This document shows positions 1-64,000 of a stretch of 64,000 nt of DNA, one piece after another (position 1 is the stretch's first letter; the number at the start of each line of letters is the position of its first letter). Made by a program: the position numbers and the translations under genes. Origin of the DNA: Phycisphaerae bacterium (lineage in GTDB: Bacteria; Chloroflexota; Anaerolineae; 4572-78; J111); contig JANQQF010000136.1 in NCBI GenBank assembly GCA_028285035.1, positions 22,875 through 86,874 on the forward strand. The letters run 5' to 3'. The notes below the pieces were generated by a model. The model ran no database searches and was not told the DNA's origin. It worked only from the letters and a program-made list of their open reading frames with translations.

Positions 1-69
1 TCTATTCTACGAATGTGCGTACCATTTCCCTCGTAATCGCCGTACGAAAAATCGCAAATGGGAACAATC

Positions 70-98
70 TTGCATTGCATCTCGCCCCTCGTTATACT
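70..98 (+). promoter_or_regulatory. Possible sigma-70 promoter of the first kinase gene
   Basis: TTGCAT at 70-75 is followed after 17 bases by TATACT at 93-98. The -10 matches the consensus at five of six positions and the -35 only at three. The kinase ATG is at 137, with AAGG about 8 bases before it. Inference from pattern only. Confidence 0.35.
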
Positions 99-136
99 GG
101 TAGGTGCAAATTCGACTCCACCTCAAGGCAAATTGA

Positions 137-2200
137 ATGAAAGAATTGTTGGGACAAACGCTGGGACAACACAAAATTATTGAGCAGATCGGGGCCGGTG
201 GCATGGCCACCGTCTTCAAGGCCCATCAAAGTGGCCTCAATCGGGACGTGGCCCTCAAGGTGTTACCGCCTCAGATTGCTGAACGTGAGGGCTTTACCGA
301 ACGTTTTACCCGTGAAGCTCAGGCCATCGGTAATCTCCACCATCCTAACATTTTGCCGGTCTACGCCTCTGGGCATGACAAAGGCTATAGCTACATCGCC
401 ATGCGCTACATTCCTGGCGCTCGGACTCTCGTCCAGACCATGCAGGACGCCCCCTTGGCTCCACAAAAAATCATTCATTTGGCTCACCAAATCGCGGCTG
501 CGCTTGATCACGCCCACACCGCAGGAATCGTGCATCGCGATGTCAAGCCGAGCAACATTTTGATGGACGACGATTGGGTGTTCCTCAGCGACTTTGGCCT
601 GGCCAAGGCCATGGAACAGGCGTCCGACTTGACCGGGACAGGCGTCGGGGTGGGTACACCCGCCTATATGTCGCCTGAACAGGCCAAGGGAGAGCAGCTC
701 GATCACCGGACCGATATCTATGCCTTGGGGATCATTCTCTTTGAGATGCTTACCGGCCACATTCCCCATAAAGCCGAAACGCCGATTGCCACCGTAATGA
801 AACGGATCAACGAGCCACTCCCTTCCGCACGCAGCCTAAACCCAACGATCCCAGCCGCAGTTGAGTCGGTCTTGGTCAAAGCCTTGGCTCCAAATCCTGT
901 GGATCGATACAATCGCGCCGGTGAGTTGAGGCAAGCCCTGGAAACAGCATTTTCTACTGGCATCAACAACATCACTGAGCAGCGTCCTCTAGCGGTACCC
1001 ATACCTAGTGAAACACAGCAACCCATTTCAGAGCCGCACTTAAGCAACACCTCAACTATTTCTCAATCGGGAAATAAGAACCGGACCCTCGATATCGTCA
1101 TTACCACCCTCCTCGGTGTGGTCACCCTATGTGGCTTAAGTGGGTCGGTTTTATCATTTCTACCCAACCAGGAAACGGGCGAAGTCAATCTGATGCTTCT
1201 CCCTATGTGTCTTGGGGCTGCAATTGCCTCTCTAACCACCATCGGCCTGATTTGGTTTAGACGCCGCAATACACCTGCCTCCGCCTGGTTTGCTGTTGGG
1301 GTGATCGCTTGGTTTATCGGGGTGAATATTTTGGGGTTAGGGGGAGGAACATTACTCAATCCCCAAAGTACACAAAGTTTTAGCGAAGATTTAGGCTTTA
1401 GCTTGGCTTTGTGCTTTATGCCTGGGGGGTTACTGGCTTTATTGGGCTTAGGCTTGTACGCTTTTGACTACCGTCGAAATTTAAAAGCGGGGACTCTGGC
1501 GGCCTCTAACCTGATGGCAAATGATACTGCCACCAAAAAGCAAAATCTGCTTGCGGCCCAAGCCGAAAAATTAGCTCGGGCGGGTGACTATCACAAGCGG
1601 ATTGAGGGAATCGCGCTCGATTTAGCAGGTGGTACCCCTTCTCCCCAACGCCAACCCCCACGATCACCGCACGCCGAAAAATTGGCTCGCGCTGCTGATT
1701 ATCACCATCGAATTGAAGATCTTATCAAGCAGCAGCGCTCAACGTTCGCCGATCAATTCAGCTCGATACTCAATGACCTCGATGCCTGGGAGCAACACCT
1801 TGACACCTTGGCTGAACGGCTCCACAAATTTGAGCAGGACGACATCATCCAGCGGGACATCAAAGAGGTGCCTCAGGCCATTGCCCAGTTGGAGCAAAAG
1901 CTAGAACTGGAAACAAATCCCGAGGTTCGCACAGAGATGGAAGAAACGTTGATACAACAGCGTAACCATAAAAAACAACTCGATATGTTGGTTACGATTA
2001 TGCATCGCACCGAACTCGACCTTGATGAAACTCTGGCTGCGATTGGCTCCATCTATTCCCAACTTCAACTCATCAGTGCGAAAGAGATTGATCGCAATCG
2101 GGCCAAACGCCTCTCTAGCGACATTCACGAGCAAGCCGATCATCTCAATGACCTGCTGGCAGCCATGGATGAGGTGTACGAGAGTTCGGATCGGTTTTGA
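137..2200 (+). CDS. Membrane-anchored Hanks-type Ser/Thr protein kinase with C-terminal coiled coil
   Basis: Transfers phosphate from ATP to Ser/Thr of target proteins at the inner face of the membrane. Residues about 10-275 are a complete kinase domain: glycine loop GAGGMATVFKA, VALKV lysine, catalytic HRDVKPSNIL, DFG (DFGLAKA) and activation-segment GTPAYMSPEQ. A low-complexity linker is followed by four hydrophobic segments (about 315-480), then a long charged, heptad-like cytoplasmic tail (about 500-687). The linker before the coiled coil contains a tandem duplication: AEKLARAGDYHKRIE is followed about 40 residues later by AEKLARAADYHHRIE. No PASTA or other ligand domain is visible, so the sensing input is unknown; the four-helix region or the coiled coil are candidates. 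The kinase assignment is secure, the targets are not. Confidence 0.95.
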   Translation: MKELLGQTLGQHKIIEQIGAGGMATVFKAHQSGLNRDVALKVLPPQIAEREGFTERFTREAQAIGNLHHPNILPVYASGHDKGYSYIAMRYIPGARTLVQTMQDAPLAPQKIIHLAHQIAAALDHAHTAGIVHRDVKPSNILMDDDWVFLSDFGLAKAMEQASDLTGTGVGVGTPAYMSPEQAKGEQLDHRTDIYALGIILFEMLTGHIPHKAETPIATVMKRINEPLPSARSLNPTIPAAVESVLVKALAPNPVDRYNRAGELRQALETAFSTGINNITEQRPLAVPIPSETQQPISEPHLSNTSTISQSGNKNRTLDIVITTLLGVVTLCGLSGSVLSFLPNQETGEVNLMLLPMCLGAAIASLTTIGLIWFRRRNTPASAWFAVGVIAWFIGVNILGLGGGTLLNPQSTQSFSEDLGFSLALCFMPGGLLALLGLGLYAFDYRRNLKAGTLAASNLMANDTATKKQNLLAAQAEKLARAGDYHKRIEGIALDLAGGTPSPQRQPPRSPHAEKLARAADYHHRIEDLIKQQRSTFADQFSSILNDLDAWEQHLDTLAERLHKFEQDDIIQRDIKEVPQAIAQLEQKLELETNPEVRTEMEETLIQQRNHKKQLDMLVTIMHRTELDLDETLAAIGSIYSQLQLISAKEIDRNRAKRLSSDIHEQADHLNDLLAAMDEVYESSDRF

Positions 2201-2239
2201 GAATTGTCCAACTCCCCTCCCTCGCGTAAAATCCAGCAA

Positions 2240-3688
2240 ATGACAACACAAACTGAGCTTGTTTCCCAAACAAAAACCTCGCCTAGCACATCACAGGCGA
2301 GGTTCCTTTCTGTCTTACAAATATATGGTCTGATTCTTCTCACCCTCCATTTGGCTGCGTTTCAATTTGCCGAAGAACTCAGTTGGAGTTTGTGGCCCTA
2401 CACCTTATTGCCGGCCTGGCTGGGCTGGCTCCTAGCGCTACTCATCGGCACCTTAATCATTCCAACCGTTACTGGATTTATCATCCGATGGCTACACGCA
2501 GCTTGGCAAGCCATTCCAGGCAAAGCCTATCCCCAATGTTGGTTTGTAGGCATCGCCCTCGCCAGTGGATTTCCTTTCTGGTTGGCCCGGCTCAATCACC
2601 TTCGGTGGGGCGACTCCTACCTGCTTTCCATTGCCCTCTCCTACCACGACCTTGATTTACGCGTAATCTACAACTGGCAAGCGCCCTTCACCGTGTTCTT
2701 GCATCAACGCTTGTGGCAATTTGTCGCTGATCCACTATTAGGCTGGCCCGTGGAGAACGTTTACGCGACGATCAGCATCCTATGTGGCATCATTTTTGTG
2801 TACGTCTTGCTTAACTTCGTCCGGCGATTGGGCCGCACCACAACCGAAGCCATTATCTTGGCAGGGCTAATCCTCACCACAGGCTCGATCCAGCTTTTCT
2901 TCGGCTATGTCGAAAACTACACCATCATCTCTTTGGGTCTTATCGTCACAATGTTTCTGGCTTGGCGAGCCTTGCAGGGCGAAATCCAGCCAGTCTGGCC
3001 TGTCTTAGGGCTAGCCGTGACCAACGCCTTCCACCCGTCCACCGTCTTCATCTGGCCGGGAATGTGGCTACTCGTTTGGTTTTGCTGGCGGTTGGAGTAT
3101 GTCACCTTGCGGCAAGCCGCGTGGCAACTTGTTGTGCCCCCCTTGATCTTAGGCGGAATGGTTTTAGCCTTGATGGAAGGTGGCTCCCACGGCCTGGACG
3201 CCTTTTTGGGCGTGGATCGCCCTGGCGGGGGCGATGGCATTTGGTTCGTCCCTATCTTCGAAACCACCACCGAGTGGCAACATTACACCATGTTCTCCCC
3301 CGCCCACATCATCGACTGGCTCAATCTTCACTTGCTCATATCTCCTTTTGGACTGGTTATCCTCCTCCTTGCCCTCCCCACCCTCTGGCAAGCTTCATCC
3401 CCCCTCTTTGACAGCGAACCTGATCGACGATTTGCCATCTACCTCGCTGTTTCTGCCACAATGTATATCCTCTTCACCTGGCTCTGGAATCCCGACTACG
3501 GTGCACGCAAAGATTGGGACCTCTTCGCCCCCTCCGCCTTTGTGTACACCCTACTGGCTGGTTACCTTCTGGTCCGTCTCTTCTCCGAGCGAGAGAAGCT
3601 CACCCAGGCTGGGGTGTTTGTGATTGCTGTCTCGCTACTCCACACAGGCGTGTGGGTGTTTGCGAATACGCACGATTTGCCTCGGTGA
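2240..3688 (+). CDS. Polytopic membrane protein, possibly a GT-C/PMT-like glycosyltransferase
   Basis: About 482 residues with ten or more predicted membrane helices. A TTG in the same frame at 2204 would add 12 residues; the ATG at 2240 is preferred because it needs no rare start, but neither has a clear ribosome site. A luminal-type loop after the second helix carries WGDSYLL, and later loops contain RPGGGDGIWF and WNPDYGARKDWDLFA, the spacing of acidic loop residues seen in GT-C integral membrane glycosyltransferases. Such enzymes use polyprenyl-phosphate sugars outside the membrane. The family match is by general shape only; it could be another multi-helix protein. It lies 39 bases after the kinase and may be cotranscribed with it. 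Confidence 0.6.
   Translation: MTTQTELVSQTKTSPSTSQARFLSVLQIYGLILLTLHLAAFQFAEELSWSLWPYTLLPAWLGWLLALLIGTLIIPTVTGFIIRWLHAAWQAIPGKAYPQCWFVGIALASGFPFWLARLNHLRWGDSYLLSIALSYHDLDLRVIYNWQAPFTVFLHQRLWQFVADPLLGWPVENVYATISILCGIIFVYVLLNFVRRLGRTTTEAIILAGLILTTGSIQLFFGYVENYTIISLGLIVTMFLAWRALQGEIQPVWPVLGLAVTNAFHPSTVFIWPGMWLLVWFCWRLEYVTLRQAAWQLVVPPLILGGMVLALMEGGSHGLDAFLGVDRPGGGDGIWFVPIFETTTEWQHYTMFSPAHIIDWLNLHLLISPFGLVILLLALPTLWQASSPLFDSEPDRRFAIYLAVSATMYILFTWLWNPDYGARKDWDLFAPSAFVYTLLAGYLLVRLFSEREKLTQAGVFVIAVSLLHTGVWVFANTHDLPR
2275..2304 (+). terminator. Strong hairpin at the kinase/membrane-protein junction
   Basis: AACCTCGCCT at 2275-2284 pairs perfectly with AGGCGAGGTT at 2295-2304 around a 10-base loop and is followed by CCTTTCTGTCTT. 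It lies inside the first codons of the membrane-protein frame, so it could be an attenuator, a weak terminator for the kinase transcript or an mRNA stability element. The U-tract is poor. Confidence 0.35.
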
Positions 3689-3780
3689 GGCAAGGGCCAA
3701 CGACTTGAACTGATTTCCTCTTGACAACCAAGCTCATTTGTTCCAAATTAGCAATATGATTACTTCTCTCAAGAGGACAA

Positions 3781-4197
3781 ATGGGAAATCCTACAAACAT
3801 ATACTTCATCAAAGAAACGGTATTGATTGAAAACCACCAAGTCGAAATCCGTGAGACTCCTGAACCATTTTTGACTTGGGCAATAAATGAGTTAGGTGAA
3901 GCGAAGGCCGATCTAGAGAAAGATGACAATATTGACAATTTGCATTCAATATTTTACTGGATATCTGAACGACTTCTCGAATACTCTCCTTCGTTTCAGG
4001 AAATGAATGAAACCAAAAACATTTGTAGCTGTGGCGTGTTACACATTGAGTATTTTGATAACACAGGTATCTGGGATGAATTCGAAAAGCTTTTTCACAA
4101 GCTTCCAAATCATCTCGAAAAACGCATAAAAGAAACTGATGCTGTAATTCCTCCAAAATATAACAACTCCCATCAGGTCGCTGATAAAGGAAATTAA
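3781..4197 (+). CDS. Hypothetical 138-aa protein in AT-rich island
   Basis: A small soluble, acidic protein with no signal peptide and no family I recognise. A central CSCGVLHIEYFD segment has the only cysteines. GAGG precedes the ATG at about 7 bases and a perfect TTGACA lies at 3721-3726 upstream, though its -10 partner is weak. Codon use is AT-rich (many AAA, GAA, ATT), unlike the GC-balanced genes on both sides, which suggests acquisition. It is the first of three small frames running to 4971. An immunity or antitoxin role is possible from context but nothing in the sequence proves it. Confidence 0.6.
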   Translation: MGNPTNIYFIKETVLIENHQVEIRETPEPFLTWAINELGEAKADLEKDDNIDNLHSIFYWISERLLEYSPSFQEMNETKNICSCGVLHIEYFDNTGIWDEFEKLFHKLPNHLEKRIKETDAVIPPKYNNSHQVADKGN

Positions 4198-4210
4198 TCA
4201 TGACGGGAGG

Positions 4211-4363
4211 TTGATTTTTTTTGAGTACGAAGAAATGAACAATATTCTCACCGTTTGTAAAAGTGTCATAGATGAACTAATTTTTGAAGATGAATGGAAA
4301 GTGCTTATAGCCGCTCACAAAACAGTATCGTATGACTTTGCTATTTTCGATTCATTTTTTTAG
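4211..4363 (+). pseudogene. Short AT-rich reading frame, likely gene remnant
   Basis: A TTG-started frame of 50 residues (internal ATG at 4235) begins 13 bases after the previous stop and ends in TAG at 4361-4363. A GGGAGG lies directly upstream at 4205-4210, too close to serve the TTG well. The peptide is rich in hydrophobic residues (ILTVCKSVIDELIF) and looks like the broken tail of a small globular protein. It fills most of the 246-base gap between the two flanking hypothetical genes. I do not recognise it. Confidence 0.25.
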
Positions 4364-4443
4364 GTCCAAAATTTGATGTTGATGGATGTCATAGTATCTT
4401 GAGAAAATAACAGCCATAAACATTTAAGAGTGCGCAAGATAAA

Positions 4444-4971
4444 ATGAACACAGATACAAAAGAAAAAATCGTAAAAATAATTGCAGAATATCAAGATGAG
4501 GCTGAAGGATTAGGGGCAATTTCTCTAGGAAAGAGCCTATATGAAATTCACAATATCCCTATGTTTGCTTCTGGGTTATATTTATTTGATGTCGTCCGTT
4601 GTCGTGAAGATGAAGCAAGCAACCTCAAACCAGTTATTCTTGAAGTTATTACGCCCAGTAATTACAGCACAATTGGGATTATTTTTTCGGACACATTAAA
4701 TGGTGAACAGCAAGGGGATATTGTTTGGGATCTTTACAAAGCGTTCAAGAATTTTTACTACGAGCGTGCAACAGATACAAACTGTGCGATCTCCTTCCCC
4801 AAAGTTCATTTTGAAGAAATATGTCAGCGACTTAATGTGGCTTATAAACTATGTCTCGGCTATATAAGAATACGAGCTATATCAACCAATCATAGAGAAA
4901 AGTATCCACACTTTTCAAATAAAAACAGATTAGGGCAGAACCCCCTCTTTAAGTTGAATAAATTCAATTAA
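4444..4971 (+). CDS. DUF4265-like hypothetical protein
   Basis: 175 residues, soluble. The N-terminal pattern, with an invariant-looking YEIHNIPMFASGLYLFDVV run near residues 33-52 followed by a beta-rich stretch and a helix ending EEICQRL, resembles the DUF4265 arrangement (…Y.l.NIPfya.g…gDvV…). That family is small, of unknown function and often found singly in accessory regions. The resemblance is from memory of the motif and is uncertain. The gene is AT-rich like its two upstream neighbours, is transcribed in the same direction, and ends exactly at a bidirectional terminator. Confidence 0.6.
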   Translation: MNTDTKEKIVKIIAEYQDEAEGLGAISLGKSLYEIHNIPMFASGLYLFDVVRCREDEASNLKPVILEVITPSNYSTIGIIFSDTLNGEQQGDIVWDLYKAFKNFYYERATDTNCAISFPKVHFEEICQRLNVAYKLCLGYIRIRAISTNHREKYPHFSNKNRLGQNPLFKLNKFN

Positions 4972-5009
4972 AAAGAGCCTGCATTTTGGGGATACAGGCT
5001 CTTTTTTCA
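4971..5009. terminator. Bidirectional rho-independent terminator
   Basis: AAAAGAGCCTG pairs with CAGGCTCTTTT around a short loop, with A-rich and T-rich flanks on either side. It sits between the stop at 4971 on the + strand and the helicase stop at 5032 on the - strand, and so can serve both convergent genes. Confidence 0.85.
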
Positions 5010-5031
5010 CCATTCAAATAAACATCAACCC

Positions 5032-6735
5032 TCAGGCCCGCTTAACCCCCAACACCTCAGACTCAAAGCGATAGGTTCCGGCCTTAGACAGAACGTGATC
5101 GACCAGTTCGTCAGGAACATCGACGAAGGTGCGGGTATCTTGAATGCGAATTTTGCCGATGGAGCGGCCTGAAATGCGAGCGTGACGGGCCAGGGTATTG
5201 ACAATGTGGTTGGGCTGAATGCCATCGGTTCGGCCTTTATCCAGCACCAAACGAGTCATTCCTTCTTCATGGGAGCTACGTGAGGGGCCATCACCTCGAC
5301 CACCACTTCGACCATTACGACTGCCACGCTCACCACGCCCTGATCGCTCCCGGCTGGATCGGTCTTTTTCATACCGGCCCCGTTTGCGATCATACTTACC
5401 ACGTTTTGGGGGTTCCTCAACCACCTCGGTGACACTTGGAATCGGACGTTGCCGCTCCTCATCGCGGGCCAGCTTCAAAGCGGCTGCCGCCACGATAATC
5501 GGATCGTGCCCCTCCTCAACCAGACCGAGAATGATATCACGTTCGCGACGGCCTCGGGCGCGTTTGACCCAGACCATCAGCCGCTCAACCAATTTAGCCT
5601 CACGGTGCTTCTCAATCTCTTCAGTCGTGGGCAATTTGGCTTGGGTCATCGTTTGTTTTGTAAAACGCTCAATTTTTCGCAGGTGCCACCGCTCACGAGG
5701 CGTGACCAACGAAATGGCTGTTCCCGTGCGCCCAGCCCGACCGGTTCGCCCAACGCGATGGACAAACACTTCGGGGTCATTTGGCAAATCAAAGTTAATG
5801 ACGTGGGAAATATCATCGATGTCCAGACCGCGTGCGGCGACGTCTGTGGCCACCAAGACAGTCACCTGATTGCCTCGAAAGCGCTTGAGCACCCGTTCGC
5901 GGGCTTCCTGGCTCATATCACCATTCAAGGCCTCAGCCGCAACACCACGCCCGGTCAAGGCATTCGCCAAATCACCTGTCCCGACCCGGGTTCGGGCAAA
6001 AATTAGCGTATTCACCATCGGCTCAATCTCAAAGAGGCGAACCAACGCGGCTAATTTATCGGCTTCATAGACCATATAGTAGCGTTGCTCAATCGCCTCA
6101 ACAGTCAATTGCTTTTTGGCAATAGTCACCGACTCTGGATCAATCATATATTGATCGGCTAACTTACGGATTTCTTTGGGGAGTGTGGCTGAAAAAAGGG
6201 CCGTTTGGCGACGAGGAGGTGTTTGCTCCAAAATTGCTTCGATATCCTCGATAAAGCCCATACTCAACATCTCATCCGCTTCATCAAGTACCACGGTCGA
6301 AACATTGCTCAAGTCGAGCACCTTACGTTTAATCAAATCGAGCAAGCGGCCAGGGGTGCCGATCACAATATCGACCCCTTTTTTCAAACGACCAATTTGT
6401 TTGTAGTAGGGCTGCCCCCCATAAACTGCCATCACTTTTACGCCAAGATGTTGGCCGTACTGCTCGGTCGCCTCAGCCACCTGGATGGCCAATTCACGAG
6501 TGGGGGCTAAGACCAAACCTTGGACGTGTTTTTGTTTCTCTTCAAGGTTGTGTAGCATCGGCAGGGCGAAGGCAGCAGTTTTGCCCGTTCCCGTTTGGGC
6601 CTGACCAATCACATCATCACCAGTCAGCATCAGGGGGATCATGCCTTCTTGGATGGGGGTGGGGTCGGTATACCCCATTTCTGTTACAGCCTGCACCAAT
6701 TCAGGGCGCAGGTGCAACTCAAATACATTTGTCAT
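5032..6735 (-). CDS. deaD: DEAD-box ATP-dependent RNA helicase with DbpA-type RNA-binding domain
   Basis: Unwinds structured RNA during ribosome assembly and mRNA turnover, typically important in the cold. Motifs in order: Q motif near TDPTPIQ, Walker A AQTGTGKT, PTRELA, VLDEADEML, SAT, ARGLDID and HRVGRTGRAG. After the helicase core (about 1-370) comes a helical dimerisation-like segment, then an Arg/Gly/Ser-rich disordered stretch (about 430-480), then a DbpA-like RNA-binding fold at the C-terminus (IGKIRI…FVDVPDELVDHVL). This is the CsdA/DeaD layout. The gene stands alone and has an unusually long, hairpin-rich upstream leader (6736-7011), which fits post-transcriptional or temperature control. 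Confidence 0.95.
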   Translation of the reverse strand: MTNVFELHLRPELVQAVTEMGYTDPTPIQEGMIPLMLTGDDVIGQAQTGTGKTAAFALPMLHNLEEKQKHVQGLVLAPTRELAIQVAEATEQYGQHLGVKVMAVYGGQPYYKQIGRLKKGVDIVIGTPGRLLDLIKRKVLDLSNVSTVVLDEADEMLSMGFIEDIEAILEQTPPRRQTALFSATLPKEIRKLADQYMIDPESVTIAKKQLTVEAIEQRYYMVYEADKLAALVRLFEIEPMVNTLIFARTRVGTGDLANALTGRGVAAEALNGDMSQEARERVLKRFRGNQVTVLVATDVAARGLDIDDISHVINFDLPNDPEVFVHRVGRTGRAGRTGTAISLVTPRERWHLRKIERFTKQTMTQAKLPTTEEIEKHREAKLVERLMVWVKRARGRRERDIILGLVEEGHDPIIVAAAALKLARDEERQRPIPSVTEVVEEPPKRGKYDRKRGRYEKDRSSRERSGRGERGSRNGRSGGRGDGPSRSSHEEGMTRLVLDKGRTDGIQPNHIVNTLARHARISGRSIGKIRIQDTRTFVDVPDELVDHVLSKAGTYRFESEVLGVKRA

Positions 6736-6763
6736 CGAATAGCTCCTATGTAGTAAGTAGTAA

Positions 6764-6862
6764 TTGGTAATTAGTAATCAGTTATTAATAGTGATTGCCT
6801 TAATTTACCGCCTTGATGAAAAGGCAATAACCAATCACCATGTACTATTTACTAATTACCAA
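6764..6862. repeat. Palindromic intergenic element upstream of deaD
   Basis: TTGGTAATTAGTAA at 6764-6777 pairs perfectly with TTACTAATTACCAA at 6849-6862. Inside it, GTGATTG and CAATCAC and also GCCTT and AAGGC form further arms, so the whole ~100 bases can fold into a nested hairpin. A related palindrome built on the same TAATTGGTAA core lies at 13390-13435. Confidence 0.6.
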
Positions 6863-6980
6863 CCTGGGTCGAGTCTGCTGGCGGGTGATGATGAGTTTCC
6901 TTGCGGAATACCTCACCCACCCCAGCCGCTTTTCCGGCAACAGCCGACTCATCCCCATATTAGAGCCATTCTGTTGCAAC

Positions 6981-7009
6981 AAAAATGCCCGCCAAATTTT
7001 GGTCGGGCA
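6981..7009 (-). terminator. Rho-independent terminator or leader attenuator
   Basis: On the minus strand TGCCCG and CGGGCA arms (7004-7009 with 6986-6991) are followed by a run of five U (6981-6985). It is positioned to end the glycoside hydrolase transcript (stop at 7127) and may also lie within the deaD leader. The remaining bases of the 6736-7126 gap hold no convincing gene. Confidence 0.55.
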
Positions 7010-7126
7010 ACCTTCGTGGAATACTCAACAATTTTGATTTATGATTTTGGATTGATGATTTGCGATTAGTATCGCCGAAATCATCAATCTGTTGGGAAGT
7101 ATAGCACGTTTTTTATAGATGCATAA

Positions 7127-8647
7127 TTACCGCCCCAACAATCGCCGCGCCATCACCTGCCAAATCACTAGCAAAAAGGTCACACCCGCCATCAACAATA
7201 GAAAAACGAAGACAAAGCGTCGGCGGGGAGAGACAGCCATAATCTCCAACGGGGTTGGGGGCAAGGGAGTCGGCGTGGGGGCAACGTTGAGCGGGTAACG
7301 CTCTTGAGGGGTGCCGGGCTCAACGATGATTTGCGGCGGGCCACCGATGAAACACTCGCCGCTGCTACAGGTGGCCGGAGGGACATCAAGGGTGTACTGT
7401 TTTCGTTCTGCAAGAAGGGGTTGGGTCGCCCCGGTTTGATCGACCAAGATGGCCTCATCCACAATGGCATTGAGTGTCACCTGTCGCGGTGTGGGGGCCA
7501 TATTCCACACAACGGTCACCGTATCTTCAGGTCGTTTGAAAACAACAACATAAACATCACCTTGCTCAAACAAAGTCGCTTCCTCAAAACCAACCAGATA
7601 GGTGGTCACCACTTGATAAGCGGTAAAGGCGGGTCGGCGTGATTTATCACCACGAAGCAGGCCAAAAGGTTGCACATCTTCGGGGTGTTCGGTGCTATTG
7701 AAGAGTTTGTAAACCTGTACCCGCTCGGCACCGGAGCCGAAGGCGATGGCGTGCGCTTGGATGATAAATGAACTTTGCTCCTCCAAGGTGGCTTTGAAAC
7801 GCGGCTCGCGATGAGGCGGCTCGGGGATGTCACTGCTTGGGGGGGCATTGGTCTCGTTGAGCCAAATCTCCTTGTCGGTCAAGCCAAATGAGTCGAGCGT
7901 GGCCCGTGTTTCGGTAATAATGTCGCGCAACTGCTGGGGCTTGTAGTAAAGGTGGTAATTGACCCCATCAAAATAGTAGTTGTTCGCGGCAGCATCAGGG
8001 TCAGCCGAAATCAGGCGCAAGACCCGTGGCAAATATTGCTCCCGATCATACTCCTCATCCCACCAATAAGTCAGCCCCGACAGATACACCTTCATCGTTG
8101 GGTCCACCTTTTTGATGGCCAAGTAGGCTGTTTTGTGGAGCAGGACAAAATCTTCTTCCGTCCCATTCCAGGTACTGCCTGGATGGTTGGCATCCCACAC
8201 ATCCGGCTCGTTCCAAATGATCCAGTGCTGGATACGCCCTTGATATTGCTCAACCAATCGCTCGACAAAGGTGGCCCACTCCGTCATATCAGGCACATCC
8301 TTCAAATTCGGGTTGGCCGGATCATTGCCTAGATGCTCCAAATCGCGGGCCCACTCAGGCGTCCGAACAATCAGCCCAACCACCTCGCGGCCCGCAGCTA
8401 GATCGGTCGCAATCAAGGGATCTGGCACATTGGCTGGCTGCCAATCATCAGGGCCATTGGGTTGAATGATATCCCAATAAAACTTGATCCGAGTATACCC
8501 CACCCCTGACTCAGCCGCCGCTTCAAAGTCGTCGTAGGTCTGCACCAAGCCGAAACGAGGGTCTGGGGTTGGTTCTTGGGCAAAATTTGCCTCAGGGTGA
8601 ACAAAGAGCAATAAAATTGCAATGAGAATAATGATATATTGTCGCAT
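7127..8647 (-). CDS. Membrane-anchored clan-A glycoside hydrolase-like protein
   Basis: An extracytoplasmic TIM-barrel of the GH-A clan (GH5/GH39/GH42-like). The likely acid/base is E147 in IIWNEPDV and the nucleophile E265 in IWLNETNA, both in the expected barrel positions. A signal peptide starts MRQYIIILIAILLLF. The TTG-started frame could extend 11 residues upstream (to 8680), but the ATG at 8647 puts the hydrophobic core in the normal place. After the barrel comes a small beta domain with two cysteines, a Pro/Thr linker (PTPTPLPPTPL) and one C-terminal membrane helix with a basic stop-transfer tail. Substrate unknown. A second protein with a related barrel is encoded at 32692-35628. Confidence 0.85.
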   Translation of the reverse strand: MRQYIIILIAILLLFVHPEANFAQEPTPDPRFGLVQTYDDFEAAAESGVGYTRIKFYWDIIQPNGPDDWQPANVPDPLIATDLAAGREVVGLIVRTPEWARDLEHLGNDPANPNLKDVPDMTEWATFVERLVEQYQGRIQHWIIWNEPDVWDANHPGSTWNGTEEDFVLLHKTAYLAIKKVDPTMKVYLSGLTYWWDEEYDREQYLPRVLRLISADPDAAANNYYFDGVNYHLYYKPQQLRDIITETRATLDSFGLTDKEIWLNETNAPPSSDIPEPPHREPRFKATLEEQSSFIIQAHAIAFGSGAERVQVYKLFNSTEHPEDVQPFGLLRGDKSRRPAFTAYQVVTTYLVGFEEATLFEQGDVYVVVFKRPEDTVTVVWNMAPTPRQVTLNAIVDEAILVDQTGATQPLLAERKQYTLDVPPATCSSGECFIGGPPQIIVEPGTPQERYPLNVAPTPTPLPPTPLEIMAVSPRRRFVFVFLLLMAGVTFLLVIWQVMARRLLGR

Positions 8648-8765
8648 AGCTCTAGATGATATCGATTGTTGATTTTTCAAAGGCGACTATTCTAGCCGCA
8701 TTCCTAAAAAATGGGGAATCTATCACCTGCCAACCTGCCATTTTTTAGATCGCCTGTCCTGGACG

Positions 8766-8771
8766 TATAAT
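8766..8771 (+). promoter_or_regulatory. -10 box for an apparently leaderless SGNH gene
   Basis: A perfect TATAAT lies only 8 bases before the ATG at 8780, so a transcript starting at the usual distance would begin at or next to the start codon. No ribosome site is present in that gap. A weak TTTAGA lies 16 bases upstream. Confidence 0.4.
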
Positions 8772-8779
8772 GCCGCCTT

Positions 8780-9754
8780 ATGACAAAACAAACCAACCAA
8801 TTTACAACCAAATCAATCTTCATCAACATCATTCTCATCCTATTTGGGTTGGGGGCCGGACTCCTCCTGATGGAAGGCTTTTTGCGCTGGTATCAGCCCG
8901 ACCCATTTGTCAAAACGGCCCGCGAATTGTGGTGGATGCGAGACAATCCAGGATACAACGTCTTCACGGTGGACCCTGATTTTGGCTTCCGCCCGATTTT
9001 TGGGAACGGTTTATACAATGAGTATGGCACGAAAGCCAACAATTATAGCTTGGAAAAGCCCGATGGCGTCACCCGGCTGCTCTTTATCGGCGACTCAGTC
9101 ACCCACCGCGCCAAAATTATCGACTCGCTGCAAGAAATTTATGGGGATGAAGAGTTTGAATATTGGAACGCGGGAGTCGAGTCATACGGGACGGTGCAGG
9201 AGGTGGCCTACTATAAAAAATACAATGCGGCGATCAAACCAGACCACGTCATCCTTACCTTTCACATCAACGATTTCGAAACCACCCCCATCGCTTTTCC
9301 CAACGACGGTGATGGCCTCATCGTTTACGCACCCAATCAACCCCTGAGTGCGATGAATCCCTGGTTATTTCGAAACAGCTACTTGTACCGTTTTGTCATT
9401 AACCGGATCGGAGACTCTAGCCAAAATCAGGAAAAAATCATTCAGGAAGCCGAGGCCAGCTTGCTGGAGCTACGAGACATTCTAGCCGCAGATAACATTC
9501 GTTTTTCAGTGCTAGTGCTGCCGATGTTCTTGCCCTATGAGCAGTGGCAACCGCACGAACAAACGGGCCGAGATCGCATTTTGCAAACACTAACTAACGC
9601 CAACATCATCCACTACGATCTCTTCCCCATCTCCAAACAAGCCATCAAAGATGGCATCACCATTGAAGAAGAACCGGGCAGCCACTGGCATCCGAGCAAA
9701 GATGTCTCGGTGCGTTTTGCGGAGTATTTGTTTGCGGAAGGGTTGTTGGAGTAG
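8780..9754 (+). CDS. SGNH/GDSL-type hydrolase or acyltransferase, membrane-anchored
   Basis: 324 residues. An N-terminal membrane helix (about 12-33) is followed by an SGNH-fold domain: block I FIGDSVTHR with the nucleophile Ser, the block III-like HINDFE, and block V SHWHPSKD with the catalytic His. Such proteins remove or move acyl groups on envelope polysaccharides; the membrane anchor suits work outside the cytoplasm. It is divergent from the glycoside hydrolase at 7127-8647 and could act on the same polymer, but this is inference. Length and fold are normal for the family. Confidence 0.85.
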   Translation: MTKQTNQFTTKSIFINIILILFGLGAGLLLMEGFLRWYQPDPFVKTARELWWMRDNPGYNVFTVDPDFGFRPIFGNGLYNEYGTKANNYSLEKPDGVTRLLFIGDSVTHRAKIIDSLQEIYGDEEFEYWNAGVESYGTVQEVAYYKKYNAAIKPDHVILTFHINDFETTPIAFPNDGDGLIVYAPNQPLSAMNPWLFRNSYLYRFVINRIGDSSQNQEKIIQEAEASLLELRDILAADNIRFSVLVLPMFLPYEQWQPHEQTGRDRILQTLTNANIIHYDLFPISKQAIKDGITIEEEPGSHWHPSKDVSVRFAEYLFAEGLLE

Positions 9755-9914
9755 GGTTATTGAGGCAGATTGAGAAACGAGTAGTGCGTATTATGGCTGG
9801 AGAATGGAAGATTGGAAGGGTGGAAAAATTTCACTTTATTTAAGGTGTTGTATAGAAATAAAGTTTCGGCAATACCTGACAAAATTGTAATGTAGGCATC
9901 CCTGACTGCGAACC

Positions 9915-9940
9915 AACAGGCTAAAAGCCTGTGTTACAAC
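9915..9940. repeat. Short dispersed hairpin repeat (copy 1)
   Basis: ACAGGCT and AGCCTGT arms around AAA, continuing into GTTACAAC. A second copy in the opposite orientation is at 58465-58488 (GTAACACAGGCTTCTAGTCTG). A typical short dispersed intergenic repeat; the function is unknown. Confidence 0.45.
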
Positions 9941-9963
9941 GTTAAATTTTAAGGAGAACTTAA

Positions 9964-10953
9964 ATGAATTATCGATCATTTGGTCGAACGGGTTGGGAAA
10001 TTTCTGAAATCAGTTTTGGAGCCTGGGCGATTGGCGATGCCTGGGGTGAGCTAGTGAGTGAGGACAATGCATTGACTGCCCTCCACACCGCCATTGATAA
10101 CGGAGTCAACTTCATCGACACCGCCGATGTCTATGGCGATGGGCGTAGCGAACGATTTATCGCCCAGGTGTTAAAAGAACGTTCTGAGCAGCTTTATGTG
10201 GTTACCAAGGCCGGGCGGCGGCTTGACCCACACACGCCAGATGGCTATGCTGACCCAGACAAAATGACAGCCTTTGTCGAACGTAGCCTCAAAAATCTGG
10301 ATGTTGAAGCCCTCGATTTGGTTCAACTCCACTGTCCACCCACCGATGTGTATTATATGCCCGAAGTCTTTGGTTTTATGGACGATTTGGTACAGGCAGG
10401 AAAAATCAAATTTTACGGGGTCAGCGTCGAGAAGGTAGAAGAGGCGATCAAGGCGATTGAGTATCCCAACGTGCAAAGTGTCCAGATCATCTTTAATATG
10501 TTTCGCCAGCGTCCAGCTGAGCTGTTTTTTGAATTAGCCAAAGCCCGTCAAGTGGGTATTTTGGCTCGGGTGCCGTTAGCCAGTGGCTTGCTCACCGGCA
10601 AAATGAAAGCCAGCACTACCTTCCACAAAGACGACCATCGTAATTTCAATCGGCATGGCGAAGCCTTTGATGTTGGGGAAACGTTTAGTGGGGTTGATTA
10701 CGACACCGGCTTGGCGGCCGTCGAGAAAATCTGCGCTTTGTTACCAGACAACACCACAATGGCTCAGTTTGCTCTGCGTTGGATATTGATGTTTGATGCG
10801 ATTAGTTGTGCTATTCCAGGGGCCAAAAACAAACAACAAGCCCTTGACAACACGCTTGCGACCGACTTACCCGAGTTAAACGATGAGGTTATGGCTCAGA
10901 TCGAAGCGATTTATCAGGCAAGCATTCGAGATCAAGTCCATCATCGTTGGTAG
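9964..10953 (+). CDS. Aldo/keto reductase
   Basis: A cytosolic NADPH-dependent carbonyl reductase with a TIM-barrel fold, 329 residues. The catalytic tetrad is visible: Asp and Tyr in FIDTADVYGDG, Lys in YVVTKAG and His in LVQLHCPP. The C-terminal cofactor-binding segment AIPGAKNKQQ matches the family. AAGGAGA precedes the ATG by 8 bases. It is closest in style to the general-stress (YghZ/Tas-like) group. Substrate unknown, and it stands alone between palindromic repeats. Confidence 0.9.
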   Translation: MNYRSFGRTGWEISEISFGAWAIGDAWGELVSEDNALTALHTAIDNGVNFIDTADVYGDGRSERFIAQVLKERSEQLYVVTKAGRRLDPHTPDGYADPDKMTAFVERSLKNLDVEALDLVQLHCPPTDVYYMPEVFGFMDDLVQAGKIKFYGVSVEKVEEAIKAIEYPNVQSVQIIFNMFRQRPAELFFELAKARQVGILARVPLASGLLTGKMKASTTFHKDDHRNFNRHGEAFDVGETFSGVDYDTGLAAVEKICALLPDNTTMAQFALRWILMFDAISCAIPGAKNKQQALDNTLATDLPELNDEVMAQIEAIYQASIRDQVHHRW

Positions 10954-10978
10954 GGAATAGAGTTTGTAGGGTTTAGGA

Positions 10979-11026
10979 GTTTGTAGAGTTCTTAGTGATG
11001 ACCAAGGAAGCTAAAACTCTACAAAC
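10979..11026. terminator. Hairpin between convergent genes
   Basis: GTTTGTAGAGTT at 10979-10990 pairs perfectly over 12 bases with AACTCTACAAAC at 11015-11026. The 3' arm contains the TAG stop of the minus-strand lipoprotein gene. There is no long U-tract. A hairpin with the same GAGTTTG core sits at another convergent junction (52279-52323). Confidence 0.5.
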
Positions 11027-12185
11027 CTTTAAACCGCTCCACGACCACGGTGAGAAAATCATCAGGGTCGTCGATATTTGTCAGCACAACCAGGCCCCGC
11101 TGTTGGTCCGGCAACATCACCAAAACTGAGGTGAAGCTGTCATACGAGCCTTCATGGGCCAACACCTCACCATCAACCTCCCAACCCAGTGCATACTCAA
11201 TGCCATCGCCAGCATCAATCACAGGTTGCCACGTTTCAGTCAGATTCGCTTCGGATACCACGCGCGTTCCGTCAGGGGCCACGCCAAGATTGAGTTGGGT
11301 GATCAAATAACGCCCCATATCAATGACATTGGCTTTGATTGAGCCGGAGGGGGCCAAAGGATCACCAGTAAAATCATACGACTCGGCGATCACCACCTCA
11401 TCGCCTTCAAAAATGTGCGAGGCTGACATCTGCCCACTAGCCCGAGCATCTTCAACGGACAGGGTAGCCGTTTCCATTCCAATTGGATCAAAAATGCGTT
11501 CTTGTAGTTGGGCGGCGTATCCTTCATATACATCATCACTATTCTCATCAATCGCCAAAACTCCCAGATAGCCACTGACCGAACTGGCGATGTTACTGTA
11601 GCTAAACGTACCACCTGGCTCATCAAGTAATTCGGCTTCAGCGACAAGGTCAAATAAATCTTCGGCATAGGAGTCTTCAACGTCGAACTCTCCTTCAAGG
11701 TCATCAGGAATACCACTACTCATACTAAGGAGGTGTCTCATTGTAACAACATCAGTCACCTCGGATAATTCAAAATCTGGCACAAACGCCACCACAGGTT
11801 CATCCCATTCTAACAGCCCTTCATCGACCAAGGTCGCGATGAACATTGCGGTAATTGATTTGTGGGTTGAGCCGATGTGAAAAAGTGTTTCTTCAGTTAC
11901 AGGTTGATCTCCCGAAATATCACACACCCCAAACCCTTGCGCTAAAACAATCTCATTACCTTCAACCACAGCAATCGCCACGCCAGGGATTTCATACTCG
12001 ATCCGAGTTTCCTCAACAAACCTAGCAAAATTCGCTAACGAGTCATCTGTATCAGCCGATGACTCTGTCAATGAGGTAGGTTCTGCTGTCTCTGCAATAG
12101 CTGGTTCAGGGGGCGTTTCTTCCGCGCAAGCTGTTATCAGAAGCAATGTGAGCAGCAAGGGTATCATCAAATGAATATGTCGCAT
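11019..12185 (-). CDS. Serine beta-lactamase-fold lipoprotein (class C/esterase family)
   Basis: 388 residues, exported and lipid-anchored: the N-terminus ends in a lipobox LITAC with Cys20. The beta-lactamase/transpeptidase-like domain shows S106-T-H-K109, Y196-S-N198 and an HEG triad element near the end in place of KTG. HxG is typical of esterases, D-aminopeptidases and LACTB-like peptidases in this family and not of true AmpC enzymes. It probably hydrolyses esters or peptides at the cell surface. No resistance role should be assumed. An acidic linker (about 22-50) separates the anchor from the domain. Confidence 0.88.
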   Translation of the reverse strand: MRHIHLMIPLLLTLLLITACAEETPPEPAIAETAEPTSLTESSADTDDSLANFARFVEETRIEYEIPGVAIAVVEGNEIVLAQGFGVCDISGDQPVTEETLFHIGSTHKSITAMFIATLVDEGLLEWDEPVVAFVPDFELSEVTDVVTMRHLLSMSSGIPDDLEGEFDVEDSYAEDLFDLVAEAELLDEPGGTFSYSNIASSVSGYLGVLAIDENSDDVYEGYAAQLQERIFDPIGMETATLSVEDARASGQMSASHIFEGDEVVIAESYDFTGDPLAPSGSIKANVIDMGRYLITQLNLGVAPDGTRVVSEANLTETWQPVIDAGDGIEYALGWEVDGEVLAHEGSYDSFTSVLVMLPDQQRGLVVLTNIDDPDDFLTVVVERFKGL

Positions 12186-12237
12186 ATTTTTTCCTTATTT
12201 AGAGTGAGGTTGATCTAAACTAAAAGATTTTGTGGAC

Positions 12238-12265
12238 ACGGAAAACACGGATATCACGGAAACCC
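12238..12265. repeat. CACGGA short tandem motif in a 306-base gap
   Basis: CACGGA occurs three times within 28 bases (CACGGAAAACACGGATATCACGGA). The gap 12186-12491 otherwise holds only the divergent start regions of its two neighbours; I see no gene in it. Confidence 0.3.
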
Positions 12266-12491
12266 TTTTTAGAAATTCCGCCTTCCACATCTTCCGTACC
12301 CAAATCAACTGTCCAGATCACAAAAAATTTGAGGGTTTCCAAAAACACCTGTTTAGTTTACCAAATTTTCACAAAAGTACCCCAACTCACAAACCATCTT
12401 ATCATTTGATAAGGCACCACAACCTTTCATCGGTTACACTGCAGACATCACAAAAATACAAATCGCTCACGTAGCGAACTGGAGGATACAA

Positions 12492-13364
12492 ATGAAAATT
12501 GGATTTATTGGTTTGGGAATTATGGGTAGTCGGATGGCAGCGAATTTGCAAAAGAATGGGCACACATTGGTGCTGTATAACCGAACCAAAGCACGAGCCG
12601 ATGAGCTTTTGGCCAATGGGGCCAGTTGGGCCGACACACCCGCTCAGGTGGGAGAACAAGCCGAATTGGTTATCACCATGCTAGCCCACCCGCAAGCTGT
12701 CGAGGCAGTGGCTTTTGGCGAAGCAGGTTTGCTGGCCACTCTAAATTCAGGTGCATTGTGGATCAACTGTAGTACAGTCAATCCGTCGTTTTCGAAAGAA
12801 ATGGCGCAAGCCACAACAGCAAAACAAATTCGGTATTTAGAAGCGCCTGTGGCTGGCTCAAAAAATCAGGCAGCACAGGCCGAGTTGGTCTTCATTGTCG
12901 GTGGGGCAGCGGAGGATGTTGCAGAGGCGCAACCATTGTTCGAGGCAATGGGCAGTCGCGTGGCCCACGTGGGTGGGCACGGGCAGGGCACCGGCTTGAA
13001 GGTGGTCGTCAATACCCTGCTCGGCACCTCAATGGCGGCGTTTGCTGAGGCGCTTGTGCTGGGCGAGGCGCTGGGGTTGTCGCAGGAAATGCTCCTCAAC
13101 GTCTTGATTGGTGGCCCGGTTGTGCCCCCTTATATGACCTCGAAAAAGGAGAAGTTAGTCCAAGGTGACTTCGATCCCGAATTCCCATTACAGTGGATGC
13201 AAAAGGATATGCACTTGGCTGCTGTAACGGCGCAAGAGGTTGGCGTTACACTGCCCGTGGGAAATGTGACCAAAGATATGTATCGCCTCGCCATACGGCA
13301 GGGTCTGGGCGAGGCTGATTTCTCGGCAATTTATCAGATGTTTGGGGAGAAAGGCGAGGAGTAG
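12492..13364 (+). CDS. NAD(P)-dependent 3-hydroxyisobutyrate dehydrogenase-family reductase
   Basis: 290 residues, cytosolic. An N-terminal Rossmann fold carries GFIGLGIMGSRMA, and the YNRTKAR loop with a basic residue suggests NADPH. The beta-hydroxyacid dehydrogenase signature includes the catalytic Lys in GTGLKVVVNTLLG. A C-terminal all-helical domain completes the fold. Family members reduce glyoxylate or succinic semialdehyde (GLYR type) or oxidise 3-hydroxyisobutyrate or tartronate semialdehyde; sequence alone does not settle which. GGAGG precedes the ATG by 7 bases. No pathway neighbours. Confidence 0.9.
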   Translation: MKIGFIGLGIMGSRMAANLQKNGHTLVLYNRTKARADELLANGASWADTPAQVGEQAELVITMLAHPQAVEAVAFGEAGLLATLNSGALWINCSTVNPSFSKEMAQATTAKQIRYLEAPVAGSKNQAAQAELVFIVGGAAEDVAEAQPLFEAMGSRVAHVGGHGQGTGLKVVVNTLLGTSMAAFAEALVLGEALGLSQEMLLNVLIGGPVVPPYMTSKKEKLVQGDFDPEFPLQWMQKDMHLAAVTAQEVGVTLPVGNVTKDMYRLAIRQGLGEADFSAIYQMFGEKGEE

Positions 13365-13389
13365 AGAACCGCTTAGAAGCCAACGTCAG

Positions 13390-13435
13390 TAAATAGTAAT
13401 TGGTAAATTAAACCTGTTCAACCAATTACTATTTA
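13390..13435. repeat. Perfect 15-bp palindrome between convergent genes
   Basis: TAAATAGTAATTGGT at 13390-13404 pairs with ACCAATTACTATTTA at 13421-13435 with no mismatch. It lies between two convergent stops (13364 and 13450) and shares its core with the element upstream of deaD at 6764-6862. It may terminate transcription or be a small mobile palindrome. Confidence 0.6.
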
Positions 13436-13449
13436 CCAATTACCAATCA

Positions 13450-13929
13450 TCAATTCTGAGTCGTATAATCATCTTGATCAAGAATAACAACATTCTCAGG
13501 CTCGCGACGAGGGTTCATATTCATATTAAAGCCTTGTCCTTGAAAGCCGACCTTGATTTGGCCGCTTTGGATAGCCCGCTTGACTCGCGCACTAATTATC
13601 TTTTTGAGCCATTGCCGGGTGGTGGGGATTAAACATAGAAAGCCAAAAATATCAGTAAGAATACCAGGGGTGAGTAGCAAGGCACTGGCCACAAGGATAA
13701 TCGCGCCATCAAAAAGCGGGTCAGCCGGCAGTTGGCCCGCTTGTGCTTGGCTTCGCAACCGCCCTAACACCTGCAAGCCCTGCCGCCGCGCCAAAAAGGC
13801 TCCAACCGCTCCGGTAAAAATAATCAAGGCAATGGTCGGCAAGACACCAACGACCTGCCCAATCTGGATTAGCAAAATAAGTTCAATCGTAGGAACAAGA
13901 ATAAACAGCAATAATAACCGTGATAACAC
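13450..13929 (-). CDS. fxsA: FxsA family membrane protein
   Basis: 159 residues. Typical FxsA layout: hydrophobic segments at the N-terminus (LLLFILVPTIELILLIQIG), a GAVGAFLARRQGLQVLGRLR cytoplasmic loop, a third and fourth hydrophobic stretch (GAIILVASALLLTPGILTDIFGFLCLIP) and a polar tail. FxsA overproduction was reported to relieve F-exclusion of phage T7 in E. coli; its normal role is not known. The length is normal and there are no meaningful operon partners. Confidence 0.88.
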   Translation of the reverse strand: MLSRLLLLFILVPTIELILLIQIGQVVGVLPTIALIIFTGAVGAFLARRQGLQVLGRLRSQAQAGQLPADPLFDGAIILVASALLLTPGILTDIFGFLCLIPTTRQWLKKIISARVKRAIQSGQIKVGFQGQGFNMNMNPRREPENVVILDQDDYTTQN

Positions 13930-13995
13930 AAAACACTCCGTTTCGTTATATACTTCCTACAACTATACCCTCTAATTGTTGGAATTATGCTAGAT

Positions 13996-15219
13996 TTAGC
14001 TTAACATCTGCTTAATTCGCCGAGCTGCCGCCAAACCACTCTCCATTGCTCCGTTCATTGTACCTGAACCGTTGGTGTGTTCACCAGCAAAGGTGAGACG
14101 ACCGACTGGCTCCGATAACAGAGGTAATGTCTCGTGGGCTTCATTGGTCATGGCAGTGTAGCAGCCTTCGGTGTAGGGATCAAGACCCCAGTGATACATT
14201 TGTGGTTCACCCACAAAGGTTAAATCGGGATTGGCTTCCTGAATTAAATTGAGCCACGTTGCAGGGTCACCGCTTGCGGTGTTAAGGTTTTCCATCGCTT
14301 GGGCCGATCCCGCAAAGGAGGTCACGGCTGACCGTGGTTGGCGATTGGCCCCGTTGCCAGTATAGCAGGAAAACGGGCTTTGCACATCTTGGATATTTCT
14401 GAGCGTGGGTGGCCTTTCGGTCCCCACAGACAGTTTTGCGGCAACGCCCATCGGAATTTTTTCAATAGCGGTGGTCAACGCCTCAGGCAGGTTGGGTTGG
14501 AAATTGAGTTTTTCAATCGCGCGAACGGGCACGGCAATAATGGCGGCATCAGCCCGCTCCATAAAATCTTGGTCGCCGCGCTGACCGTGGACAAATACGT
14601 CGTGTTCGTCATACTCAACGCGTTGCACTTGATGAAGCACGCGGATGTCAGCGATACGCCCCGCCAAGGCAACAGCCATCGTCTGATTGCCCTCGATAAC
14701 ACGAAAATATTTGGTGTCTATCTCAAGCCCAAACTCACCGATCAGATCACGCAAAGCGACCTGCGCCAAATCCATCCCAAAGGTGCTTTGGATCCTGGCT
14801 CGCATAAAATTACGTTCTGGATCGCTGAGATCAAGCGAGGTCAAAAAATCAGCAATCGTTTGTTGATTGATCGTTGCCTCATCCAACGCATCAAGGGCCT
14901 CAATCGCAATTCGTAAGATCGCCTGCTGTTCGCTCATCCGTACAGCAGGCCCGTTAAAGACTTGACGAAGCATAAAATCGACTCCAACAGGGGCCAATTT
15001 TATATCAAGTTGACTAGCGAGATCACGAAAGGTCCGATCCGAGGCTTCAACCCACTCACCGCCCATCTCAACCACGGCTCCATTTTCCAAGGTCGGAGAC
15101 CAAGCCCGTCCCCCAACCCGTTCCCGCGCCTCAAGCACGGTCACATCAAATCCTTCATTTTTCAGGGTATAGGCCGCCGTTAGCCCGGCAAACCCAGCCC
15201 CAATAATGATGACGTTCAT
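13996..15219 (-). CDS. FAD-dependent flavin amine oxidase
   Basis: 407 residues. The N-terminal dinucleotide-binding motif IIGAGFAGLTAAYTL is followed by an Arg-rich ERVGGRAWS segment, and the C-terminal LTFAGEHTNGSGTMNGAMESG is the second FAD contact, as in the monoamine-oxidase/polyamine-oxidase family. It would oxidise a primary or secondary amine to an imine with hydrogen peroxide as by-product. It is shorter than eukaryotic MAO and lacks a C-terminal membrane anchor, so it is soluble. Substrate unknown and there is no neighbouring partner. Confidence 0.9.
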   Translation of the reverse strand: MNVIIIGAGFAGLTAAYTLKNEGFDVTVLEARERVGGRAWSPTLENGAVVEMGGEWVEASDRTFRDLASQLDIKLAPVGVDFMLRQVFNGPAVRMSEQQAILRIAIEALDALDEATINQQTIADFLTSLDLSDPERNFMRARIQSTFGMDLAQVALRDLIGEFGLEIDTKYFRVIEGNQTMAVALAGRIADIRVLHQVQRVEYDEHDVFVHGQRGDQDFMERADAAIIAVPVRAIEKLNFQPNLPEALTTAIEKIPMGVAAKLSVGTERPPTLRNIQDVQSPFSCYTGNGANRQPRSAVTSFAGSAQAMENLNTASGDPATWLNLIQEANPDLTFVGEPQMYHWGLDPYTEGCYTAMTNEAHETLPLLSEPVGRLTFAGEHTNGSGTMNGAMESGLAAARRIKQMLS

Positions 15220-15431
15220 AACAGTGACTCCTCACATCGTTGAGGAGGATTTTAAGGAAGTCCAAAGGTTTTGCAAACACATGGGAGGGGGGCAGTGGGG
15301 TAAGGTAGTAAAGGAGCAAGGACACAAGGTAACAGAAACAAGGCTTCAAATTCCCACCCTTGCCCTTACCCAAATGAGGTTTAGAAAATCAATTCATTAA
15401 TACTTCACAATTCACGATCCACAATTCACAA

Positions 15432-18400
15432 TTAGTAGTTCGGTTCTCGTCCCATAATCAACAAGCCCAGAGAGATCGTTTGGCCCGCCTCTTGTAGCTT
15501 GGCCGGATCGATGATATCGGGTGTGTCAAAGGGAGTGCCCAGCGTTTCGTTTGAGCCACGCCAACTAAGGGTGATGGTCGGGGCATCGGTGGTGAGGGCC
15601 TGGTTGGGATTTCCAAAGATGGCATCTAGAGTCACCGGGGTATTTTGACGACGCGTACTGGTCCAAAATTGTCCGGCAGAACGCTCAAACAGTTGGGCCA
15701 AGCGAAGATTACCGCCAGCCGCTAAATTTAGGCCAGAACCATCGCCTGCCCCCAAACCACGCAGAAAGATAAAGGCTTCCTGATTGAAGCTAGTCGTTGA
15801 GCCAAATTTGGCGCCGATAAAGCGCTCAACATCAGGATTACGGTTGGGAAATTGGCCATGTTCAAAACCTTCGCCGACATAGGCCACAAAAATGAGGGTC
15901 TTGCGGGGTTGATAGCCAACCTCCTGCCAAGAGCGCAGCATCTCCAGCATCACAGCCACGCTACTTACCGTTTGGTTAGCGCTGGGATACATTTCTCCTA
16001 AGCCATCATCTCCCAAGCCATCGTATTGTCCCAGAACAACGATCAGGTTAGCATCTTCATTTTCATCCAATCCCGGCAAATAGCCCACCACGTGCTTAAC
16101 CGGCACTTTTTCATTTGTTTCACCGGGCAAAGCACTTTCCACCTGAATTCCAGTTTGCCACACTTTGACTTCATCGTCAGCCAATTCTGCTTGAGCCGCT
16201 CGCAACTCATCTAGCGTCCATTCAGAGTTTGCCAGCAACTTATTCGCCCCAGTTTCGGTAACATAAAAGAAAGGGCTACCCCGCATTGGGATAGGCCGGG
16301 CCGAGCCTTGCATATAAATCGAAAGACTATCCCGACGAGTCATATCGGTAGGATCATCGGTCACATAGAAGGTGCCCTGCCGCAAATTCTCGGGCAGAAA
16401 GCCACGTTGATCCAACAGAAGGACCGCATTCCCAACCAGATTCAAATCCAAGATTTGGCGAGGAAATTGACTCCCCGTGAAACCAGAAGGATCAAACACC
16501 TGATCACCATAGCCCAATACAATCAGTTCCCCGGCTTTGGCTGGGCCACCGTTAAAAAGGTTCGTCGGGATTTCGGCAAACTCCTCGCGATACTGTAATG
16601 GCTCCCCATCTGCCACCAGATATGGCGTTTCGGTCAAAGTGTAAAAGTTTTGCTTAACCTCAAGAAAATAGGTTCCCTTACGTCCACCGGGCTGTAACCC
16701 ATATTCCTTAAATTTGGCGGCAATGTATTCCGCGCTCTCATCCAGCCCAGCGGTCCCTACCGCGCGAGCAGATAAGATTGGATCAGTCAGTGCTGTCACG
16801 TGGACCATCGCCTGTTCGGCATCAAAGGCACTGGCTTGCTGACGGTAGAAGGGGATCAAGCCGGTGTTATTCTGTAACCACCCAAATGCGAACACGATTC
16901 CAATTGAGGCCACCAGGGTGTAGCGGTTGAAGAGATGATTAAAGCTCAAGCCCACATCTTGTACGATGCGGCGCATACCCTCGCCAAACAGATTAAAGGA
17001 GAGGATACCGATAAAAAACGCGAGGCCAGGATAGATCGCCGTCCACGGATAGCTCCGGGCGTATTGCCGAACATTGCTCAGCAGCGCACCCCATTCAGGC
17101 ACATCAGAGTATTGATAGGGTGGGCCACCAATATCAACTTCAGCAAAGGCCCCGCCACCAATAAAAATCCCAATGAAGCCCAGTTCACCCAGCAGCATCG
17201 CAATTGCGCCCATTTCCAGAGCGGCTAGGGAAATGAGGGCGGGAAGCAGATTGGGCAAGATGTGCCGGCCAACCAGTCCAGGCAGCCCACTCCCAAGCGA
17301 AAGGGCACTTTCGATGTACAGCTTGTTACGAATGGTGATGACCTGACTGCGGATAAACTGCATCATCTCGCCCCAGCCAACAAAGCAAAGGGCCACCACA
17401 AAAATCCACATTCCCCGCCGAATACCGAGGGCCAAGATCAAAATCATCGCAAAGATCAGGGTCGGCAGTGCAGCGAAGACCTCGCTGAGGCCCATAATCG
17501 CTTTATCCAGCCACTTATCCTGTTGCCAGCCTGCCAACGTGCCTAAAATAAAACCAACAGCCAGGCGAGCCAACATGACCAAGGCAACCAAGGTTAATGT
17601 TTGCCGAGCCCCACTCAATACCAAACTTTGAATATCGCGGCCCAGGGCATCGCTGCCCCACGGATATTCGGGCGAGGGGTTAAACGGAGGCACGTGAAGT
17701 TCCCCGTCAACATAGGCCAAGCCATTGGTGACGTAGGGATTATTGACGGTGAGGCTTGGTCCGGCAAAATAAATAACGAGTAGGCCGAGCAATAAAATCG
17801 TTCCTAACATAAAAGGCAGGTTACCCAATGTGGCTCGTAACCACGTTGTTCGCCGAGAACGAGCGATCTGCCGATTAAGCGAATGGGTCTGTCCCTTTTG
17901 TTGTTTGCGCTTAGGTAAGCTTGGCACTTCTTCAGAAGGTGTTGGCTTTCCGCGAAATAACCTTTGCCACCGGGCTTTGAGGTTTGACAACATCTCCAAA
18001 AACGAAGCCCCAAGACTGGGGGTTTGCTGGCTGGCTTGCCTCATTTTCTCACGCAATTGGGGATCAATCACATAATAAAGAGCCTCGATCAGCAGATTAA
18101 CGACAACAAAGATGAGGCCGAGCGAAATCGCCAAGGCTACAGTGAGCAAGTCATCACGACGAGCGATGGCCCGAAGGAGGGTCAGGCCAATGCCAGGCCA
18201 ACCAAAATACAATTCGACCACTGGCAGGCTACTTAACGCGAAGCGGAGGGAACTGACTACGGTGGTCAAAACGGGAATGGCGACATTGGGCCAGACATGG
18301 CGCAGCCAGATGATGTACTCCCGCAACCCTTTACTGTGGGCTGTTCGCACATAGTCCTCACGCCAAATGGTGCTTAGCGTCGTTTGAGTCACCCGGGTAA

Positions 18401-19004
18401 TCTGGGCAATGGGTCGGGCGGCGAGGACGAGGGCAGGCAAAATCAGGTGGGTGTCCCAACCAAAGCCGCCCACGGGCAGGAAGGTGCTGCCTTGCCAGCG
18501 GGTGATGTTAATCACACCAAGTTGGAGTAAAAGGGCAGTGAAAAATGTTGGCAACGAAATGCCAATGAGAGAGAGCAAGAGAATGCCGAGCAGAATGAGG
18601 CTAGATCGTTGACGGCTGGCGAGCGTACCAAGAGCAACGCCAATAATTGCGGCACCCCCCAATGCAACCGCCAGTAAGCCCAGACTACGCGGCAAGGTTT
18701 CACTGACGATTTGGCGGATTTCCAGACGACGGGTGCCAAAATCGGCAATGTAGGCTGACCCTAAATCACCGGTCAGCAAACGGCCCAGATAGGCGGTCGT
18801 ACTACTGGCCCCATGATTAACCGCTGCCCAAAATTCGGCACCTCGGGCCATCTCCAGACCAAAAAAGCTTAGGAAGATGATGATCAGCAGGGTGATCAAG
18901 ACAAAAAACAAGCGACGGCCAACATAGTTCGCCAGATTGAGTAGCCGGTTTGTTATCTCACGTCCTACAGTTGTTTGTTGGGCTGATATATCTGCTGTAG
19001 TCAT
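15432..19004 (-). CDS. Fused DppB-DppC oligopeptide ABC permease with C-terminal M28-like domain
   Basis: One 1190-residue frame that joins three proteins normally separate. Residues about 25-335 are a DppB/OppB permease (EAA loop near YVRTAHSKGLREYIIWLRHVWPN). Residues about 395-725 are a DppC/OppC permease (WGSDALGRDIQS and ESALSLGSGLPGLVGRHILPN). Residues about 735-1190 resemble an M28 metallopeptidase with an inserted PA-like segment. The metal-site motifs are degraded: the usual HxD is QYDG, the DDN motif reads SANQT, the catalytic EE is GE, and the final HTP reads GTP, so it is probably not a peptidase. A linker rich in Lys/Arg joins the permeases. ATG 19004 is preferred over 19016 because GGAGGGA lies 5 bases before it. 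No binding protein or ATPase gene is adjacent. Confidence 0.88.
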   Translation of the reverse strand: MTTADISAQQTTVGREITNRLLNLANYVGRRLFFVLITLLIIIFLSFFGLEMARGAEFWAAVNHGASSTTAYLGRLLTGDLGSAYIADFGTRRLEIRQIVSETLPRSLGLLAVALGGAAIIGVALGTLASRQRSSLILLGILLLSLIGISLPTFFTALLLQLGVINITRWQGSTFLPVGGFGWDTHLILPALVLAARPIAQITRVTQTTLSTIWREDYVRTAHSKGLREYIIWLRHVWPNVAIPVLTTVVSSLRFALSSLPVVELYFGWPGIGLTLLRAIARRDDLLTVALAISLGLIFVVVNLLIEALYYVIDPQLREKMRQASQQTPSLGASFLEMLSNLKARWQRLFRGKPTPSEEVPSLPKRKQQKGQTHSLNRQIARSRRTTWLRATLGNLPFMLGTILLLGLLVIYFAGPSLTVNNPYVTNGLAYVDGELHVPPFNPSPEYPWGSDALGRDIQSLVLSGARQTLTLVALVMLARLAVGFILGTLAGWQQDKWLDKAIMGLSEVFAALPTLIFAMILILALGIRRGMWIFVVALCFVGWGEMMQFIRSQVITIRNKLYIESALSLGSGLPGLVGRHILPNLLPALISLAALEMGAIAMLLGELGFIGIFIGGGAFAEVDIGGPPYQYSDVPEWGALLSNVRQYARSYPWTAIYPGLAFFIGILSFNLFGEGMRRIVQDVGLSFNHLFNRYTLVASIGIVFAFGWLQNNTGLIPFYRQQASAFDAEQAMVHVTALTDPILSARAVGTAGLDESAEYIAAKFKEYGLQPGGRKGTYFLEVKQNFYTLTETPYLVADGEPLQYREEFAEIPTNLFNGGPAKAGELIVLGYGDQVFDPSGFTGSQFPRQILDLNLVGNAVLLLDQRGFLPENLRQGTFYVTDDPTDMTRRDSLSIYMQGSARPIPMRGSPFFYVTETGANKLLANSEWTLDELRAAQAELADDEVKVWQTGIQVESALPGETNEKVPVKHVVGYLPGLDENEDANLIVVLGQYDGLGDDGLGEMYPSANQTVSSVAVMLEMLRSWQEVGYQPRKTLIFVAYVGEGFEHGQFPNRNPDVERFIGAKFGSTTSFNQEAFIFLRGLGAGDGSGLNLAAGGNLRLAQLFERSAGQFWTSTRRQNTPVTLDAIFGNPNQALTTDAPTITLSWRGSNETLGTPFDTPDIIDPAKLQEAGQTISLGLLIMGREPNY

Positions 19005-19087
19005 CTGTCCCTCCATCCTTTTATACCCTCAAACTACTCAACGGTGGAGTGCAGAATTTTCAGAAGGGAGTTTGATAACCCAAATAA

Positions 19088-19117
19088 TTGAGGTTGTTTG
19101 AACTTTTGAGGTATAAT
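19088..19117 (+). promoter_or_regulatory. Sigma-70 type promoter of the UspA fusion gene
   Basis: TTGAGG at 19088-19093 and a perfect TATAAT at 19112-19117 are separated by 18 bases, about 44 bases before the chosen start. Confidence 0.5.
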
Positions 19118-19160
19118 ATCACCTTACCAAGATGTGATCCAAATAAAAAGGATGACAAAG

Positions 19161-20918
19161 ATGTCAATCCAAACTCAATCAAATTATGAATTAGCGGTCA
19201 ATGATTTTCAGAGAGCCAGAAAACAGGCAGCCTTACAACAACTTCTGGCCCGTATCCAGGGGCGATCAACCGATCTACTTTGTTATGACACGGTGCGGCA
19301 ACAGCTACGGGCCTCGGATGACGCGATTGAGCGGGGCCTACAAGAGATTCCGCTCAATAAAATTGTGGGCAGTGTCGGTCGTTATGAAGATTTTACCCGC
19401 ACCTTTCTACCCAAACGCGATAGCAATCAAGATCGTTGGGCTGGGGTCAAGGCTTCGATTAGCGATATGATTGGGATGTCGCCCATTGAGGTTTATCAGG
19501 TCGGTGATACCTACTTTGTGCAAGATGGCAATCATCGGGTATCAGTGGCCCGACAGTTGGGAAGTGAGACAATTTCGGCCTACGTTACCGAAATCAAAAC
19601 GCGGGTCCCTTTGACAGCAGATGATGATCCGAACGATATCATCTGTAAATCACATTATGCCGATTTTTTAGAAGCAACCAATCTCGACAAACTGCACCCT
19701 GAGGCTGATCTCTTGATGACCTTTTGTGGTCAGTATGGCTTGTTGCTTAGTCAAATTGAGGCAGAGCACACCCTCCTCAAACATCAGAAGGATTTGCCAG
19801 AGTCCCTTGATCTTTGGGAGCAAGCAGTGTCGACCTGGTATGATCGAGTTTACCTGCCAATTATCCAAATTATCCGTAGTTTGGGGGTGTTACACCGCTT
19901 CCCTGAACGCACCGAAGCAGATATGTATGTACTGCTGTCCGAGCGCCACGATGAACTTGAAGAGGCTCTGGGCTGGCAGGTAGAAATGGAAACAGCGGTC
20001 ACCGAACTGGTCTCCCCCCCCGAAGAATCCGAGGGCTTGCTCAATCGGTTTGTTAAAAAAGTGGTGCCGATTTTAGATCAAGGGCCACTGCCTGGATTAT
20101 GGCGTAAACAACAATTAGCCCGCCAGCGATACAATCACCTGTTTGAACACATCCTGGTCCCTTTGGATGGCACGGAGAAGGGCTGGCAAGTGCTTGATCA
20201 CACCCTTTGGATGGCCCAGTTTGATAACGACTACATTCTCGGGCTGCACGTGGTTCCCAACGAGGCGCAACGAAACAGTGAGACGGTCAATACAATGCGG
20301 ACAAGATTTAAGACGCGTTGCCAGGTAGCTGGGGTGCAAGGAGATTTTGCCATCGAGGTAGACAGTAATCCGATGCAAGCTATCATTCGGCGAGCTGCTT
20401 GGGCCGATTTGGTGATGGTACAGAACACACGTCCCCCCAAAAATCAGCCCTTCCCACGTATCAGCCCTGAACTCAGATTACTGGTTCAACAGTGCCCTCG
20501 CCCCATTGAAGTTGTGCCCATCGGGGCCGAAATGTTGGGGCCAGATATCCGAGCACAACGCTTATTATTGGCCTACGACGGCAGCCCAAAGGCAAATGAA
20601 GCCCTATTTGTCGCCGCTTACTTAACCGCTCGCTGGGAACGATCCCTAACCGTGGTTAGTGTCGAAACCAACCGCACAAATGCCGCCATTTTAGATCAGG
20701 CCCGGCAATATCTCACCGAGCACGACGTCCCAAATGTCAATTATGTTCTTAGGCAGGGGCCAATCGCTGAAACGGTGCTAGATACGGCCAAAGCCTTTGA
20801 CTGTCAATTGCTGATTATGGGCGGTTTTAGCTTTCAGCCCGTCCGCCACTTGGTTCTCGGCAGCACCGCCGAACGCATTCTGCGCGAGTTTCGTTATCCG
20901 ATGTTGATTTGTCGATAG
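19161..20918 (+). CDS. ParB-like N-terminal domain fused to two UspA domains
   Basis: 585 residues. The chosen ATG at 19161 has AAAAGGA 8-13 bases upstream; in-frame starts at 19134 (GTG) and 19152 lack correct spacing. The N-terminal part (about 20-170) has a ParB/sulfiredoxin-like fold signature: FVQDGNHRVSVARQLG, where DGNHR is the nucleotide-binding box. A helical middle region follows. Residues about 330-450 (HILVPLDGTEKG) and 460-585 (LLLAYDGSPKA … IMGGFSF … LGSTAERIL) are tandem universal stress domains; the second keeps the G-x2-G-x9-GS/T ATP-binding pattern, the first has lost it. Probably a soluble stress-response nucleotide sensor. Partners unknown. Confidence 0.85.
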   Translation: MSIQTQSNYELAVNDFQRARKQAALQQLLARIQGRSTDLLCYDTVRQQLRASDDAIERGLQEIPLNKIVGSVGRYEDFTRTFLPKRDSNQDRWAGVKASISDMIGMSPIEVYQVGDTYFVQDGNHRVSVARQLGSETISAYVTEIKTRVPLTADDDPNDIICKSHYADFLEATNLDKLHPEADLLMTFCGQYGLLLSQIEAEHTLLKHQKDLPESLDLWEQAVSTWYDRVYLPIIQIIRSLGVLHRFPERTEADMYVLLSERHDELEEALGWQVEMETAVTELVSPPEESEGLLNRFVKKVVPILDQGPLPGLWRKQQLARQRYNHLFEHILVPLDGTEKGWQVLDHTLWMAQFDNDYILGLHVVPNEAQRNSETVNTMRTRFKTRCQVAGVQGDFAIEVDSNPMQAIIRRAAWADLVMVQNTRPPKNQPFPRISPELRLLVQQCPRPIEVVPIGAEMLGPDIRAQRLLLAYDGSPKANEALFVAAYLTARWERSLTVVSVETNRTNAAILDQARQYLTEHDVPNVNYVLRQGPIAETVLDTAKAFDCQLLIMGGFSFQPVRHLVLGSTAERILREFRYPMLICR

Positions 20919-20941
20919 ACTAAGCCAGAATATGGGTATCC

Positions 20942-21121
20942 TCATCCACCCAACATATCAGCCAAATATCCCTGCGTCTCATCGATGAGATCGACAGCTC
21001 CATGTAGCTTGGAGGCTTCGGGGTGGGGAGTGAAGGGGAGGGCGTTGGTTTCGGCCTTGCCAATAAAAAGACTAATCCATAGGCAGAGAGAAGCCGAGTG
21101 GAGGTTGGCAATGGTTTGGGG
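20942..21121 (-). pseudogene. Duplicated 3' fragment of the HEAT-repeat gene
   Basis: On the minus strand this stretch encodes, in one frame, PQTIAN … LWISLFIGKAETNALPF … DETQGYLADMLGG and then TGA. It matches the last ~60 codons of the intact gene at 21875-24649 (… LWISLFIGEAETNALPF … DETRGYLADTLGG), with one in-frame 9-base deletion and mostly third-position or conservative changes. The homology stops abruptly at 21121, next to the stop codon of the small gene at 21122. It has no start and is a remnant of a former paralogue. Confidence 0.8.
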
Positions 21122-21355
21122 TCAGTGAGGGGTGTTCAAATCTTCGTCTGAGTATCCCTGATCCTTCTTAATTTCAGCAACAATATCTGAAACACTCATC
21201 TCACCAAACAACATTTCCCGTTCTTCGGTATAGTTCCCATATCCATCAGTGAATTGGTTCAAAAATCGAATAGTATTAACGACACCAAGGGTCTTAAATA
21301 AAACTTGTAAAGCTTCTTGGGTAATATCTGCTAAGGGTCTTGTATCAACAACCAT
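21122..21355 (-). CDS. Small acidic protein paired with PIN toxin (probable antitoxin)
   Basis: 77 residues, acidic, mostly helical (ADITQEALQVLFKTLGVV … EKKDQGYSDEDL-like C-terminus). Its ATG is 22 bases after the PIN gene stop and has GAGGAG about 9 bases before it, so the two are cotranscribed. Small proteins of this kind accompany PIN-domain genes. The order here, toxin first and partner second, is the reverse of most VapBC pairs. No DNA-binding motif is obvious, so autoregulation cannot be claimed. Confidence 0.65.
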   Translation of the reverse strand: MVVDTRPLADITQEALQVLFKTLGVVNTIRFLNQFTDGYGNYTEEREMLFGEMSVSDIVAEIKKDQGYSDEDLNTPH

Positions 21356-21377
21356 TAATCTAACTCCTCAATCAGCT

Positions 21378-21791
21378 CTAGTGGGACACTACAACTACAT
21401 TCAAGCCATCCATAGATTTAGCCTTCTTCAAAAATTTATCATCACATGTGCAAAAATAATCCGCTTTAGCCCAGGCTGCTGATGCTAGATGTAACGCATC
21501 AAGTGTTTTGATACCTAACACAACAAATTCATCGGCTTGATTTTGTATCACTGTATTTAAAGTTATTTGCTCTTTAGCGTTAGACAAGACTTGCAGCGCA
21601 TAATCTCGACGAATTGGATGTGTTGTTCGATTGATCTCAAAGATTAGAACATCTGACGAAATTAATTCTAATGATCCGTTTTCAAACAATCCAATAATAC
21701 CTTGAATTGCCTCAGCTTCAAGCAAAATCCTAAGTTGGGATTTGCTATCAAGTGGTCGCTGAATGGTACACGTGTCAAGATAAATTTTCAT
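21378..21791 (-). CDS. PIN-domain ribonuclease, VapC-like toxin
   Basis: 137 residues, the full length of a PIN domain. The acidic metal-binding residues are in place: D6 (IYLDTC), E52 (LIFEINR), D98 (TLDALHLA) and D117/D118 (CTCDDKFL). Such proteins cleave RNA (often tRNA or rRNA) when freed from their antitoxin. The stretch is AT-rich compared with the flanking HEAT gene. It is bracketed by two copies of the 3' end of that gene, which suggests insertion of the module into, or recombination at, this locus. Confidence 0.85.
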   Translation of the reverse strand: MKIYLDTCTIQRPLDSKSQLRILLEAEAIQGIIGLFENGSLELISSDVLIFEINRTTHPIRRDYALQVLSNAKEQITLNTVIQNQADEFVVLGIKTLDALHLASAAWAKADYFCTCDDKFLKKAKSMDGLNVVVVSH

Positions 21792-21874
21792 AAGTCAATT
21801 ATAGCATAGCCAAGACAATGTTGATAATGCAATTCAGCAAAATTGGGGTTTGTTTGGTCGTAGAACCGTCTCCC

Positions 21875-24649
21875 TCACCCACCCAACGTATCAGCCAAAT
21901 ATCCCCGCGTCTCATCGATGAGGTCAACGGCTCCGTGTAGCTTGGAGGCTTCGGGGTGGGGGGTGAAGGGGAGGGCGTTGGTTTCGGCCTCGCCAATGAA
22001 TAGGCTGATCCACAGGCGAGGGGAGTCGGATTCAATGACATTGAAGTCTGCAATAGTTTGGGGGGAGAGTTCGAAGATGACCACATTGTTATTCCACATT
22101 TCGATGGGAATATTGACGGGATTATGATTGATGGCGACTTGATAGGTGATTTTCTTGCCATTACTGGGCTTGCCTCGTAAGTGCTCGCCAAAGAGGGCAA
22201 TAGTGTTGCTGTCAGGATCAGTCTGGGGCAGGATATAGCTGAGCCGAGTGAGTTTTTCATCATACTCTCCTTCAGCGTAAACCTGGATCAAATTCATCGT
22301 TTTATCAATTGAGGCAGCGATACGATTGGTGGTCTGACGGATGTCGTAATCGGTCAAAATCCCCTCAGCGACGTACTGACTTTGAATGTAGGTGCCGTTT
22401 AAGTTCAAATCCCAAACAAAGCCGGTAAAGGCCGTCTGAATTTGTACCAGATCGCCCATTGCATTTTGAATACGTTTGAGCGGATCTTTCAAAAAGATGG
22501 TCACAATTGCCCCAACGCCCCCTAGCCCTGAGAAAAAGCCAATAAAGCGAGAAGCAAGCTCTTCGCTGACGATGGCGATGGCCACCCCGCCCAGAATGAG
22601 AATGGCTCCCAAAACAAAGGTGGCAGCATTCAACACCTGGAGTAGACGCATCGTCCGTTTGGCATTTTCTACCGCATCATTGAGCAAGGCAGCGGCCTCC
22701 TCGCTCCGCTCTTTTGAGGGTTCGAGGTAATACTCCGATAGCAGAGCTTGACGTGCTTTACGTTCGCGTTCTTTCCCGCTGACTGTCCGTACCAAGGCAT
22801 CCACGGCCGCCGGACCGCCGACATTCCCCAATATCCGGACAATATTCTCCCGGATGTCGAGATCATCTTCATTGGGCAGCCGTTTACTGAGGGGGTCGAT
22901 GGCAAACTTTTCAAGCGCTTGGGTCACAGACTTGGCCGTTTCAGGCTCATCCTCGAAAAAGCGAAAATCGCTCATCTGACTGAGCAGGCTGGTGATCCAA
23001 CGTTGCACGCGGTGATTATGCTCATCGATTTTCTCACGGGTAAGCAACCCAAGCAGCTTATCGGTCAACTCGACCGTTTCTTTGGGCCGTGACGACTTTT
23101 CACCGACCTTGACTGCCTCACGCCATAGAGCAATATGATCGGCGTAGTTTTTGGAGCGCTCTTCAAGATGCAAGCACCATTGCTCCAGATCTTCAAGATA
23201 TTTGGGCTGTTGCGCCGCTTCTAATTTTTGGAAGCGATCATATGCTTTTTCACCAAACTGATCTGCGTTGTTGCTGCCGTGGTCATAAAGCTCGTGAAAA
23301 ACAAAATGATCTTGATCGGCAATCACCTTCTCTTTGATAATGACCCGCACCCGCTTATCTTCCTGGGGACTGTTCAATTGGTCGACAAGTGGTTGGACAG
23401 CCGAGGGAGTCAACCGCAATTTTTGAGCAGCTCGTTCAATCAACGGCCAATTCTCATCGCTGGCGATCCAAATCACGCACTTTTTGAGGACTGTCTTGAT
23501 GGCGACCTGACTACCAAATTCGATTAAATTGGAGATGAGGTTGCTGACCTCTTCGGGGTTCGACTCCGAGTCCAAATGATCGATCAGGCGTTCAAGACGT
23601 TGTTGGATCTCAGTAGGGGCCCGGGTCTTCAAAAACTCCTTGGCTTTGCGCTGGATGTGCGCATCATTATGATCCATTGCCGCCAGGATAGCGGGCAACA
23701 TCTCCCGTTGCAACCGATTATTCGTATCCCAAGTTTGCTCTAGAATTCCGCTCGCCGACAACAGCACTTTGCCTGCTTCCTGCTGTTGCGCTTGGTAGTG
23801 TGGGTCTGACAGGATAAAACCGATGGTGTCATGTTTGAGAACGGCAAAAATCTCATTGAAGATGTGAGTATTCTCATACTGCTTCTCTTGCAGATAGAAA
23901 GAAAGGGCCTCATAAATTCGTTTACGAAGGGAGCGATCTGTGGGAATATTATCGGGATTTTGAGTGAGCAGTTCAAGCCCCCCTTGGGTTTTATGCGCGT
24001 GCAACTCAAATTGTGTTTCAAAATTCGTCAGGCGATAAATCAACAAATCGTAATATTGGATTTTATGATTAACCCGATGCCCACCCGTTGATAAATATTC
24101 ATCTGGCGTGGTTCGGTGCCACAGAATGTCCCAATCAATAAAGAAGGATTTCCAATAGGTCGAGATGGAGCTATTGAAAAATCGTTCCATCCGACCATGG
24201 GGGTCTTCAACATTAGCCACGGCGAAAAAGATCGAGTCCAGCGGCATCTTGTGTTTCTGCCAATTTACCCAGCCATCATCACGACCGTGTCCTAAGGTTT
24301 CCCACGACTCAATTCCACAACGCTCTGCGGCCCGCCACAACACGGGGATCACAGAGTCGTACAAGGTTTCCGGCGCACCTTCGGTAGACAGATGCCCCTG
24401 CCCCATACGGGTCACAATAACAGCCGCGGCCTTGATTGAGGGCCACACCTCCTCAAACTCACCCACAAGTTCCAAAGCTTCCTCACAAAAACTGACCAAT
24501 GCCTCGGCATCAGAATTCAGCTCCATATACAAACCATCAATATACACCGCCTCATCTGCTTCACTGTACTTAAAACTCAAGCCCAATGAGTTACGAATGT
24601 TATTGACTAGTGTCTGCCAATTTTCACTTTGGAATGTTTGGTTTGTCAT
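21875..24649 (-). CDS. Large HEAT-repeat protein with a central pair of membrane helices
   Basis: 924 residues, no family firmly recognised. Residues 1-230 form a globular domain with many Trp. Residues about 230-640 are helical repeats of HEAT type (DLDIRENIVRILGNVGGPAAVDALVRTV is the clearest). Residues about 660-720 hold two adjacent membrane helices (TFVLGAILILGGVAIAIV and a Gly-rich FIGFFSGLGGVGAIVTIFL). A basic juxtamembrane segment (KDPLKRIQNAM) and a C-terminal beta-rich domain (about 750-924) follow. The central two-helix segment recalls the TRADD-N-associated membrane regions described in cyanobacterial and other immune-type proteins; this is a tentative comparison. The C-terminal 60 codons are duplicated at 20942-21121. 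A sensor or effector role is possible, unproven. Confidence 0.75.
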   Translation of the reverse strand: MTNQTFQSENWQTLVNNIRNSLGLSFKYSEADEAVYIDGLYMELNSDAEALVSFCEEALELVGEFEEVWPSIKAAAVIVTRMGQGHLSTEGAPETLYDSVIPVLWRAAERCGIESWETLGHGRDDGWVNWQKHKMPLDSIFFAVANVEDPHGRMERFFNSSISTYWKSFFIDWDILWHRTTPDEYLSTGGHRVNHKIQYYDLLIYRLTNFETQFELHAHKTQGGLELLTQNPDNIPTDRSLRKRIYEALSFYLQEKQYENTHIFNEIFAVLKHDTIGFILSDPHYQAQQQEAGKVLLSASGILEQTWDTNNRLQREMLPAILAAMDHNDAHIQRKAKEFLKTRAPTEIQQRLERLIDHLDSESNPEEVSNLISNLIEFGSQVAIKTVLKKCVIWIASDENWPLIERAAQKLRLTPSAVQPLVDQLNSPQEDKRVRVIIKEKVIADQDHFVFHELYDHGSNNADQFGEKAYDRFQKLEAAQQPKYLEDLEQWCLHLEERSKNYADHIALWREAVKVGEKSSRPKETVELTDKLLGLLTREKIDEHNHRVQRWITSLLSQMSDFRFFEDEPETAKSVTQALEKFAIDPLSKRLPNEDDLDIRENIVRILGNVGGPAAVDALVRTVSGKERERKARQALLSEYYLEPSKERSEEAAALLNDAVENAKRTMRLLQVLNAATFVLGAILILGGVAIAIVSEELASRFIGFFSGLGGVGAIVTIFLKDPLKRIQNAMGDLVQIQTAFTGFVWDLNLNGTYIQSQYVAEGILTDYDIRQTTNRIAASIDKTMNLIQVYAEGEYDEKLTRLSYILPQTDPDSNTIALFGEHLRGKPSNGKKITYQVAINHNPVNIPIEMWNNNVVIFELSPQTIADFNVIESDSPRLWISLFIGEAETNALPFTPHPEASKLHGAVDLIDETRGYLADTLGG

Positions 24650-24691
24650 AGGACTGCCCTCTAGATTACTCTTTAACTATTGGGATGCATT

Positions 24692-25118
24692 CTATACTTG
24701 TTCCATAAGTTGAAGAGATGGGTTATATGAAACTTCCCACTCCGCAAAACATCCCAGAACCCCACAGTTTGAACATCTGACACCGATACAGAGCCACCTG
24801 ATAGCCTCTTGGTGTTCATGCAAAGAAAACCCTACACCAACATTTGTAATATCTGAACGGCATTCAACACATTTCCAGGCATCTGGCTCTGCATCCGGCC
24901 AAAGTTCTTTACTGTCACAAATAAAATGTTCTAACTTACATTTCACACATATTCGTTTGGCAACGCCTTCATAATCTAAATTCTACAGAGCCACAAGCAC
25001 AGGTAGCCAGACGAAAATCATGAGATTGGTATACATCTTGAGTATAAGCTTCTAGATATTCTTTAATATCTTTGGGGGTTAATCCAAGCCACCATTTACC
25101 AGATGTATGGATTGGCAT
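24692..25118 (-). pseudogene. Frameshifted zinc-ribbon protein gene
   Basis: The original gene starts at ATG 25118 (MPIHTSGKWWLGLTPKDIKEYL…) and reads CACGSVEF before a net +1 frameshift near 24973-24983; the frame then resumes as DYEGVAKRICVKCKLEHFICDSKELWP and runs to 24692. The rejoined product of about 141 residues has three Cys pairs (CxC, CxxC, CxxC) plus CSNCGVLGC near the end, a layout I recall from a family of small zinc-binding proteins of unknown function. The 84-aa frame from 24946 alone is only the second half. It could be a true pseudogene, an assembly error or, less likely, programmed frameshifting. Confidence 0.7.
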
Positions 25119-25145
25119 TTCTTTCTCACAATTTATTAGCAAATC

Positions 25146-25646
25146 TTACACATCCGCCTTCTTACGGCGAATGCCAATACTTTTTCCAGCTTGGGGTGGG
25201 CGGTCAAGGACAAGATGGGCTTGGTAGATGGCTTCAATCATCGTTAGGATTTCAGGGGGCATTGGGGCAGAGCGGGGTTCATCATTGACGTGGAAGAGCA
25301 TCGACTCCATTGTGGCAGCCAGGAAATTTTCTTCAGCGTGAACCATTGAGTGGAAAATGTGGATACGTTTGGCATCAAAGTCGAGCACTTGGGTGTCAAA
25401 CCGCAAGGGAGCGTTGAGTTTGACCTCACGGAGGTAGGAGATATGATTTTCAACAGTGTAGATGGTATTCTTCGTGCGATCACGGTACTCTGCGTGCAGC
25501 CCAACAAAATCCATAAAGGTGTCCGTGGCATTTCCAAAAGCAACCGCATAGTAGCCCTCATTCAAATGCTCATTGTAATCAATCCATTCGGGCAGAACGA
25601 TCTCTTTATGCAAGGCAAGGGGCGCATCAATCTGTTGAGCTGACAT
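25146..25646 (-). CDS. Hotdog-fold acyl-CoA thioesterase (betainyl-CoA thioesterase-like)
   Basis: 166 residues. The motif WIDYNEHLNEGYY near residue 21 is the 4-hydroxybenzoyl-CoA thioesterase-type active site (D-Y-N-x-H-x-N), followed by YTVENHISYLREV and RIHIFHSMVHAEE. The length and pattern resemble the thioesterase associated with carnitine catabolism (the domain that hydrolyses betainyl-CoA, sometimes fused to carnitine dehydrogenase). No carnitine dehydrogenase or BKACE gene is visible next to it, so the substrate is inferred. Divergent from the LLM oxidoreductase. Confidence 0.8.
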   Translation of the reverse strand: MSAQQIDAPLALHKEIVLPEWIDYNEHLNEGYYAVAFGNATDTFMDFVGLHAEYRDRTKNTIYTVENHISYLREVKLNAPLRFDTQVLDFDAKRIHIFHSMVHAEENFLAATMESMLFHVNDEPRSAPMPPEILTMIEAIYQAHLVLDRPPQAGKSIGIRRKKADV

Positions 25647-25893
25647 CTTCTTTATCTCCTAAAAATAACGAATAACAACTGGTGACAAGTGACTGGTATT
25701 ACCGATGAGCTAACATAACATAAAGTTACATCATTGAAGTTACCACTGTTTGGCAAATAATTCAAATATCTGGAAGACAACCCTACAAGGCTGGACAAGA
25801 TTAATCTATCCGTCCAAAGATTGTTCAACCCATCAATTCCTCATAAAATAGGTGCACACATTTTTGAATTTCACCCTCTCAAAGGAGCACACA

Positions 25894-26832
25894 ATGGCAA
25901 ACATCAAATTTGGCTGGCACATGCCTTCATTTCCGATTGATGGCAGCGATGGAGTCGCCTTTCGGGCACAAACGCTCGACATTTTAAGCCGCGTCGATGG
26001 CGTTTACGACTCGGCTTGGGCGGATGATCACGTTCATCCTTGGGCCTCTTGGCAATCGTCGGATACCCCGGCCTTAGAGTGCTTGTCCACGCTAGCCTAT
26101 TTAGCAGGCCGGACCAGTAAAATCAAATTGGGCAGTATGGTACTGTGCCAATCCTATCGCAACCCTGGATTGATCACCAAGACGGTGGCCAACATTCAGT
26201 TGATGAGTGAGGGTCGTTTTATTTTAGGCATCGGGGCAGGTTGGATGGAAGAAGAGTATTTGGCCTATGGTTATGACTACCCGAAAGCAGGTGTGCGACT
26301 CGCCCAAATGGAAGAGGCCGTCCAAATTACAAAAAAGCTGTGGACCGAATCCCCCGCCAGCTTCGAGGGGCAATATTATCGGATCAAAAATGCCTACTGT
26401 GAGCCTAAACCTGATCCTGTTCCCCCCATTTTGATTGGGGGCGGCGGTGAAAAAGTGACATTACGCATTGTCGCCAAGCACGCCGATTGGTGGAACATTC
26501 CAGGCCATGATTTAGCCGCCTATGCCCATAAACTTGATGTATTGCGGGATCATTGTGGCGCGGTCGGACGAAATTTCGACGAGATCAAGAAAACTTGGTC
26601 GCCAGACACACTCGCCATCGCCAACACCGAAGCCGAAGCCAAACGCATCGCCGAAAATTCACCCTATGGTGGCGACAATCCCCTAGTTGGTACACCTGAA
26701 CAAATCATTGATCAACTTGGCCCTTACATAGAGCTAGGTGTCGAAGAGTTTTACCTCCGCTTTGTTGATTTCCCCAGCCCAGCCGGGATCGAACTCTTTG
26801 CCGAGAAGGTGATGCCAGCGTTTGAGGGGTAG
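25894..26832 (+). CDS. LLM-class (luciferase-like) F420-dependent oxidoreductase
   Basis: 312 residues, a TIM-barrel flavin/F420 oxidoreductase. The chosen ATG has AAAGGAG 7 bases upstream; an upstream in-frame start at 25852 has none. Signatures: KFGWHMPSF at the start, the KLGSMVLCQSYRNPGLITKTVANI strand-helix, FILGIGAGWMEEEY and the PILIGGGGEK phosphate-binding loop. F420 rather than FMN is favoured by family style but cannot be proven here. Reactions include reduction or oxidation of small organic substrates. It precedes an Lrp regulator and a dipeptidase on the same strand. Confidence 0.87.
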   Translation: MANIKFGWHMPSFPIDGSDGVAFRAQTLDILSRVDGVYDSAWADDHVHPWASWQSSDTPALECLSTLAYLAGRTSKIKLGSMVLCQSYRNPGLITKTVANIQLMSEGRFILGIGAGWMEEEYLAYGYDYPKAGVRLAQMEEAVQITKKLWTESPASFEGQYYRIKNAYCEPKPDPVPPILIGGGGEKVTLRIVAKHADWWNIPGHDLAAYAHKLDVLRDHCGAVGRNFDEIKKTWSPDTLAIANTEAEAKRIAENSPYGGDNPLVGTPEQIIDQLGPYIELGVEEFYLRFVDFPSPAGIELFAEKVMPAFEG

Positions 26833-26880
26833 ATATAAAGGATTATTGGTAGGTGGTATTTCTAACGTTACCAAACAATA

Positions 26881-26912
26881 CACGGTTGGAAGGCTGGAAG
26901 GTTGGAAGTGTG
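26881..26912. repeat. GGAAGG/TTGGAA short direct-repeat tract
   Basis: GGTTGGAAGGCTGGAAGGTTGGAAG repeats a GGAAG unit three times. A similar tract (GGAGAATGGAAGATTGGAAGGG) is at 9800-9822. Low-complexity dispersed intergenic sequence. Confidence 0.3.
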
Positions 26913-27009
26913 GGTAAATTCAGTCTTCCAGATCCTACTCATTGAACTCGAGTCATATCAACCAACAAATCAATCTCACAACTCACCCAAATCCCACCCT
27001 CGGAGGTGT

Positions 27010-27474
27010 ATGATCGCAAAAGAACACAAGTTTGACGACATCGACAGGGCCATTACGCGCCGTCTACAGGTTGATGGGCGGCGGCCCTATGCAGATATTG
27101 CGGAAGAGTTGGGCTTAGCCCCCTCCACCGTACAACAACGGGCCAATCGTTTGATCGATTTAGGGCTAATAAAAATTGGCGCGGTGACCAATCCGATTGT
27201 GATGGGGGTGCCAGTGATGGCCGAAGTCGCGTTGAAGGTAGACGCCACCAAAATCAATCAGGTTGCTGAACAGATTGCTGACTTTGAGGAGATCAGTTAT
27301 GCCGTCATTTGTGCGGGATCACATGATATCCTGACCGAGGTCGCTTGTACCGATAATGATCATCTCATCAGCTTCATCTCCAATAAATTGGCGCGAGTCG
27401 ACGGGGTACGATTGTCAGAACTCCATATGTATCTCAGAATTGTCAAAAACACTTATCAATGGGGGATTGCCTAA
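27010..27474 (+). CDS. Lrp/AsnC family transcriptional regulator
   Basis: 154 residues, the normal length. An N-terminal winged HTH (DDIDRAITRRLQVDGRRPYADIAEELGLAPSTVQQRANRLIDLGLIKI) is followed by a RAM/ACT-like ligand domain (VMAEVALKVDATKINQVAEQI … TEVACTDNDHLISFI). GGAGG lies 3-4 bases before the ATG at 27010; the frame extends upstream to 26902 but without conserved content. Its stop abuts the M19 dipeptidase start with no gap (27474/27475), so the two genes are translationally coupled and the regulator probably responds to an amino acid or peptide product. Confidence 0.92.
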   Translation: MIAKEHKFDDIDRAITRRLQVDGRRPYADIAEELGLAPSTVQQRANRLIDLGLIKIGAVTNPIVMGVPVMAEVALKVDATKINQVAEQIADFEEISYAVICAGSHDILTEVACTDNDHLISFISNKLARVDGVRLSELHMYLRIVKNTYQWGIA

Positions 27475-28506
27475 ATGAGTAACCAAAATATTCAAACTCG
27501 CATCAATCATTTACATCGTCACGGCATTATAGATATGCATTTTGATCTGCTGCTGGATTTGTATGAAAAGCGTGATGAACCAGCCGTAATTGCCTCTGAT
27601 TTTTTACCTGATTTTGAGGCTGGAGATATGGGCATCATCGCTGCTGCCATTTACATTCAGGATCAATATTTACCTGAGATGGCAATGCGGGTCGGGTTAG
27701 GTCAAGTCGCGCGGTTGTATGCTGAAGTCGACCAAACGCCTCAACTAGCCATTTGCCGCACCTATGATGATATTATTTCCACCCGGCAGGCCGACAAGAT
27801 AGCGATGCTCATTACAATGGAAGGGGTCGAGCCATTAGCGGGTGATCTCAATCTCCTGCGTGTCTTTTATGAGGCAGGGCTACGTTCGCTAGGGCTGACC
27901 CACGCGCGACGTAACGCTGCGGGGAGCGGTGGTGTCTTTGCCGCCACTGGCTCGTCCAAGGATGGGTTAACAAAGTTTGGGCGTCAAGTAGTTGAGCAGT
28001 GTGAAGCCTTGGGGATTATCCTCGATTTGGCTCATCTTAATCCCGCCGGGTTTGATGAGGTGATGGCGATGACCACACGACCGCTCATTATTTCCCACAC
28101 CAACCCTCGCCGTTATTATGATGTTGAACGGAACAACAGTGAGACCCAAATCAAACAGGTGGCCGATCGAGGCGGGGTAGTTGGCGCAAACTCCATCCTG
28201 TTGAGCCAAGACCCCGCCAAGGTAACCCTCGACCACTATGTTGATCATATTGAGTTTATGATTAACATCGCTGGCGTTGAGGGGGTTGGTTTAGGCTTTG
28301 ACTTCTTCAAATTCATTTACGACGTTCTGCCCGCCAAATTCTTGGCAACCCTGCCCGAGGTCACCTTTATGCCTGATTTCACAGACCATTCGCATACACG
28401 CAATTTAACTCGCAAGCTGATTGAACGCGGCTTTAGTGATGATGTGTTGGAAAAATTATTGTATGGAAATTTTATGAGAATTTTTGAAGCGTGGTTAAAA
28501 AATTAA
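27475..28506 (+). CDS. M19 family membrane-dipeptidase-like metallohydrolase
   Basis: 343 residues, a TIM-barrel binuclear zinc enzyme of the renal dipeptidase family. Zinc ligands: HxD in IDMHFDLLLD, bridging Glu in ITMEGVEPL, His in DLAHLNPAGFDEV and His in IISHTNPRRYYD; also the conserved FDFF near residue 280. No signal peptide, so cytosolic. Family members cleave dipeptides, D-containing peptides or beta-lactam amides. Coupled to the Lrp regulator upstream. Confidence 0.9.
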   Translation: MSNQNIQTRINHLHRHGIIDMHFDLLLDLYEKRDEPAVIASDFLPDFEAGDMGIIAAAIYIQDQYLPEMAMRVGLGQVARLYAEVDQTPQLAICRTYDDIISTRQADKIAMLITMEGVEPLAGDLNLLRVFYEAGLRSLGLTHARRNAAGSGGVFAATGSSKDGLTKFGRQVVEQCEALGIILDLAHLNPAGFDEVMAMTTRPLIISHTNPRRYYDVERNNSETQIKQVADRGGVVGANSILLSQDPAKVTLDHYVDHIEFMINIAGVEGVGLGFDFFKFIYDVLPAKFLATLPEVTFMPDFTDHSHTRNLTRKLIERGFSDDVLEKLLYGNFMRIFEAWLKN

Positions 28507-28524
28507 TGATATGGTGGCTAATAA

Positions 28525-29037
28525 ATGAAAGAGTTTCTTGTCCCAACAACAATTGAAACAGATCGTCTCCTCTTACGCCAATTTAAAGATGAAGATTGGG
28601 CAGATTTACATCTTTACTACTCCGACGCCGACGCCGTCAAATTTACGATGGGGGAAGCCTTAACCGAAGGCAAAACCTGGCGGGCCATGGCCAGCATGAT
28701 TGGTCATTGGCAGTTACGGGGCTATGGCCCCTATGCGCTCGAGGAAAAGGCCAGCGGAAAGGTACTTGGCACCGTTGGGTTATGGTATCCCAACGATTGG
28801 CCTGAACCAGAAATCAAATGGGGTTTGGCACCTCCCTACTGGGGCAAGGGTTTTGCCAGCGAAGCCGCCCGAGCAGTGCAGACAATGGCCAAGACCCACT
28901 TGCCCGACATCAATCTCATCAGCTTTATCAACGCCAAAAATCAGGCCTCAATTAATCTTGCCTTGGCAATCAAAGCTGTACTTGAAAAAGAAGTTGAGTT
29001 TCGCGGTAGCCTCTGGCACATCTATCGACATCCTTAA
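28525..29037 (+). CDS. GNAT acetyltransferase (RimJ/RimL type)
   Basis: 170 residues. Begins IETDRLLLRQFKDEDW and has GLWYPNDWPEPEIKWGLAPPYWGKGFASEAARAV, the acetyl-CoA binding segment of the RimJ/L group. GxGxxG is replaced by WGKGFAS, normal for this group. It would acetylate a small molecule or protein N-terminus. It starts 18 bases after the dipeptidase stop and may be in the same operon. Confidence 0.87.
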   Translation: MKEFLVPTTIETDRLLLRQFKDEDWADLHLYYSDADAVKFTMGEALTEGKTWRAMASMIGHWQLRGYGPYALEEKASGKVLGTVGLWYPNDWPEPEIKWGLAPPYWGKGFASEAARAVQTMAKTHLPDINLISFINAKNQASINLALAIKAVLEKEVEFRGSLWHIYRHP

Positions 29038-29103
29038 ATCAAGCGCCCTAAGTTCAAATAATCAGCAGACCTATGTAAAATAAAGATTGAGAATATTATT
29101 ACA

Positions 29104-29210
29104 GGACTTAGGTAAAATACGGAAAAATGTAGGTTGAGCTTGTCGAAACCAGACATTTTCTCCCGCAAATATTGATTTCGGCAGGCTCAATCAACACTTT
29201 GCGTAAGTCC
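29104..29210. mobile_element. MITE-like element with nested inverted repeats
   Basis: Outer arms GGACTTAGGTAAA (29104-29116) and TTTGCGTAAGTCC (29198-29210) are imperfect terminal inverted repeats; inner arms GGTTGAGCTTGTCGAAACC and GATTTCGGCAGGCTCAATC also pair. GGACTTACGCAAA-type ends are known from insertion sequences and MITEs in other phyla. At 107 bases it encodes nothing. It lies just upstream of the second kinase gene. No certain target duplication. Confidence 0.6.
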
Positions 29211-29255
29211 CACTTAACCATGCTTAGGTGACACAGCATAAATCAAGGAACCATC

Positions 29256-30470
29256 ATGCCCTCATTAGTTGGAAAACAGTTTGGTGCATATCAGATTACA
29301 GAAGCTCTGGGCAGCGGCGGAATGGCTACAGTTTACAGGGCCCATCAAGAAAAAATGGGGCGTGATGTTGTCCTCAAAATCTTATCGCAAAATCACGCAG
29401 ATGATCCCGTTTTTATGCAGCGCTTCGAGCAAGAAGCCCGTGTGTTAGCTCGGCTACAACACCCTCACATCGTGCCCGTTCACGATTTTGGACAAATTGA
29501 TGACATCCCCTATATCGCGATGGCCTTTATTGACCACGGCGATCTGGCTGATGTGCTACGTGAGCGACGGCTAAAGCTTTATGAAATTGGGCAGATGATG
29601 GAGCAAATCGGCGATGCGCTCGACTATGCCCACGGTCAAGGCGTCGTACACCGCGATGTAAAACCTGCTAATATCTTGATCGACCATCGCGGCAACTGTC
29701 TTCTCACCGACTTTGGTATTGCCAAAATCATTACCGCCTCAGCGAAACCGATCACGGTTACTGGAGTCATCGGCACTCCAAGCTATATGTCCCCTGAGCA
29801 GAGCACAGGGGAACCCCTTGATGGACGCAGTGATGTTTATTCGCTTGGCATCATTTTATACGAGATGATTACAGGCCAAGTTCCTTACAAAGGGGATACA
29901 CCGATGGCGGTGATGATGATGCACCTGAATCAACCCTTAACACCGCCACGCGAATTGGTTCCAACCCTACCTGCACCCATTGAGCAGGTCATTTATCAAG
30001 CCCTGGCCAAACGTCGAGATGAGCGCTATGCAACCGTGCGGGAAATGACTCAGGATTTACGGCTCGCTTTGAGTAAAGTGCAGACCGAAGAACTGAGTCA
30101 GGTTGATGTTACCCAAGCCAATCTTACCCAAGCCACACCCTCCAGTCAACGGCCCTTAAAGCTCGAAACCGTTGTGGAAAAGAGCCAAAGCCCTGAACAA
30201 CAACGCCGAGCTATCCCTTTATGGGGTATCATCATTGGTATCGTTTTAGCCGTAGCACTCGCAACAGCTGCCTTTGGAGCTGGTGTATTTTTTGGTGAGG
30301 AGGGTCCGGGTCCATTTGGGCTTTTTGAGCCACCTGAACCGCCAATTGAAGCCTTTGAAGCCTGCGATGACCTAGAAGAGGATGATATGTGCCTTACCCC
30401 ATCTGATGAGGATGGAAGTTGTACTGAATATGAGGAGGGGGAGCTATTCTGCCGGCCCGGCCCCCCTTAG
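29256..30470 (+). CDS. Hanks-type Ser/Thr protein kinase with one membrane helix and short Cys-rich tail
   Basis: 404 residues. Kinase domain about 10-275: GSGGMATVYRA, VVLKIL, HRDVKPANIL, DFGIAKI, GTPSYMSPEQ and DGRSDVYSLGIILYEM. A polar linker is followed by one membrane helix (about 320-345, PLWGIIIGIVLAVALATAAFG) and a very acidic external tail of about 50 residues with four cysteines, which could form two disulphides and act as a small sensor knob. It lacks the four-helix and coiled-coil parts of the kinase at 137-2200. Confidence 0.94.
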   Translation: MPSLVGKQFGAYQITEALGSGGMATVYRAHQEKMGRDVVLKILSQNHADDPVFMQRFEQEARVLARLQHPHIVPVHDFGQIDDIPYIAMAFIDHGDLADVLRERRLKLYEIGQMMEQIGDALDYAHGQGVVHRDVKPANILIDHRGNCLLTDFGIAKIITASAKPITVTGVIGTPSYMSPEQSTGEPLDGRSDVYSLGIILYEMITGQVPYKGDTPMAVMMMHLNQPLTPPRELVPTLPAPIEQVIYQALAKRRDERYATVREMTQDLRLALSKVQTEELSQVDVTQANLTQATPSSQRPLKLETVVEKSQSPEQQRRAIPLWGIIIGIVLAVALATAAFGAGVFFGEEGPGPFGLFEPPEPPIEAFEACDDLEEDDMCLTPSDEDGSCTEYEEGELFCRPGPP

Positions 30471-30486
30471 AAGATTAAATTCGATT

Positions 30487-31365
30487 TCAGGTCAATGGAT
30501 GGCTCACCAGATGTTCCACAAATTTTTCCAGGTAAGCAGGCTGTGTTTGGCCACGTAACGTCACCGCATACCAACTTCGATAAACGCCCGATTTTGTAAT
30601 TGAAACAGGCACCACCTGCCCCAACTCCACATAGGGTCGAACAGCCCAGCGCGCCATTGCTGCAATACCTAATCCAGCCTTAACCATCTCAATAATCGCT
30701 TCGGTCAGTTGTATTTTAGAGACTTTTTTGGGTTTAATATCCGTCACTTGTTGAAAAATCGAAGTCTGCTCGGTGGACACTGTGTAGGTGATCAGATGCT
30801 CATCAGAAAAATCATTGACATCAAGATACAATTTTGCACTTAATCGATGGTCTGGGTGCATAATCACGACTAACTCATCCTCAAAAAGCTTGGTAAATGT
30901 CAGGTTTGGGTCGTCAATATAGACGTCGCTGACGGCCACATCCAGCTTTCCCATTCGCAAGGCCTGAAGTGGCTGCCGTGTCGCTTCGGCCACAATTTGT
31001 ACTTCGACCTTAGGATAGACTTCGTTATACGTTTGCAACAAATTTGGCAACCAATGATAGCAAGTGTAGCAAGACGTACTCAAACGTAACACCCCTGCCT
31101 CCCCAGAAATCAAACGGTGGATAGCTTGTTCAGTATGAGCCACCTCATCCAACACCACGTGGGCCGTTTTCAAAACCATCTCCCCGGCTTGGGTGAGCAC
31201 CATTTTTTTATTGATGCGATGAAACAAAGCCGTCCCCAGCTGTTGCTCCAACTCTTTGAGCTGATGGCTCAAGGCGGACTGCGTCAAATGCAAGCTTTTC
31301 CCCGCCTCTGTCAAACTCCCTCTCTCTGCTACGGTTACCACCAGTTTTAAGTGCCGTATTTCCAT
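30487..31365 (-). CDS. LysR family transcriptional regulator
   Basis: 292 residues. An N-terminal winged HTH (MEIRHLKLVVTVAERGSLTEAGKSLHLTQSALSHQLKELEQQLG) is followed by a periplasmic-binding-like effector domain (LRLSTSCYTCYHWLPNLL…). The start resembles MetR-type regulators (MEIRHLK…). The gene is convergent with the kinase (gap 16) and divergent from the DinB gene, with TTGATAT-type dyads between, which suggests it may control itself and the DinB gene. Confidence 0.92.
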   Translation of the reverse strand: MEIRHLKLVVTVAERGSLTEAGKSLHLTQSALSHQLKELEQQLGTALFHRINKKMVLTQAGEMVLKTAHVVLDEVAHTEQAIHRLISGEAGVLRLSTSCYTCYHWLPNLLQTYNEVYPKVEVQIVAEATRQPLQALRMGKLDVAVSDVYIDDPNLTFTKLFEDELVVIMHPDHRLSAKLYLDVNDFSDEHLITYTVSTEQTSIFQQVTDIKPKKVSKIQLTEAIIEMVKAGLGIAAMARWAVRPYVELGQVVPVSITKSGVYRSWYAVTLRGQTQPAYLEKFVEHLVSHPLT

Positions 31366-31387
31366 GTATCATCCTATGAAAATAATT

Positions 31388-31440
31388 CATTGATATCATC
31401 AAAACTATTCGTTTGAATAATATATTTTGATATGATATAT
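31388..31440. promoter_or_regulatory. AT-rich dyads, possible LysR binding region
   Basis: TTGATATCATCAA (31390-31402) and a second TTTTGATATGATATA (31425-31439) form partial dyads separated by about 37 bases in the divergent LysR/DinB interval, of the size expected for LysR recognition and activation sites. Inference only. Confidence 0.3.
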
Positions 31441-31480
31441 TGCAAAAGAACCAGCAGTCTAAGCAGCATAACACTAAAAA

Positions 31481-31562
31481 TGAAACCCAGCCCTTACCCC
31501 CACCCATTATCATAGGACCTCCTCCTCAGCCCAAAGTTGGGAGAGGGGGTTGGGGATGAGGT
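31481..31562. repeat. C-rich/G-rich inverted dispersed repeat
   Basis: A stretch with CCCAGCCCTTACCCCCACCC on one side and GGGAGAGGGGGTTGGGG on the other can form an imperfect stem, and a CCAAAGTTGGGAG core sits between. It resembles the widespread CCTCTCCC…GGGAGAGG intergenic repeats of several phyla. Confidence 0.4.
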
Positions 31563-31582
31563 TATCGTAAAGGAGACAACCT

Positions 31583-32134
31583 ATGGAAGATGTTACACTT
31601 TTAGTTGAATGGTTACAGGATTTAGAGCAGGAGATTCACACGGAGATTGAACCATTGTCACAGGAAGCCTTGGTTTGGCAACCGGCACCACAGGCGAATA
31701 GCATTGGAATTACGGTCTGGCATTTTAGTCGATGGCTGGATGTATTAGCGACCCAAGCCATTCAAAATTTACCGGCGAGTGAGGAGCAGTGGCATCAGCA
31801 AGGCTGGGCCGCAAAGACGGGATATGACCCACGAGGTATCGGCCTTTATGGCATCGGTGCAATTAGTGGCTACACCTGGGAAGAGGTTGAGGCGATTCCT
31901 GCGTTATCTACGGAAGAAACGCTGTTATATTTTGACCAAGCGAGGGAGGTCCTTATCCAGCAATTGAAGGCTTTACCAGACGATGTTCTCCACAAAACAG
32001 CCCCTGGTCTCAATGGGCAGCGAACAATTTATGGCTGGGTGAAATCAATTTTGAAAGGGTGTTTGAAGCATTTAGGCGAGATACAAGCCCTTAAGACGAT
32101 TCAACGTCAAACAACCGAACTATCCCTTAGCTGA
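31583..32134 (+). CDS. DinB-like four-helix metal-binding protein
   Basis: 183 residues. The DinB superfamily (four-helix bundle with three His) is indicated by VWHFSRWLDVLA (first His), the DVLHKTAPGLNGQRTIYGWV region and KHLGEIQALK (last His). Members include thiol-dependent S-transferases, for example for bacillithiol or mycothiol, but most are uncharacterised. AAAGGAG precedes the ATG by 8 bases. Divergent from the LysR gene. Confidence 0.78.
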   Translation: MEDVTLLVEWLQDLEQEIHTEIEPLSQEALVWQPAPQANSIGITVWHFSRWLDVLATQAIQNLPASEEQWHQQGWAAKTGYDPRGIGLYGIGAISGYTWEEVEAIPALSTEETLLYFDQAREVLIQQLKALPDDVLHKTAPGLNGQRTIYGWVKSILKGCLKHLGEIQALKTIQRQTTELSLS

Positions 32135-32548
32135 TTAACGCGTAATCACCTTCTCCGGCCTAATTTTGCAAATGATATGAGTACGTGTGCCTTTATTTTC
32201 AGCCGGAACAATGTCGCCGTAATATGAGGTCTTACCTGTGTAGTATTCGGTCATCTCATCCAGCCGCTCAAAGGCTCCGTCCTCGGAAATGTCCTCAACC
32301 ACACCTCGAATTTCCAGGTAATGACTCGGGTTTTGCGGATCGATCACCATTAGGCTGACGTTTGGGTTAGTCGCGATATTTTTTGCCTTTTTCAAATGGC
32401 GGCTGGTGATAAACACGATGTGTGAGCCATCGAAAAAACGCCAGATGACAGTTGTATGAGGGTTACCTTCTGGGGTGATCGTAGCCAACGTCGCGACAAT
32501 CGGTTGCTCGGCAAGGTATTTGTGAGACTCTGGGATTGTAATTGACAT
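32135..32548 (-). CDS. PPOX-class (split beta-barrel) F420/FMN-dependent oxidoreductase
   Basis: 137 residues from the ATG at 32548, which has AAGGAG 7 bases upstream; the longer frame to 32629 adds non-conserved sequence. The split-barrel pattern is clear: VATLATITPEGNPHTTVIWRFFDG, IVFITSRHLKKAKNIATNPNVSLMVIDP and YLEIRGVVEDI. Family members bind F420 or FMN and reduce small substrates or biliverdin-type compounds. With the LLM protein this supports an F420-using host. It is convergent with the DinB gene (stops adjoin at 32134/32135). Confidence 0.85.
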   Translation of the reverse strand: MSITIPESHKYLAEQPIVATLATITPEGNPHTTVIWRFFDGSHIVFITSRHLKKAKNIATNPNVSLMVIDPQNPSHYLEIRGVVEDISEDGAFERLDEMTEYYTGKTSYYGDIVPAENKGTRTHIICKIRPEKVITR

Positions 32549-32691
32549 GAAAAACTCCTTAGTTGCATTTTTGATTTCAGATTGACGAGAAGTTTTAGCT
32601 CTTTTTTGTGCCACTGCCCCTCGTACCAACGCAGGGTGTTGGTACGAGGGAGGACGATAAGAGTCATAAGCTCACACCCCAATCATCAATA

Positions 32692-35628
32692 TTACTGCTT
32701 CGGCATATTCACTAACGCATCATACGCAGGACGATTGATGATACCAAAATTGGCCAACTCGGTGTCAGGAGCAGTCACGCCATAGTCAAGATTCCAGAGA
32801 AACATGGGGCCAACCCAGCCCCAATTTTTGGCGATCTGGTAGGCTTCCACAATCCATTGGGCCTGCTCTTCAAGGGTGTTATCGCGGGCATACTCATAGC
32901 CTTGCTGGGGGTTGCCAGAGACAGCCCAGCCAAACTCAGTCGGCACGATAGCCTTATCGCCATCACCGTTGGCCACCATCACCTCACGATATCCCTCCAT
33001 CGTCCCGCGGAAGCACCAACTGTGATGCCGATTTTCAAAGGTACCTCGAAAATTAAAGGCATTCGGATCTTGAACTGTACGCCAATCGCCATTGGCTGGG
33101 CAGTTGTAGCCACTGGGATGTGAGCCTAGGCCATCAAAAAAGCCTTTTAGCCCGCTGTTATACATCTGCCACAGGTATTCGATATCGTCCACCGCCAAAT
33201 CACCAACATTCCCAGCTGGAGTCATCGCCCCACTGACCACAATCATATCAGGGTTGACCGACTTAATGCTTTGATAAGACAGTTGTAGTAACTGTACGTA
33301 GGTCGGTGCATTGACCCGACCAGCCCCACCTGCTTCGTACCACAAGTTCTGCTCATTCCACACCTCAATGGCCTGTACTCGGCCCCGATAGCGATCGGCC
33401 ACTTGCGCAACAAACCGAGCATATTGCCCAGGGTCCTCAGCCGGTCCCTCTACACTACGATCATCGCCAAAAGGCCTGGCCCAATCAGGTGCCTTGGGAA
33501 TACTCATCAAAATTTGAATCCCATTGCCATGATAGGCATCTACGAGTTGATCCCAACCAGCCCAGTTAAAACGGCCCTGCTCCGACTCGACATCTTTCCA
33601 GGCCATTTGGAATTTGACCCAATCAAAACCAAGCCGTTGAATATGCGCAATGTTTGCAGGGGTATCGCCCCGTGGGTCAGCCTGAATGCCGTAACCAAAA
33701 GGCAGATTGGAACTGGCGACTGGCGCAATGGCAGCAATTGGGTCCACAGCGGGCTGTTGTTGGGTTGAGGTTTGGGGTTCAGGCTGAACAGGTGCTTCAG
33801 GTTCAACCACAATCGGGGTGGGGGTTTCTGTAGGTACATCTGTTCGTGTCGGAGATGGCGTTGCCGTTGAGGTGGGCGTTGGCGTTGAGGTAGAGGTTGG
33901 CTTGGCGGTTGGGGTTGAGGTGGGGGTGGCGACATCGATTTCAGTTTGAATACTGTAAACTTCACTGTCTCGTTGATTGGAAACAATGTTAGCGGCAATC
34001 TGATATTTTCCACCATCAGCCGGTGCGGTCCAAGCCACGGCTGGCTGACGCAAGTCAACCACCTCTTCAGCAATCAACTGTCCCGCTTCATCTTCAATCT
34101 GCCAGGTTACGCCGTAGACACTCCCTACGGCGTTGGCCGTCCCAGTCGACAACCCATCCATAATTTCCCACATTTTGGGATTGGTAGAGGCCGACAATGA
34201 TTGGATCGCGACACCACGCAAATGATAGTCAGTCGCCAATTTGAGGGTAGGGATAATTCCCGCGGCATTACTTAAAAATACAGTGTGGTGGCGGTTCGCG
34301 TCATCAATATAGGAGAACCAATAGGTGCTACTGGTTTCATCAATTGAAATATCAGTCGCCACTCTCAGATCACGCAAATCAAGATTAACTGGCGCTCCAG
34401 GCAAGACAATCTCCGTTGATGAAACAGAAACAGGTTGTAGTTGGGCCAAAATTTCTTCATCCGTCACGTCTTGCAACTGGTTGTTCACCCACACTGTAGC
34501 ATTTTCCCGAAAAACAAGTTGCACTTTACGGCGCTCAACCTGACTCACCGTCCAATCCAACAGCGCCTCCATAGAACCGTCGCTGTCAAATGCGCCCACT
34601 TCAGGCAAGATAGGGATGCGCAGCCCATCAACAATCTGACCGATGGCGGGCCAATCATAACCGCCTGTATCCCAGCGACTGGCTGAAATTTGATAGGGCG
34701 CATCAATCTGAACAATCAAAGAGGCATCATTTGGGAGAGTCTGGCGCAACTCATCCAGGAAGTCCGTAAACGCCTGTTGCAAACCAACATCAACCCCTCG
34801 GTAATCTAAAACAACACCTGCATACCCCTCCCGAACCAACGCCTGAATGGCTTGGGTATGAGTCTGTTGCACCGATGCATCGGTTAAGATCAACTCAAGG
34901 TTCATGGGGGCAGATTGATCGGGGGACCAATTACGAATGAGTGGAAAGGTTTGGTCAAGTGATGTTTCAGTGCCCATCAACTCCCCCACTAACTCACCGT
35001 TCTCATCTGTAGTCAAGCCTGAGAGAACCAACTCATTCACAAAAGGTGATACATCTGTTAAAGCCCGATCGGGGGGGAGGTTACTAAATGAGATCACAGG
35101 ATTAAGTTGATCGGGTTGCAGTAGTGTCACAAGGTGTGGCAGTGTTTCAAATGTAACTTCTGCTACTTGGCGATCAGGGTTTACGTCACTGGCGTACCAT
35201 CGCCACTTTTGACCATCCCAGGCATACAAATCAAAGGTTTCGATGTCATCAGGCACAGGGATTGTCAAGTGCGTCACCTGTGGCATTTCGCCACGATGTT
35301 GAATTTGATAAAAGGGGGATTCGGCGACTAAGCCTGATGGAATAGCCTCAACAGCCGGGGAAACGGTGGGATCAGTTTCCGGCGATAGCTCATCAAATTG
35401 CAGCCAAGCCGTTCGCCCAACGCTAGCTGGTGGAATTTCCAACTTAGCCCCGTTGTCACTTTGCAGGGTTGTTCCAGTTACATCGATCATTTGATAACCG
35501 GGGCTAGATAAGCGATCATACAAAGAAATAGGAGGAAGCAACAAAATAACCACACCAAACACCAAGATGATGATAATACTGATGAGGGTGCTCAGTGGTA
35601 TTCTGCGACGAGATTGTGTATCAGACAT
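32692..35628 (-). CDS. Envelope protein: degenerate GH18-like domain, Pro/Thr linker and clan-A glycoside hydrolase
   Basis: 978 residues. One membrane helix (about 12-34) anchors it with the rest outside. Residues about 40-180 are beta-rich. Residues about 190-450 resemble the GH18/YaaH barrel, but its DxxDxDxE strand reads VVLDYRGVDVG, so the catalytic Glu is gone. A beta segment follows, then a Thr/Pro-rich linker (about 565-620). Residues about 650-975 are a GH-A barrel with acid/base Glu in EVWNEQN and nucleophile Glu in VPTEFGW. Related to the barrel at 7127-8647. Probably binds and trims an envelope polysaccharide; substrate unknown. Confidence 0.82.
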   Translation of the reverse strand: MSDTQSRRRIPLSTLISIIIILVFGVVILLLPPISLYDRLSSPGYQMIDVTGTTLQSDNGAKLEIPPASVGRTAWLQFDELSPETDPTVSPAVEAIPSGLVAESPFYQIQHRGEMPQVTHLTIPVPDDIETFDLYAWDGQKWRWYASDVNPDRQVAEVTFETLPHLVTLLQPDQLNPVISFSNLPPDRALTDVSPFVNELVLSGLTTDENGELVGELMGTETSLDQTFPLIRNWSPDQSAPMNLELILTDASVQQTHTQAIQALVREGYAGVVLDYRGVDVGLQQAFTDFLDELRQTLPNDASLIVQIDAPYQISASRWDTGGYDWPAIGQIVDGLRIPILPEVGAFDSDGSMEALLDWTVSQVERRKVQLVFRENATVWVNNQLQDVTDEEILAQLQPVSVSSTEIVLPGAPVNLDLRDLRVATDISIDETSSTYWFSYIDDANRHHTVFLSNAAGIIPTLKLATDYHLRGVAIQSLSASTNPKMWEIMDGLSTGTANAVGSVYGVTWQIEDEAGQLIAEEVVDLRQPAVAWTAPADGGKYQIAANIVSNQRDSEVYSIQTEIDVATPTSTPTAKPTSTSTPTPTSTATPSPTRTDVPTETPTPIVVEPEAPVQPEPQTSTQQQPAVDPIAAIAPVASSNLPFGYGIQADPRGDTPANIAHIQRLGFDWVKFQMAWKDVESEQGRFNWAGWDQLVDAYHGNGIQILMSIPKAPDWARPFGDDRSVEGPAEDPGQYARFVAQVADRYRGRVQAIEVWNEQNLWYEAGGAGRVNAPTYVQLLQLSYQSIKSVNPDMIVVSGAMTPAGNVGDLAVDDIEYLWQMYNSGLKGFFDGLGSHPSGYNCPANGDWRTVQDPNAFNFRGTFENRHHSWCFRGTMEGYREVMVANGDGDKAIVPTEFGWAVSGNPQQGYEYARDNTLEEQAQWIVEAYQIAKNWGWVGPMFLWNLDYGVTAPDTELANFGIINRPAYDALVNMPKQ

Positions 35629-36020
35629 TATATTTCCTTAGGTCATTAAGTTTGGTGCTTCGCTAAAGTAATCAAAAGTAATCAATTAAGGATGATAGCG
35701 AACACTAATCCTAATTACGAGATTGAGGCCCAACAGGTTTCGATTCTTCTGCATGTTAAGATTTCTTTACAGTTTACCAAAATCTCGCTCAAAGATAGCA
35801 ACGTTAGGCCTAATTTGCAATTGAATTCGGATATTATAGCCTTAATTTTATGCATGTCTACCCAGCTTGATTTTTCCCAAATGCTCATCAATAGTATACT
35901 TTTGTCTGTCAAACTTAAATCTATCTAATGATCTTTACCACAAAACACCGACCAACATCACCTATCTTCCACTTGACCTTAATTTAAATTTAGATCGTAC
36001 CTTGATATGAACGTTACAGT
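35629..36020. other. AT-rich 392-base divergent intergenic region
   Basis: Separates the glycoside hydrolase start from the first gene of the sugar cluster. It contains a small + frame (35692-35928) with no ribosome site or recognisable product and several A/T-rich stretches suitable for promoters, but no box I can assign with confidence. Confidence 0.4.
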
Positions 36021-37028
36021 ATGGACAGTATCATGAAGAAAGTACTTTTCATCGGTGGCTCGCTCAATCAAACAAAAATGACCCACGCTGTTGCGAAACA
36101 TTTGGAGGAGGATCACGACTGTTACTTTACCCCCTACTATTGTGACGGTCTATTTGAATTTGCCGCCCAAATGGGGTTGCTAGACTTTACCGCAATTGGT
36201 GGGGCTGCGCGCAGTCAATCGGAAGCTTATTTCGCAGAACATAATCTAAGAGTAGATTATGGCGGGCGTAGCCAAGATTATGACTTGTTTGTCACCACCA
36301 GTGACCTACTTATTCAGAAAAACATTCGAGGCAAGAGAATTATCTTAATTCAGGAAGGGATGACTGATCAGGAAAGCCTGATGTTTTATCTGGTAAAGTG
36401 GTTCAAAATTCCACGTTATCTCGCCAGCACCTCAACCAATGGTCTATCTGATGCGTATCGATATTTTTGTGTTGCCTCGGAAGGCTACAAAGAGCTTTTT
36501 GTCCGTAAGGGAGCCAATCCCGATAAATTAGTCGTGACAGGCATTCCAAATTTTGATAATGCGGCAGAATTCTTAAACAACGATTTCCCTCACAAGAACT
36601 ACGTATTGGTGGCGACATCGGATGCCCGTGAGACCTTCAAATTTGATAATCGAAAAGCGTTTATCCGGCAAGCGATTGAAATCGCAAAGGGGCGACAACT
36701 GATCTTTAAATTACACCCCAATGAAAGGGTTGGTCGCGCCACACAAGAGATTAAAGCATTGGCCCCAGATGCCTTGGTTTATCATCGGGAAAGTATTGAC
36801 CCCATGATCGCCAATTGTGATGTATTGGTCACGCAATACTCCACGGTTGTCTATCTTGGCATCGCTCTGGGCAAAGAGGTCCACTCCTATTTTGATCTAG
36901 AGATGCTTCACAAAATGACCCCAATCCAAAATGGAGGCACCTCTGGGCGAAATATTGCCAAAGTGTGTCGTCAACTTCTGGCCGAGCCAGAAACCGCGGG
37001 GGTTCTACAATATGCCAGTGCCGTCTAA
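36021..37028 (+). CDS. GT-B-fold glycosyltransferase/CDP-glycerol-transferase-like protein
   Basis: 335 residues; an in-frame ATG at 36033 (MKKVLF) is an alternative start. The N-terminus VLFIGGSLNQTKMTHAVAKHL is a Rossmann-type beginning; the C-terminal half has IFKLHPNERVG, a donor-phosphate motif, and DVLVTQYSTVVYLGIALGKEV, a pattern of CDP-glycerophosphotransferases, capsule (KpsC/S-like) transferases and UDP-GlcNAc 2-epimerase-like proteins. A transferase role fits because the next gene makes a CTP-activated sugar. It overlaps that gene by 17 bases. A hydrolysing epimerase role cannot be excluded. Confidence 0.72.
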   Translation: MDSIMKKVLFIGGSLNQTKMTHAVAKHLEEDHDCYFTPYYCDGLFEFAAQMGLLDFTAIGGAARSQSEAYFAEHNLRVDYGGRSQDYDLFVTTSDLLIQKNIRGKRIILIQEGMTDQESLMFYLVKWFKIPRYLASTSTNGLSDAYRYFCVASEGYKELFVRKGANPDKLVVTGIPNFDNAAEFLNNDFPHKNYVLVATSDARETFKFDNRKAFIRQAIEIAKGRQLIFKLHPNERVGRATQEIKALAPDALVYHRESIDPMIANCDVLVTQYSTVVYLGIALGKEVHSYFDLEMLHKMTPIQNGGTSGRNIAKVCRQLLAEPETAGVLQYASAV

Positions 37029-37821
37029 GGTTGTTACTGTTGTTCAGGCCCGAACTGGTTCCTCTCGGCTTCCCAACAAGGTTCTTCTTCCATTACTAGA
37101 CCGCCCAGCGCTATTGTGTATGGTTGAGCGTGTTCAAGCGGCTCAGTTAACAGGACAGGTTGTCGTCGCTACAACCACCGATCCAAGCGATGATGCCATT
37201 GCTAGCCTATGTGACCAAGCTGATATCCCCTGTTTTCGAGGCCACCCCACAGATTTACTTGATCGACACTATCAATTAGCCAGGCAGTATCAGGCCGAAG
37301 TTGTTGTCAAAATCCCCTCGGATGTCATTTTAATTGACCCAATGGCTATTGACCGTGTGCTAGGGGTATATCTGGCCAATCCAGACGCCTATGATTTTGT
37401 CAGCAATTTGCACCCGCAAAGTTATCCCGATGGTAATGATGTTGAAGTGATGTCAATGAACGCCCTTGAGATGGCCTGGCGGGAAGCAATCCGTGATTTT
37501 GAGCGCGAACACACGACCCCCTTTTTCTGGGAAAACCCAGATCGATTTCGGCTTGCCAATGTCACTTGGGAGACGGGGCTAGATTACTCGATGAGCCATC
37601 GTTGGGTGCTTGATTACCCTGAAGATTATGAGCAGATCAGGCAAATTTATGAAGCGCTATACCCAAAAAATCCCAACTTTGGCCTGAGTGACATATTAGA
37701 TCTACTCGAACGAGAGCCGTCTATTTACGACATCAACGCCAAATATATCGGTGTCAATTGGTATCGCAATCATCTGGATGAACTCAAAACGATTTCTGCT
37801 GATGAAACAAAATCACTTTAG
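37012..37821 (+). CDS. SpsF-like cytidylyltransferase (CMP-sugar synthase family)
   Basis: 269 residues, GT-A-like nucleotidyltransferase fold. The signature VVQARTGSSRLPNKVLLPLLDRPAL at the N-terminus is the CTP-binding segment of the SpsF/NeuA/KdsB group. The ATG at 37012 places it 7 codons in; the longer frame back to 36931 lies inside the previous gene. A metal-binding DGND follows (SYPDGNDVEVM). It would couple a sugar acid to CMP. SpsF is the spore coat polysaccharide enzyme name; its exact substrate here is unknown. Confidence 0.87.
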   Translation: MPVPSKVVTVVQARTGSSRLPNKVLLPLLDRPALLCMVERVQAAQLTGQVVVATTTDPSDDAIASLCDQADIPCFRGHPTDLLDRHYQLARQYQAEVVVKIPSDVILIDPMAIDRVLGVYLANPDAYDFVSNLHPQSYPDGNDVEVMSMNALEMAWREAIRDFEREHTTPFFWENPDRFRLANVTWETGLDYSMSHRWVLDYPEDYEQIRQIYEALYPKNPNFGLSDILDLLEREPSIYDINAKYIGVNWYRNHLDELKTISADETKSL

Positions 37822-37856
37822 GTAAAAAGTCAGAGATTTATCAAGGAAACCAACTT

Positions 37857-38714
37857 ATGAACAACCAAGACGTTAAACAATTAGAGGCAATGGCCTTCAA
37901 TGTGCGCGAGCACATCATTCGGATGTCCACCGATGGCGGTTGCTTTATCGGTGCATCCCTCTCCTGTGCTGATCTCGTTGTCTATCTCTACACGCAATTC
38001 CTCAATCTCAACAAAGACAACCTTGATGACCCAAACCGAGATTACCTTTTGTTATCAAAAGGGCACGACGTTCCCGCCTTGTATGGCACATTCGTTGAGT
38101 TAGGTTGGTTTGAGCCAGAACGACTGCAAAACCATCTCAAAACCAATGACGATATTTATTGGCATCCCAATCGTAAAGTGCCAGGAATCGAGTTTCACTC
38201 TGGCTCCTTAGGCCATTTGTTATCAGTGGCAGTCGGCATCGCGATGGATTGCAAAATGCGAGGCCAGACGAACAAAGTCGTCGTCATTACCGGCGATGGC
38301 GAACTCAATGAAGGCTCGAACTGGGAAGCCTGTTTGGTCGCCCAAGCTTACAAGCTCGACAACCTCGTCATCATCGTAGACCGCAATGAATTTCAGGCCA
38401 ACATTCGCACCGAGGAGTTAATCCCTCTTGAGCCGCTGGAGAACAAGTTTGAGGCCTTTGGTGGGGCCGTTCGCCGGGTAAACGGGCACGACTTTGTTGA
38501 ATTGGACGAAGCCTTGGACACCGTCCCCTTCACGCCGGGACAGCCCAGCGTTCTCATCGCTGACACCGTACGAGGCCGAGGCCTGCCCAGCATCGAAAAA
38601 CGGGCTGATCGTTGGTTTTGCAACTTCAGCCACGAAGAGGTCGAGCAACTGATTGAAGAGTTACACGGCAATCAAGCCGCCACGTTAACGTCAGAGACAT
38701 TGATTGTGCGATAA
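37857..38714 (+). CDS. Transketolase N-terminal (ThDP/PP-domain) subunit
   Basis: 285 residues, the first half of a split transketolase. The thiamine diphosphate/Mg motif GDGELNEGSNWEACLVAQAYKLDNLVIIVDRN, and conserved His in LLSKGHDVPALYG and EFHSGSLGHLLS, are intact. Such two-gene transketolases transfer two-carbon ketol units and are common in secondary sugar loci. It needs the C-terminal subunit at 39338-40249, with which the SMI1 gene lies between. Part of a long co-directional run. Confidence 0.93.
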   Translation: MNNQDVKQLEAMAFNVREHIIRMSTDGGCFIGASLSCADLVVYLYTQFLNLNKDNLDDPNRDYLLLSKGHDVPALYGTFVELGWFEPERLQNHLKTNDDIYWHPNRKVPGIEFHSGSLGHLLSVAVGIAMDCKMRGQTNKVVVITGDGELNEGSNWEACLVAQAYKLDNLVIIVDRNEFQANIRTEELIPLEPLENKFEAFGGAVRRVNGHDFVELDEALDTVPFTPGQPSVLIADTVRGRGLPSIEKRADRWFCNFSHEEVEQLIEELHGNQAATLTSETLIVR

Positions 38715-38738
38715 ATAAGGAGGTCTACAGATAAGCTT

Positions 38739-39332
38739 ATGGAAACCCTGATAAAACGATTAGATTCGTGGCTAAAAAATAATCGACCTGACTATTATGC
38801 CAAATTACAGCCTGGTCTTTCGGGGGAAGCAATCGCTGAATTTGAAAAAACGTTAGGTTTGGAGATGCCAACAGCATTCAAAGCGTTGTATCAATGGCGA
38901 AACGGTCAGCAGCCAAGTAGTTTTGAAGGCCTTCAATACAATCAGTCATTTATGAATATTGAAGCAATCAAAGAGGCTCGGCAAGTTTTGAATGACCTAT
39001 TTGAAGGTGAGGATGCTGAAGAAGAGAATTGGTGGAAGCCGCAGTGGGTCCCCTTTTTAGACAATGGTGGGGGCGATCACCTTTGTATCGATATGGATGG
39101 CACATTCACCGGACAAAAGGGGCAAATTATCGAATTTTGGCACGATTGGGAAGATAGAAGCATTCAATATGCCAATTTAGAAAATTGGCTTGAGACGTTT
39201 GTGACCTCTCTAGAAAAGAATTTATGGATGGATGACGATGGAGATTTTCCCCTAGTAGATGAAGACGCTTGGGAGACCTATTACACTACACACAATCCAG
39301 GATATCCTATAGAAAATGCCGCTGGGGATTAA
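38739..39332 (+). CDS. SMI1/KNR4 family protein inserted between transketolase subunits
   Basis: 197 residues. The SMI1/KNR4 (SUKH) fold is shown by LSGEAIAEFEKTLGLEMPTAFKALYQWRNGQ near residue 28-60, the PSSFEGLQYNQSFMNIEAIKEA segment, WWKPQWVPFLDNGGGDHLCIDMDGT and GQIIEFWHDWEDRSIQYANLENWLETF. Members are often immunity proteins of polymorphic toxins, or regulators. It is 24 bases after the transketolase N stop and 5 bases before the C start, so it is probably cotranscribed; its place inside a sugar pathway is unusual. AAGGAGG lies about 14 bases before the ATG. Confidence 0.88.
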   Translation: METLIKRLDSWLKNNRPDYYAKLQPGLSGEAIAEFEKTLGLEMPTAFKALYQWRNGQQPSSFEGLQYNQSFMNIEAIKEARQVLNDLFEGEDAEEENWWKPQWVPFLDNGGGDHLCIDMDGTFTGQKGQIIEFWHDWEDRSIQYANLENWLETFVTSLEKNLWMDDDGDFPLVDEDAWETYYTTHNPGYPIENAAGD

Positions 39333-39337
39333 AATAC

Positions 39338-40249
39338 ATGCAAAATTATGAAAACACACTCAAAGACATTGCGCTGGCTGATGAACGCTACATCGTAATG
39401 ACCGCCGAAAATCGGGCGGCGATTCGCAATCTACCCGATATTTTAGGCGACCGTTTTATTGACACCGGTATCACCGAGCAAGCGATGATCGGCACGGCAG
39501 CTGGCTTGGCCCTGCGCGGTCGCATCCCCGTGGTGCACGCCTTGGCCTGCTTTCTCACGATGCGGGCCTTTGAGTTTATTCGGACGGATGTTGGCATCCC
39601 TGGCTTGCCTGTCAAATTGGTCGGTGGAGTGCCAGGCTTTTTATCTGATGGCAATGGCCCAACCCACCAAGCCATTGAGGATGTGGCTCTGATGCGGGGC
39701 ATCCCCCCGATGCAGGTCTTCTGCCCCGCCGATGCCGAGGATTTGGTTATTGGCTTGCCAAAAGTCTTGGATAGCCCCAACCCCGTTTATATTCGGCACA
39801 ATGGCTTACCGGCTGCCGTGAAACACGACACTGACTTCGAACTTGGCAAAGCCGAGACCATTGCCGATGGTTCGGATGTGACGATTTTGGTCTACGGAAT
39901 GCTACTAAAACAGGCCCTTGAGGCCAAAGACATTTTGACGGAACAAGATGTCTCTGTCCGCCTACTCAATATGCGAATGGTCAAACCACTCGATGAAGCA
40001 GCGGTTCTACAGGCAGCGGCTGAAACGTCACTGCTCATCACCCTTGAGGATCACTTCATCAACGGTGGGCTGTACACCGCCATTTGTGAGTTGCTCATAA
40101 AAAATCAAACACTGGCCCCAGTTTTGCCCATCGCCCTTGACAATCGCTGGTTTAAGCCAGCTCTGTTGAATGCGGTCCTTGAATACGAAGGCTTTACGGG
40201 ACCACAAATTGCCGAAAAAGTAACAACTAAGCTTTCTCAAATGAATTAA
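39338..40249 (+). CDS. Transketolase C-terminal (pyrimidine and C-domain) subunit
   Basis: 303 residues from the ATG at 39338, just after the SMI1 stop; the frame back to 39269 overlaps the SMI1 gene and is not conserved. The catalytic Glu is in FIDTGITEQAMIGTAAGLAL, and the pyrimidine-domain motif SDGNGPTHQAIEDVALMRGIPPM and the C-domain GSDVTILVYGMLLKQAL are intact. Together with the N subunit it should form a working enzyme, so the SMI1 gene interrupts the gene order only. Confidence 0.93.
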   Translation: MQNYENTLKDIALADERYIVMTAENRAAIRNLPDILGDRFIDTGITEQAMIGTAAGLALRGRIPVVHALACFLTMRAFEFIRTDVGIPGLPVKLVGGVPGFLSDGNGPTHQAIEDVALMRGIPPMQVFCPADAEDLVIGLPKVLDSPNPVYIRHNGLPAAVKHDTDFELGKAETIADGSDVTILVYGMLLKQALEAKDILTEQDVSVRLLNMRMVKPLDEAAVLQAAAETSLLITLEDHFINGGLYTAICELLIKNQTLAPVLPIALDNRWFKPALLNAVLEYEGFTGPQIAEKVTTKLSQMN

Positions 40250-40275
40250 CATCAAATCATTTTCGGAGGAAAATT

Positions 40276-41607
40276 ATGCCAAACGGTGTCAAATTTAACG
40301 CCGATTACCCCGACATCACCGAGTCGGACAAGTTGTATGCCCGCGCTACAGGACTTATCCCCTCTTACAGCCAACTCATCGCCAAAGGACCAACCCAACA
40401 CGTCAATGGCATCGCCCCAAAATATTTACACCGAGCAAAAGGCTCACACGTGTGGGACGTGGATGGCAATGAATTTCTGGATTTCAATATGGCCAGTGGC
40501 CCCATCTCATTGGGCTACGCCTATGATCGCGTTGATGAGGCTATCAAAAAACAGTTAGCCGATGGTCTAAACTTTTCCCTGATGCACCCCCTGGAGGTAG
40601 AGGTGTCTGAATTGGTGCGAGACATCGTGCCCAACGCTGAGTCGGTTCGTTTTAGTAAAACTGGCGCGGATGTGACCAGTGCGGCAGTGCGGCTAGCTCG
40701 GGCTTACACAGGACGAGATAAAGTGTTGTGTTGTGGCTACCACGGCTGGCACGATTGGTATATCGGTATCACTACTCGAAACGCGGGTATTCCCCAAGCG
40801 GTACAGGATTTGGTGCACACCTTCCAATTTAATGATATCGAGTCGGCCAAAGCAGCCTTGGATCAAGATACTGCCTGCGTGATTATCGAGCCGATGGTTT
40901 TTGCTTGGCCGGATGAAGATTTCTTGCCCCAACTCAAAGCGTTATGTGAGGCTAATGGCGCACTGTTGATTTTAGATGAGATGTGGACAGGGTTCCGCCT
41001 GGCCTTGGGTGGCGCGCAGGAACGATTTGGGGTTGTCCCTGATTTAGCTACCTACTCGAAAGCTGTGGCCAATGGGATGCCAATTTCAGTCTTAACGGGA
41101 CGAGCAGATGTGATGCAAATTTTGGATGAAAGTGTCTTCTTCTACACCACCTTTGGGGGCGAAACGCTCTCGTTAGCGGCGATGCAGGCCACGCTCCTCG
41201 AAATGCGGGAGAAACAAGTGCAGGCTCACCTGGCCGAACAGGGGCAAAAACTGTTGGATGGCTACAACCAAATCGCTCAAGATTTAGATCTAGGTTACAC
41301 CAAATGTATCGGATACCCGGCCCGCAGCCTCATCACCTTCGATGCGTCAGCCGGAGATCCATTGCTGCTGAAATCATTGGTGCAACAAGAGATGATCAAA
41401 CGCGGCGTTCTCTGGTCCGGTTTCCATAATATGTGCTTCTCGCACAGCGATGAAGATGTTGATTATGCCCTCAACGTCTATCTTGAGGTGTTACCCATCT
41501 TGAAAGAGGCTGTCGCAGAAGACAAGGTGGCGGATATGTTACGTGGTGAACCCGTTCAGCCTGTCTTCCGTAAGTTGAGCGATTTTAATATGAAACCAAA
41601 GAAGTAA
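40276..41607 (+). CDS. Class III PLP aminotransferase, glutamate-1-semialdehyde aminomutase-like
   Basis: 443 residues. PLP enzyme with Schiff-base Lys in [14 protein letters not shown], the aspartate contact in [16 protein letters not shown], and [37 protein letters not shown]. It is near HemL in sequence but is placed in a sugar cluster, and lacks porphyrin neighbours, so a sugar amino-transfer role is more likely than heme synthesis. GGAGG 8 bases before the ATG. Probably adds an amino group to a keto- or aldehyde-sugar intermediate. Confidence 0.9.
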
Positions 41608-41614
41608 GGCTAAT

Positions 41615-42421
41615 TTGATGAATCAATTTTCCCTGGAAGGAAAAGTAGCTGTTGTCACGGGGGCGCTCGGCTTGTTGGGGCGAAATCATAGTGAGGCTTT
41701 GGCGCAGGCTGGCGCGTCTGTCATTGTCTGTGATTTAGATCAAACCGCCTGTGAGGCATTCGCCAATGAATTGCCAAATAACGCGCTAGGCATCTCACTC
41801 GATGTCACCTCGCCAGAGTCAATTCGCCAAGCTGTTGACACCATTTTGCAGGAATTTGGTCACCTTGATGTGTTGATCAACAACGCAGCTATCAATGACA
41901 AGTTTGAAGACCCGGCTCTGGCTGGTAAGCAATCAAAGTTTGAGAATTACCCGCTGGAAATGTGGCAGAAGTCGCTCGAAGTCAATGTCACAGGTGTATT
42001 TTTATGCGCCCAGATTATGGGCGCTCAAATGGCCAAACAAGGCTCCGGTAGCATCGTGAATATTGCCTCAACGTATGGAGTTGTCGGCCCCGATCAGTCG
42101 ATTTATCGCACCCCAGATGGAGAACAACCATTCTTCAAATCACCTGCCTATCCCGCAACAAAAGGCGCGGTCATCGGCTTCACCCGCTTTTTAGCGGCGT
42201 ATTGGGGAAATGTCGGGGTTCGAGTCAACACCCTTACGCCAGGCGGGGTTGAGGCAGGGCAGGATGAGTACTTCATCACCAATTATTCAGATCGCACCCC
42301 TTTGGGTCGGATGGCTCAGCCCAATGATTACAAAGGAGCCATCGTTTTTCTCGCCAGCGACGCGTCGATGTATATGACTGGGGCCAATTTGGTTGTCGAT
42401 GGAGGGTGGACGACGTGGTAA
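41615..42421 (+). CDS. Short-chain dehydrogenase/reductase, PtmA-like
   Basis: 268 residues. NAD(P) site [26 protein letters not shown], catalytic Ser in [10 protein letters not shown] and YPATKGAV. The insert ending [27 protein letters not shown] and the overall start [16 protein letters not shown] resemble the PtmA reductases of legionaminic acid loci. It likely reduces a keto intermediate. Starts 7 bases after the aminotransferase stop; its own stop overlaps the next start (TAATG). Confidence 0.9.
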
Positions 42422-42924
42422 TGGACACCTCGGAGTTACAGGACAAAGCCCGTCAGATTCGGCTGCTGTTGACCGACTGTGACGGGGTTCTGACCGATAC
42501 GGGCGTTTACTACTCGGCAAATGGCGAGGAGCTTAAGCGCTTTTCCATTCGTGATGGGATGGGTGTTGAGCGGCTCCGAAAGTTTGGCAACGTTGATGTT
42601 GGAATTATCACCGGTGAGAACTCTGACTCGGTGAAAAAGCGGGCTGAGAAATTAAAAATTACCGAACTCCATTTGGGAATCAAAGACAAATTAGCCTTGC
42701 TTGATGAAATTATGACCCGGCTTGACCTGGAACCAGGACAAATCGCATACATTGGTGATGATACCAATGATGTACCGATTATGGAGCGTGTGGGGCTGAG
42801 GGCTTGCCCTGCAGATGCCACCTCCTTTGCCAAAGCCATCGCCGATTACATTTGCCCAAACAAAGGCGGGCACGGTGCCTTTCGCGACTTTGCTGAGTTT
42901 ATCATTGCGGCAAAGCAGATATAA
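42421..42924 (+). CDS. KdsC-like HAD phosphatase
   Basis: 167 residues from ATG 42421 (GTG 42406 is possible). The HAD C0 motifs LLLTDCDGVLTDTGVYY, ITGENSDSV, Lys in LGIKDKLALL and YIGDDTNDVPIM match KDO-8-phosphate phosphatase and NeuNAc-9-phosphatase type enzymes; no cap domain. It would remove the phosphate that NeuB- or KdsA-type condensation leaves. Overlap of one base with the SDR stop implies coupled translation. Confidence 0.9.
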   Translation: MDTSELQDKARQIRLLLTDCDGVLTDTGVYYSANGEELKRFSIRDGMGVERLRKFGNVDVGIITGENSDSVKKRAEKLKITELHLGIKDKLALLDEIMTRLDLEPGQIAYIGDDTNDVPIMERVGLRACPADATSFAKAIADYICPNKGGHGAFRDFAEFIIAAKQI

Positions 42925-42992
42925 ATCATTCCAATTTTTACAGAAAGTCCAGATTTAAATAATAACCACCATTTTAGGGGAGAATTATAATA

Positions 42993-43889
42993 ATGGAACG
43001 CAAAATTAAAGTTGGAGGTCGTTATATTGGTGATGGTGAGCCGGTTTACATCATCGCTGAAATTGGGATCAATCACAATGGCTCGTTAGCCACGGCTAAA
43101 AAGATGATTGAGGGAGCCATTTTTGCGGGCTGTGATGCGGTTAAATTTCAAAAGCGAACCCCAGAATTATGTGTCCCGCGTGACCAGTGGGAGATTGAGC
43201 GGGATACGCCTTGGGGGCGAATGACTTACATCGAGTATCGTCACAAAATCGAATTTGGTCAGGACGAGTTCGCTGAGATTAATCGCTTTTGCCAAGAACG
43301 TGGGATTGATTGGTTTGCCTCTTGCTGGGATGAAGAGTCGGTTAAATTCATCGATCAGTTTGAGCCAGCGTTGTACAAAGCCGCCTCTGCCTCCTTAACA
43401 GACCATAATTTGTTAAAAATGAAAAAGGCGACAGGCAAGCCTTTGATGATTTCAACCGGGATGTCAGAGCGGGCTGAAATTGACAATGCAATTGCTGCGG
43501 TCGGGACGGACAACTTACTGGTTGCCCACTCCACCTCAGCGTACCCCTGCCCAGTGGAGGAGCTAAATTTACGAATGATCCAAACGCTGCAAAATGACCT
43601 TCCTGGGGTTCCCATTGGTTATTCAGGCCACGAGGTCGGCTTGGCCCCGACTTGGGCTGCTGTAGCACTGGGAGCCAGCTTTATTGAACGGCATATCACC
43701 CTAGATCGCGCTATGTGGGGATCGGACCAGGCAGCCTCGGTCGAAATTATGGGGCTTCACAATTTAACCCGCAATATCCGTGATATTGAAAAGGCTTTGG
43801 GTGATGGGGTCAAACGAGTGTATGAGAGCGAATTAAAAGCCCGACAAAAGCTACGGCGGGTGCAGAGCAGTGTAAACGGCACAAAATAA
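42993..43889 (+). CDS. NeuB-like PEP-condensing sialic/ulosonic acid synthase without SAF domain
   Basis: 298 residues. The synthase barrel begins VYIIAEIGINHNGSLATAKKMI and has AVKFQKRTP, WFASCWDEESVKFID, KAASASLTDHNLL, STGMSERAEID, HSTSAYPCP and PIGYSGHEVGL with a metal-binding His near SFIERHITLDRAMWGSD. It would join phosphoenolpyruvate to an aldose to make a 3-deoxy-ulosonic acid. Typical NeuB, LegI and PseI add a C-terminal antifreeze (SAF) domain of about 60 residues; this protein stops before it. AGGGGAG precedes the ATG by 10 bases. Preferred acceptor unknown. Confidence 0.9.
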   Translation: MERKIKVGGRYIGDGEPVYIIAEIGINHNGSLATAKKMIEGAIFAGCDAVKFQKRTPELCVPRDQWEIERDTPWGRMTYIEYRHKIEFGQDEFAEINRFCQERGIDWFASCWDEESVKFIDQFEPALYKAASASLTDHNLLKMKKATGKPLMISTGMSERAEIDNAIAAVGTDNLLVAHSTSAYPCPVEELNLRMIQTLQNDLPGVPIGYSGHEVGLAPTWAAVALGASFIERHITLDRAMWGSDQAASVEIMGLHNLTRNIRDIEKALGDGVKRVYESELKARQKLRRVQSSVNGTK

Positions 43890-43913
43890 TCCAAGGATCA
43901 TCAAGCAGAGCTA

Positions 43914-45029
43914 ATGAAAATCCGAAAACTTGATGTAACGAACAAAAGAGATGTGCGGCAATTTATTGACTTTCAATTTGAGCTTTATCGTGATTGTCCA
44001 CAATGGGTGCCTCTACTTCGATCCTCGTCCGCAGAGACGATGAATCCAAAAAAGCATCCGTTTTATGAACACTCCATTGCTGATTTTTATGTCGTCGAGA
44101 GCGAAGGGCAGACGGTGGGTCGAATGGCAATGCTGCATAATCGAAATTATGCGGCGTTCAAAAAGCGAAACGCCTCATTCTTTGGCTACTTTGACGTTAT
44201 TGAAGATCAAGAGGTTGCCTATAATTTATTCGATTTGGCTGTGGAATGGACCCAAAAACACGGTTTGACCGAAATCATCGGCCCCCGTGGGGTGATGGGG
44301 GTCGATGGGATGGTCCTCGTTGAAGGGTTTGAGCATCGTGCCTCTCTCGGGATGACCTACAATTATCCTTACTACGACACCTTTATCAAAAAGGCTGGTT
44401 TTTCAAAGGATGCGGATTATCTATCCGGGTATTGGCCCTTCAGCCCAGGTATGAGTGAACGATATCACCAACTGGCTAGAAAAGTTGGCGAACGACGAAA
44501 TATCCAGCTCAAGTCCTTTTCATCAAAAAAGGAACTCAAGGCGTGGGCCGACCGTTTAATCGACACCCACCATCATGCTTTCGGCGACCTACACAGCTAC
44601 TATCCACCAACGGATGCCGAAATGGAGATGGTGCTCGACACGATCATGCAAATCACAGACCATCGTCTCATCAAGTTGGTGATGCGAGATGATGAAATCA
44701 TCGGGTTTCTGTTTAGCTATCACGATATTTCTGAAGGGTTACAAAAAGCCAAAGGGCGATTATTTCCCTTTGGCTGGTATCACATCCTGCGAGAGCGTTC
44801 ACGGACAAAATGGATCAATGTGAACTCAATTGGTTTGTTACCTGAGCATCGTGGCAGTGGGGGGAGCACCATTTTGCAATCAAGTATCGAGGCAACCGCT
44901 CAAGAAATGGGGTTTGAACATGCCGAGTTTATCCAAATTCACGAAGAAAATGCCAGAAGCATTATCGATTTAGAGAAATATGGCGTGGATTGGTACAAAC
45001 GTCATCGTCACTATCGACGCTTGTTGTAA
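43914..45029 (+). CDS. Large GNAT-related protein of unknown function
   Basis: 371 residues, a size and pattern seen in a widespread uncharacterised group (N-terminus MKIRKLDVTNKRDVRQFIDFQFELYRDCPQWVPLLR, central GPRGVMGVDGMVLVEGF). Two GNAT-like halves appear, the second having VNSIGLLPEHRGSGGSTILQSSI, the acetyl-CoA binding loop. In this location it might acetylate the amino sugar made by the cluster, but the family is also found elsewhere, so it could be independent. Starts 24 bases after the NeuB-like stop. Confidence 0.75.
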   Translation: MKIRKLDVTNKRDVRQFIDFQFELYRDCPQWVPLLRSSSAETMNPKKHPFYEHSIADFYVVESEGQTVGRMAMLHNRNYAAFKKRNASFFGYFDVIEDQEVAYNLFDLAVEWTQKHGLTEIIGPRGVMGVDGMVLVEGFEHRASLGMTYNYPYYDTFIKKAGFSKDADYLSGYWPFSPGMSERYHQLARKVGERRNIQLKSFSSKKELKAWADRLIDTHHHAFGDLHSYYPPTDAEMEMVLDTIMQITDHRLIKLVMRDDEIIGFLFSYHDISEGLQKAKGRLFPFGWYHILRERSRTKWINVNSIGLLPEHRGSGGSTILQSSIEATAQEMGFEHAEFIQIHEENARSIIDLEKYGVDWYKRHRHYRRLL

Positions 45030-45066
45030 TGCTATTTCCTACCCAGTTACTTTCCCAGCCGCTTCT

Positions 45067-45837
45067 TTAGTATTGCTTCAATTCTGGTGTGCCAGGATAG
45101 GCAGTCCAACCTCGCTCAAAGAGAACAGGTAAGGTGCGTAACAAACTACTAATTTTCCAGGTCGTTCCGCCTGGTCGAATTGTATTTTCTTCAATTGCTC
45201 GTCGTAAATCCGCACCAATTGAGCCGGGGAACCAGCTAAAGGCTTGACCTGTTGTGTGGGGAATGTGGGAGTCGCTGCTTCCGACTGAGGGTAATTGTTG
45301 TGCTCTTTGATTAACCCAACCTGCCCGAATGTTACCAGGAATATTTATAGGACAACCATGCCGCGTTTCAACCGCGTCAAATGGTAGGGTGCGAATCGCG
45401 TTCCCGACGCTGTGCAAACCCCAGCCAAAAACAAAGGGGTGCGCCGCAATGGCTAGCCCCCCTTGGTCGTGAATGGCCTCAATGGCCTCCACTGCTGTTT
45501 TGTAAACAGGCAGTGTATTTTGAATGAAGATGCCAAGCACATCTCCATCGCCAGTGCTCACCTCCTGTCCGATAATCACATCCAATTGAGGGTGATGTTT
45601 ACGAGCGTGCTCCTGAGCCACGAACGCTCCTTCAGCCGTATCGTGGTCAGTGATGGCGATGACATCAACTACCTTACTTTTCGCAATCAAATCAACGGTT
45701 TCCTCTGGCGTCATAATGCCATCACTGTAAGTGGTGTGGAGGTGCAAATCGGCTTTCCCCCACCCCGATTGTTGCTTATATCCGCGCATCGTTTGCATTA
45801 GGATTCTGAGAAATTGCGAATCCTGGCTCCCTTTCAA
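45067..45837 (-). CDS. PHP-domain metal-dependent phosphoesterase
   Basis: 256 residues. The PHP motif series is present: ADLHLHTTYSDGIMTPEE, AITDHDT, a Glu in GQEVSTGDGDVLG, AAHPF, VETRHGCP and GSDSHIP. Such enzymes hydrolyse phosphodiesters, nucleotides or histidinol phosphate. Single gene convergent with the GNAT gene (gap 37). Confidence 0.88.
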   Translation of the reverse strand: MKGSQDSQFLRILMQTMRGYKQQSGWGKADLHLHTTYSDGIMTPEETVDLIAKSKVVDVIAITDHDTAEGAFVAQEHARKHHPQLDVIIGQEVSTGDGDVLGIFIQNTLPVYKTAVEAIEAIHDQGGLAIAAHPFVFGWGLHSVGNAIRTLPFDAVETRHGCPINIPGNIRAGWVNQRAQQLPSVGSSDSHIPHTTGQAFSWFPGSIGADLRRAIEENTIRPGGTTWKISSLLRTLPVLFERGWTAYPGTPELKQY

Positions 45838-45916
45838 TAAAATTGTTTGTAATCAAACTACTAAGGTTATAAAATAAATGACAAAGCACCTACGTTAGGA
45901 TTTACAGGCCACCCCA

Positions 45917-47065
45917 TCAAGCAACTTGTCCCATCGAGCGTCCTGTGGGATTGGCGTTTGCAATGACCATCTCATAATCGGCTAAAAGTTGATCTAAAAT
46001 CGTACTCCAATTTTTTGCCTCGGCATACTTACGGCTACCTACGCCAAGTTGAGCGGTGCATTCTTTATCAAAAACCAGTTGCCGTACCTTTGCCACCAAA
46101 TCGTGTTGACTTTCAGGCTCGAAATAGAGACCGTTCACGTCATCAACCACATTTTCCAATACGCCACCGGAGCGGGGTGCAATGACTGGTAAGCCAGACG
46201 CCATCGCCTCCAGCACAACATTCCCCAGGGTTTCATTGGCCGCAGGAAAGACAAAAATATCAGCAGTAGCATAGGCAGCGGCTAACTCTTCGCCTCGCAA
46301 ATAGCCTGTAAATACCGTTGGGGTATCGGCAAATCGTTGTTCTAAATCGGGGCGAGCAGGCCCATCACCTACAATGGCCAGATTGACCTCCGGCAAGGCT
46401 GACAGCACAGGGCGCAACCAATCCACTCGTTTTTCGGGCGATAAACGGCCCACATAAAGAAGCAGCGGGGCTTCTGGTCGTTCTGGACTTAATCTATTGC
46501 GCCATTCATCCGAACGACGAGCAGGGTTATAGAGTTGGGTATCGACCCCTCGGCTCCAGATTTTTGTTCGTTCAAAGCCGTGTTCAAGTAATTCAGTTTC
46601 CGTTGCTTTTGAAGGACACAAATTAAGGTCAGCTTGATTATGCAACCAACGAAGATAGGTCCACAGGGGGTCACGTAGCAAGCTAAAGCCCCACCGCGCC
46701 GCAAAGCCCGGAATATCGGTATGGTAGGAGGCCACAATCGGCACCTCAAGGGCCCGAGCTTGGTTTAATCCAACCACACCAAGGGACACAGGACCAACAA
46801 GGTGTACTAAATCAGGTTGAAATGCGGTCAAGCGATCCTTCACATCAGCCCGAGGCGGAACAAGTTTTAATTCGGGATATAGTGGGAATTGGATAGCGGG
46901 TAGGCCGACAACAGGGGTATTGGCGTAACGGTCAGGGGCACCTTCCGGTCCGAAGAGCAAGCTTTCGTGTCCCCGCATTGCCAAATGATCTAACAAATAA
47001 CAAATTGTATTGGTTATTCCATCAATTTTGGGTAAAAAGGTTTCAGCGAAAAAAGCGATGCGCAT
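45917..47065 (-). CDS. GT4 family glycosyltransferase
   Basis: 382 residues from ATG 47065; the frame upstream to 47146 is not conserved. The GT4 features are N-terminal [33 protein letters not shown] (typical acceptor loop after the Gly-rich start), [27 protein letters not shown] donor site and [28 protein letters not shown] with the ExxxxxxxE motif. Family members of this type add mannose or glucose to lipid acceptors (PimB/MgtA like). Soluble or peripheral. Acceptor unknown. Confidence 0.9.
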
Positions 47066-47331
47066 TATCTTGGTTTGAACTTTCCGAACCTGTTGACCAA
47101 GTACACTATAAGCATAAAATCTTAACAAATAGACAAACTCGACCAAGGTTACAACAGGTTAATTAAGTATCTTTTAAGGGGATATTAAGGTTTAGTTAAA
47201 TTCACGTAAAGTTAGCTTTATGTTAAGTGTGTCATCGTTCAAAATTAGAAAATTGAAACCTGTAGCACCTTAAAAGTTTGGCGGTTTATCCCGCTAAAAT
47301 TTCTCTAAAATATTCCACCAAACACTTAACT
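47066..47331. other. 266-base gap with repeated GTTAA motifs
   Basis: Lies between the GT4 start and the PhyH stop on the minus strand. Within about 47155-47230 GTTAA/GTTTA/GTTAG motifs recur (GGTTAATTAAG, GGTTTAGTTAAA, AAGTTAGC, TGTTAAG), the last two 11 bases apart, a spacing seen for response-regulator direct repeats. No gene. Confidence 0.3.
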
Positions 47332-48243
47332 CTACGATTTATTTAAGCGTTGGGCCAATAAATTTTTCAAAATCGGGGCGGGTACCCAAGCACCTTCGAT
47401 TTTGTCATAAACGGGTACATTTTCGGGGAGAAGATTGGCTTCTTTCAGCCTTTCTGCTAATTCAGGATTCATCGGCTGATAGCCCAATTCGGTCCGAATA
47501 TTGTTATAGTAGTTCTGGTGATTGTAAAAGTGTTCATTTTCCTGACCATAGGCCACAAACATCGAATATTTGGGACCAGTGATGTAGCTACCAGAGTGCA
47601 AGGCGCGGGGATCAAAAATGAGGCAGTCGCCAGGCTCAGTGGCAATCCACTCAGCGTTGGAGGCCCACATCTGTAGTTTGGGGGAAACATAACTTAGGGC
47701 ACCAAACCAGTTTAATTTGGCTTCGTCAATCCGGCGTTTTAGAGTGACTGTGGGCGTAGGTTGATGACTGCTATTGATAAAGCCAAGACGGAATTGACTC
47801 TCCTCGTAACTCTGTAAGTAGATAGCGACCCGAACGAGTTTGTATGCAGCTTCGGTCTCGTTCCAATCTGGCCCCTGGCCAAATTTACGATTAACGCTAT
47901 CCCGGTGCCAGGAGATGGCCGAGAACCCGACGTGTAAGTCATTATGTTGTAAAAAGCGGATGTCTGGGCCAAGTAACTCTCGAACCGTCGTCAACAGTCG
48001 TTCATTAAAAATGATTGGCCAAAATTCTTCGGTTTTTGCTACCCCATCAGGTAAATTCCAGGAGGTTTGTTTACCGCTTTGATCAAAACCCCGGCCAGAC
48101 ACCGACGAAAAATCACCACGACTAATGCCCGATAACTTCTCCATACGTTGAATGTATGACTCAACCTCGTCTTTCGATAGCAAGCCGCGCACAATGGCAA
48201 ATCCTTTTTCCTTAAATTCCTGACGCAATGTCTCGTAGTTCAT
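47332..48243 (-). CDS. Phytanoyl-CoA dioxygenase-family Fe(II)/2-oxoglutarate oxygenase
   Basis: 303 residues. The metal-binding HxD is in ISWHRDSVNRKFG and the distal His in FDPRALHSGSYITGP with an Arg for 2-oxoglutarate binding nearby. The fold is complete and cytosolic. Members hydroxylate lipids, amino acids or natural products. AGGAGG is 7 bases before the ATG. Downstream of a subtilase on the same strand, separated by a palindrome, so likely transcribed on its own. Confidence 0.85.
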   Translation of the reverse strand: MNYETLRQEFKEKGFAIVRGLLSKDEVESYIQRMEKLSGISRGDFSSVSGRGFDQSGKQTSWNLPDGVAKTEEFWPIIFNERLLTTVRELLGPDIRFLQHNDLHVGFSAISWHRDSVNRKFGQGPDWNETEAAYKLVRVAIYLQSYEESQFRLGFINSSHQPTPTVTLKRRIDEAKLNWFGALSYVSPKLQMWASNAEWIATEPGDCLIFDPRALHSGSYITGPKYSMFVAYGQENEHFYNHQNYYNNIRTELGYQPMNPELAERLKEANLLPENVPVYDKIEGAWVPAPILKNLLAQRLNKS

Positions 48244-48260
48244 TAATCCCTCCTAAACAA

Positions 48261-48296
48261 TGATAATCGGACCAACCTGTGTTGGCCCGACCATCA
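48261..48296. promoter_or_regulatory. Imperfect 36-base palindrome upstream of the PhyH gene
   Basis: TGAT-AA-TCGG-A-CCAAC around CTGT pairs with GTTGG-C-CCGA-CC-ATCA. It lies about 18 bases upstream of the dioxygenase start and just downstream of the subtilase stop on the minus strand, with no U-tract. It could be an operator for PhyH or a terminator for the subtilase. Confidence 0.4.
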
Positions 48297-48358
48297 TATT
48301 GACATTGTTTTATAAGTCAAGCAAATTTTTCAAGTTGATCAACCGATAAGCCCGTCCT

Positions 48359-49846
48359 CTAAGGAACGATAATCACTGGCAAATAGGTATACAGTTCATC
48401 TGGTGGATTGTTAGCGGCCATATCGACCGCCGCTCCAGCATTGATAATGCCATAGCCACACGTCGATGTGGTACAAGAAGAGGCGCTTGGAAAGGGGGTT
48501 GAGGTTTGGCGCAAAATGCTACGAATTTGGTTTTGGCTCAAATCTGGGTTGGCAGAAAGCATCAAGGAGATAATTCCGGCCACGTGGGGAGAGGCCATAC
48601 TTGTGCCTTGATACGGAAAATAGGTATGTAATCCTGCGGTTGTAGTACCAAAGTTCAGGGTAGATAATACCCCATCAGCTAGAAACGTGGTCGTTTCGCC
48701 ACCTGGCGCACTAATATCAACAACACTACCAAAATTACTGTAACTGGCCATATCACCACTTTGATCCGTAGCAGCAACCGCAATAACCTTATCACAACTA
48801 GCTGGGCTGAAGCTTGAGGCATCGCTACTAGAGTTCCCGGCAGCCACGACAACTGTACTCCCAGCATTTACTGCATCGTTTATCGCGCTCTGTGTTGCGG
48901 CTGGGCAAGAACCAAAACCGCCTAAACTTAGATTCAGAACCTTGGCTGGGGTGGTATTAACAGGCACGCCTGAAACTGCTAAACCAGCGCCCCAGCGGAT
49001 GGCATCAATAATGTCTGAGGTGAACCCACCACATTTTCCCAAAGCGCGTAAATGAATGGTAGGCGACACCCAATTAATCCCCGCTACACCTTCTTCATCT
49101 GGTTTGTCCGTTAAGGCCCCCATTGTCCCTGCTACATGCGTGCCGTGCCAACTACTAGCTTGTGTAGGGCTACAAGGATCACCCGCTTCAACCCAATCGC
49201 CAGGGTCGGTGGGGTCGGCGTCACGACCATCCCCATCATTTGCTACAGTCGTATCATCGATAAAATCATAGCCTGTTTGGTTTTCATCAATATCTGGATG
49301 GTCAAGCAGGATACCGGTATCAATCACCCCCATGACGATGCTGGCATCTCCAGTTATAATGTCCCACGCCTCAGGTAAATTTACCCCATAATTTGTACCC
49401 GTAATAACTTCCTGATAATGCCATTGTGAACTATATAGGGGATCGTTGGGGGTTTCCATCGGATGCATCATATAATCAGGATGAATATACTCAATCTCAG
49501 GGCCAGCCATCTTCTCAGCCAAAGCCTCGACCTCATCAATCGACAATCGTTCTGGGAGTCTAATGACATGTGCCTCCCCAGAAAGGGAGCGTCGATAGCT
49601 GACTTGGACTCCGGCCCGATTGCTTAATTTTTGCACCCGATTGACCTGTTGCATTACTGAGAGTTCACTGGCCCCGTCCTTGAACTTAACAATAATTTGA
49701 TTTGTCCAATCTTTCTGATCAATCTCATCTCCTAATTGGGTTGGCTCTTCCATTCCCTGTGGTTGCGGTTCAAATGTGGCCCCAATCAGCAACAGCGCGA
49801 CACTTGCTAACAGCAGACTAAAGCCTATTCGTAATACGATATTCAT
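48359..49846 (-). CDS. Secreted S8 subtilisin-like serine protease
   Basis: 495 residues. Signal peptide (about 1-23), I9-like propeptide (about 45-125), then the peptidase domain with catalytic D176 (GVIDTGIL), H234 (SWHGTHVAG), N-containing oxyanion site AAGNSSSDAS and S416 (GTSMASPHVAG). It ends soon after the catalytic domain with ELYTYLPVIIVP, a short hydrophobic terminal tail of the YLP-type frequent on exported Chloroflexota proteins. Probably an extracellular scavenging protease. The catalytic set is complete. Confidence 0.94.
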   Translation of the reverse strand: MNIVLRIGFSLLLASVALLLIGATFEPQPQGMEEPTQLGDEIDQKDWTNQIIVKFKDGASELSVMQQVNRVQKLSNRAGVQVSYRRSLSGEAHVIRLPERLSIDEVEALAEKMAGPEIEYIHPDYMMHPMETPNDPLYSSQWHYQEVITGTNYGVNLPEAWDIITGDASIVMGVIDTGILLDHPDIDENQTGYDFIDDTTVANDGDGRDADPTDPGDWVEAGDPCSPTQASSWHGTHVAGTMGALTDKPDEEGVAGINWVSPTIHLRALGKCGGFTSDIIDAIRWGAGLAVSGVPVNTTPAKVLNLSLGGFGSCPAATQSAINDAVNAGSTVVVAAGNSSSDASSFSPASCDKVIAVAATDQSGDMASYSNFGSVVDISAPGGETTTFLADGVLSTLNFGTTTAGLHTYFPYQGTSMASPHVAGIISLMLSANPDLSQNQIRSILRQTSTPFPSASSCTTSTCGYGIINAGAAVDMAANNPPDELYTYLPVIIVP

Positions 49847-49932
49847 AACGTTTACATCCTTGTTCTATAAATTTATTGTAAAGCGATTTCGCGGTATTTT
49901 TATGATAATTCTACTTGGGGAGATTAGATAGG

Positions 49933-51075
49933 TTAGCCTCCTTTGGGTGGGGTAGGCAGGAGTTGACACAGCTCTTCAGCAATGGTAATCACAGCTTCAG
50001 GTTTGGCCAATTGAGCTGCATTTCGAGACATCTCTTGCAAAGCGGTATCATCAGAGTCAAGCCAATCACTAATCAATTGTGTGATTTGTTTGGCTGTTTT
50101 GGCGTATACTCCTGCCTGATGGTCTTTAACATAAGTTACATTACCATATTCCTGACCAGGAATATAACTATAAATCAAGGGGGGTAATCCGACACTAAAT
50201 GCCTCCGAAATTGTACCAGGACCGGCTTTTGTAATCAGGATATCAGCAGCGTGCATTAATTCTGGCATATTGTCAACAAACCCATAAATTGTTGTCGGGA
50301 TCTCCCATTGAACCCCGTCTAACTTGCGCTTCAAAAGCTGATTCCGACCACAGACAATGACGAGTTGAGCTTGGTCAATCGCTTTGGCTACGTTACGGGC
50401 GATCTCAAAAATTCGGCCAAATCCCTCACCACCCCCAATCAATAAAATAACCCATCGGTCAGCAGATAATCCCAACCTCAACCGAACTGAGTGTTTATCT
50501 GATAGCTGTCGGGTAAACTTTAAACTAATGGGTTGACCACATACCTCAACTTTTTCAGGGGGCATCCCCAGCTTAATAGTTGAACGTCGGGCTTCTTCAG
50601 TAGAGACAAGACAACGCGTGACTTTTGGGCAAACCCAAAACGGATGAATCGTGACCATATCGGTCACCACTGTGACAAAAGGCACGTCAAGGTTAGCTTT
50701 GTCACGCCACTTAATGCCTAGGTGATTCATTGCTGGGTGCACGGATACAACAAGATCAGGTCTAACCTCTTCAAGATAATCAGCCACTTGCTTGTTTAAT
50801 ATGGGAGACACTCCTGAAAGAATCAGCCGATAGCCTTGTAATCGCGTTGTACTCAACCAAAATAATCGCCAAATAAGCAAGCCTGGTCCAGTCAGCCAGC
50901 CATACATGTTGGGAATTTTATTAACTGGCCAGGGGGTATGATGTTTCCAAACATCTTGTATCAAAATGTCATATTGATCTGGATAGAGATAGTGGATTGC
51001 GTCAGCGATGGCTTGGGCTGACGCACGGTGTCCGCCGCCCGTATCGGACATAAGAAACAAAATTCGCTTTTTCAT
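49933..51075 (-). CDS. GT28/MGDG synthase-type glycosyltransferase
   Basis: 380 residues, GT-B fold. The N-terminal FLMSDTGGGHRASAQAIADAI is the MGDG-synthase/UgtP signature, followed by PDLVVSVHPAMNHLG, VTVVTDMVTIHPFWVCPKVTRCLVSTEEA and the donor site ITKAGPGTISEAFSVGLPPLI. Enzymes of this group add glucose or galactose to diacylglycerol. Membrane-associated by function. It is on the same strand as the subtilase but separated by 86 bases. Confidence 0.9.
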   Translation of the reverse strand: MKKRILFLMSDTGGGHRASAQAIADAIHYLYPDQYDILIQDVWKHHTPWPVNKIPNMYGWLTGPGLLIWRLFWLSTTRLQGYRLILSGVSPILNKQVADYLEEVRPDLVVSVHPAMNHLGIKWRDKANLDVPFVTVVTDMVTIHPFWVCPKVTRCLVSTEEARRSTIKLGMPPEKVEVCGQPISLKFTRQLSDKHSVRLRLGLSADRWVILLIGGGEGFGRIFEIARNVAKAIDQAQLVIVCGRNQLLKRKLDGVQWEIPTTIYGFVDNMPELMHAADILITKAGPGTISEAFSVGLPPLIYSYIPGQEYGNVTYVKDHQAGVYAKTAKQITQLISDWLDSDDTALQEMSRNAAQLAKPEAVITIAEELCQLLPTPPKGG

Positions 51076-51241
51076 CAGGATGCAAAACCCACCCGAGGTA
51101 GAAAGTATTTAGTCACTATAAATTAGGCTCTTAAATTTTTTTGGCTGATAGAGACCAATTTTTGTTGCCTCTTTATATTGACGTACGAATCTTAAAGGCA
51201 GTTTTATTTATTGCTTGACTAGCGGTAATTATACCACCAAT

Positions 51242-51271
51242 TTGATCGTTCCCTTACCTCAGGCCTATAAT
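51242..51271 (+). promoter_or_regulatory. Sigma-70 type promoter of the methyltransferase gene
   Basis: TTGATC at 51242-51247 and TATAAT at 51266-51271 with an 18-base spacer; the gene has AAAGGGAG before the ATG at 51303. Confidence 0.5.
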
Positions 51272-51302
51272 TTGAACTAAACTGCTACAAAGGGAGCATT
51301 CA

Positions 51303-52247
51303 ATGACCATCGAACGACTTTGGCAACAATACCAAAATCAAGGATATCTTTCCACACTTGATATCGCACTAAAAACACCTCTGGAATACTTTTATCGAGC
51401 CATTCTGGCCTTTGGTGAGCAGCAAATTGAGCAAGCGCATGCTGATGCTCAACAGGCAATGATCTTGGGACCATCTCATCTTGTTTATGCGGAAGGGGCA
51501 CAGTATCTTAAACGGATTCTAGATGAGGGGAAACAAAGTGTTTATGTCACTGGGGACGCTTTTGCCGCGTTTATTCGGGGCGGAGGCAATGTTCCTTTGT
51601 ATGAAGCAACCAGTGCTGCGTTGAAACAGATTTATCAAACAGGAAATGATCTCAAACTCCTCGATGTTGGTGTGGGAGATGGACTGGCCCTTCTACCCGC
51701 CCTCACGAACAACATTGACCAAGTTGACCTACTTGAACCATCAGCAGTAATGCTTGAGAAAACAACAGCAGACTTGACAGGGCAGGCCGTAATGGGCGAG
51801 GCGACGAATGCAACCTTGCAAGAATTTATGACACACAGTGACGCTCAATGGGACATCATTCAAGGCACCTACAGTTTGCAATCCTTGCAGCCATCTGAAC
51901 GTCCTGCTGCTCTGGCTTGGCTCCGGGAACATTGCGAGTGTCTGCTTATCGCCGAGTTTGATGCGCCTGACTATAGCCAAATGTACGAACCAGACCGGGT
52001 TCATTACATCGTTGATCGTTACCAACAAGGTTTAGCTGAGTACGCTGATGACAACAGTTTAGTAGCGCAAGGCTTTTTAATGCCTGTCTTTTTTGGCAAC
52101 TTTGATCAAACGGTGGATCGAACCAACTATGAGCAACCCATCGCAGCTTGGATTGAGCAACTAAAGGTCGCTAATTTTGAATCAGTACAAACACATCTTT
52201 TGTATGATTATTGGTGGGCCTCTGCCTATTTGATTGAAGCGAGGTAG
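51303..52247 (+). CDS. SAM-dependent methyltransferase
   Basis: 314 residues. The class I SAM-binding motif LLDVGVGDGLALLPAL lies at about residues 117-132, after an N-terminal helical region of about 110 residues with an AEGAQYLKRILDEG-type helix. Later DIIQGTYSLQSL and LIAEFDAPDYS motifs follow the usual order. The acceptor is unknown. It faces the MBL hydrolase and P450 genes convergently and may belong with them, but direct linkage is inference. Confidence 0.83.
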   Translation: MTIERLWQQYQNQGYLSTLDIALKTPLEYFYRAILAFGEQQIEQAHADAQQAMILGPSHLVYAEGAQYLKRILDEGKQSVYVTGDAFAAFIRGGGNVPLYEATSAALKQIYQTGNDLKLLDVGVGDGLALLPALTNNIDQVDLLEPSAVMLEKTTADLTGQAVMGEATNATLQEFMTHSDAQWDIIQGTYSLQSLQPSERPAALAWLREHCECLLIAEFDAPDYSQMYEPDRVHYIVDRYQQGLAEYADDNSLVAQGFLMPVFFGNFDQTVDRTNYEQPIAAWIEQLKVANFESVQTHLLYDYWWASAYLIEAR

Positions 52248-52278
52248 GTTTGGGGGAGTTATAGGGTTCTTAGGGGTT

Positions 52279-52323
52279 ATAGAGTTTGCAGCGTTAAAAC
52301 AGTACCAATTCGACAAACTCTAT
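52279..52323. terminator. Hairpin between convergent genes
   Basis: ATAGAGTTTG at 52279-52288 pairs with CAAACTCTAT at 52314-52323. The 3' arm contains the minus-strand TAG stop of the MBL gene. It shares the GAGTTTG core with the junction hairpin at 10979-11026. Confidence 0.45.
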
Positions 52324-53162
52324 GAACGCCACACCAGTTTACCATTATTCCGTTGCAATTGCCCTATGGTTGATATGTGCGTGGCAAAAATAAGGGCGTC
52401 TTCAGCTAGGGCTGTCTCTATCACCATTTCCCGACTAATTTTAATGGCCTGAGTATCGCACCATTTTACGGCCCAGCTTGGCTGCTCAAATTCAACGGTG
52501 TGGTGGACAAGATCACCGACACAGTACAAAATATTGCCCTCAGACTCAATACGAACCATTTGATGGCCGGGCGTTTCACCTGGCGTGGCTATACATTGAA
52601 TATCTGGCGTCACTGGATAGGTTCCCTCAACTAAATCAACCAAATCGGCCTGTTGCAGCACCCCCAGAGTCCGCGCAGCCAAGCCACTCGATTTTTGCAA
52701 CCCTTTCTGGGTGTCCTCACTCTCCCAATCAGCCCGACCAATGTAGTATCGCGCCTTGGGGTAGGCTGGCTCGTAGATATCGCCATTCTTCACCGTTGTG
52801 CCATTAAAATGATCAAAATGAAGGTGCGTGATAATCACGTGCTCAATCTGTTCAGGGGTTACACCCAGTTCGGCTAAACGAGCCGATAAACCAGCCGGTG
52901 GTTCATAACCATCAATGGCAAATCGGGAACTCGGTCGAATATCGTACAAGCTCGGGTCAATCAAAATGGTCGTATCTGGCATTTCGATCAAAGTTGATTG
53001 TACTGGCAGATGCAGTGGCTCCTTGAAAATCGTATCATATTGGGGCGACCATTCCGCCTCGGATATATCAAACGAGGCAGCAAGATCAAAGGCAAGATAG
53101 CCAATGTTAATGATCGTTACTTTGGCTACGCCAAGTTGAAATTGATTGACAAATTCATTCAT
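52320..53162 (-). CDS. Metallo-beta-lactamase-fold hydrolase
   Basis: 280 residues. The HxHxDH metal motif reads THLHFDHFNGT; later His in ATPGETPGHQMV and Asp in VGDLVHHTV complete the site, and a final His in FATHISTIG. It is of the lactonase/quorum-quenching-like MBL group; substrate unknown. It lies 34 bases downstream of the P450 on the same strand, so may be in its operon. Confidence 0.9.
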   Translation of the reverse strand: MNEFVNQFQLGVAKVTIINIGYLAFDLAASFDISEAEWSPQYDTIFKEPLHLPVQSTLIEMPDTTILIDPSLYDIRPSSRFAIDGYEPPAGLSARLAELGVTPEQIEHVIITHLHFDHFNGTTVKNGDIYEPAYPKARYYIGRADWESEDTQKGLQKSSGLAARTLGVLQQADLVDLVEGTYPVTPDIQCIATPGETPGHQMVRIESEGNILYCVGDLVHHTVEFEQPSWAVKWCDTQAIKISREMVIETALAEDALIFATHISTIGQLQRNNGKLVWRS

Positions 53163-53196
53163 TGCAATGGCTTCCGTCGATATAAATTCGGATTTA

Positions 53197-54417
53197 TTAT
53201 CTCACCTGAACAGGCAACGTCTTCAGTCCCCGAAATACAAAGGTCGGCTGATACTCAGGCACACCAATCAGTTCGAGGTTGGGCAATCGCTCAAGCAAAA
53301 CTCGAATAGCGATCTGTAGCTCCAGCCGAGCTAAGGGGGCACCTAAACAGAAATGGATGCCCGCCCCAAAAGAAATGTGGCGATTATCGCTACGCGCAAT
53401 ATCAAATCGATCTGGTTCTGGAAATTGGTCAGGGTCACGATTAGCCGCCCCAAGTAGAAAAGCAACCTCGGTACCCTGTGTAAAGTCATAGCCCTGATAC
53501 GAAAAGTCCTCCAACACCCAACGCCGAAATAAGGGTAACGGCGTATCGTATCGCAACATTTCCTCAATGGTACTGTTCAGCAACTCTGGTTGCTGAGTCA
53601 ACTTTTCTCGCTGGGCTGGATGCTTGAGCAGAGCGTGCAAGCCATTGCCTATCACATTCACCGTTGCCTCGTGACCTGCGTTCAACAACAAAATACAGGT
53701 ATTAACCAATTCATCTTCTGTCAATCGATCCCCAGCTTCTTGCACCTGTATCAAATGCGAAAGCAGATCATCTGTTGGGGCCTGACGACGATGGGCAATA
53801 ACCTCACGCAAATAGGCTGAAAACTCATTAATCGCGGTCATGGCCGCTTGTTCTTGAGCTGCTGTCCGATTCAGCTCATACATTTGGACAATTTCTGTAG
53901 ACCATGTCAACAGCTTTGGACTATCCGTCACCGGCACCCCTAGCAGTTGAGCAATCACCGCAACCGGAATTGGAATGGCATAAGCGGACAGCAAATCAAA
54001 TTCAGCCTGACCCTCAAGTTGGTCCAGCAAATGATGGCTGTAGGCCTCGATTTCAGATCGCAAGCACTCCACTTGCCGGGAGGTAAAGGCTTTATGCACC
54101 AAAGACCGCAGACGCGTATGGTCTGGTGGCTCCATCTCCATCAACATGTTCGCCTGCATCTTATAGAACGGAGCGTGGGCCTCAGGCTCTGGGGGCCAGC
54201 CTAACTCTTCGCGAGTTAGGATATGCAAAATAGATCGCCCCAGCCGTTTATCCCGCAACAGATGATCAACATCTTTGTAGCGTAGGAAAAACCATAACCC
54301 CTGTTCCTCGTCATAGAAGATTGGTGTCTCCAGACGAAGTCGGGTGTAAGTGGGATAAGGGTTATTCAAAAAATCGGCATCTGTCGGATCAAAATTATGG
54401 CTCATAGTTTCTACCAT
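53197..54417 (-). CDS. Cytochrome P450
   Basis: 406 residues, soluble bacterial class I length. I-helix oxygen-binding motif LLNAGHEATVNVIGNG, ExxR helix TIEEMLRYDTPLPLFRR, and heme ligand Cys in FGAGIHFCLGAPLARLE. It would hydroxylate a lipid or secondary metabolite, with electrons from a ferredoxin and reductase encoded elsewhere. An in-frame ATG at 54405 is an alternative start. Followed by the MBL hydrolase gene. Confidence 0.95.
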   Translation of the reverse strand: MVETMSHNFDPTDADFLNNPYPTYTRLRLETPIFYDEEQGLWFFLRYKDVDHLLRDKRLGRSILHILTREELGWPPEPEAHAPFYKMQANMLMEMEPPDHTRLRSLVHKAFTSRQVECLRSEIEAYSHHLLDQLEGQAEFDLLSAYAIPIPVAVIAQLLGVPVTDSPKLLTWSTEIVQMYELNRTAAQEQAAMTAINEFSAYLREVIAHRRQAPTDDLLSHLIQVQEAGDRLTEDELVNTCILLLNAGHEATVNVIGNGLHALLKHPAQREKLTQQPELLNSTIEEMLRYDTPLPLFRRWVLEDFSYQGYDFTQGTEVAFLLGAANRDPDQFPEPDRFDIARSDNRHISFGAGIHFCLGAPLARLELQIAIRVLLERLPNLELIGVPEYQPTFVFRGLKTLPVQVR

Positions 54418-54524
54418 TTTGAGATTGTGTTTTTTGAGTGATACGTATGTAACACTTCTGTATATTAACAGCTTTTATTTGATGAGCAAGATGAATCAGC
54501 CAAAGAGAATACATCCACTTTGCC

Positions 54525-56021
54525 TCAAAGGCCTTCCGCCTTCAAGACCTGTCCTAAGGCAGAAACCGCTCGTTTAATTTCTAATTCATTGTATCCGGTA
54601 TAGCCTAACACCAGCCCTGATTTGCCAGGATGCTGCAAGCGATAGGCAGAGACAGGCAAAGCAGTAATTCCCGCTTTGGCCAATTTTTGTGAAATTTCAG
54701 CATCATCCACCCCGTTAGGCAGCCAGCCTACCAAATGCATCCCTGATTCAGACGACGACAAACTCAGCAGGTCTGACAGGCAGTGATCGGCGGCGTCTAG
54801 CAAGGCCTGCTGGCGGGCTTGATAGCAAAGGCGCATCCGCCGAATATGTCGCCCAAAGTGCCCTTCGCTGATAAACTCGGCCAACGCCGCTTGCTCAACA
54901 ATGCCGCTTCCCCGATCAAGCACAGCTCTCGCCGAGATAAAGGCTTCAACCAAATCAGCCGGAACGACCAAGTACCCCAACCGTAACGCTGGGAATAATA
55001 CCTTGCTAAAGGTTCCCAAGTAAATCACACGATTATGATAATCTAGCCCTTGTAAAGAGGCCAAGGGTGGACCACTGTATCGAAACTCGCTATCATAATC
55101 ATCCTCCAAAATCCAACTCTCAGATTGGGCAGCCCATTGAAGCAGCTCAAAGCGACGTTTGAGGCTCATTGTTAAGCCCAAGGGATATTGGTGAGAGGGA
55201 GTGACGTAGGCCATCTTAGCGATGGGGGCAGTGGCTTGTCCATACGCTACATTCAATCCTTCATCATCCACCGGAATTGGCACCAAATCAAGTTGAGCCG
55301 CAATAAAGGCTCCTTTCGCTCCTGTGTAGCAAGGGTCTTCAATCCAAACCCGCTCACCTGGATCGACCAGAACATTAGAGGCGAGGGTTAACCCTTGCTG
55401 AGAACCATTAACAATGATAACCTGACCCGCTTCACATTTGACCGCACGCGAGGTACGCAAATAGCTGGCCACGGCTTCCCGCAATGGCCAGTAGCCGGCT
55501 GGATTGCTATAGCCCAAATCAAGCTCGCCAGCCTCGCGCCATTGACGGCCAATTAGACGGGTCCAGATTTGTCTTGGGAACTCATCTAGAGCAGGGAGGC
55601 CATGCTGGAAGGGTCGGGCCACCTCATATTTTGGATTAGATCCGACTTGAACCCTGGCTAATCGTTGGCCACGCTTTGAAAGTTTGCTCGGTTTCGCCAG
55701 CGTTGTCGTTTGCGCTTGACTTTCCCCACGAGGTAAATCGAGAAAGGCCTCAGGCAATTCATGATTGACATAGGTGCCTGAACCAACAATCCCTTCAATG
55801 TAGCCCTCGGCCAGCAAACAATCGTAAGCCAATGAAACGGTATTGCGGGATAGCTTCAGCTCATTTGCCAACTCACGGGTGGCTGGTAACCGTTGCCCAG
55901 GACGAAGCCGACCTCCTAAAATCATTTGGCGCAATGACTCATAGAGTTGACGATATAATGCTATTGAGGCTGCCCGATCAAGCGAAATACCAGCCAGTTG
56001 TAGTTCAATTGTTTCTTTCAT
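54525..56021 (-). CDS. MocR/PdxR-type regulator (GntR HTH fused to aminotransferase fold)
   Basis: 498 residues. N-terminal GntR winged HTH (LYESLRQMILGGRLRPGQRLPATRELANELKLSRNTVSLAYDCLLAEGYIEG), then a linker and a fold-type I aminotransferase domain with Lys in YLGTFSKVLFPALRLGYLV as the PLP site and NGSQQGLTLASNVL. Such proteins use PLP (or PLP plus an amine) as effector and usually regulate PLP or amine metabolism. A divergent target is the adenylate cyclase gene, 321 bases away; control of P450/MBL on the same strand is also possible. Confidence 0.93.
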   Translation of the reverse strand: MKETIELQLAGISLDRAASIALYRQLYESLRQMILGGRLRPGQRLPATRELANELKLSRNTVSLAYDCLLAEGYIEGIVGSGTYVNHELPEAFLDLPRGESQAQTTTLAKPSKLSKRGQRLARVQVGSNPKYEVARPFQHGLPALDEFPRQIWTRLIGRQWREAGELDLGYSNPAGYWPLREAVASYLRTSRAVKCEAGQVIIVNGSQQGLTLASNVLVDPGERVWIEDPCYTGAKGAFIAAQLDLVPIPVDDEGLNVAYGQATAPIAKMAYVTPSHQYPLGLTMSLKRRFELLQWAAQSESWILEDDYDSEFRYSGPPLASLQGLDYHNRVIYLGTFSKVLFPALRLGYLVVPADLVEAFISARAVLDRGSGIVEQAALAEFISEGHFGRHIRRMRLCYQARQQALLDAADHCLSDLLSLSSSESGMHLVGWLPNGVDDAEISQKLAKAGITALPVSAYRLQHPGKSGLVLGYTGYNELEIKRAVSALGQVLKAEGL

Positions 56022-56342
56022 CGCAAATTCCTCAAATCAAGGTAATCTACTGCTTTTTTATGCCCTATCTAAGTGGCCCTAAAAAATTAAAAAAAATCAA
56101 GCTTTACACAGAACCAATTTAATCGTTATATGTAACATATTTTCCTCAAAATGAGAAATGGGGGTAGGATACAAAACAAATAAACCCATTAAATCACACT
56201 CCATTGTCCCATTGACGTAATGTTTTATATTTGATAGAGTGTTAAGGAATCTGTCATTCCCAAGGTTAATACAGATAAATCTCGGATAGCGACAAAGTAA
56301 CTTCCTCACTGGCTAATCGCTTTGTTGTGGAGCATTCAAATC
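56022..56342. other. 321-base divergent intergenic region
   Basis: AT-rich, holding the start regions of the MocR-type regulator and the cyclase. I see no convincing gene, dyad or terminator in it beyond short A/T tracts. Confidence 0.35.
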
Positions 56343-58451
56343 ATGGCATCTCAACAGCCCCCAAAAGGGTTCTCACCGTTTCATATTCGCCGCTCACTAC
56401 AAATCAATATTCTTATCGCGTTTGCGGTCTTGCTCATTATCACCGTTTTGATCATCATCGGCTACACCTACCAGCAAAACTCGACCGCCCTCTTGAATTT
56501 GTCCGATGATTTGGTCAATCAAGTGACCGAAACCTTGATTGAACGAACAACCAATTATTTGACCCCAGCTGCGATTATGGCCCAAATCAGCGCAGAAGTA
56601 CCTGCGGTTGAGACCTTGTCGTTGGTTGATAATGATGAATTAGAAGCGTATGGAATGGAGGTGCTCAACCAATATCCGCAATTGGCTGGCTTATTCATCG
56701 GTAATGAGCAAGGGGATTTTCTCTTTGTCAAACGCTTCCCGGACCGCAGTATCGGCACCCAGGTGATTGATCGCTCCGCTGATCCGCCGGTACGGACCTG
56801 GACCTATCGTGACCCAGCCGGGGAAGTGACTGAGGTGGAGGTAACCACTGATTTCACCTACGACCCCCGCCAGCGCCCGTGGTACACGGGCGCCAAGGAT
56901 AGCCAGCAGCAGTATTGGACCGACATCTACATTTTTTTCACGGATCAAAAGCCTGGCATCACCGCCGCCTATCCAGTCACCCAAGAAGAGGGCGATTTAG
57001 TTAGCGTCATCGGAATTGATGTCGCGCTGGACGAACTCTCCCTGTTTTTACAAACCCAAACCGTGGGAGATAACGGGGTGGCCTTCATCGTCAATAACAA
57101 ATCTGAGGTTGTGGCGTATCCTGATCGAGAGTTGGCTGTGGTGGAAGGCGAAGGATTTCGGCCGCTTATAATTGAGGATTTGAACGAGCCTTGGCTCACT
57201 GCCGCTTATCAAGAGCGACAGAATGTTGAGCAAAGTCGATTTACATTTGACGTCGATAGTCAACGCTACATCGCCTCATTCACACCATTTCCAGAAACCT
57301 TTGGTAAGGATTGGGAAATCGGTATTGTTGTGCCCGAGGATGATTTTATCGGTACCCTCAAACAAACCAATCAGGTCAGCCTATTGATCTCACTCGGCAT
57401 CTTGCTCGTGGCCATTATCCTGGCCATCTTTATCTCACGATCCATCTCTAATCCCATTGTTCAATTAACCGAAGAAACCAAGAAAATCAAAGATTTTCAG
57501 CTTGATAGTGGGCTTGAAATCAAATCGCCAATTCATGAGGTCCAATTGTTGGGTGATTCAATTTCTGCAATGAGAAGCAGTTTACAAACGTTTCAAAAGT
57601 ATGTGCCCAATGAGTTGGTACGACAGGTCATTCAGTCAGGCGAGGTGGCCGAGTTAGGGGGGCATAAAAAAGAGTTGACCATCTTTTTCAGTGATGTGGC
57701 CGATTTCACCTCTATCTCTGAAACAATGGTGCCCGAGGATTTGATGCTGCAACTTTCGGAATATCTGGGCAATATGGCCAATGTCATTGGGCAAGTGCAC
57801 GGCACCGTGGATAAATATATGGGGGATGGCTTGATGGCCTTTTGGGGTGCCCCACTGGACAATCCAAATCACGCTTATAACGCCTGTATCGCGGCCCTAC
57901 GATGTCAGGAAAAGGTGGCGCAGCTCAATCAAATCTGGCAACAAGAAGGCAAGCCCCTCTTCGCAACCCGAATTGGCTTGCACACGGGCGATACTCTCGT
58001 TGGTAATATGGGGTCAGCCGAACGGATGAATTACACGGTCCTCGGTGATAGTGTGAATTTGGCCAGCCGGCTAGAGGGCATCAATAAAGTCTATGGGACG
58101 GGCATTATCATCAGCCTATCCACCTATCACCGGGTTATTGATCGTTTCTACGTTCGTCCGCTTGATATCGTCACTGTCAAGGGCAAAGAGCAGGGTGTTC
58201 TTTTGTATGAGTTGATTGGCGAATTTGGTGATACAACGCCTGACAAAGTTCATCTCAGCGAAAAATTCACTGAGGGATTTGATGCCTATCTGGTCAAGAA
58301 CTGGCCTGATGCGATTGAAGTCTTTCAAGAGCTAAGCAAGATGTATCCCGATGATCTAGCCTCAAAAATTTATTTGGAGCGCTGTCTCGACTTACAAAAG
58401 AATCCCCCTGATCCGGATTGGATTCCGCTGACCCGCTTGAATTCGAAGTAG
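56343..58451 (+). CDS. Membrane class III adenylate cyclase with dCache sensor and HAMP
   Basis: 702 residues from ATG 56343; a TTG at 56322 in frame is less likely. One membrane helix (about 27-48), an extracytoplasmic double-Cache domain (about 55-340; RPWYTGAKDSQQQYW and WTDIYIFF features), second membrane helix (about 348-370, VSLLISLGILLVAIILAIFIS), a HAMP linker, then the cyclase domain: metal-binding Asp in TIFFSDVADFTSI and DKYMGDGLMAFWGAP, and the transition-state region YTVLGDSVNLASRLE. The Thr in YTVLGD is usual for ATP-specific enzymes, so cAMP is the likely product. The ligand for the sensor is unknown. A short tail of about 60 residues follows. Confidence 0.93.
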   Translation: MASQQPPKGFSPFHIRRSLQINILIAFAVLLIITVLIIIGYTYQQNSTALLNLSDDLVNQVTETLIERTTNYLTPAAIMAQISAEVPAVETLSLVDNDELEAYGMEVLNQYPQLAGLFIGNEQGDFLFVKRFPDRSIGTQVIDRSADPPVRTWTYRDPAGEVTEVEVTTDFTYDPRQRPWYTGAKDSQQQYWTDIYIFFTDQKPGITAAYPVTQEEGDLVSVIGIDVALDELSLFLQTQTVGDNGVAFIVNNKSEVVAYPDRELAVVEGEGFRPLIIEDLNEPWLTAAYQERQNVEQSRFTFDVDSQRYIASFTPFPETFGKDWEIGIVVPEDDFIGTLKQTNQVSLLISLGILLVAIILAIFISRSISNPIVQLTEETKKIKDFQLDSGLEIKSPIHEVQLLGDSISAMRSSLQTFQKYVPNELVRQVIQSGEVAELGGHKKELTIFFSDVADFTSISETMVPEDLMLQLSEYLGNMANVIGQVHGTVDKYMGDGLMAFWGAPLDNPNHAYNACIAALRCQEKVAQLNQIWQQEGKPLFATRIGLHTGDTLVGNMGSAERMNYTVLGDSVNLASRLEGINKVYGTGIIISLSTYHRVIDRFYVRPLDIVTVKGKEQGVLLYELIGEFGDTTPDKVHLSEKFTEGFDAYLVKNWPDAIEVFQELSKMYPDDLASKIYLERCLDLQKNPPDPDWIPLTRLNSK

Positions 58452-58464
58452 AATCCGTTTCTTT

Positions 58465-58488
58465 GGTAACACAGGCTTCTAGTCTGTC
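58465..58488. repeat. Short dispersed hairpin repeat (copy 2)
   Basis: GTAACACAGGCTTCTAGTCTGT is the reverse complement, with a few changes, of the repeat at 9915-9940. It sits in the gap between the cyclase and the AlkC gene. Confidence 0.4.
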
Positions 58489-58650
58489 CTTCGCCTTCTC
58501 CTGAATTTTCAAAAATCGATCATTTGTTCTATAATCCTCTCTAGTTTTTCTAAACCAAAATTCAATAAACACAGCAAAAATAGCTCAAAACTTTGTGTCC
58601 TTTGAGCTATCTTTGTGTCCTTTGTGTTTCATCTTTAATTGGAGATTATC

Positions 58651-59736
58651 ATGGCCGAAAGACTCAAAAACATCTTTTTCACCCCAACCTTTGTTGATTT
58701 ATTAGCCGAAAAAATTCAGGACATCCACGCTGAGTTTGACTCGGCGGCATTCAAAGCCTTGGTATACGATGGCGCTTGGGAAGCAAAAGAACTCAAGCAA
58801 CGAATGCGGCATCTCACCCGATGCCTACATCAAACCTTACCGGTAGAATACCCAAAAGCGCTGGCTATTTTGGAACACGTCGCCCCCAATTTTGACGGCT
58901 TCGAGGGCATCCTCTTTCCCGATTTTGTTGAATGTTACGGGCTTGACTACTGGGATTTATCGCTGCCAGCCTTGCGGGAGTTCACAAAATATGGGAGTGC
59001 AGAGTTCGCCATTCGCCCGTTTTTAGCCGAAGATCCAGCACGGGCAATGGCCTATATGGCGCAATGGGCCAAGGATGAGAACCACCACGTACGACGGCTG
59101 GCCAGCGAGGGGTGTCGGCCACGGCTGCCGTGGGGAATGGCTTTGTCCGCTTTCAAAAAAGACCCCAGCCCAATTTTGCTCATTTTGGAAATGTTGAATA
59201 ATGATGACTCGGAGTATGTCCGAAAAAGTGTGGCCAACAATCTCAATGATATCTCAAAGGATCATCCTGATTTGGTGTTAGAGATTGGGGAACGATGGTT
59301 AGGGCAGAGTAAACACACGGATTGGATCGTTAAACATGCTTGCCGGACCTTGCTCAAAGCCGGAAATCCGCAAGCGATGCGCCTCTTTGGCTTTGGCGAT
59401 CCCAGTCAATTAGCAATCAAGAACCTCACCCTAACGCCATCTCATGTCGCTATTGGAGAGGATCTAAACTTTCAATTTGACTTGGAGGTCAACACATCTG
59501 AGGCCAGCCAAGTTCGCTTAGAGTATGGGGTCTATTTCAAAAAGGCCAAAGGTCAACTCTCGCGCAAAGTCTTCCAAATCAAAGAGGCTGACTTTGCGCC
59601 GGGATTGCATTCCATTACAAAAAAACAATCATTCGTTGATCGCTCAACCCGCAAACATTATCCAGGTGAGCATCAACTTTCAGTTATCGTAAACGGGGTT
59701 GAGAAGGCCAAGGTGGCATTTGAGGTGAAGGGGTAG
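58651..59736 (+). CDS. AlkC-type DNA alkylation repair glycosylase with Ig-like C-terminal domain
   Basis: 361 residues. The ATG at 58651 has GGAG 6-7 bases upstream, so a longer TTG frame is rejected. N-terminal helices of HEAT-like type fill about 1-255, with HVRRLASEGCRPRLPW, the AlkC/AlkD family fingerprint at the lesion-binding surface. Residues about 265-361 form a beta-sandwich Ig-like domain (LEVNTSEASQVRLEYGVYF), which is the hallmark of AlkC and absent in AlkD. Such enzymes excise N3-alkyl adenine and related cationic lesions. Stand-alone gene. Confidence 0.85.
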   Translation: MAERLKNIFFTPTFVDLLAEKIQDIHAEFDSAAFKALVYDGAWEAKELKQRMRHLTRCLHQTLPVEYPKALAILEHVAPNFDGFEGILFPDFVECYGLDYWDLSLPALREFTKYGSAEFAIRPFLAEDPARAMAYMAQWAKDENHHVRRLASEGCRPRLPWGMALSAFKKDPSPILLILEMLNNDDSEYVRKSVANNLNDISKDHPDLVLEIGERWLGQSKHTDWIVKHACRTLLKAGNPQAMRLFGFGDPSQLAIKNLTLTPSHVAIGEDLNFQFDLEVNTSEASQVRLEYGVYFKKAKGQLSRKVFQIKEADFAPGLHSITKKQSFVDRSTRKHYPGEHQLSVIVNGVEKAKVAFEVKG

Positions 59737-59738
59737 AA

Positions 59739-61997
59739 TTACGCCTGAAACGTCAAAACCAACTCATCCTCCACCACATCAACCAAAGCCTTGCCGCCCT
59801 CATCAGCCAAAGCGCCAAAAAGCATTGCCTCGGCCAGCGGCTTGCGTAGCTTCTCATCAATCAGACGAGACATTGGTCGGGCCCCAAAATCTTTATCATA
59901 CCCGCGCTCAGCTAACCATTCTCGAGCGGCTTCAGATAATTCAAGCGTGACCTGTTTCGGGGTCAGGGCGCTTCGTAGCTCGTCGATTTGTTTATCAACA
60001 ATCAGCTTGATGGTTTCGTTGTCCAACGTATCAAAACGAACCACAGCATCAAGACGGTTGCGGAATTCGGGACTAAAGAGGCGCTCTAACGGCTTTTTAG
60101 CCACATTCCCTTTTTCTGCGGTGCCAAAGCCAAGCGGTGCAGCGGTGAGTTCGCGGGCCCCAGCGTTAGTGGTCATAATCAAGATGACGTTGCGGAAATC
60201 GGCTTTCCGCCCCGTGTTGTCAGTCAAGGTTGCGTGGTCCATCACCTGAAGCAAAATGTTGAACAGGTCGGAGTGGGCCTTCTCAATTTCATCAAGCAAC
60301 ACCACCGCATAGGGGTGGCGACGGACAGCGTCGGTGAGCAAGCCGCCCTGGTCAAAGCCCACATAGCCTGGCGGTGCTCCAATCAACCGACTGACGGTGT
60401 GTTTCTCCGAATATTCGCTCATATCATAACGTAGTAACTCAACCCCCAGTGAGCGACACAACACGCGGGCCAGTTCCGTCTTGCCGACCCCGGTTGGGCC
60501 AAAGAAGAGAAACGAGCCGACGGGTTTATCGGGCAAGCGCAGGCCGGCACGTGATAGACGAATAGCGGAAACAATCGCCTCAATCGCCCCTTCTTGCCCA
60601 TAAATATGTTTGTGCAGATCAGCATCCAGATTTTTGAGTCGCTCTCGATCATCGCCAGATACGCTTTCGGCGGGCACTTTGGCCATTGTCGAAACCACGA
60701 TCTCGATGTCTTCACGATCCAGAATCTGCTGCCGCTCAGAGTCGGGCCGTAGTCGTTGACGAGCCCCGGCCTCATCGAGCACATCAATTGCTTTGTCAGG
60801 CAAGAAACGATCGTTGATATGCTTAGCTGACAGCTCAGCCGTAGCTCGAATGGCTTCATCGGTATAGGTGATCTCGTGATAGGTTTCGTAGTGAGACTTG
60901 AGCCCTGTCAAAATTTGGATGGTTTCTTCGATGGTCGGTTCAGGAATCTCGATTTTTTGAAAACGCCGAGCCAAGCCCTGATCTCGTTCTAATGCCTTGA
61001 ATTCTTCGTGGGTGGTCGCGCCCATACAGCGCAAATCACCGCTGGCCAAGGCGGGCTTAAGCATGCTGGAGGCATCGACTGAGCCACCCGTGGTCGCGCC
61101 GGCCCCAACCATCGTATGCAACTCGTCCACAAACAGAATGGCATCCGTCCGATCTTTCAGGGCTTTCATCACTCCTTTGACTCGCTCCTCGAACTGCCCC
61201 CGAAACTTGGTTCCGGCCAGCAAAGAACCCATATCCAGTGAATAAATATGCACACCTTTCAAAATGTCGGGCACGTTACCTTCATAAATCCGGGAGGCCA
61301 ACCCTTGGGCCATTGCCGTCTTCCCCACGCCAGGGTCTCCAACAAAAAGCGGATTGTTCTTCAAACGGCGACAAAGTACCTGGATGGTGCGCTCGATTTC
61401 GGCCTCACGACCGATCAGAGGATCAATCCGACCAGAGGCAGCCAACTCGACCAAGTCCGTCGTAAAGGCCTCAAGTGGGTTGCGCACGGGCGCATCCATC
61501 TCTTCCTCTTCCCCAATCATATCAGGCATCAAGGCCTCATCATCGGGTCCAAAAGAGGAGATACCGTGAGAAATATAATTCAGGACATCCAGCCGAGTGA
61601 TACCTTGTTGCTCCAACAGATAACGCGCGTGAGACTCTGGCTCTTCCAGAATAGCAGCCAACAAATCACCGCTCTCTACCTGCTCTTGTTCCGCAATTTG
61701 GGCGTGCCAAATGGCATTTGAGAGGACCCGACGCAGACCAATCGTCTCCGCTGGATCAACAGCAGTGATATGAGCAGGCAGCACTTCCAGACCTTCATCC
61801 AGAAAAATTTCTAACTCGTCAAACAAAATCTTCAAATCAGCCCCACAAGCCCGCAACACCTCTGCGGCTCGGGCTTCGTGGATCAGGGCAAAAAGCAAAT
61901 GTTCCAAAGTAACATATTCGTGACGATATTTGCGGGCGATTTCTACCGCCTCGACCAAGCTTTCACGTAAAGATTCGGGTAATAATGGGGTACTCAT
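59739..61997 (-). CDS. clpA: ATP-dependent Clp protease ATP-binding subunit ClpA
   Basis: 752 residues. N-domain (about 1-145), first AAA domain with Walker A GDPGVGKTAMAQGLA, second with GPTGVGKTELARVLC, plus VLLDEIEKAHSDL. The ClpP-binding loop reads PLGFG in place of IGL of E. coli; LGF loops are usual in ClpC proteins. Unfolds and feeds proteins into ClpP. No M-domain, so it is ClpA rather than ClpC. Its ATG overlaps the clpS stop by four bases (ATGA), coupling translation. Confidence 0.95.
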   Translation of the reverse strand: MSTPLLPESLRESLVEAVEIARKYRHEYVTLEHLLFALIHEARAAEVLRACGADLKILFDELEIFLDEGLEVLPAHITAVDPAETIGLRRVLSNAIWHAQIAEQEQVESGDLLAAILEEPESHARYLLEQQGITRLDVLNYISHGISSFGPDDEALMPDMIGEEEEMDAPVRNPLEAFTTDLVELAASGRIDPLIGREAEIERTIQVLCRRLKNNPLFVGDPGVGKTAMAQGLASRIYEGNVPDILKGVHIYSLDMGSLLAGTKFRGQFEERVKGVMKALKDRTDAILFVDELHTMVGAGATTGGSVDASSMLKPALASGDLRCMGATTHEEFKALERDQGLARRFQKIEIPEPTIEETIQILTGLKSHYETYHEITYTDEAIRATAELSAKHINDRFLPDKAIDVLDEAGARQRLRPDSERQQILDREDIEIVVSTMAKVPAESVSGDDRERLKNLDADLHKHIYGQEGAIEAIVSAIRLSRAGLRLPDKPVGSFLFFGPTGVGKTELARVLCRSLGVELLRYDMSEYSEKHTVSRLIGAPPGYVGFDQGGLLTDAVRRHPYAVVLLDEIEKAHSDLFNILLQVMDHATLTDNTGRKADFRNVILIMTTNAGARELTAAPLGFGTAEKGNVAKKPLERLFSPEFRNRLDAVVRFDTLDNETIKLIVDKQIDELRSALTPKQVTLELSEAAREWLAERGYDKDFGARPMSRLIDEKLRKPLAEAMLFGALADEGGKALVDVVEDELVLTFQA

Positions 61998-62314
61998 TCA
62001 GGCTCCATTGTGCATAAAAATGGGAATTGGGCTTGTTGAGCCAGCGTACGTACTCGCTCAACTTTTGTTTCGGCAATCTCACGTTGGTATATCCCGGCCA
62101 AACCAGTACCTTTGCGATGGACATCAAACATAATCCGAGTCGCTTCGGTCTCTGATTTGTGAAAAATATTTATCAAGACCATCACCACAAACTCCATGGT
62201 GGTGTAATGGTCATTGTGCAGCAATACTTTGTACAGACGGGGTTTCTCGACCTTGTCTCGACTCTCCTGCTCAACCGCAAGGTCTCCCTCTTCCTCTGGC
62301 CAATATTTGGACAT
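61994..62314 (-). CDS. clpS: ClpA adaptor protein ClpS
   Basis: 106 residues. The core LYKVLLHNDHYTTMEFVVMVLINIFHKSETEATRIMFDVHRKGTGLAGIY matches ClpS, with the N-degron pocket residues Asn-Asp in LHNDHYT and Met in FVVMVL. It delivers N-end-rule substrates to ClpAP. AAGGAG precedes the ATG. Overlaps clpA. Confidence 0.95.
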   Translation of the reverse strand: MSKYWPEEEGDLAVEQESRDKVEKPRLYKVLLHNDHYTTMEFVVMVLINIFHKSETEATRIMFDVHRKGTGLAGIYQREIAETKVERVRTLAQQAQFPFLCTMEPE

Positions 62315-62430
62315 CCAACGGTCTCCTTAATTCCTGTTGAAGATTGTACTCAGGGGGACGGGACGGGTCAAGTGTTTGGCGAAGAGAGTAGTGATTATGG
62401 TTACGTGTGGCAACAAGGAGTTTATACTTA

Positions 62431-62616
62431 ATGTGGCGGTTCAGCAGCTTGCGAACCAAGGTAGATAAGCGTGAACCCACTAAGAAACGTTACTCTCCCA
62501 AAAAGCAAACTCTGGACGTCCGCTCTAATCCCGTTACCAATGGAAAGTCTACCAAAAAGTACGCGTCCAATTGCTCTTGTCAAACGCCGTTCTCAGTTCT
62601 GGAATCAGGGAAATGA
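62431..62616 (+). CDS. Possible small basic protein
   Basis: 61 residues (MWRFSSLRTKVDKREPTKKRYSPKKQ…), very rich in Lys and Arg, with AAGGAG 10 bases before the ATG. It overlaps the TetR stop on the other strand by 37 bases. I recognise no family and cannot show that it is expressed. Confidence 0.3.
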   Translation: MWRFSSLRTKVDKREPTKKRYSPKKQTLDVRSNPVTNGKSTKKYASNCSCQTPFSVLESGK

Positions 62617-63239
62617 CACTTTTGATTATCAGTAAGGAGGCACTCCAATGTCGGATATGCAAGCATCTGGTAGTTGGTGTTCATCATTTCAGGTGACGAA
62701 GGCATGTCATCCAATATCCACTGTGTCAGTAGTGATGTTAGTGCGCTGATTAGGAATATTGAAATCTGCTGTATCGGTATTCCGAAGGGGGTGTCTGAGA
62801 TGCCTAGCAACTCCAGCTTCTCTTCAAATCGATCAATTAATGGCTGAATGAGGCTGTCGATTCCTACTTCGGATGCAACCGCATACTTTTTGAGCAAGTC
62901 GTAATTTTCTTTTGCAACACGGAAAAGCGCCAGACTTGGGATCAGGGTTTGGTGGTCGTGGTCCTTGACCGATAACTCATTGAGGCTGGCTTCAAGCTTG
63001 ATCTCGACCTGGGCCATAAAGCGTTCGAGCAGGATGAACCGATTGAGGTCATTTTTATCTTCGAAATGTGCATAAAATGTAGCCCGCCCAACGTCGGCCC
63101 GTTCAACAATATCTTTGATTGTGATTTTGTGATAATCCTTCTCCAGGGCTAATTCACGCAACGCATTTGCAATCAAGCGCTTACTTCGAATTGTTCTGCG
63201 ATCCTCTTTTGATCCAAACTTTTTATTTGGAGTTTCCAT
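62580..63239 (-). CDS. TetR family transcriptional regulator
   Basis: 219 residues from ATG 63239 (a GTG at 63278 extends it by 13 residues). N-terminal HTH: TIRSKRLIANALRELALEKDYHKITIKDIVERADVGRATFYAHFEDKNDL. The ligand domain is AcrR-like and unknown. Transcribed away from the small membrane protein at 63402, with a dyad in between. Confidence 0.92.
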   Translation of the reverse strand: METPNKKFGSKEDRRTIRSKRLIANALRELALEKDYHKITIKDIVERADVGRATFYAHFEDKNDLNRFILLERFMAQVEIKLEASLNELSVKDHDHQTLIPSLALFRVAKENYDLLKKYAVASEVGIDSLIQPLIDRFEEKLELLGISDTPFGIPIQQISIFLISALTSLLTQWILDDMPSSPEMMNTNYQMLAYPTLECLLTDNQKCHFPDSRTENGV

Positions 63240-63254
63240 ACAAAATTCACTTTC

Positions 63255-63270
63255 TGTCTGAAAATAGACA
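63255..63270. promoter_or_regulatory. Candidate TetR operator dyad
   Basis: TGTCT-GAAAAT-AGACA is a perfect 5-base inverted repeat about 15 bases upstream of the regulator start, in the divergent interval with the membrane protein gene. A typical place for an autoregulatory operator; inference only. Confidence 0.4.
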
Positions 63271-63401
63271 TTTCTCACATATTGACGATTGATCCAACGT
63301 CAAAGTCTGATAAAATCGATAACTACAAAACATCGTCCACCAATATAAACTGCTGGACAACCTAATTCATATAAACATACAAAGTAAAAGGAAGAATTTT
63401 T

Positions 63402-63824
63402 ATGACTATCCAAACACCTAAATTTGTCATTGTTATCACTTTTTTGACTGGCTTGATCGCAACGATACTTGGTTTGTGGGGTTGGCTATCCCCAGACACA
63501 TTCCCTGGTCCTTCGGCTGTCGGCGCGCCGACACATTCGGTTTTGTCATGGTCAGCGAGAGAGCTGGCGATGGGACTATCGTCGTGGATCGCCATTTTTG
63601 TTATTAAGGATGCCCGTGCTTATGCTGTTGCTCTTGGCAGTGCCTGGTTACGAGAGTCGATGGATTTCTTGGACGCCTTCCGTATTGCAGACACACCAGC
63701 CCGTCTTTTCGTTATTGTCGGTATCTCTGTTATTTTGCACTCGATTGCCCTTTATATGACGTTTCGGACAATCAGGCAACAAAGTCAAGCATCGATGCCT
63801 GAACTTGCTCAAACGCCTGGTTAA
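63402..63824 (+). CDS. Small four-helix membrane protein (DUF4267-like)
   Basis: 140 residues, four hydrophobic segments (about 8-28, 48-68, 74-90 and 103-125) with the loop SWSARELAMGLSSWIAI before helix 2. General shape recalls DUF4267 membrane proteins; function unknown. AAAGGAAG is 9 bases before the ATG. Divergently paired with the TetR gene, so likely its target. Confidence 0.7.
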   Translation: MTIQTPKFVIVITFLTGLIATILGLWGWLSPDTFPGPSAVGAPTHSVLSWSARELAMGLSSWIAIFVIKDARAYAVALGSAWLRESMDFLDAFRIADTPARLFVIVGISVILHSIALYMTFRTIRQQSQASMPELAQTPG

Positions 63825-63934
63825 GTATTTGATTATTTAGCCTAATAAAATTACTACATCAAATAAACTTAAAAAGTAGGGCTGGAGTTATTTGCTAATA
63901 AACGAAACATTTTAAACCCGTAAAATCGGTTCAT

Positions 63935-63965
63935 GTCATTCCCGCGTGCTTCTGGCGGGAATCCA
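63935..63965. repeat. GTCATTCCCGC…GCGGGAATCC dispersed repeat
   Basis: ATTCCCGC (63938-63945) pairs with GCGGGAAT (63955-63962). This GTCATTCCCGC palindrome type is widespread in bacterial intergenic DNA. No gene lies between 63825 and the window end. Confidence 0.6.
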
Positions 63966-64000
63966 CTGCTACAAGGCCTCGTGGATGCCCGACAAATTCA

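Follow-up and report, generated by a model that had tools for sequence, protein, structure and literature searches.

Among the described systems closest to the locus presented here is the CMP-Kdn pathway of Bacteroides thetaiotaomicron (BT1714, BT1713) and Prymnesium parvum, where a PEP-condensing NeuB-family enzyme works together with a HAD phosphatase and a CMP-activating step. One known Kdn-9-phosphate synthase, according to PMC6200933, accepts mannose-6-phosphate alone out of seven sugars, and in Streptomyces walls Kdn is found in teichulosonic acid, as given in PMC11481543. In the legionaminic clusters of Campylobacter and Plesiomonas, the PtmA/PtmF branch brings an SDR together with NeuB, and it is by this gene company that we liken it to the present locus, the PtmA-like label of g7 being that of the original prediction. 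The Kdo8N route of Shewanella consists of the KdnB dehydrogenase and the KdnA aminotransferase.

Within the window, namely the whole analysed stretch of 64,000 nucleotides, ten ORFs lie all on the + strand at 36021-45029, neighbours being spaced by 5-68 bp or overlapping by 1-17 bp, and the co-directional arrangement claimed in the original prediction is thus borne out. Domain matches (Pfam, TIGR) confirm the split transketolase (TK), the NeuB-like synthase, the KdsC-like phosphatase and the cytidylyltransferase; all nine genes that had been named are present, and the tenth, left without a name, is an SMI1/KNR4 gene at 38739-39332. With better starts for g2 (37012), g5 (39338), g7 (41618) and g8 (42421), the features are as follows.

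36021..37028, + strand: g1, GT-B protein (predicted model), probable nonulosonic-acid transferase, less likely a NeuC-like epimerase
37012..37821, + strand: g2, CTP_transf_3 cytidylyltransferase, putative CMP-activating enzyme (PF02348, 89.5 bits)
37857..38714, + strand: g3, transketolase N-terminal subunit with changed substrate residues (PF00456)
38739..39332, + strand: g4, SMI1/KNR4 (SUKH-1) protein (PF09346, 84.7 bits)
39338..40249, + strand: g5, transketolase C-terminal subunit (pyr + C) with changed substrate residues (PF02779, PF02780)
40276..41607, + strand: g6, class III PLP aminotransferase, AT (PF00202, 150.3 bits)
41618..42421, + strand: g7, SDR oxidoreductase (PF13561)
42421..42924, + strand: g8, HAD phosphatase, probably of NulO-9-phosphate type (TIGR01670, 153.2 bits)
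42993..43889, + strand: g9, SAF-less NeuB-family synthase, putative Kdn-9-phosphate synthase (PF03102, 245 bits)
43914..45029, + strand: g10, GNAT N-acyltransferase, lineage-specific (PF00583, 25.8 bits)

With about even confidence, we propose that the cluster may encode one pathway in which Kdn (3-deoxy-D-glycero-D-galacto-nonulosonic acid) is aminated and activated with CMP. The proposal is drawn from sequence, namely enzyme families, main catalytic residues, co-occurrence and the changed TK residues, from which we infer the reaction steps.

Conservation and co-occurrence of the gene set

Using g9 alone as query, 80 related loci were retrieved. AT is present in 45 of them, and in 23 of these 45 all eight core genes are above threshold, with core gene order and strand identical in 22 of the 23; such conservation is more than chance. 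The HAD match is missing in 10/45 AT loci, partly from discarding overlapping frames. The set is spread over Bacteroidota, Ignavibacteriota, Chloroflexota and Myxococcota loci as well as one Pseudomonadota plasmid. As for the remaining two genes, g4 has no homologue among the ORFs of the 80 loci and 7 further ones (87 in total) and is probably an unrelated insertion, while the GNAT, predicted to acylate an amine, is indeed a gene of the cluster but not a core one, being found in 5/80 loci.

The co-occurrence of these families, a check suggested along with the original prediction, was examined in 296 genomes of one phylum, where AT is found in 44, NeuB in 111, the TK C-terminal subunit in 35, SDR in 47 and the cytidylyltransferase in 46. 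NeuB, SDR and cytidylyltransferase all accompany AT in 44/44 genomes, and TK does so in 34, being not found in the other 10; TK and AT are thus not parts of some other, unrelated pathway, the case that would have spoken against the original prediction. In six AT genomes (G300, G097, G142, G150, G154 and G025) the genes are dispersed on different contigs or far apart and the set is still complete; for example in G025, a CTP-TK-AT module and an SDR-HAD-NeuB module are separated by 0.6 Mb. A cytidylyltransferase of g2 type also occurs in G249 and G284, both with NeuB and SDR. Moreover, gene fusions are seen between the cytidylyltransferase and the TK N-terminal subunit (L060, L062), between g5 and g6 (L048) and between NeuB and HAD domains (P0098). 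Altogether the cluster genes very likely form one pathway. Among 151 sampled genomes of the phylum to which the Anaerolineales genome G019 belongs, AT was not found, and the co-occurrence test accordingly does not come from that phylum. The set is conserved as predicted, and no description of this combination of genes is found within searchable papers.

Synthase, phosphatase and activating enzymes

The 298-aa g9 protein carries a single Pfam domain and lacks SAF, and it scores 238.8 against a cut-off of 399.65 for NeuB_NnaB and 194.3 against 340.25 for PseI; the TIGR03569/TIGR03586 scores above cut-off and the SAF domain that go with NeuB for Neu5Ac, Leg or Pse are thus not seen in g9. Among twelve compared positions of N. 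meningitidis NeuB, E25, K53, Q55, K129, Y186, H215, H236 and D247 are kept, and four differ (N74, T110, E134, N184). The catalytic equivalents E25, K53, K129, H215, H236 and D247 are found in all four NeuB groups, and 29 signature columns unite the AT+, Chlorobi, type I and Streptomyces loci and set them apart from NeuB, SpsE and PseI. Five columns including W66 separate AT+ from Chlorobi; there Streptomyces agrees with AT+ and type I mostly has Q. With these five columns, one NeuB substrate for all the groups is not certain. In the tree the g9 group makes its own clade with AT+ and AT- NeuBs intermixed, not close to NeuB, SpsE or PseI, hence without the tight grouping that would have spoken for a conventional substrate. 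Where an SAF-less NeuB bears the annotation N-acetylneuraminate synthase, Neu5Ac is probably not what it makes.

The phosphatase g8 passes the cut-off of the KdsC subfamily model TIGR01670 (153.2 bits, cut-off 106.95), and the BT1713-type model NF058599 of NCBIfam is its best match, though at 163.6 bits it does not reach the cut-off of 180. At the positions aligned to BT1713 E56 and K67, which we take to be the specificity residues, E and K are present in 65/65 g8 homologues of at least 100 bits, a count excluding the HADs fused to NeuA (59-86 bits), while the KdsC structure 3ij5 has R and T there. The structure entry 4hgq differs from 3e81 at BT1713 position 56.

Pfam places g2 in the CTP_transf_3 family and gives the family only, so the predicted cytidylyltransferase stands while its SpsF label was the prediction's own; the Methylomagnum copy is publicly annotated as 'glycosyltransferase family protein'. 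A NeuA-type enzyme was found in just 2 of the 24 AT+ genomes tested, with no match in the other 22, against 8/8 Chlorobi genomes, and because of this difference g2 is likely the CMP-NulO synthetase that replaces NeuA. In the Chlorobi genome G003, one NeuA adjoins a second, long NeuB and may serve another sugar, which weakens this control. For g1, no Pfam family matches and the predicted model has a GT-B fold, in agreement with the predicted GT-B type; both NeuC and transferases are similar to this model, and no family match for a 2-epimerase is found in the ten genes. The motifs Q-E-G, HP and S-T/S occur in 33/33 g1 proteins; those of bacterial CMP-sialic-acid transferases are D/E-D/E-G, HP and S. 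We read g1 as a probable nonulosonic-acid transferase, with a NeuC-like epimerase as the less likely alternative. The g10 model (pLDDT 75.5) has tandem GNAT structures as best matches, the top Foldseek match being the glucosamine N-acetyltransferase 5kf1 at 11% identity.

Aminotransferase, SDR and a changed transketolase

The PLP enzyme, predicted to be GSA-aminomutase-like, is not a GSA aminomutase: with the hemL model (TIGR00713) g6 reaches 237.2, where the cut-off is 527.3. Its best PDB matches are GSA aminomutases (188.6 bits), followed by C-6' aminotransferases (7lm0, 141.8 bits). In 45/45 cluster ATs, HemL positions 156 and 163, presumably within the gating loop, are gapped, and the PLP lysine is kept. 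Relatives of g7 occur at AT-less loci (G233, 46%; L149-L152, 253-278 bits), and in the AT-less loci L033, L075, L149-L152 and L155 an SDR stands beside HAD and NeuB together with a Gfo/Idh enzyme, a pattern that would fit a single ketone used either by AT or by Gfo/Idh.

The TK was aligned with E. coli TktA, whose numbering is used, and with split TK. Compared with split TK, H26 is replaced by F in 34/35 g3 proteins (one gap) and H261 is not His in 35/35, while in g5 D469 is N and H461 is V, I or F in 39/39; against TktA the replacements are the same, H461 aligning instead to F/L/I. We take these four to be substrate residues, and on them the cluster TK departs from a canonical transketolase. 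The residues for ThDP and the ketol intermediate, H66, H100, D155, N185, E411 and H473, are conserved, apart from a single gap at H66 and another at E411. The split TK of Carboxydothermus hydrogenoformans (6yak/6yaj) resembles the cluster TK in its two subunits and ThDP residues, but at TktA 26, 261, 461 and 469 its residues are H, H, H and D, against F, W or F by register, V/I/F and N in the cluster. Because the two-carbon ketol-ThDP residues are kept and the sugar-phosphate acceptor residues are lost, the side chain of the sugar acid is a probable target of the TK. Aromatic residues stand in place of the usual sugar phosphate binding. The cluster gives this transketolase, whose active site is unusual, a pathway context.

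A proposed route and its comparison with known systems

In the proposed route, NeuB would condense mannose-6-phosphate with PEP into Kdn-9-phosphate and the HAD enzyme would dephosphorylate it, after which the SDR may turn one Kdn hydroxyl into a carbonyl and the AT put an amino group onto it. The CMP-sugar would be formed by g2 instead of NeuA and transferred by g1, and in some Chloroflexota g10 may acylate the amine; the split TK, absent from 10 of the 44 AT genomes, would probably act on the side chain. One detailed version, which we regard as a long shot, has the SDR oxidise Kdn at C8; the C8-C9 end then becomes a hydroxymethyl ketone, the head group recognised by TK, which would remove C8-C9 so that the AT converts the resulting C7 aldehyde to a terminal amine, giving a 7-amino-3,7-dideoxy-heptulosonic acid, while TK-less genomes would make 8-amino-Kdn. 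If true, this would be a nonulosonic acid with its chain cut by a transketolase.

The original prediction ordered the steps differently, with TK, the PLP enzyme and the SDR building an amino-aldose phosphate to which NeuB then adds PEP. This order would use the same genes and operon, has a parallel in aminoshikimate pathways, where a TK works ahead of a PEP-condensing enzyme, and fits the five NeuB columns differing between AT+ and Chlorobi; however AT is missing from 67 of the 111 NeuB genomes, the tree does not separate AT+ from AT- NeuBs, and NeuB and phosphatase occur without adjoining cluster-type AT, TK or g2 in Chlorobi, Streptomyces, Saprospiraceae and further Chloroflexota loci. Because of these occurrences and the 29 common columns, the NeuB substrate is, as far as sequences tell, probably the same across AT+ and AT- groups with amination coming later, and the earlier order is disfavoured as unlikely. 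We find it decidedly unlikely that two sugars enter one glycan, one being plain Kdn from NeuB and HAD, the other an independent amino sugar built by g2, TK and AT and activated with a cytidylyl group: the separated modules of G025 and the use of NeuB elsewhere without AT agree with it, but the cluster has a single cytidylyltransferase, NeuA-type matches are rare in the AT+ genomes tested, and NeuB is missing from none of the 44 AT genomes.

An ordinary sialic, legionaminic or pseudaminic pathway with extra genes, suggested by the NeuB and CTP transferase families, is very improbable given the low g9 scores, the missing SAF domain and the ten genes matching no dehydratase, as predicted, nor any DegT-type aminotransferase or 2-epimerase family, g1 having the GT-B fold of NeuC and transferases alike. 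Concerning the last steps only, and compatible with the aminated Kdn route, the end product could tentatively be a lipid-linked or lipid-type amino sugar acid instead of a polysaccharide unit, which is possible though doubtful. AT+ loci carry genes for FA_hydroxylase (35/42), an SMR transporter (25/42) and an LPG_synthase_TM protein (4/42), LplT, an N-acyltransferase and a lysophospholipid acyltransferase follow the Methylomagnum cluster, and a Kdn sphingolipid of Emiliania huxleyi is reported in PMC6200933; yet each of these genes is missing from some lineages, and the window's operon offers g10 only.

NeuB, KdsC and a CMP transferase do point to a CMP-ulosonic acid as predicted, and of the suggested new amino-ulosonic acid the conserved gene set stands while the product itself is putative. 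The seven to eight enzymes of the pathway would lead to a surface sugar without description in the searchable literature, for which g2, AT, SDR and NeuB can serve as a marker set of producers and Methylomagnum ishizawai and Hymenobacter as cultured hosts.

Compared with known systems, the Kdo8N route likewise oxidises and then aminates an existing ulosonic acid, but with other enzyme families, on a C8 acid and with no TK. The AT-less relatives have Gfo/Idh and NeuA, like PtmA, PtmF and LegF in Table 5 of PMC4481668, while the cluster differs from that legionaminic branch in the families lacking a match above. The Streptomyces teichulosonic acid genes share with it a SAF-less NeuB bearing the 29 columns, with a NeuA-HAD protein just upstream, as judged by eye, and no cluster-type AT, TK or g2 beside NeuB (best AT in the two genomes 38% identical); the locus L077 is a candidate orthologue of the S. 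coelicolor teichulosonic cluster. Finally, next to the BT1714/BT1713 pathway, in a comparison made through BT1713, the cluster has the E56/K67-aligned phosphatase residues, adds an SDR, a class III AT and a changed split TK, and has g2 as the putative activating enzyme in place of a NeuA-type one.

The cluster and its conservation

The original prediction had described ten co-directional genes at 36021-45029, and these are indeed present, with small gaps or overlaps between them; they are called g1 to g10 in order.

g1, + strand: no Pfam family
g2, + strand: cytidylyltransferase (Pfam/NCBIfam)
g3 and g5, + strand: two transketolase halves, TKN and TKC (Pfam/NCBIfam)
g4, 38739-39332, + strand: SMI1/KNR4 (SUKH-1), between both transketolase halves
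g6, + strand: class III aminotransferase, AT (Pfam/NCBIfam)
g7, + strand: SDR (Pfam/NCBIfam)
g8, + strand: KdsC-like HAD (Pfam/NCBIfam)
g9, + strand: NeuB of 298 residues, no SAF domain (Pfam/NCBIfam)
g10, + strand: GNAT (Pfam/NCBIfam)

Since no homologue of g4 was found in the 87 loci checked (80 related and 7 further ones), this gene is probably an insertion. The 80 related loci, fetched from genome contigs, hold the best 80 of 584 relatives of g9 and thus form a close-relative sample. The AT is present in 45 of these best 80 of 584, together with g1 in 36, g2 in 38, TKN in 36, TKC in 39, the SDR in 43 and the HAD in 35, where some absences reflect contig ends or overlapping frames that were dropped; in the 35 AT-less loci of the same sample none of g2, TKN, TKC and AT occurs, and g1 is found in 2, the SDR in 5 and the HAD in 30. 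All eight core genes stand together in 23 of the best 80 of 584 loci, with identical order and strand in 22, and such an eight-gene set conserved across related loci rules out clustering by chance. Moreover several of the genes are fused, namely g2 with TKN in loci L060 and L062, TKC with AT in locus L048, and NeuB with HAD domains in the database protein P0098. The AT-bearing loci span Chloroflexota, Bacteroidota, Ignavibacteriota and Myxococcota, and a complete cluster is carried by a plasmid (L164, NZ_AP019784.1 160187-177485) of Methylomagnum ishizawai, a cultured member of the Pseudomonadota; on a Hymenobacter psoromatis plasmid (L167), NeuB is present without other cluster genes within the stretch seen.

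As for the neighbourhood, a GT4-like gene (45917-47146, - strand) and an MGDG-synthase-like gene (49933-51075, - strand), both recognised by eye from translations, lie downstream in the window, and PhyH-type oxygenases are found near SAF-less NeuB in Chloroflexota-like loci and in Azospirillum:

window 47332-48243, - strand: PhyH-type oxygenase
L001 13063-13998: PhyH-type oxygenase
L004 2695-3666: PhyH-type oxygenase
L168 9779-10528: PhyH-type oxygenase

Co-occurrence across genomes and the AT-less relatives

A sample of 296 genomes, drawn evenly from one phylum (that of genome G010) and searched once for each of five genes, contained AT in 44, NeuB in 111, TKC in 35, the SDR in 47 and the cytidylyltransferase in 46. 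The original prediction had placed these families in one pathway, and their co-occurrence bears this out, as NeuB, SDR and cytidylyltransferase are present in all 44 AT genomes and TKC in 34 of them, counts that come from related, hence non-independent, and mostly metagenome-assembled genomes. As to the extra matches, the 35th TKC genome (G082) carries seven stops in its frame, the two genomes with a cytidylyltransferase beyond the AT set (G249, G284) show NeuB and SDR with no AT at threshold, and the third extra SDR genome (G233, 46%) has NeuB. In G300, G097, G142, G150, G154 and G025 the full set is present with matches far apart or on separate contigs (the regions were read directly for G025, G154 and G300), and in G014 and G015 the cluster-type TKC is also distant from AT and NeuB. 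An origin of the transketolase and the aminotransferase in an unrelated pathway is ruled out by this co-occurrence over the 296 genomes, which altogether gives strong evidence that the cluster genes belong to one pathway. This co-occurrence is a property of the close AT type (51-69%) and does not extend to the AT family at large: g6 relatives on haloarchaeal plasmids (44%) lack NeuB and transketolase beside them, and a Shinella relative (39.6%) lies in another gene context. In a second sample of 151 Chloroflexota-type genomes AT occurs in none, and no co-occurrence test comes from it.

NeuB itself is independent of AT, because 67 of the 111 NeuB genomes in the 296-genome sample have no AT. Chlorobi loci carry HAD and NeuB without AT, transketolase, SDR or g2 beside them, and AT matches in the eight Chlorobi genomes searched were no better than 33-37%. 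Another AT-less arrangement, type I (L033, L075, L149-L152 and L155), combines SDR, HAD and NeuB with a Gfo/Idh protein and a NeuA-type domain. The Gfo/Idh protein was assigned by Pfam for L033 and L155, by phmmer for L075 and by eye for L149-L152, where the L149 and L152 stretches end inside its frame; a NeuA-HAD fusion is present in L149-L152 and L155, identified by Pfam in L155 and by HAD matches and inspection by eye in the others. AT, transketolase and g2 therefore replace Gfo/Idh and NeuA in the AT-bearing clusters. Of the 44 AT genomes 24 were searched for a NeuA-type enzyme, which turned up in 2 (G009, G097), against 8 of 8 Chlorobi genomes, and its rarity in the former marks g2 as the likely CMP-NulO synthetase; since one NeuA match in G003 adjoins a second, long NeuB, the Chlorobi control may reflect another sugar.

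Beside SDR/NeuA-HAD/NeuB loci, an APS kinase is seen in L152 (11835-12917, Pfam), and longer proteins in L149 (13574-15364) and L150 (14614-16374) appear similar, judging by their first residues; sulfation is possible.

Residues of the cluster enzymes

The transketolase residues were read in two alignments, one with E. coli TktA, using the window and 33 loci that carry both halves, and one with the split Carboxydothermus enzyme (35 N and 39 C subunits). In both comparisons the equivalents of H66, H100, D155, N185, E411, H473 and R520 (TktA numbering) are kept, apart from a lone gap at H66 and another at E411. H26 is replaced by F in 34 of 35, with one gap, D469 by N in 39 of 39, and H461 by V, I or F against Carboxydothermus and by F, L or I against TktA, while H261 aligns with W by MAFFT and with F by HMMER, the register being unsure and His appearing in neither; the string RWF is present in 33 of 34 loci. 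In transketolase structures the two-carbon intermediate is held by the histidines that are kept here, and the acceptor sugar phosphate by the residues that have changed, so that the cluster transketolase is predicted to be catalytically active with an atypical partner. It is absent in 10 of the 44 AT genomes, and three transketolase-less aminotransferases showed no discriminating column when compared with the remainder.

The best PDB matches of g6 are GSA aminomutases (188.6 bits), followed by C-6' aminotransferases such as 7lm0 (141.8 bits). The PLP lysine is kept; GSA aminomutase activity was rejected because g6 scores below the NCBIfam hemL cut-off and is gapped at HemL positions 156 and 163. 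C-6' aminotransferases act after a dehydrogenase, on the exocyclic carbon of an aminoglycoside.

For g8 the best NCBIfam match is the model of the Bacteroides thetaiotaomicron Kdn-9-P phosphatase BT1713, with 163.6 bits below the cut-off of 180. At the positions of BT1713 E56 and K67, which we take to set phosphatase specificity, all 65 homologues scoring 100 bits or more have E and K, a count that excludes HADs fused to NeuA, and R and T stand there in the KdsC used for comparison; PDB entry 4hgq is unlike 3e81 at the first position. These BT1713-like residues suggest that the substrate of g8 is probably a nonulosonic acid 9-phosphate.

The NeuB alignment comprised 45 proteins of AT-bearing loci, 22 of Chlorobi, 7 of type I and 2 of Streptomyces. 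Among twelve N. meningitidis NeuB positions, presumably catalytic or binding, 8 are kept, the exceptions being N74, T110, E134 and N184. The SAF-less group has 29 near-invariant columns that set it apart from NeuB, SpsE and PseI. Five columns split the AT-associated proteins from those of Chlorobi, and Streptomyces sides with the former at four (66, 163, 181, 279). A phylogeny, a kind of check that the original prediction had proposed, places the SAF-less group apart from NeuB, SpsE and PseI, in a tree whose three references are partial and sit on very long branches and from which 16 of the 22 Chlorobi rows were dropped for thinning; within it, rows with and without AT are intermixed and the AT-bearing state needs 3 changes. 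An Azospirillum short NeuB (45%) by a legionaminic cluster, considered as a counter-example, was rejected since that cluster owns a separate neuB; it has 15 of 24 signature residues in common with the SAF-less group.

Proposed route and known systems

Beyond enzyme families, residues and co-occurrence, we infer a route in which g9 and g8 would convert Man-6-P to Kdn, g7 would oxidise Kdn, g6 would aminate the oxidised Kdn, g2 would activate the aminated product and g1 would transfer the activated sugar, although g1 may instead be an epimerase. In the boldest reading, the transketolase would cut C8-C9 off 8-keto-Kdn. In some Chloroflexota g10 would acylate the product; as a core part the GNAT is ruled out by the locus counts (best 80 of 584 g9 relatives). 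Relatives of g10 (37-48%) occur in 15 of the 151 Chloroflexota-type genomes, 12 of these 15 being among the 13 NeuB genomes, and since they lie away from NeuB, the g10 family has no fixed link to the cluster.

Where the locus extends 1.2 kb or more past NeuB (42 with AT, 20 of Chlorobi), an FA_hydroxylase-family gene is present in 35 of the 42 (L007 9789-10586 and 34 others), mostly directly after NeuB and no further than 600 bp from it in 32 of the 35, and in none of the 20, suggesting a lipid link. SMR transporters occur in 25 of the 42, and downstream of the Methylomagnum cluster are LplT, a GNAT N-acyltransferase and a lysophospholipid acyltransferase. The final product may be attached to a lipid.

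In the open-access literature searched there is no description of a transketolase with a nonulosonic acid cluster; the excerpt of PMC12342839 shows no such cluster, and that of PMC3438082, on Leptospira NulO, no transketolase. Nothing useful on how PtmA and PtmF act, or on Kdo8N, turned up in the same literature. A parallel combination is seen in Chlorobi genome G005 (L106 5929-18701), where PseB-like and PseC-like proteins and an acetolactate-synthase-like ThDP enzyme, all by eye, accompany a g2-like cytidylyltransferase, a distant class III AT (34%), an SDR and a distant NeuB. According to a passage of PMC6200933, the Prymnesium parvum Kdn-9-P synthase used Man-6-P only among seven sugars. 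Kdn occurs in the teichulosonic acid of Streptomyces walls, as a portion of PMC11481543 states, and locus L077 is a candidate for the S. coelicolor teichulosonic genes, which part of PMC13011467 gives as SCO4873-SCO4882.
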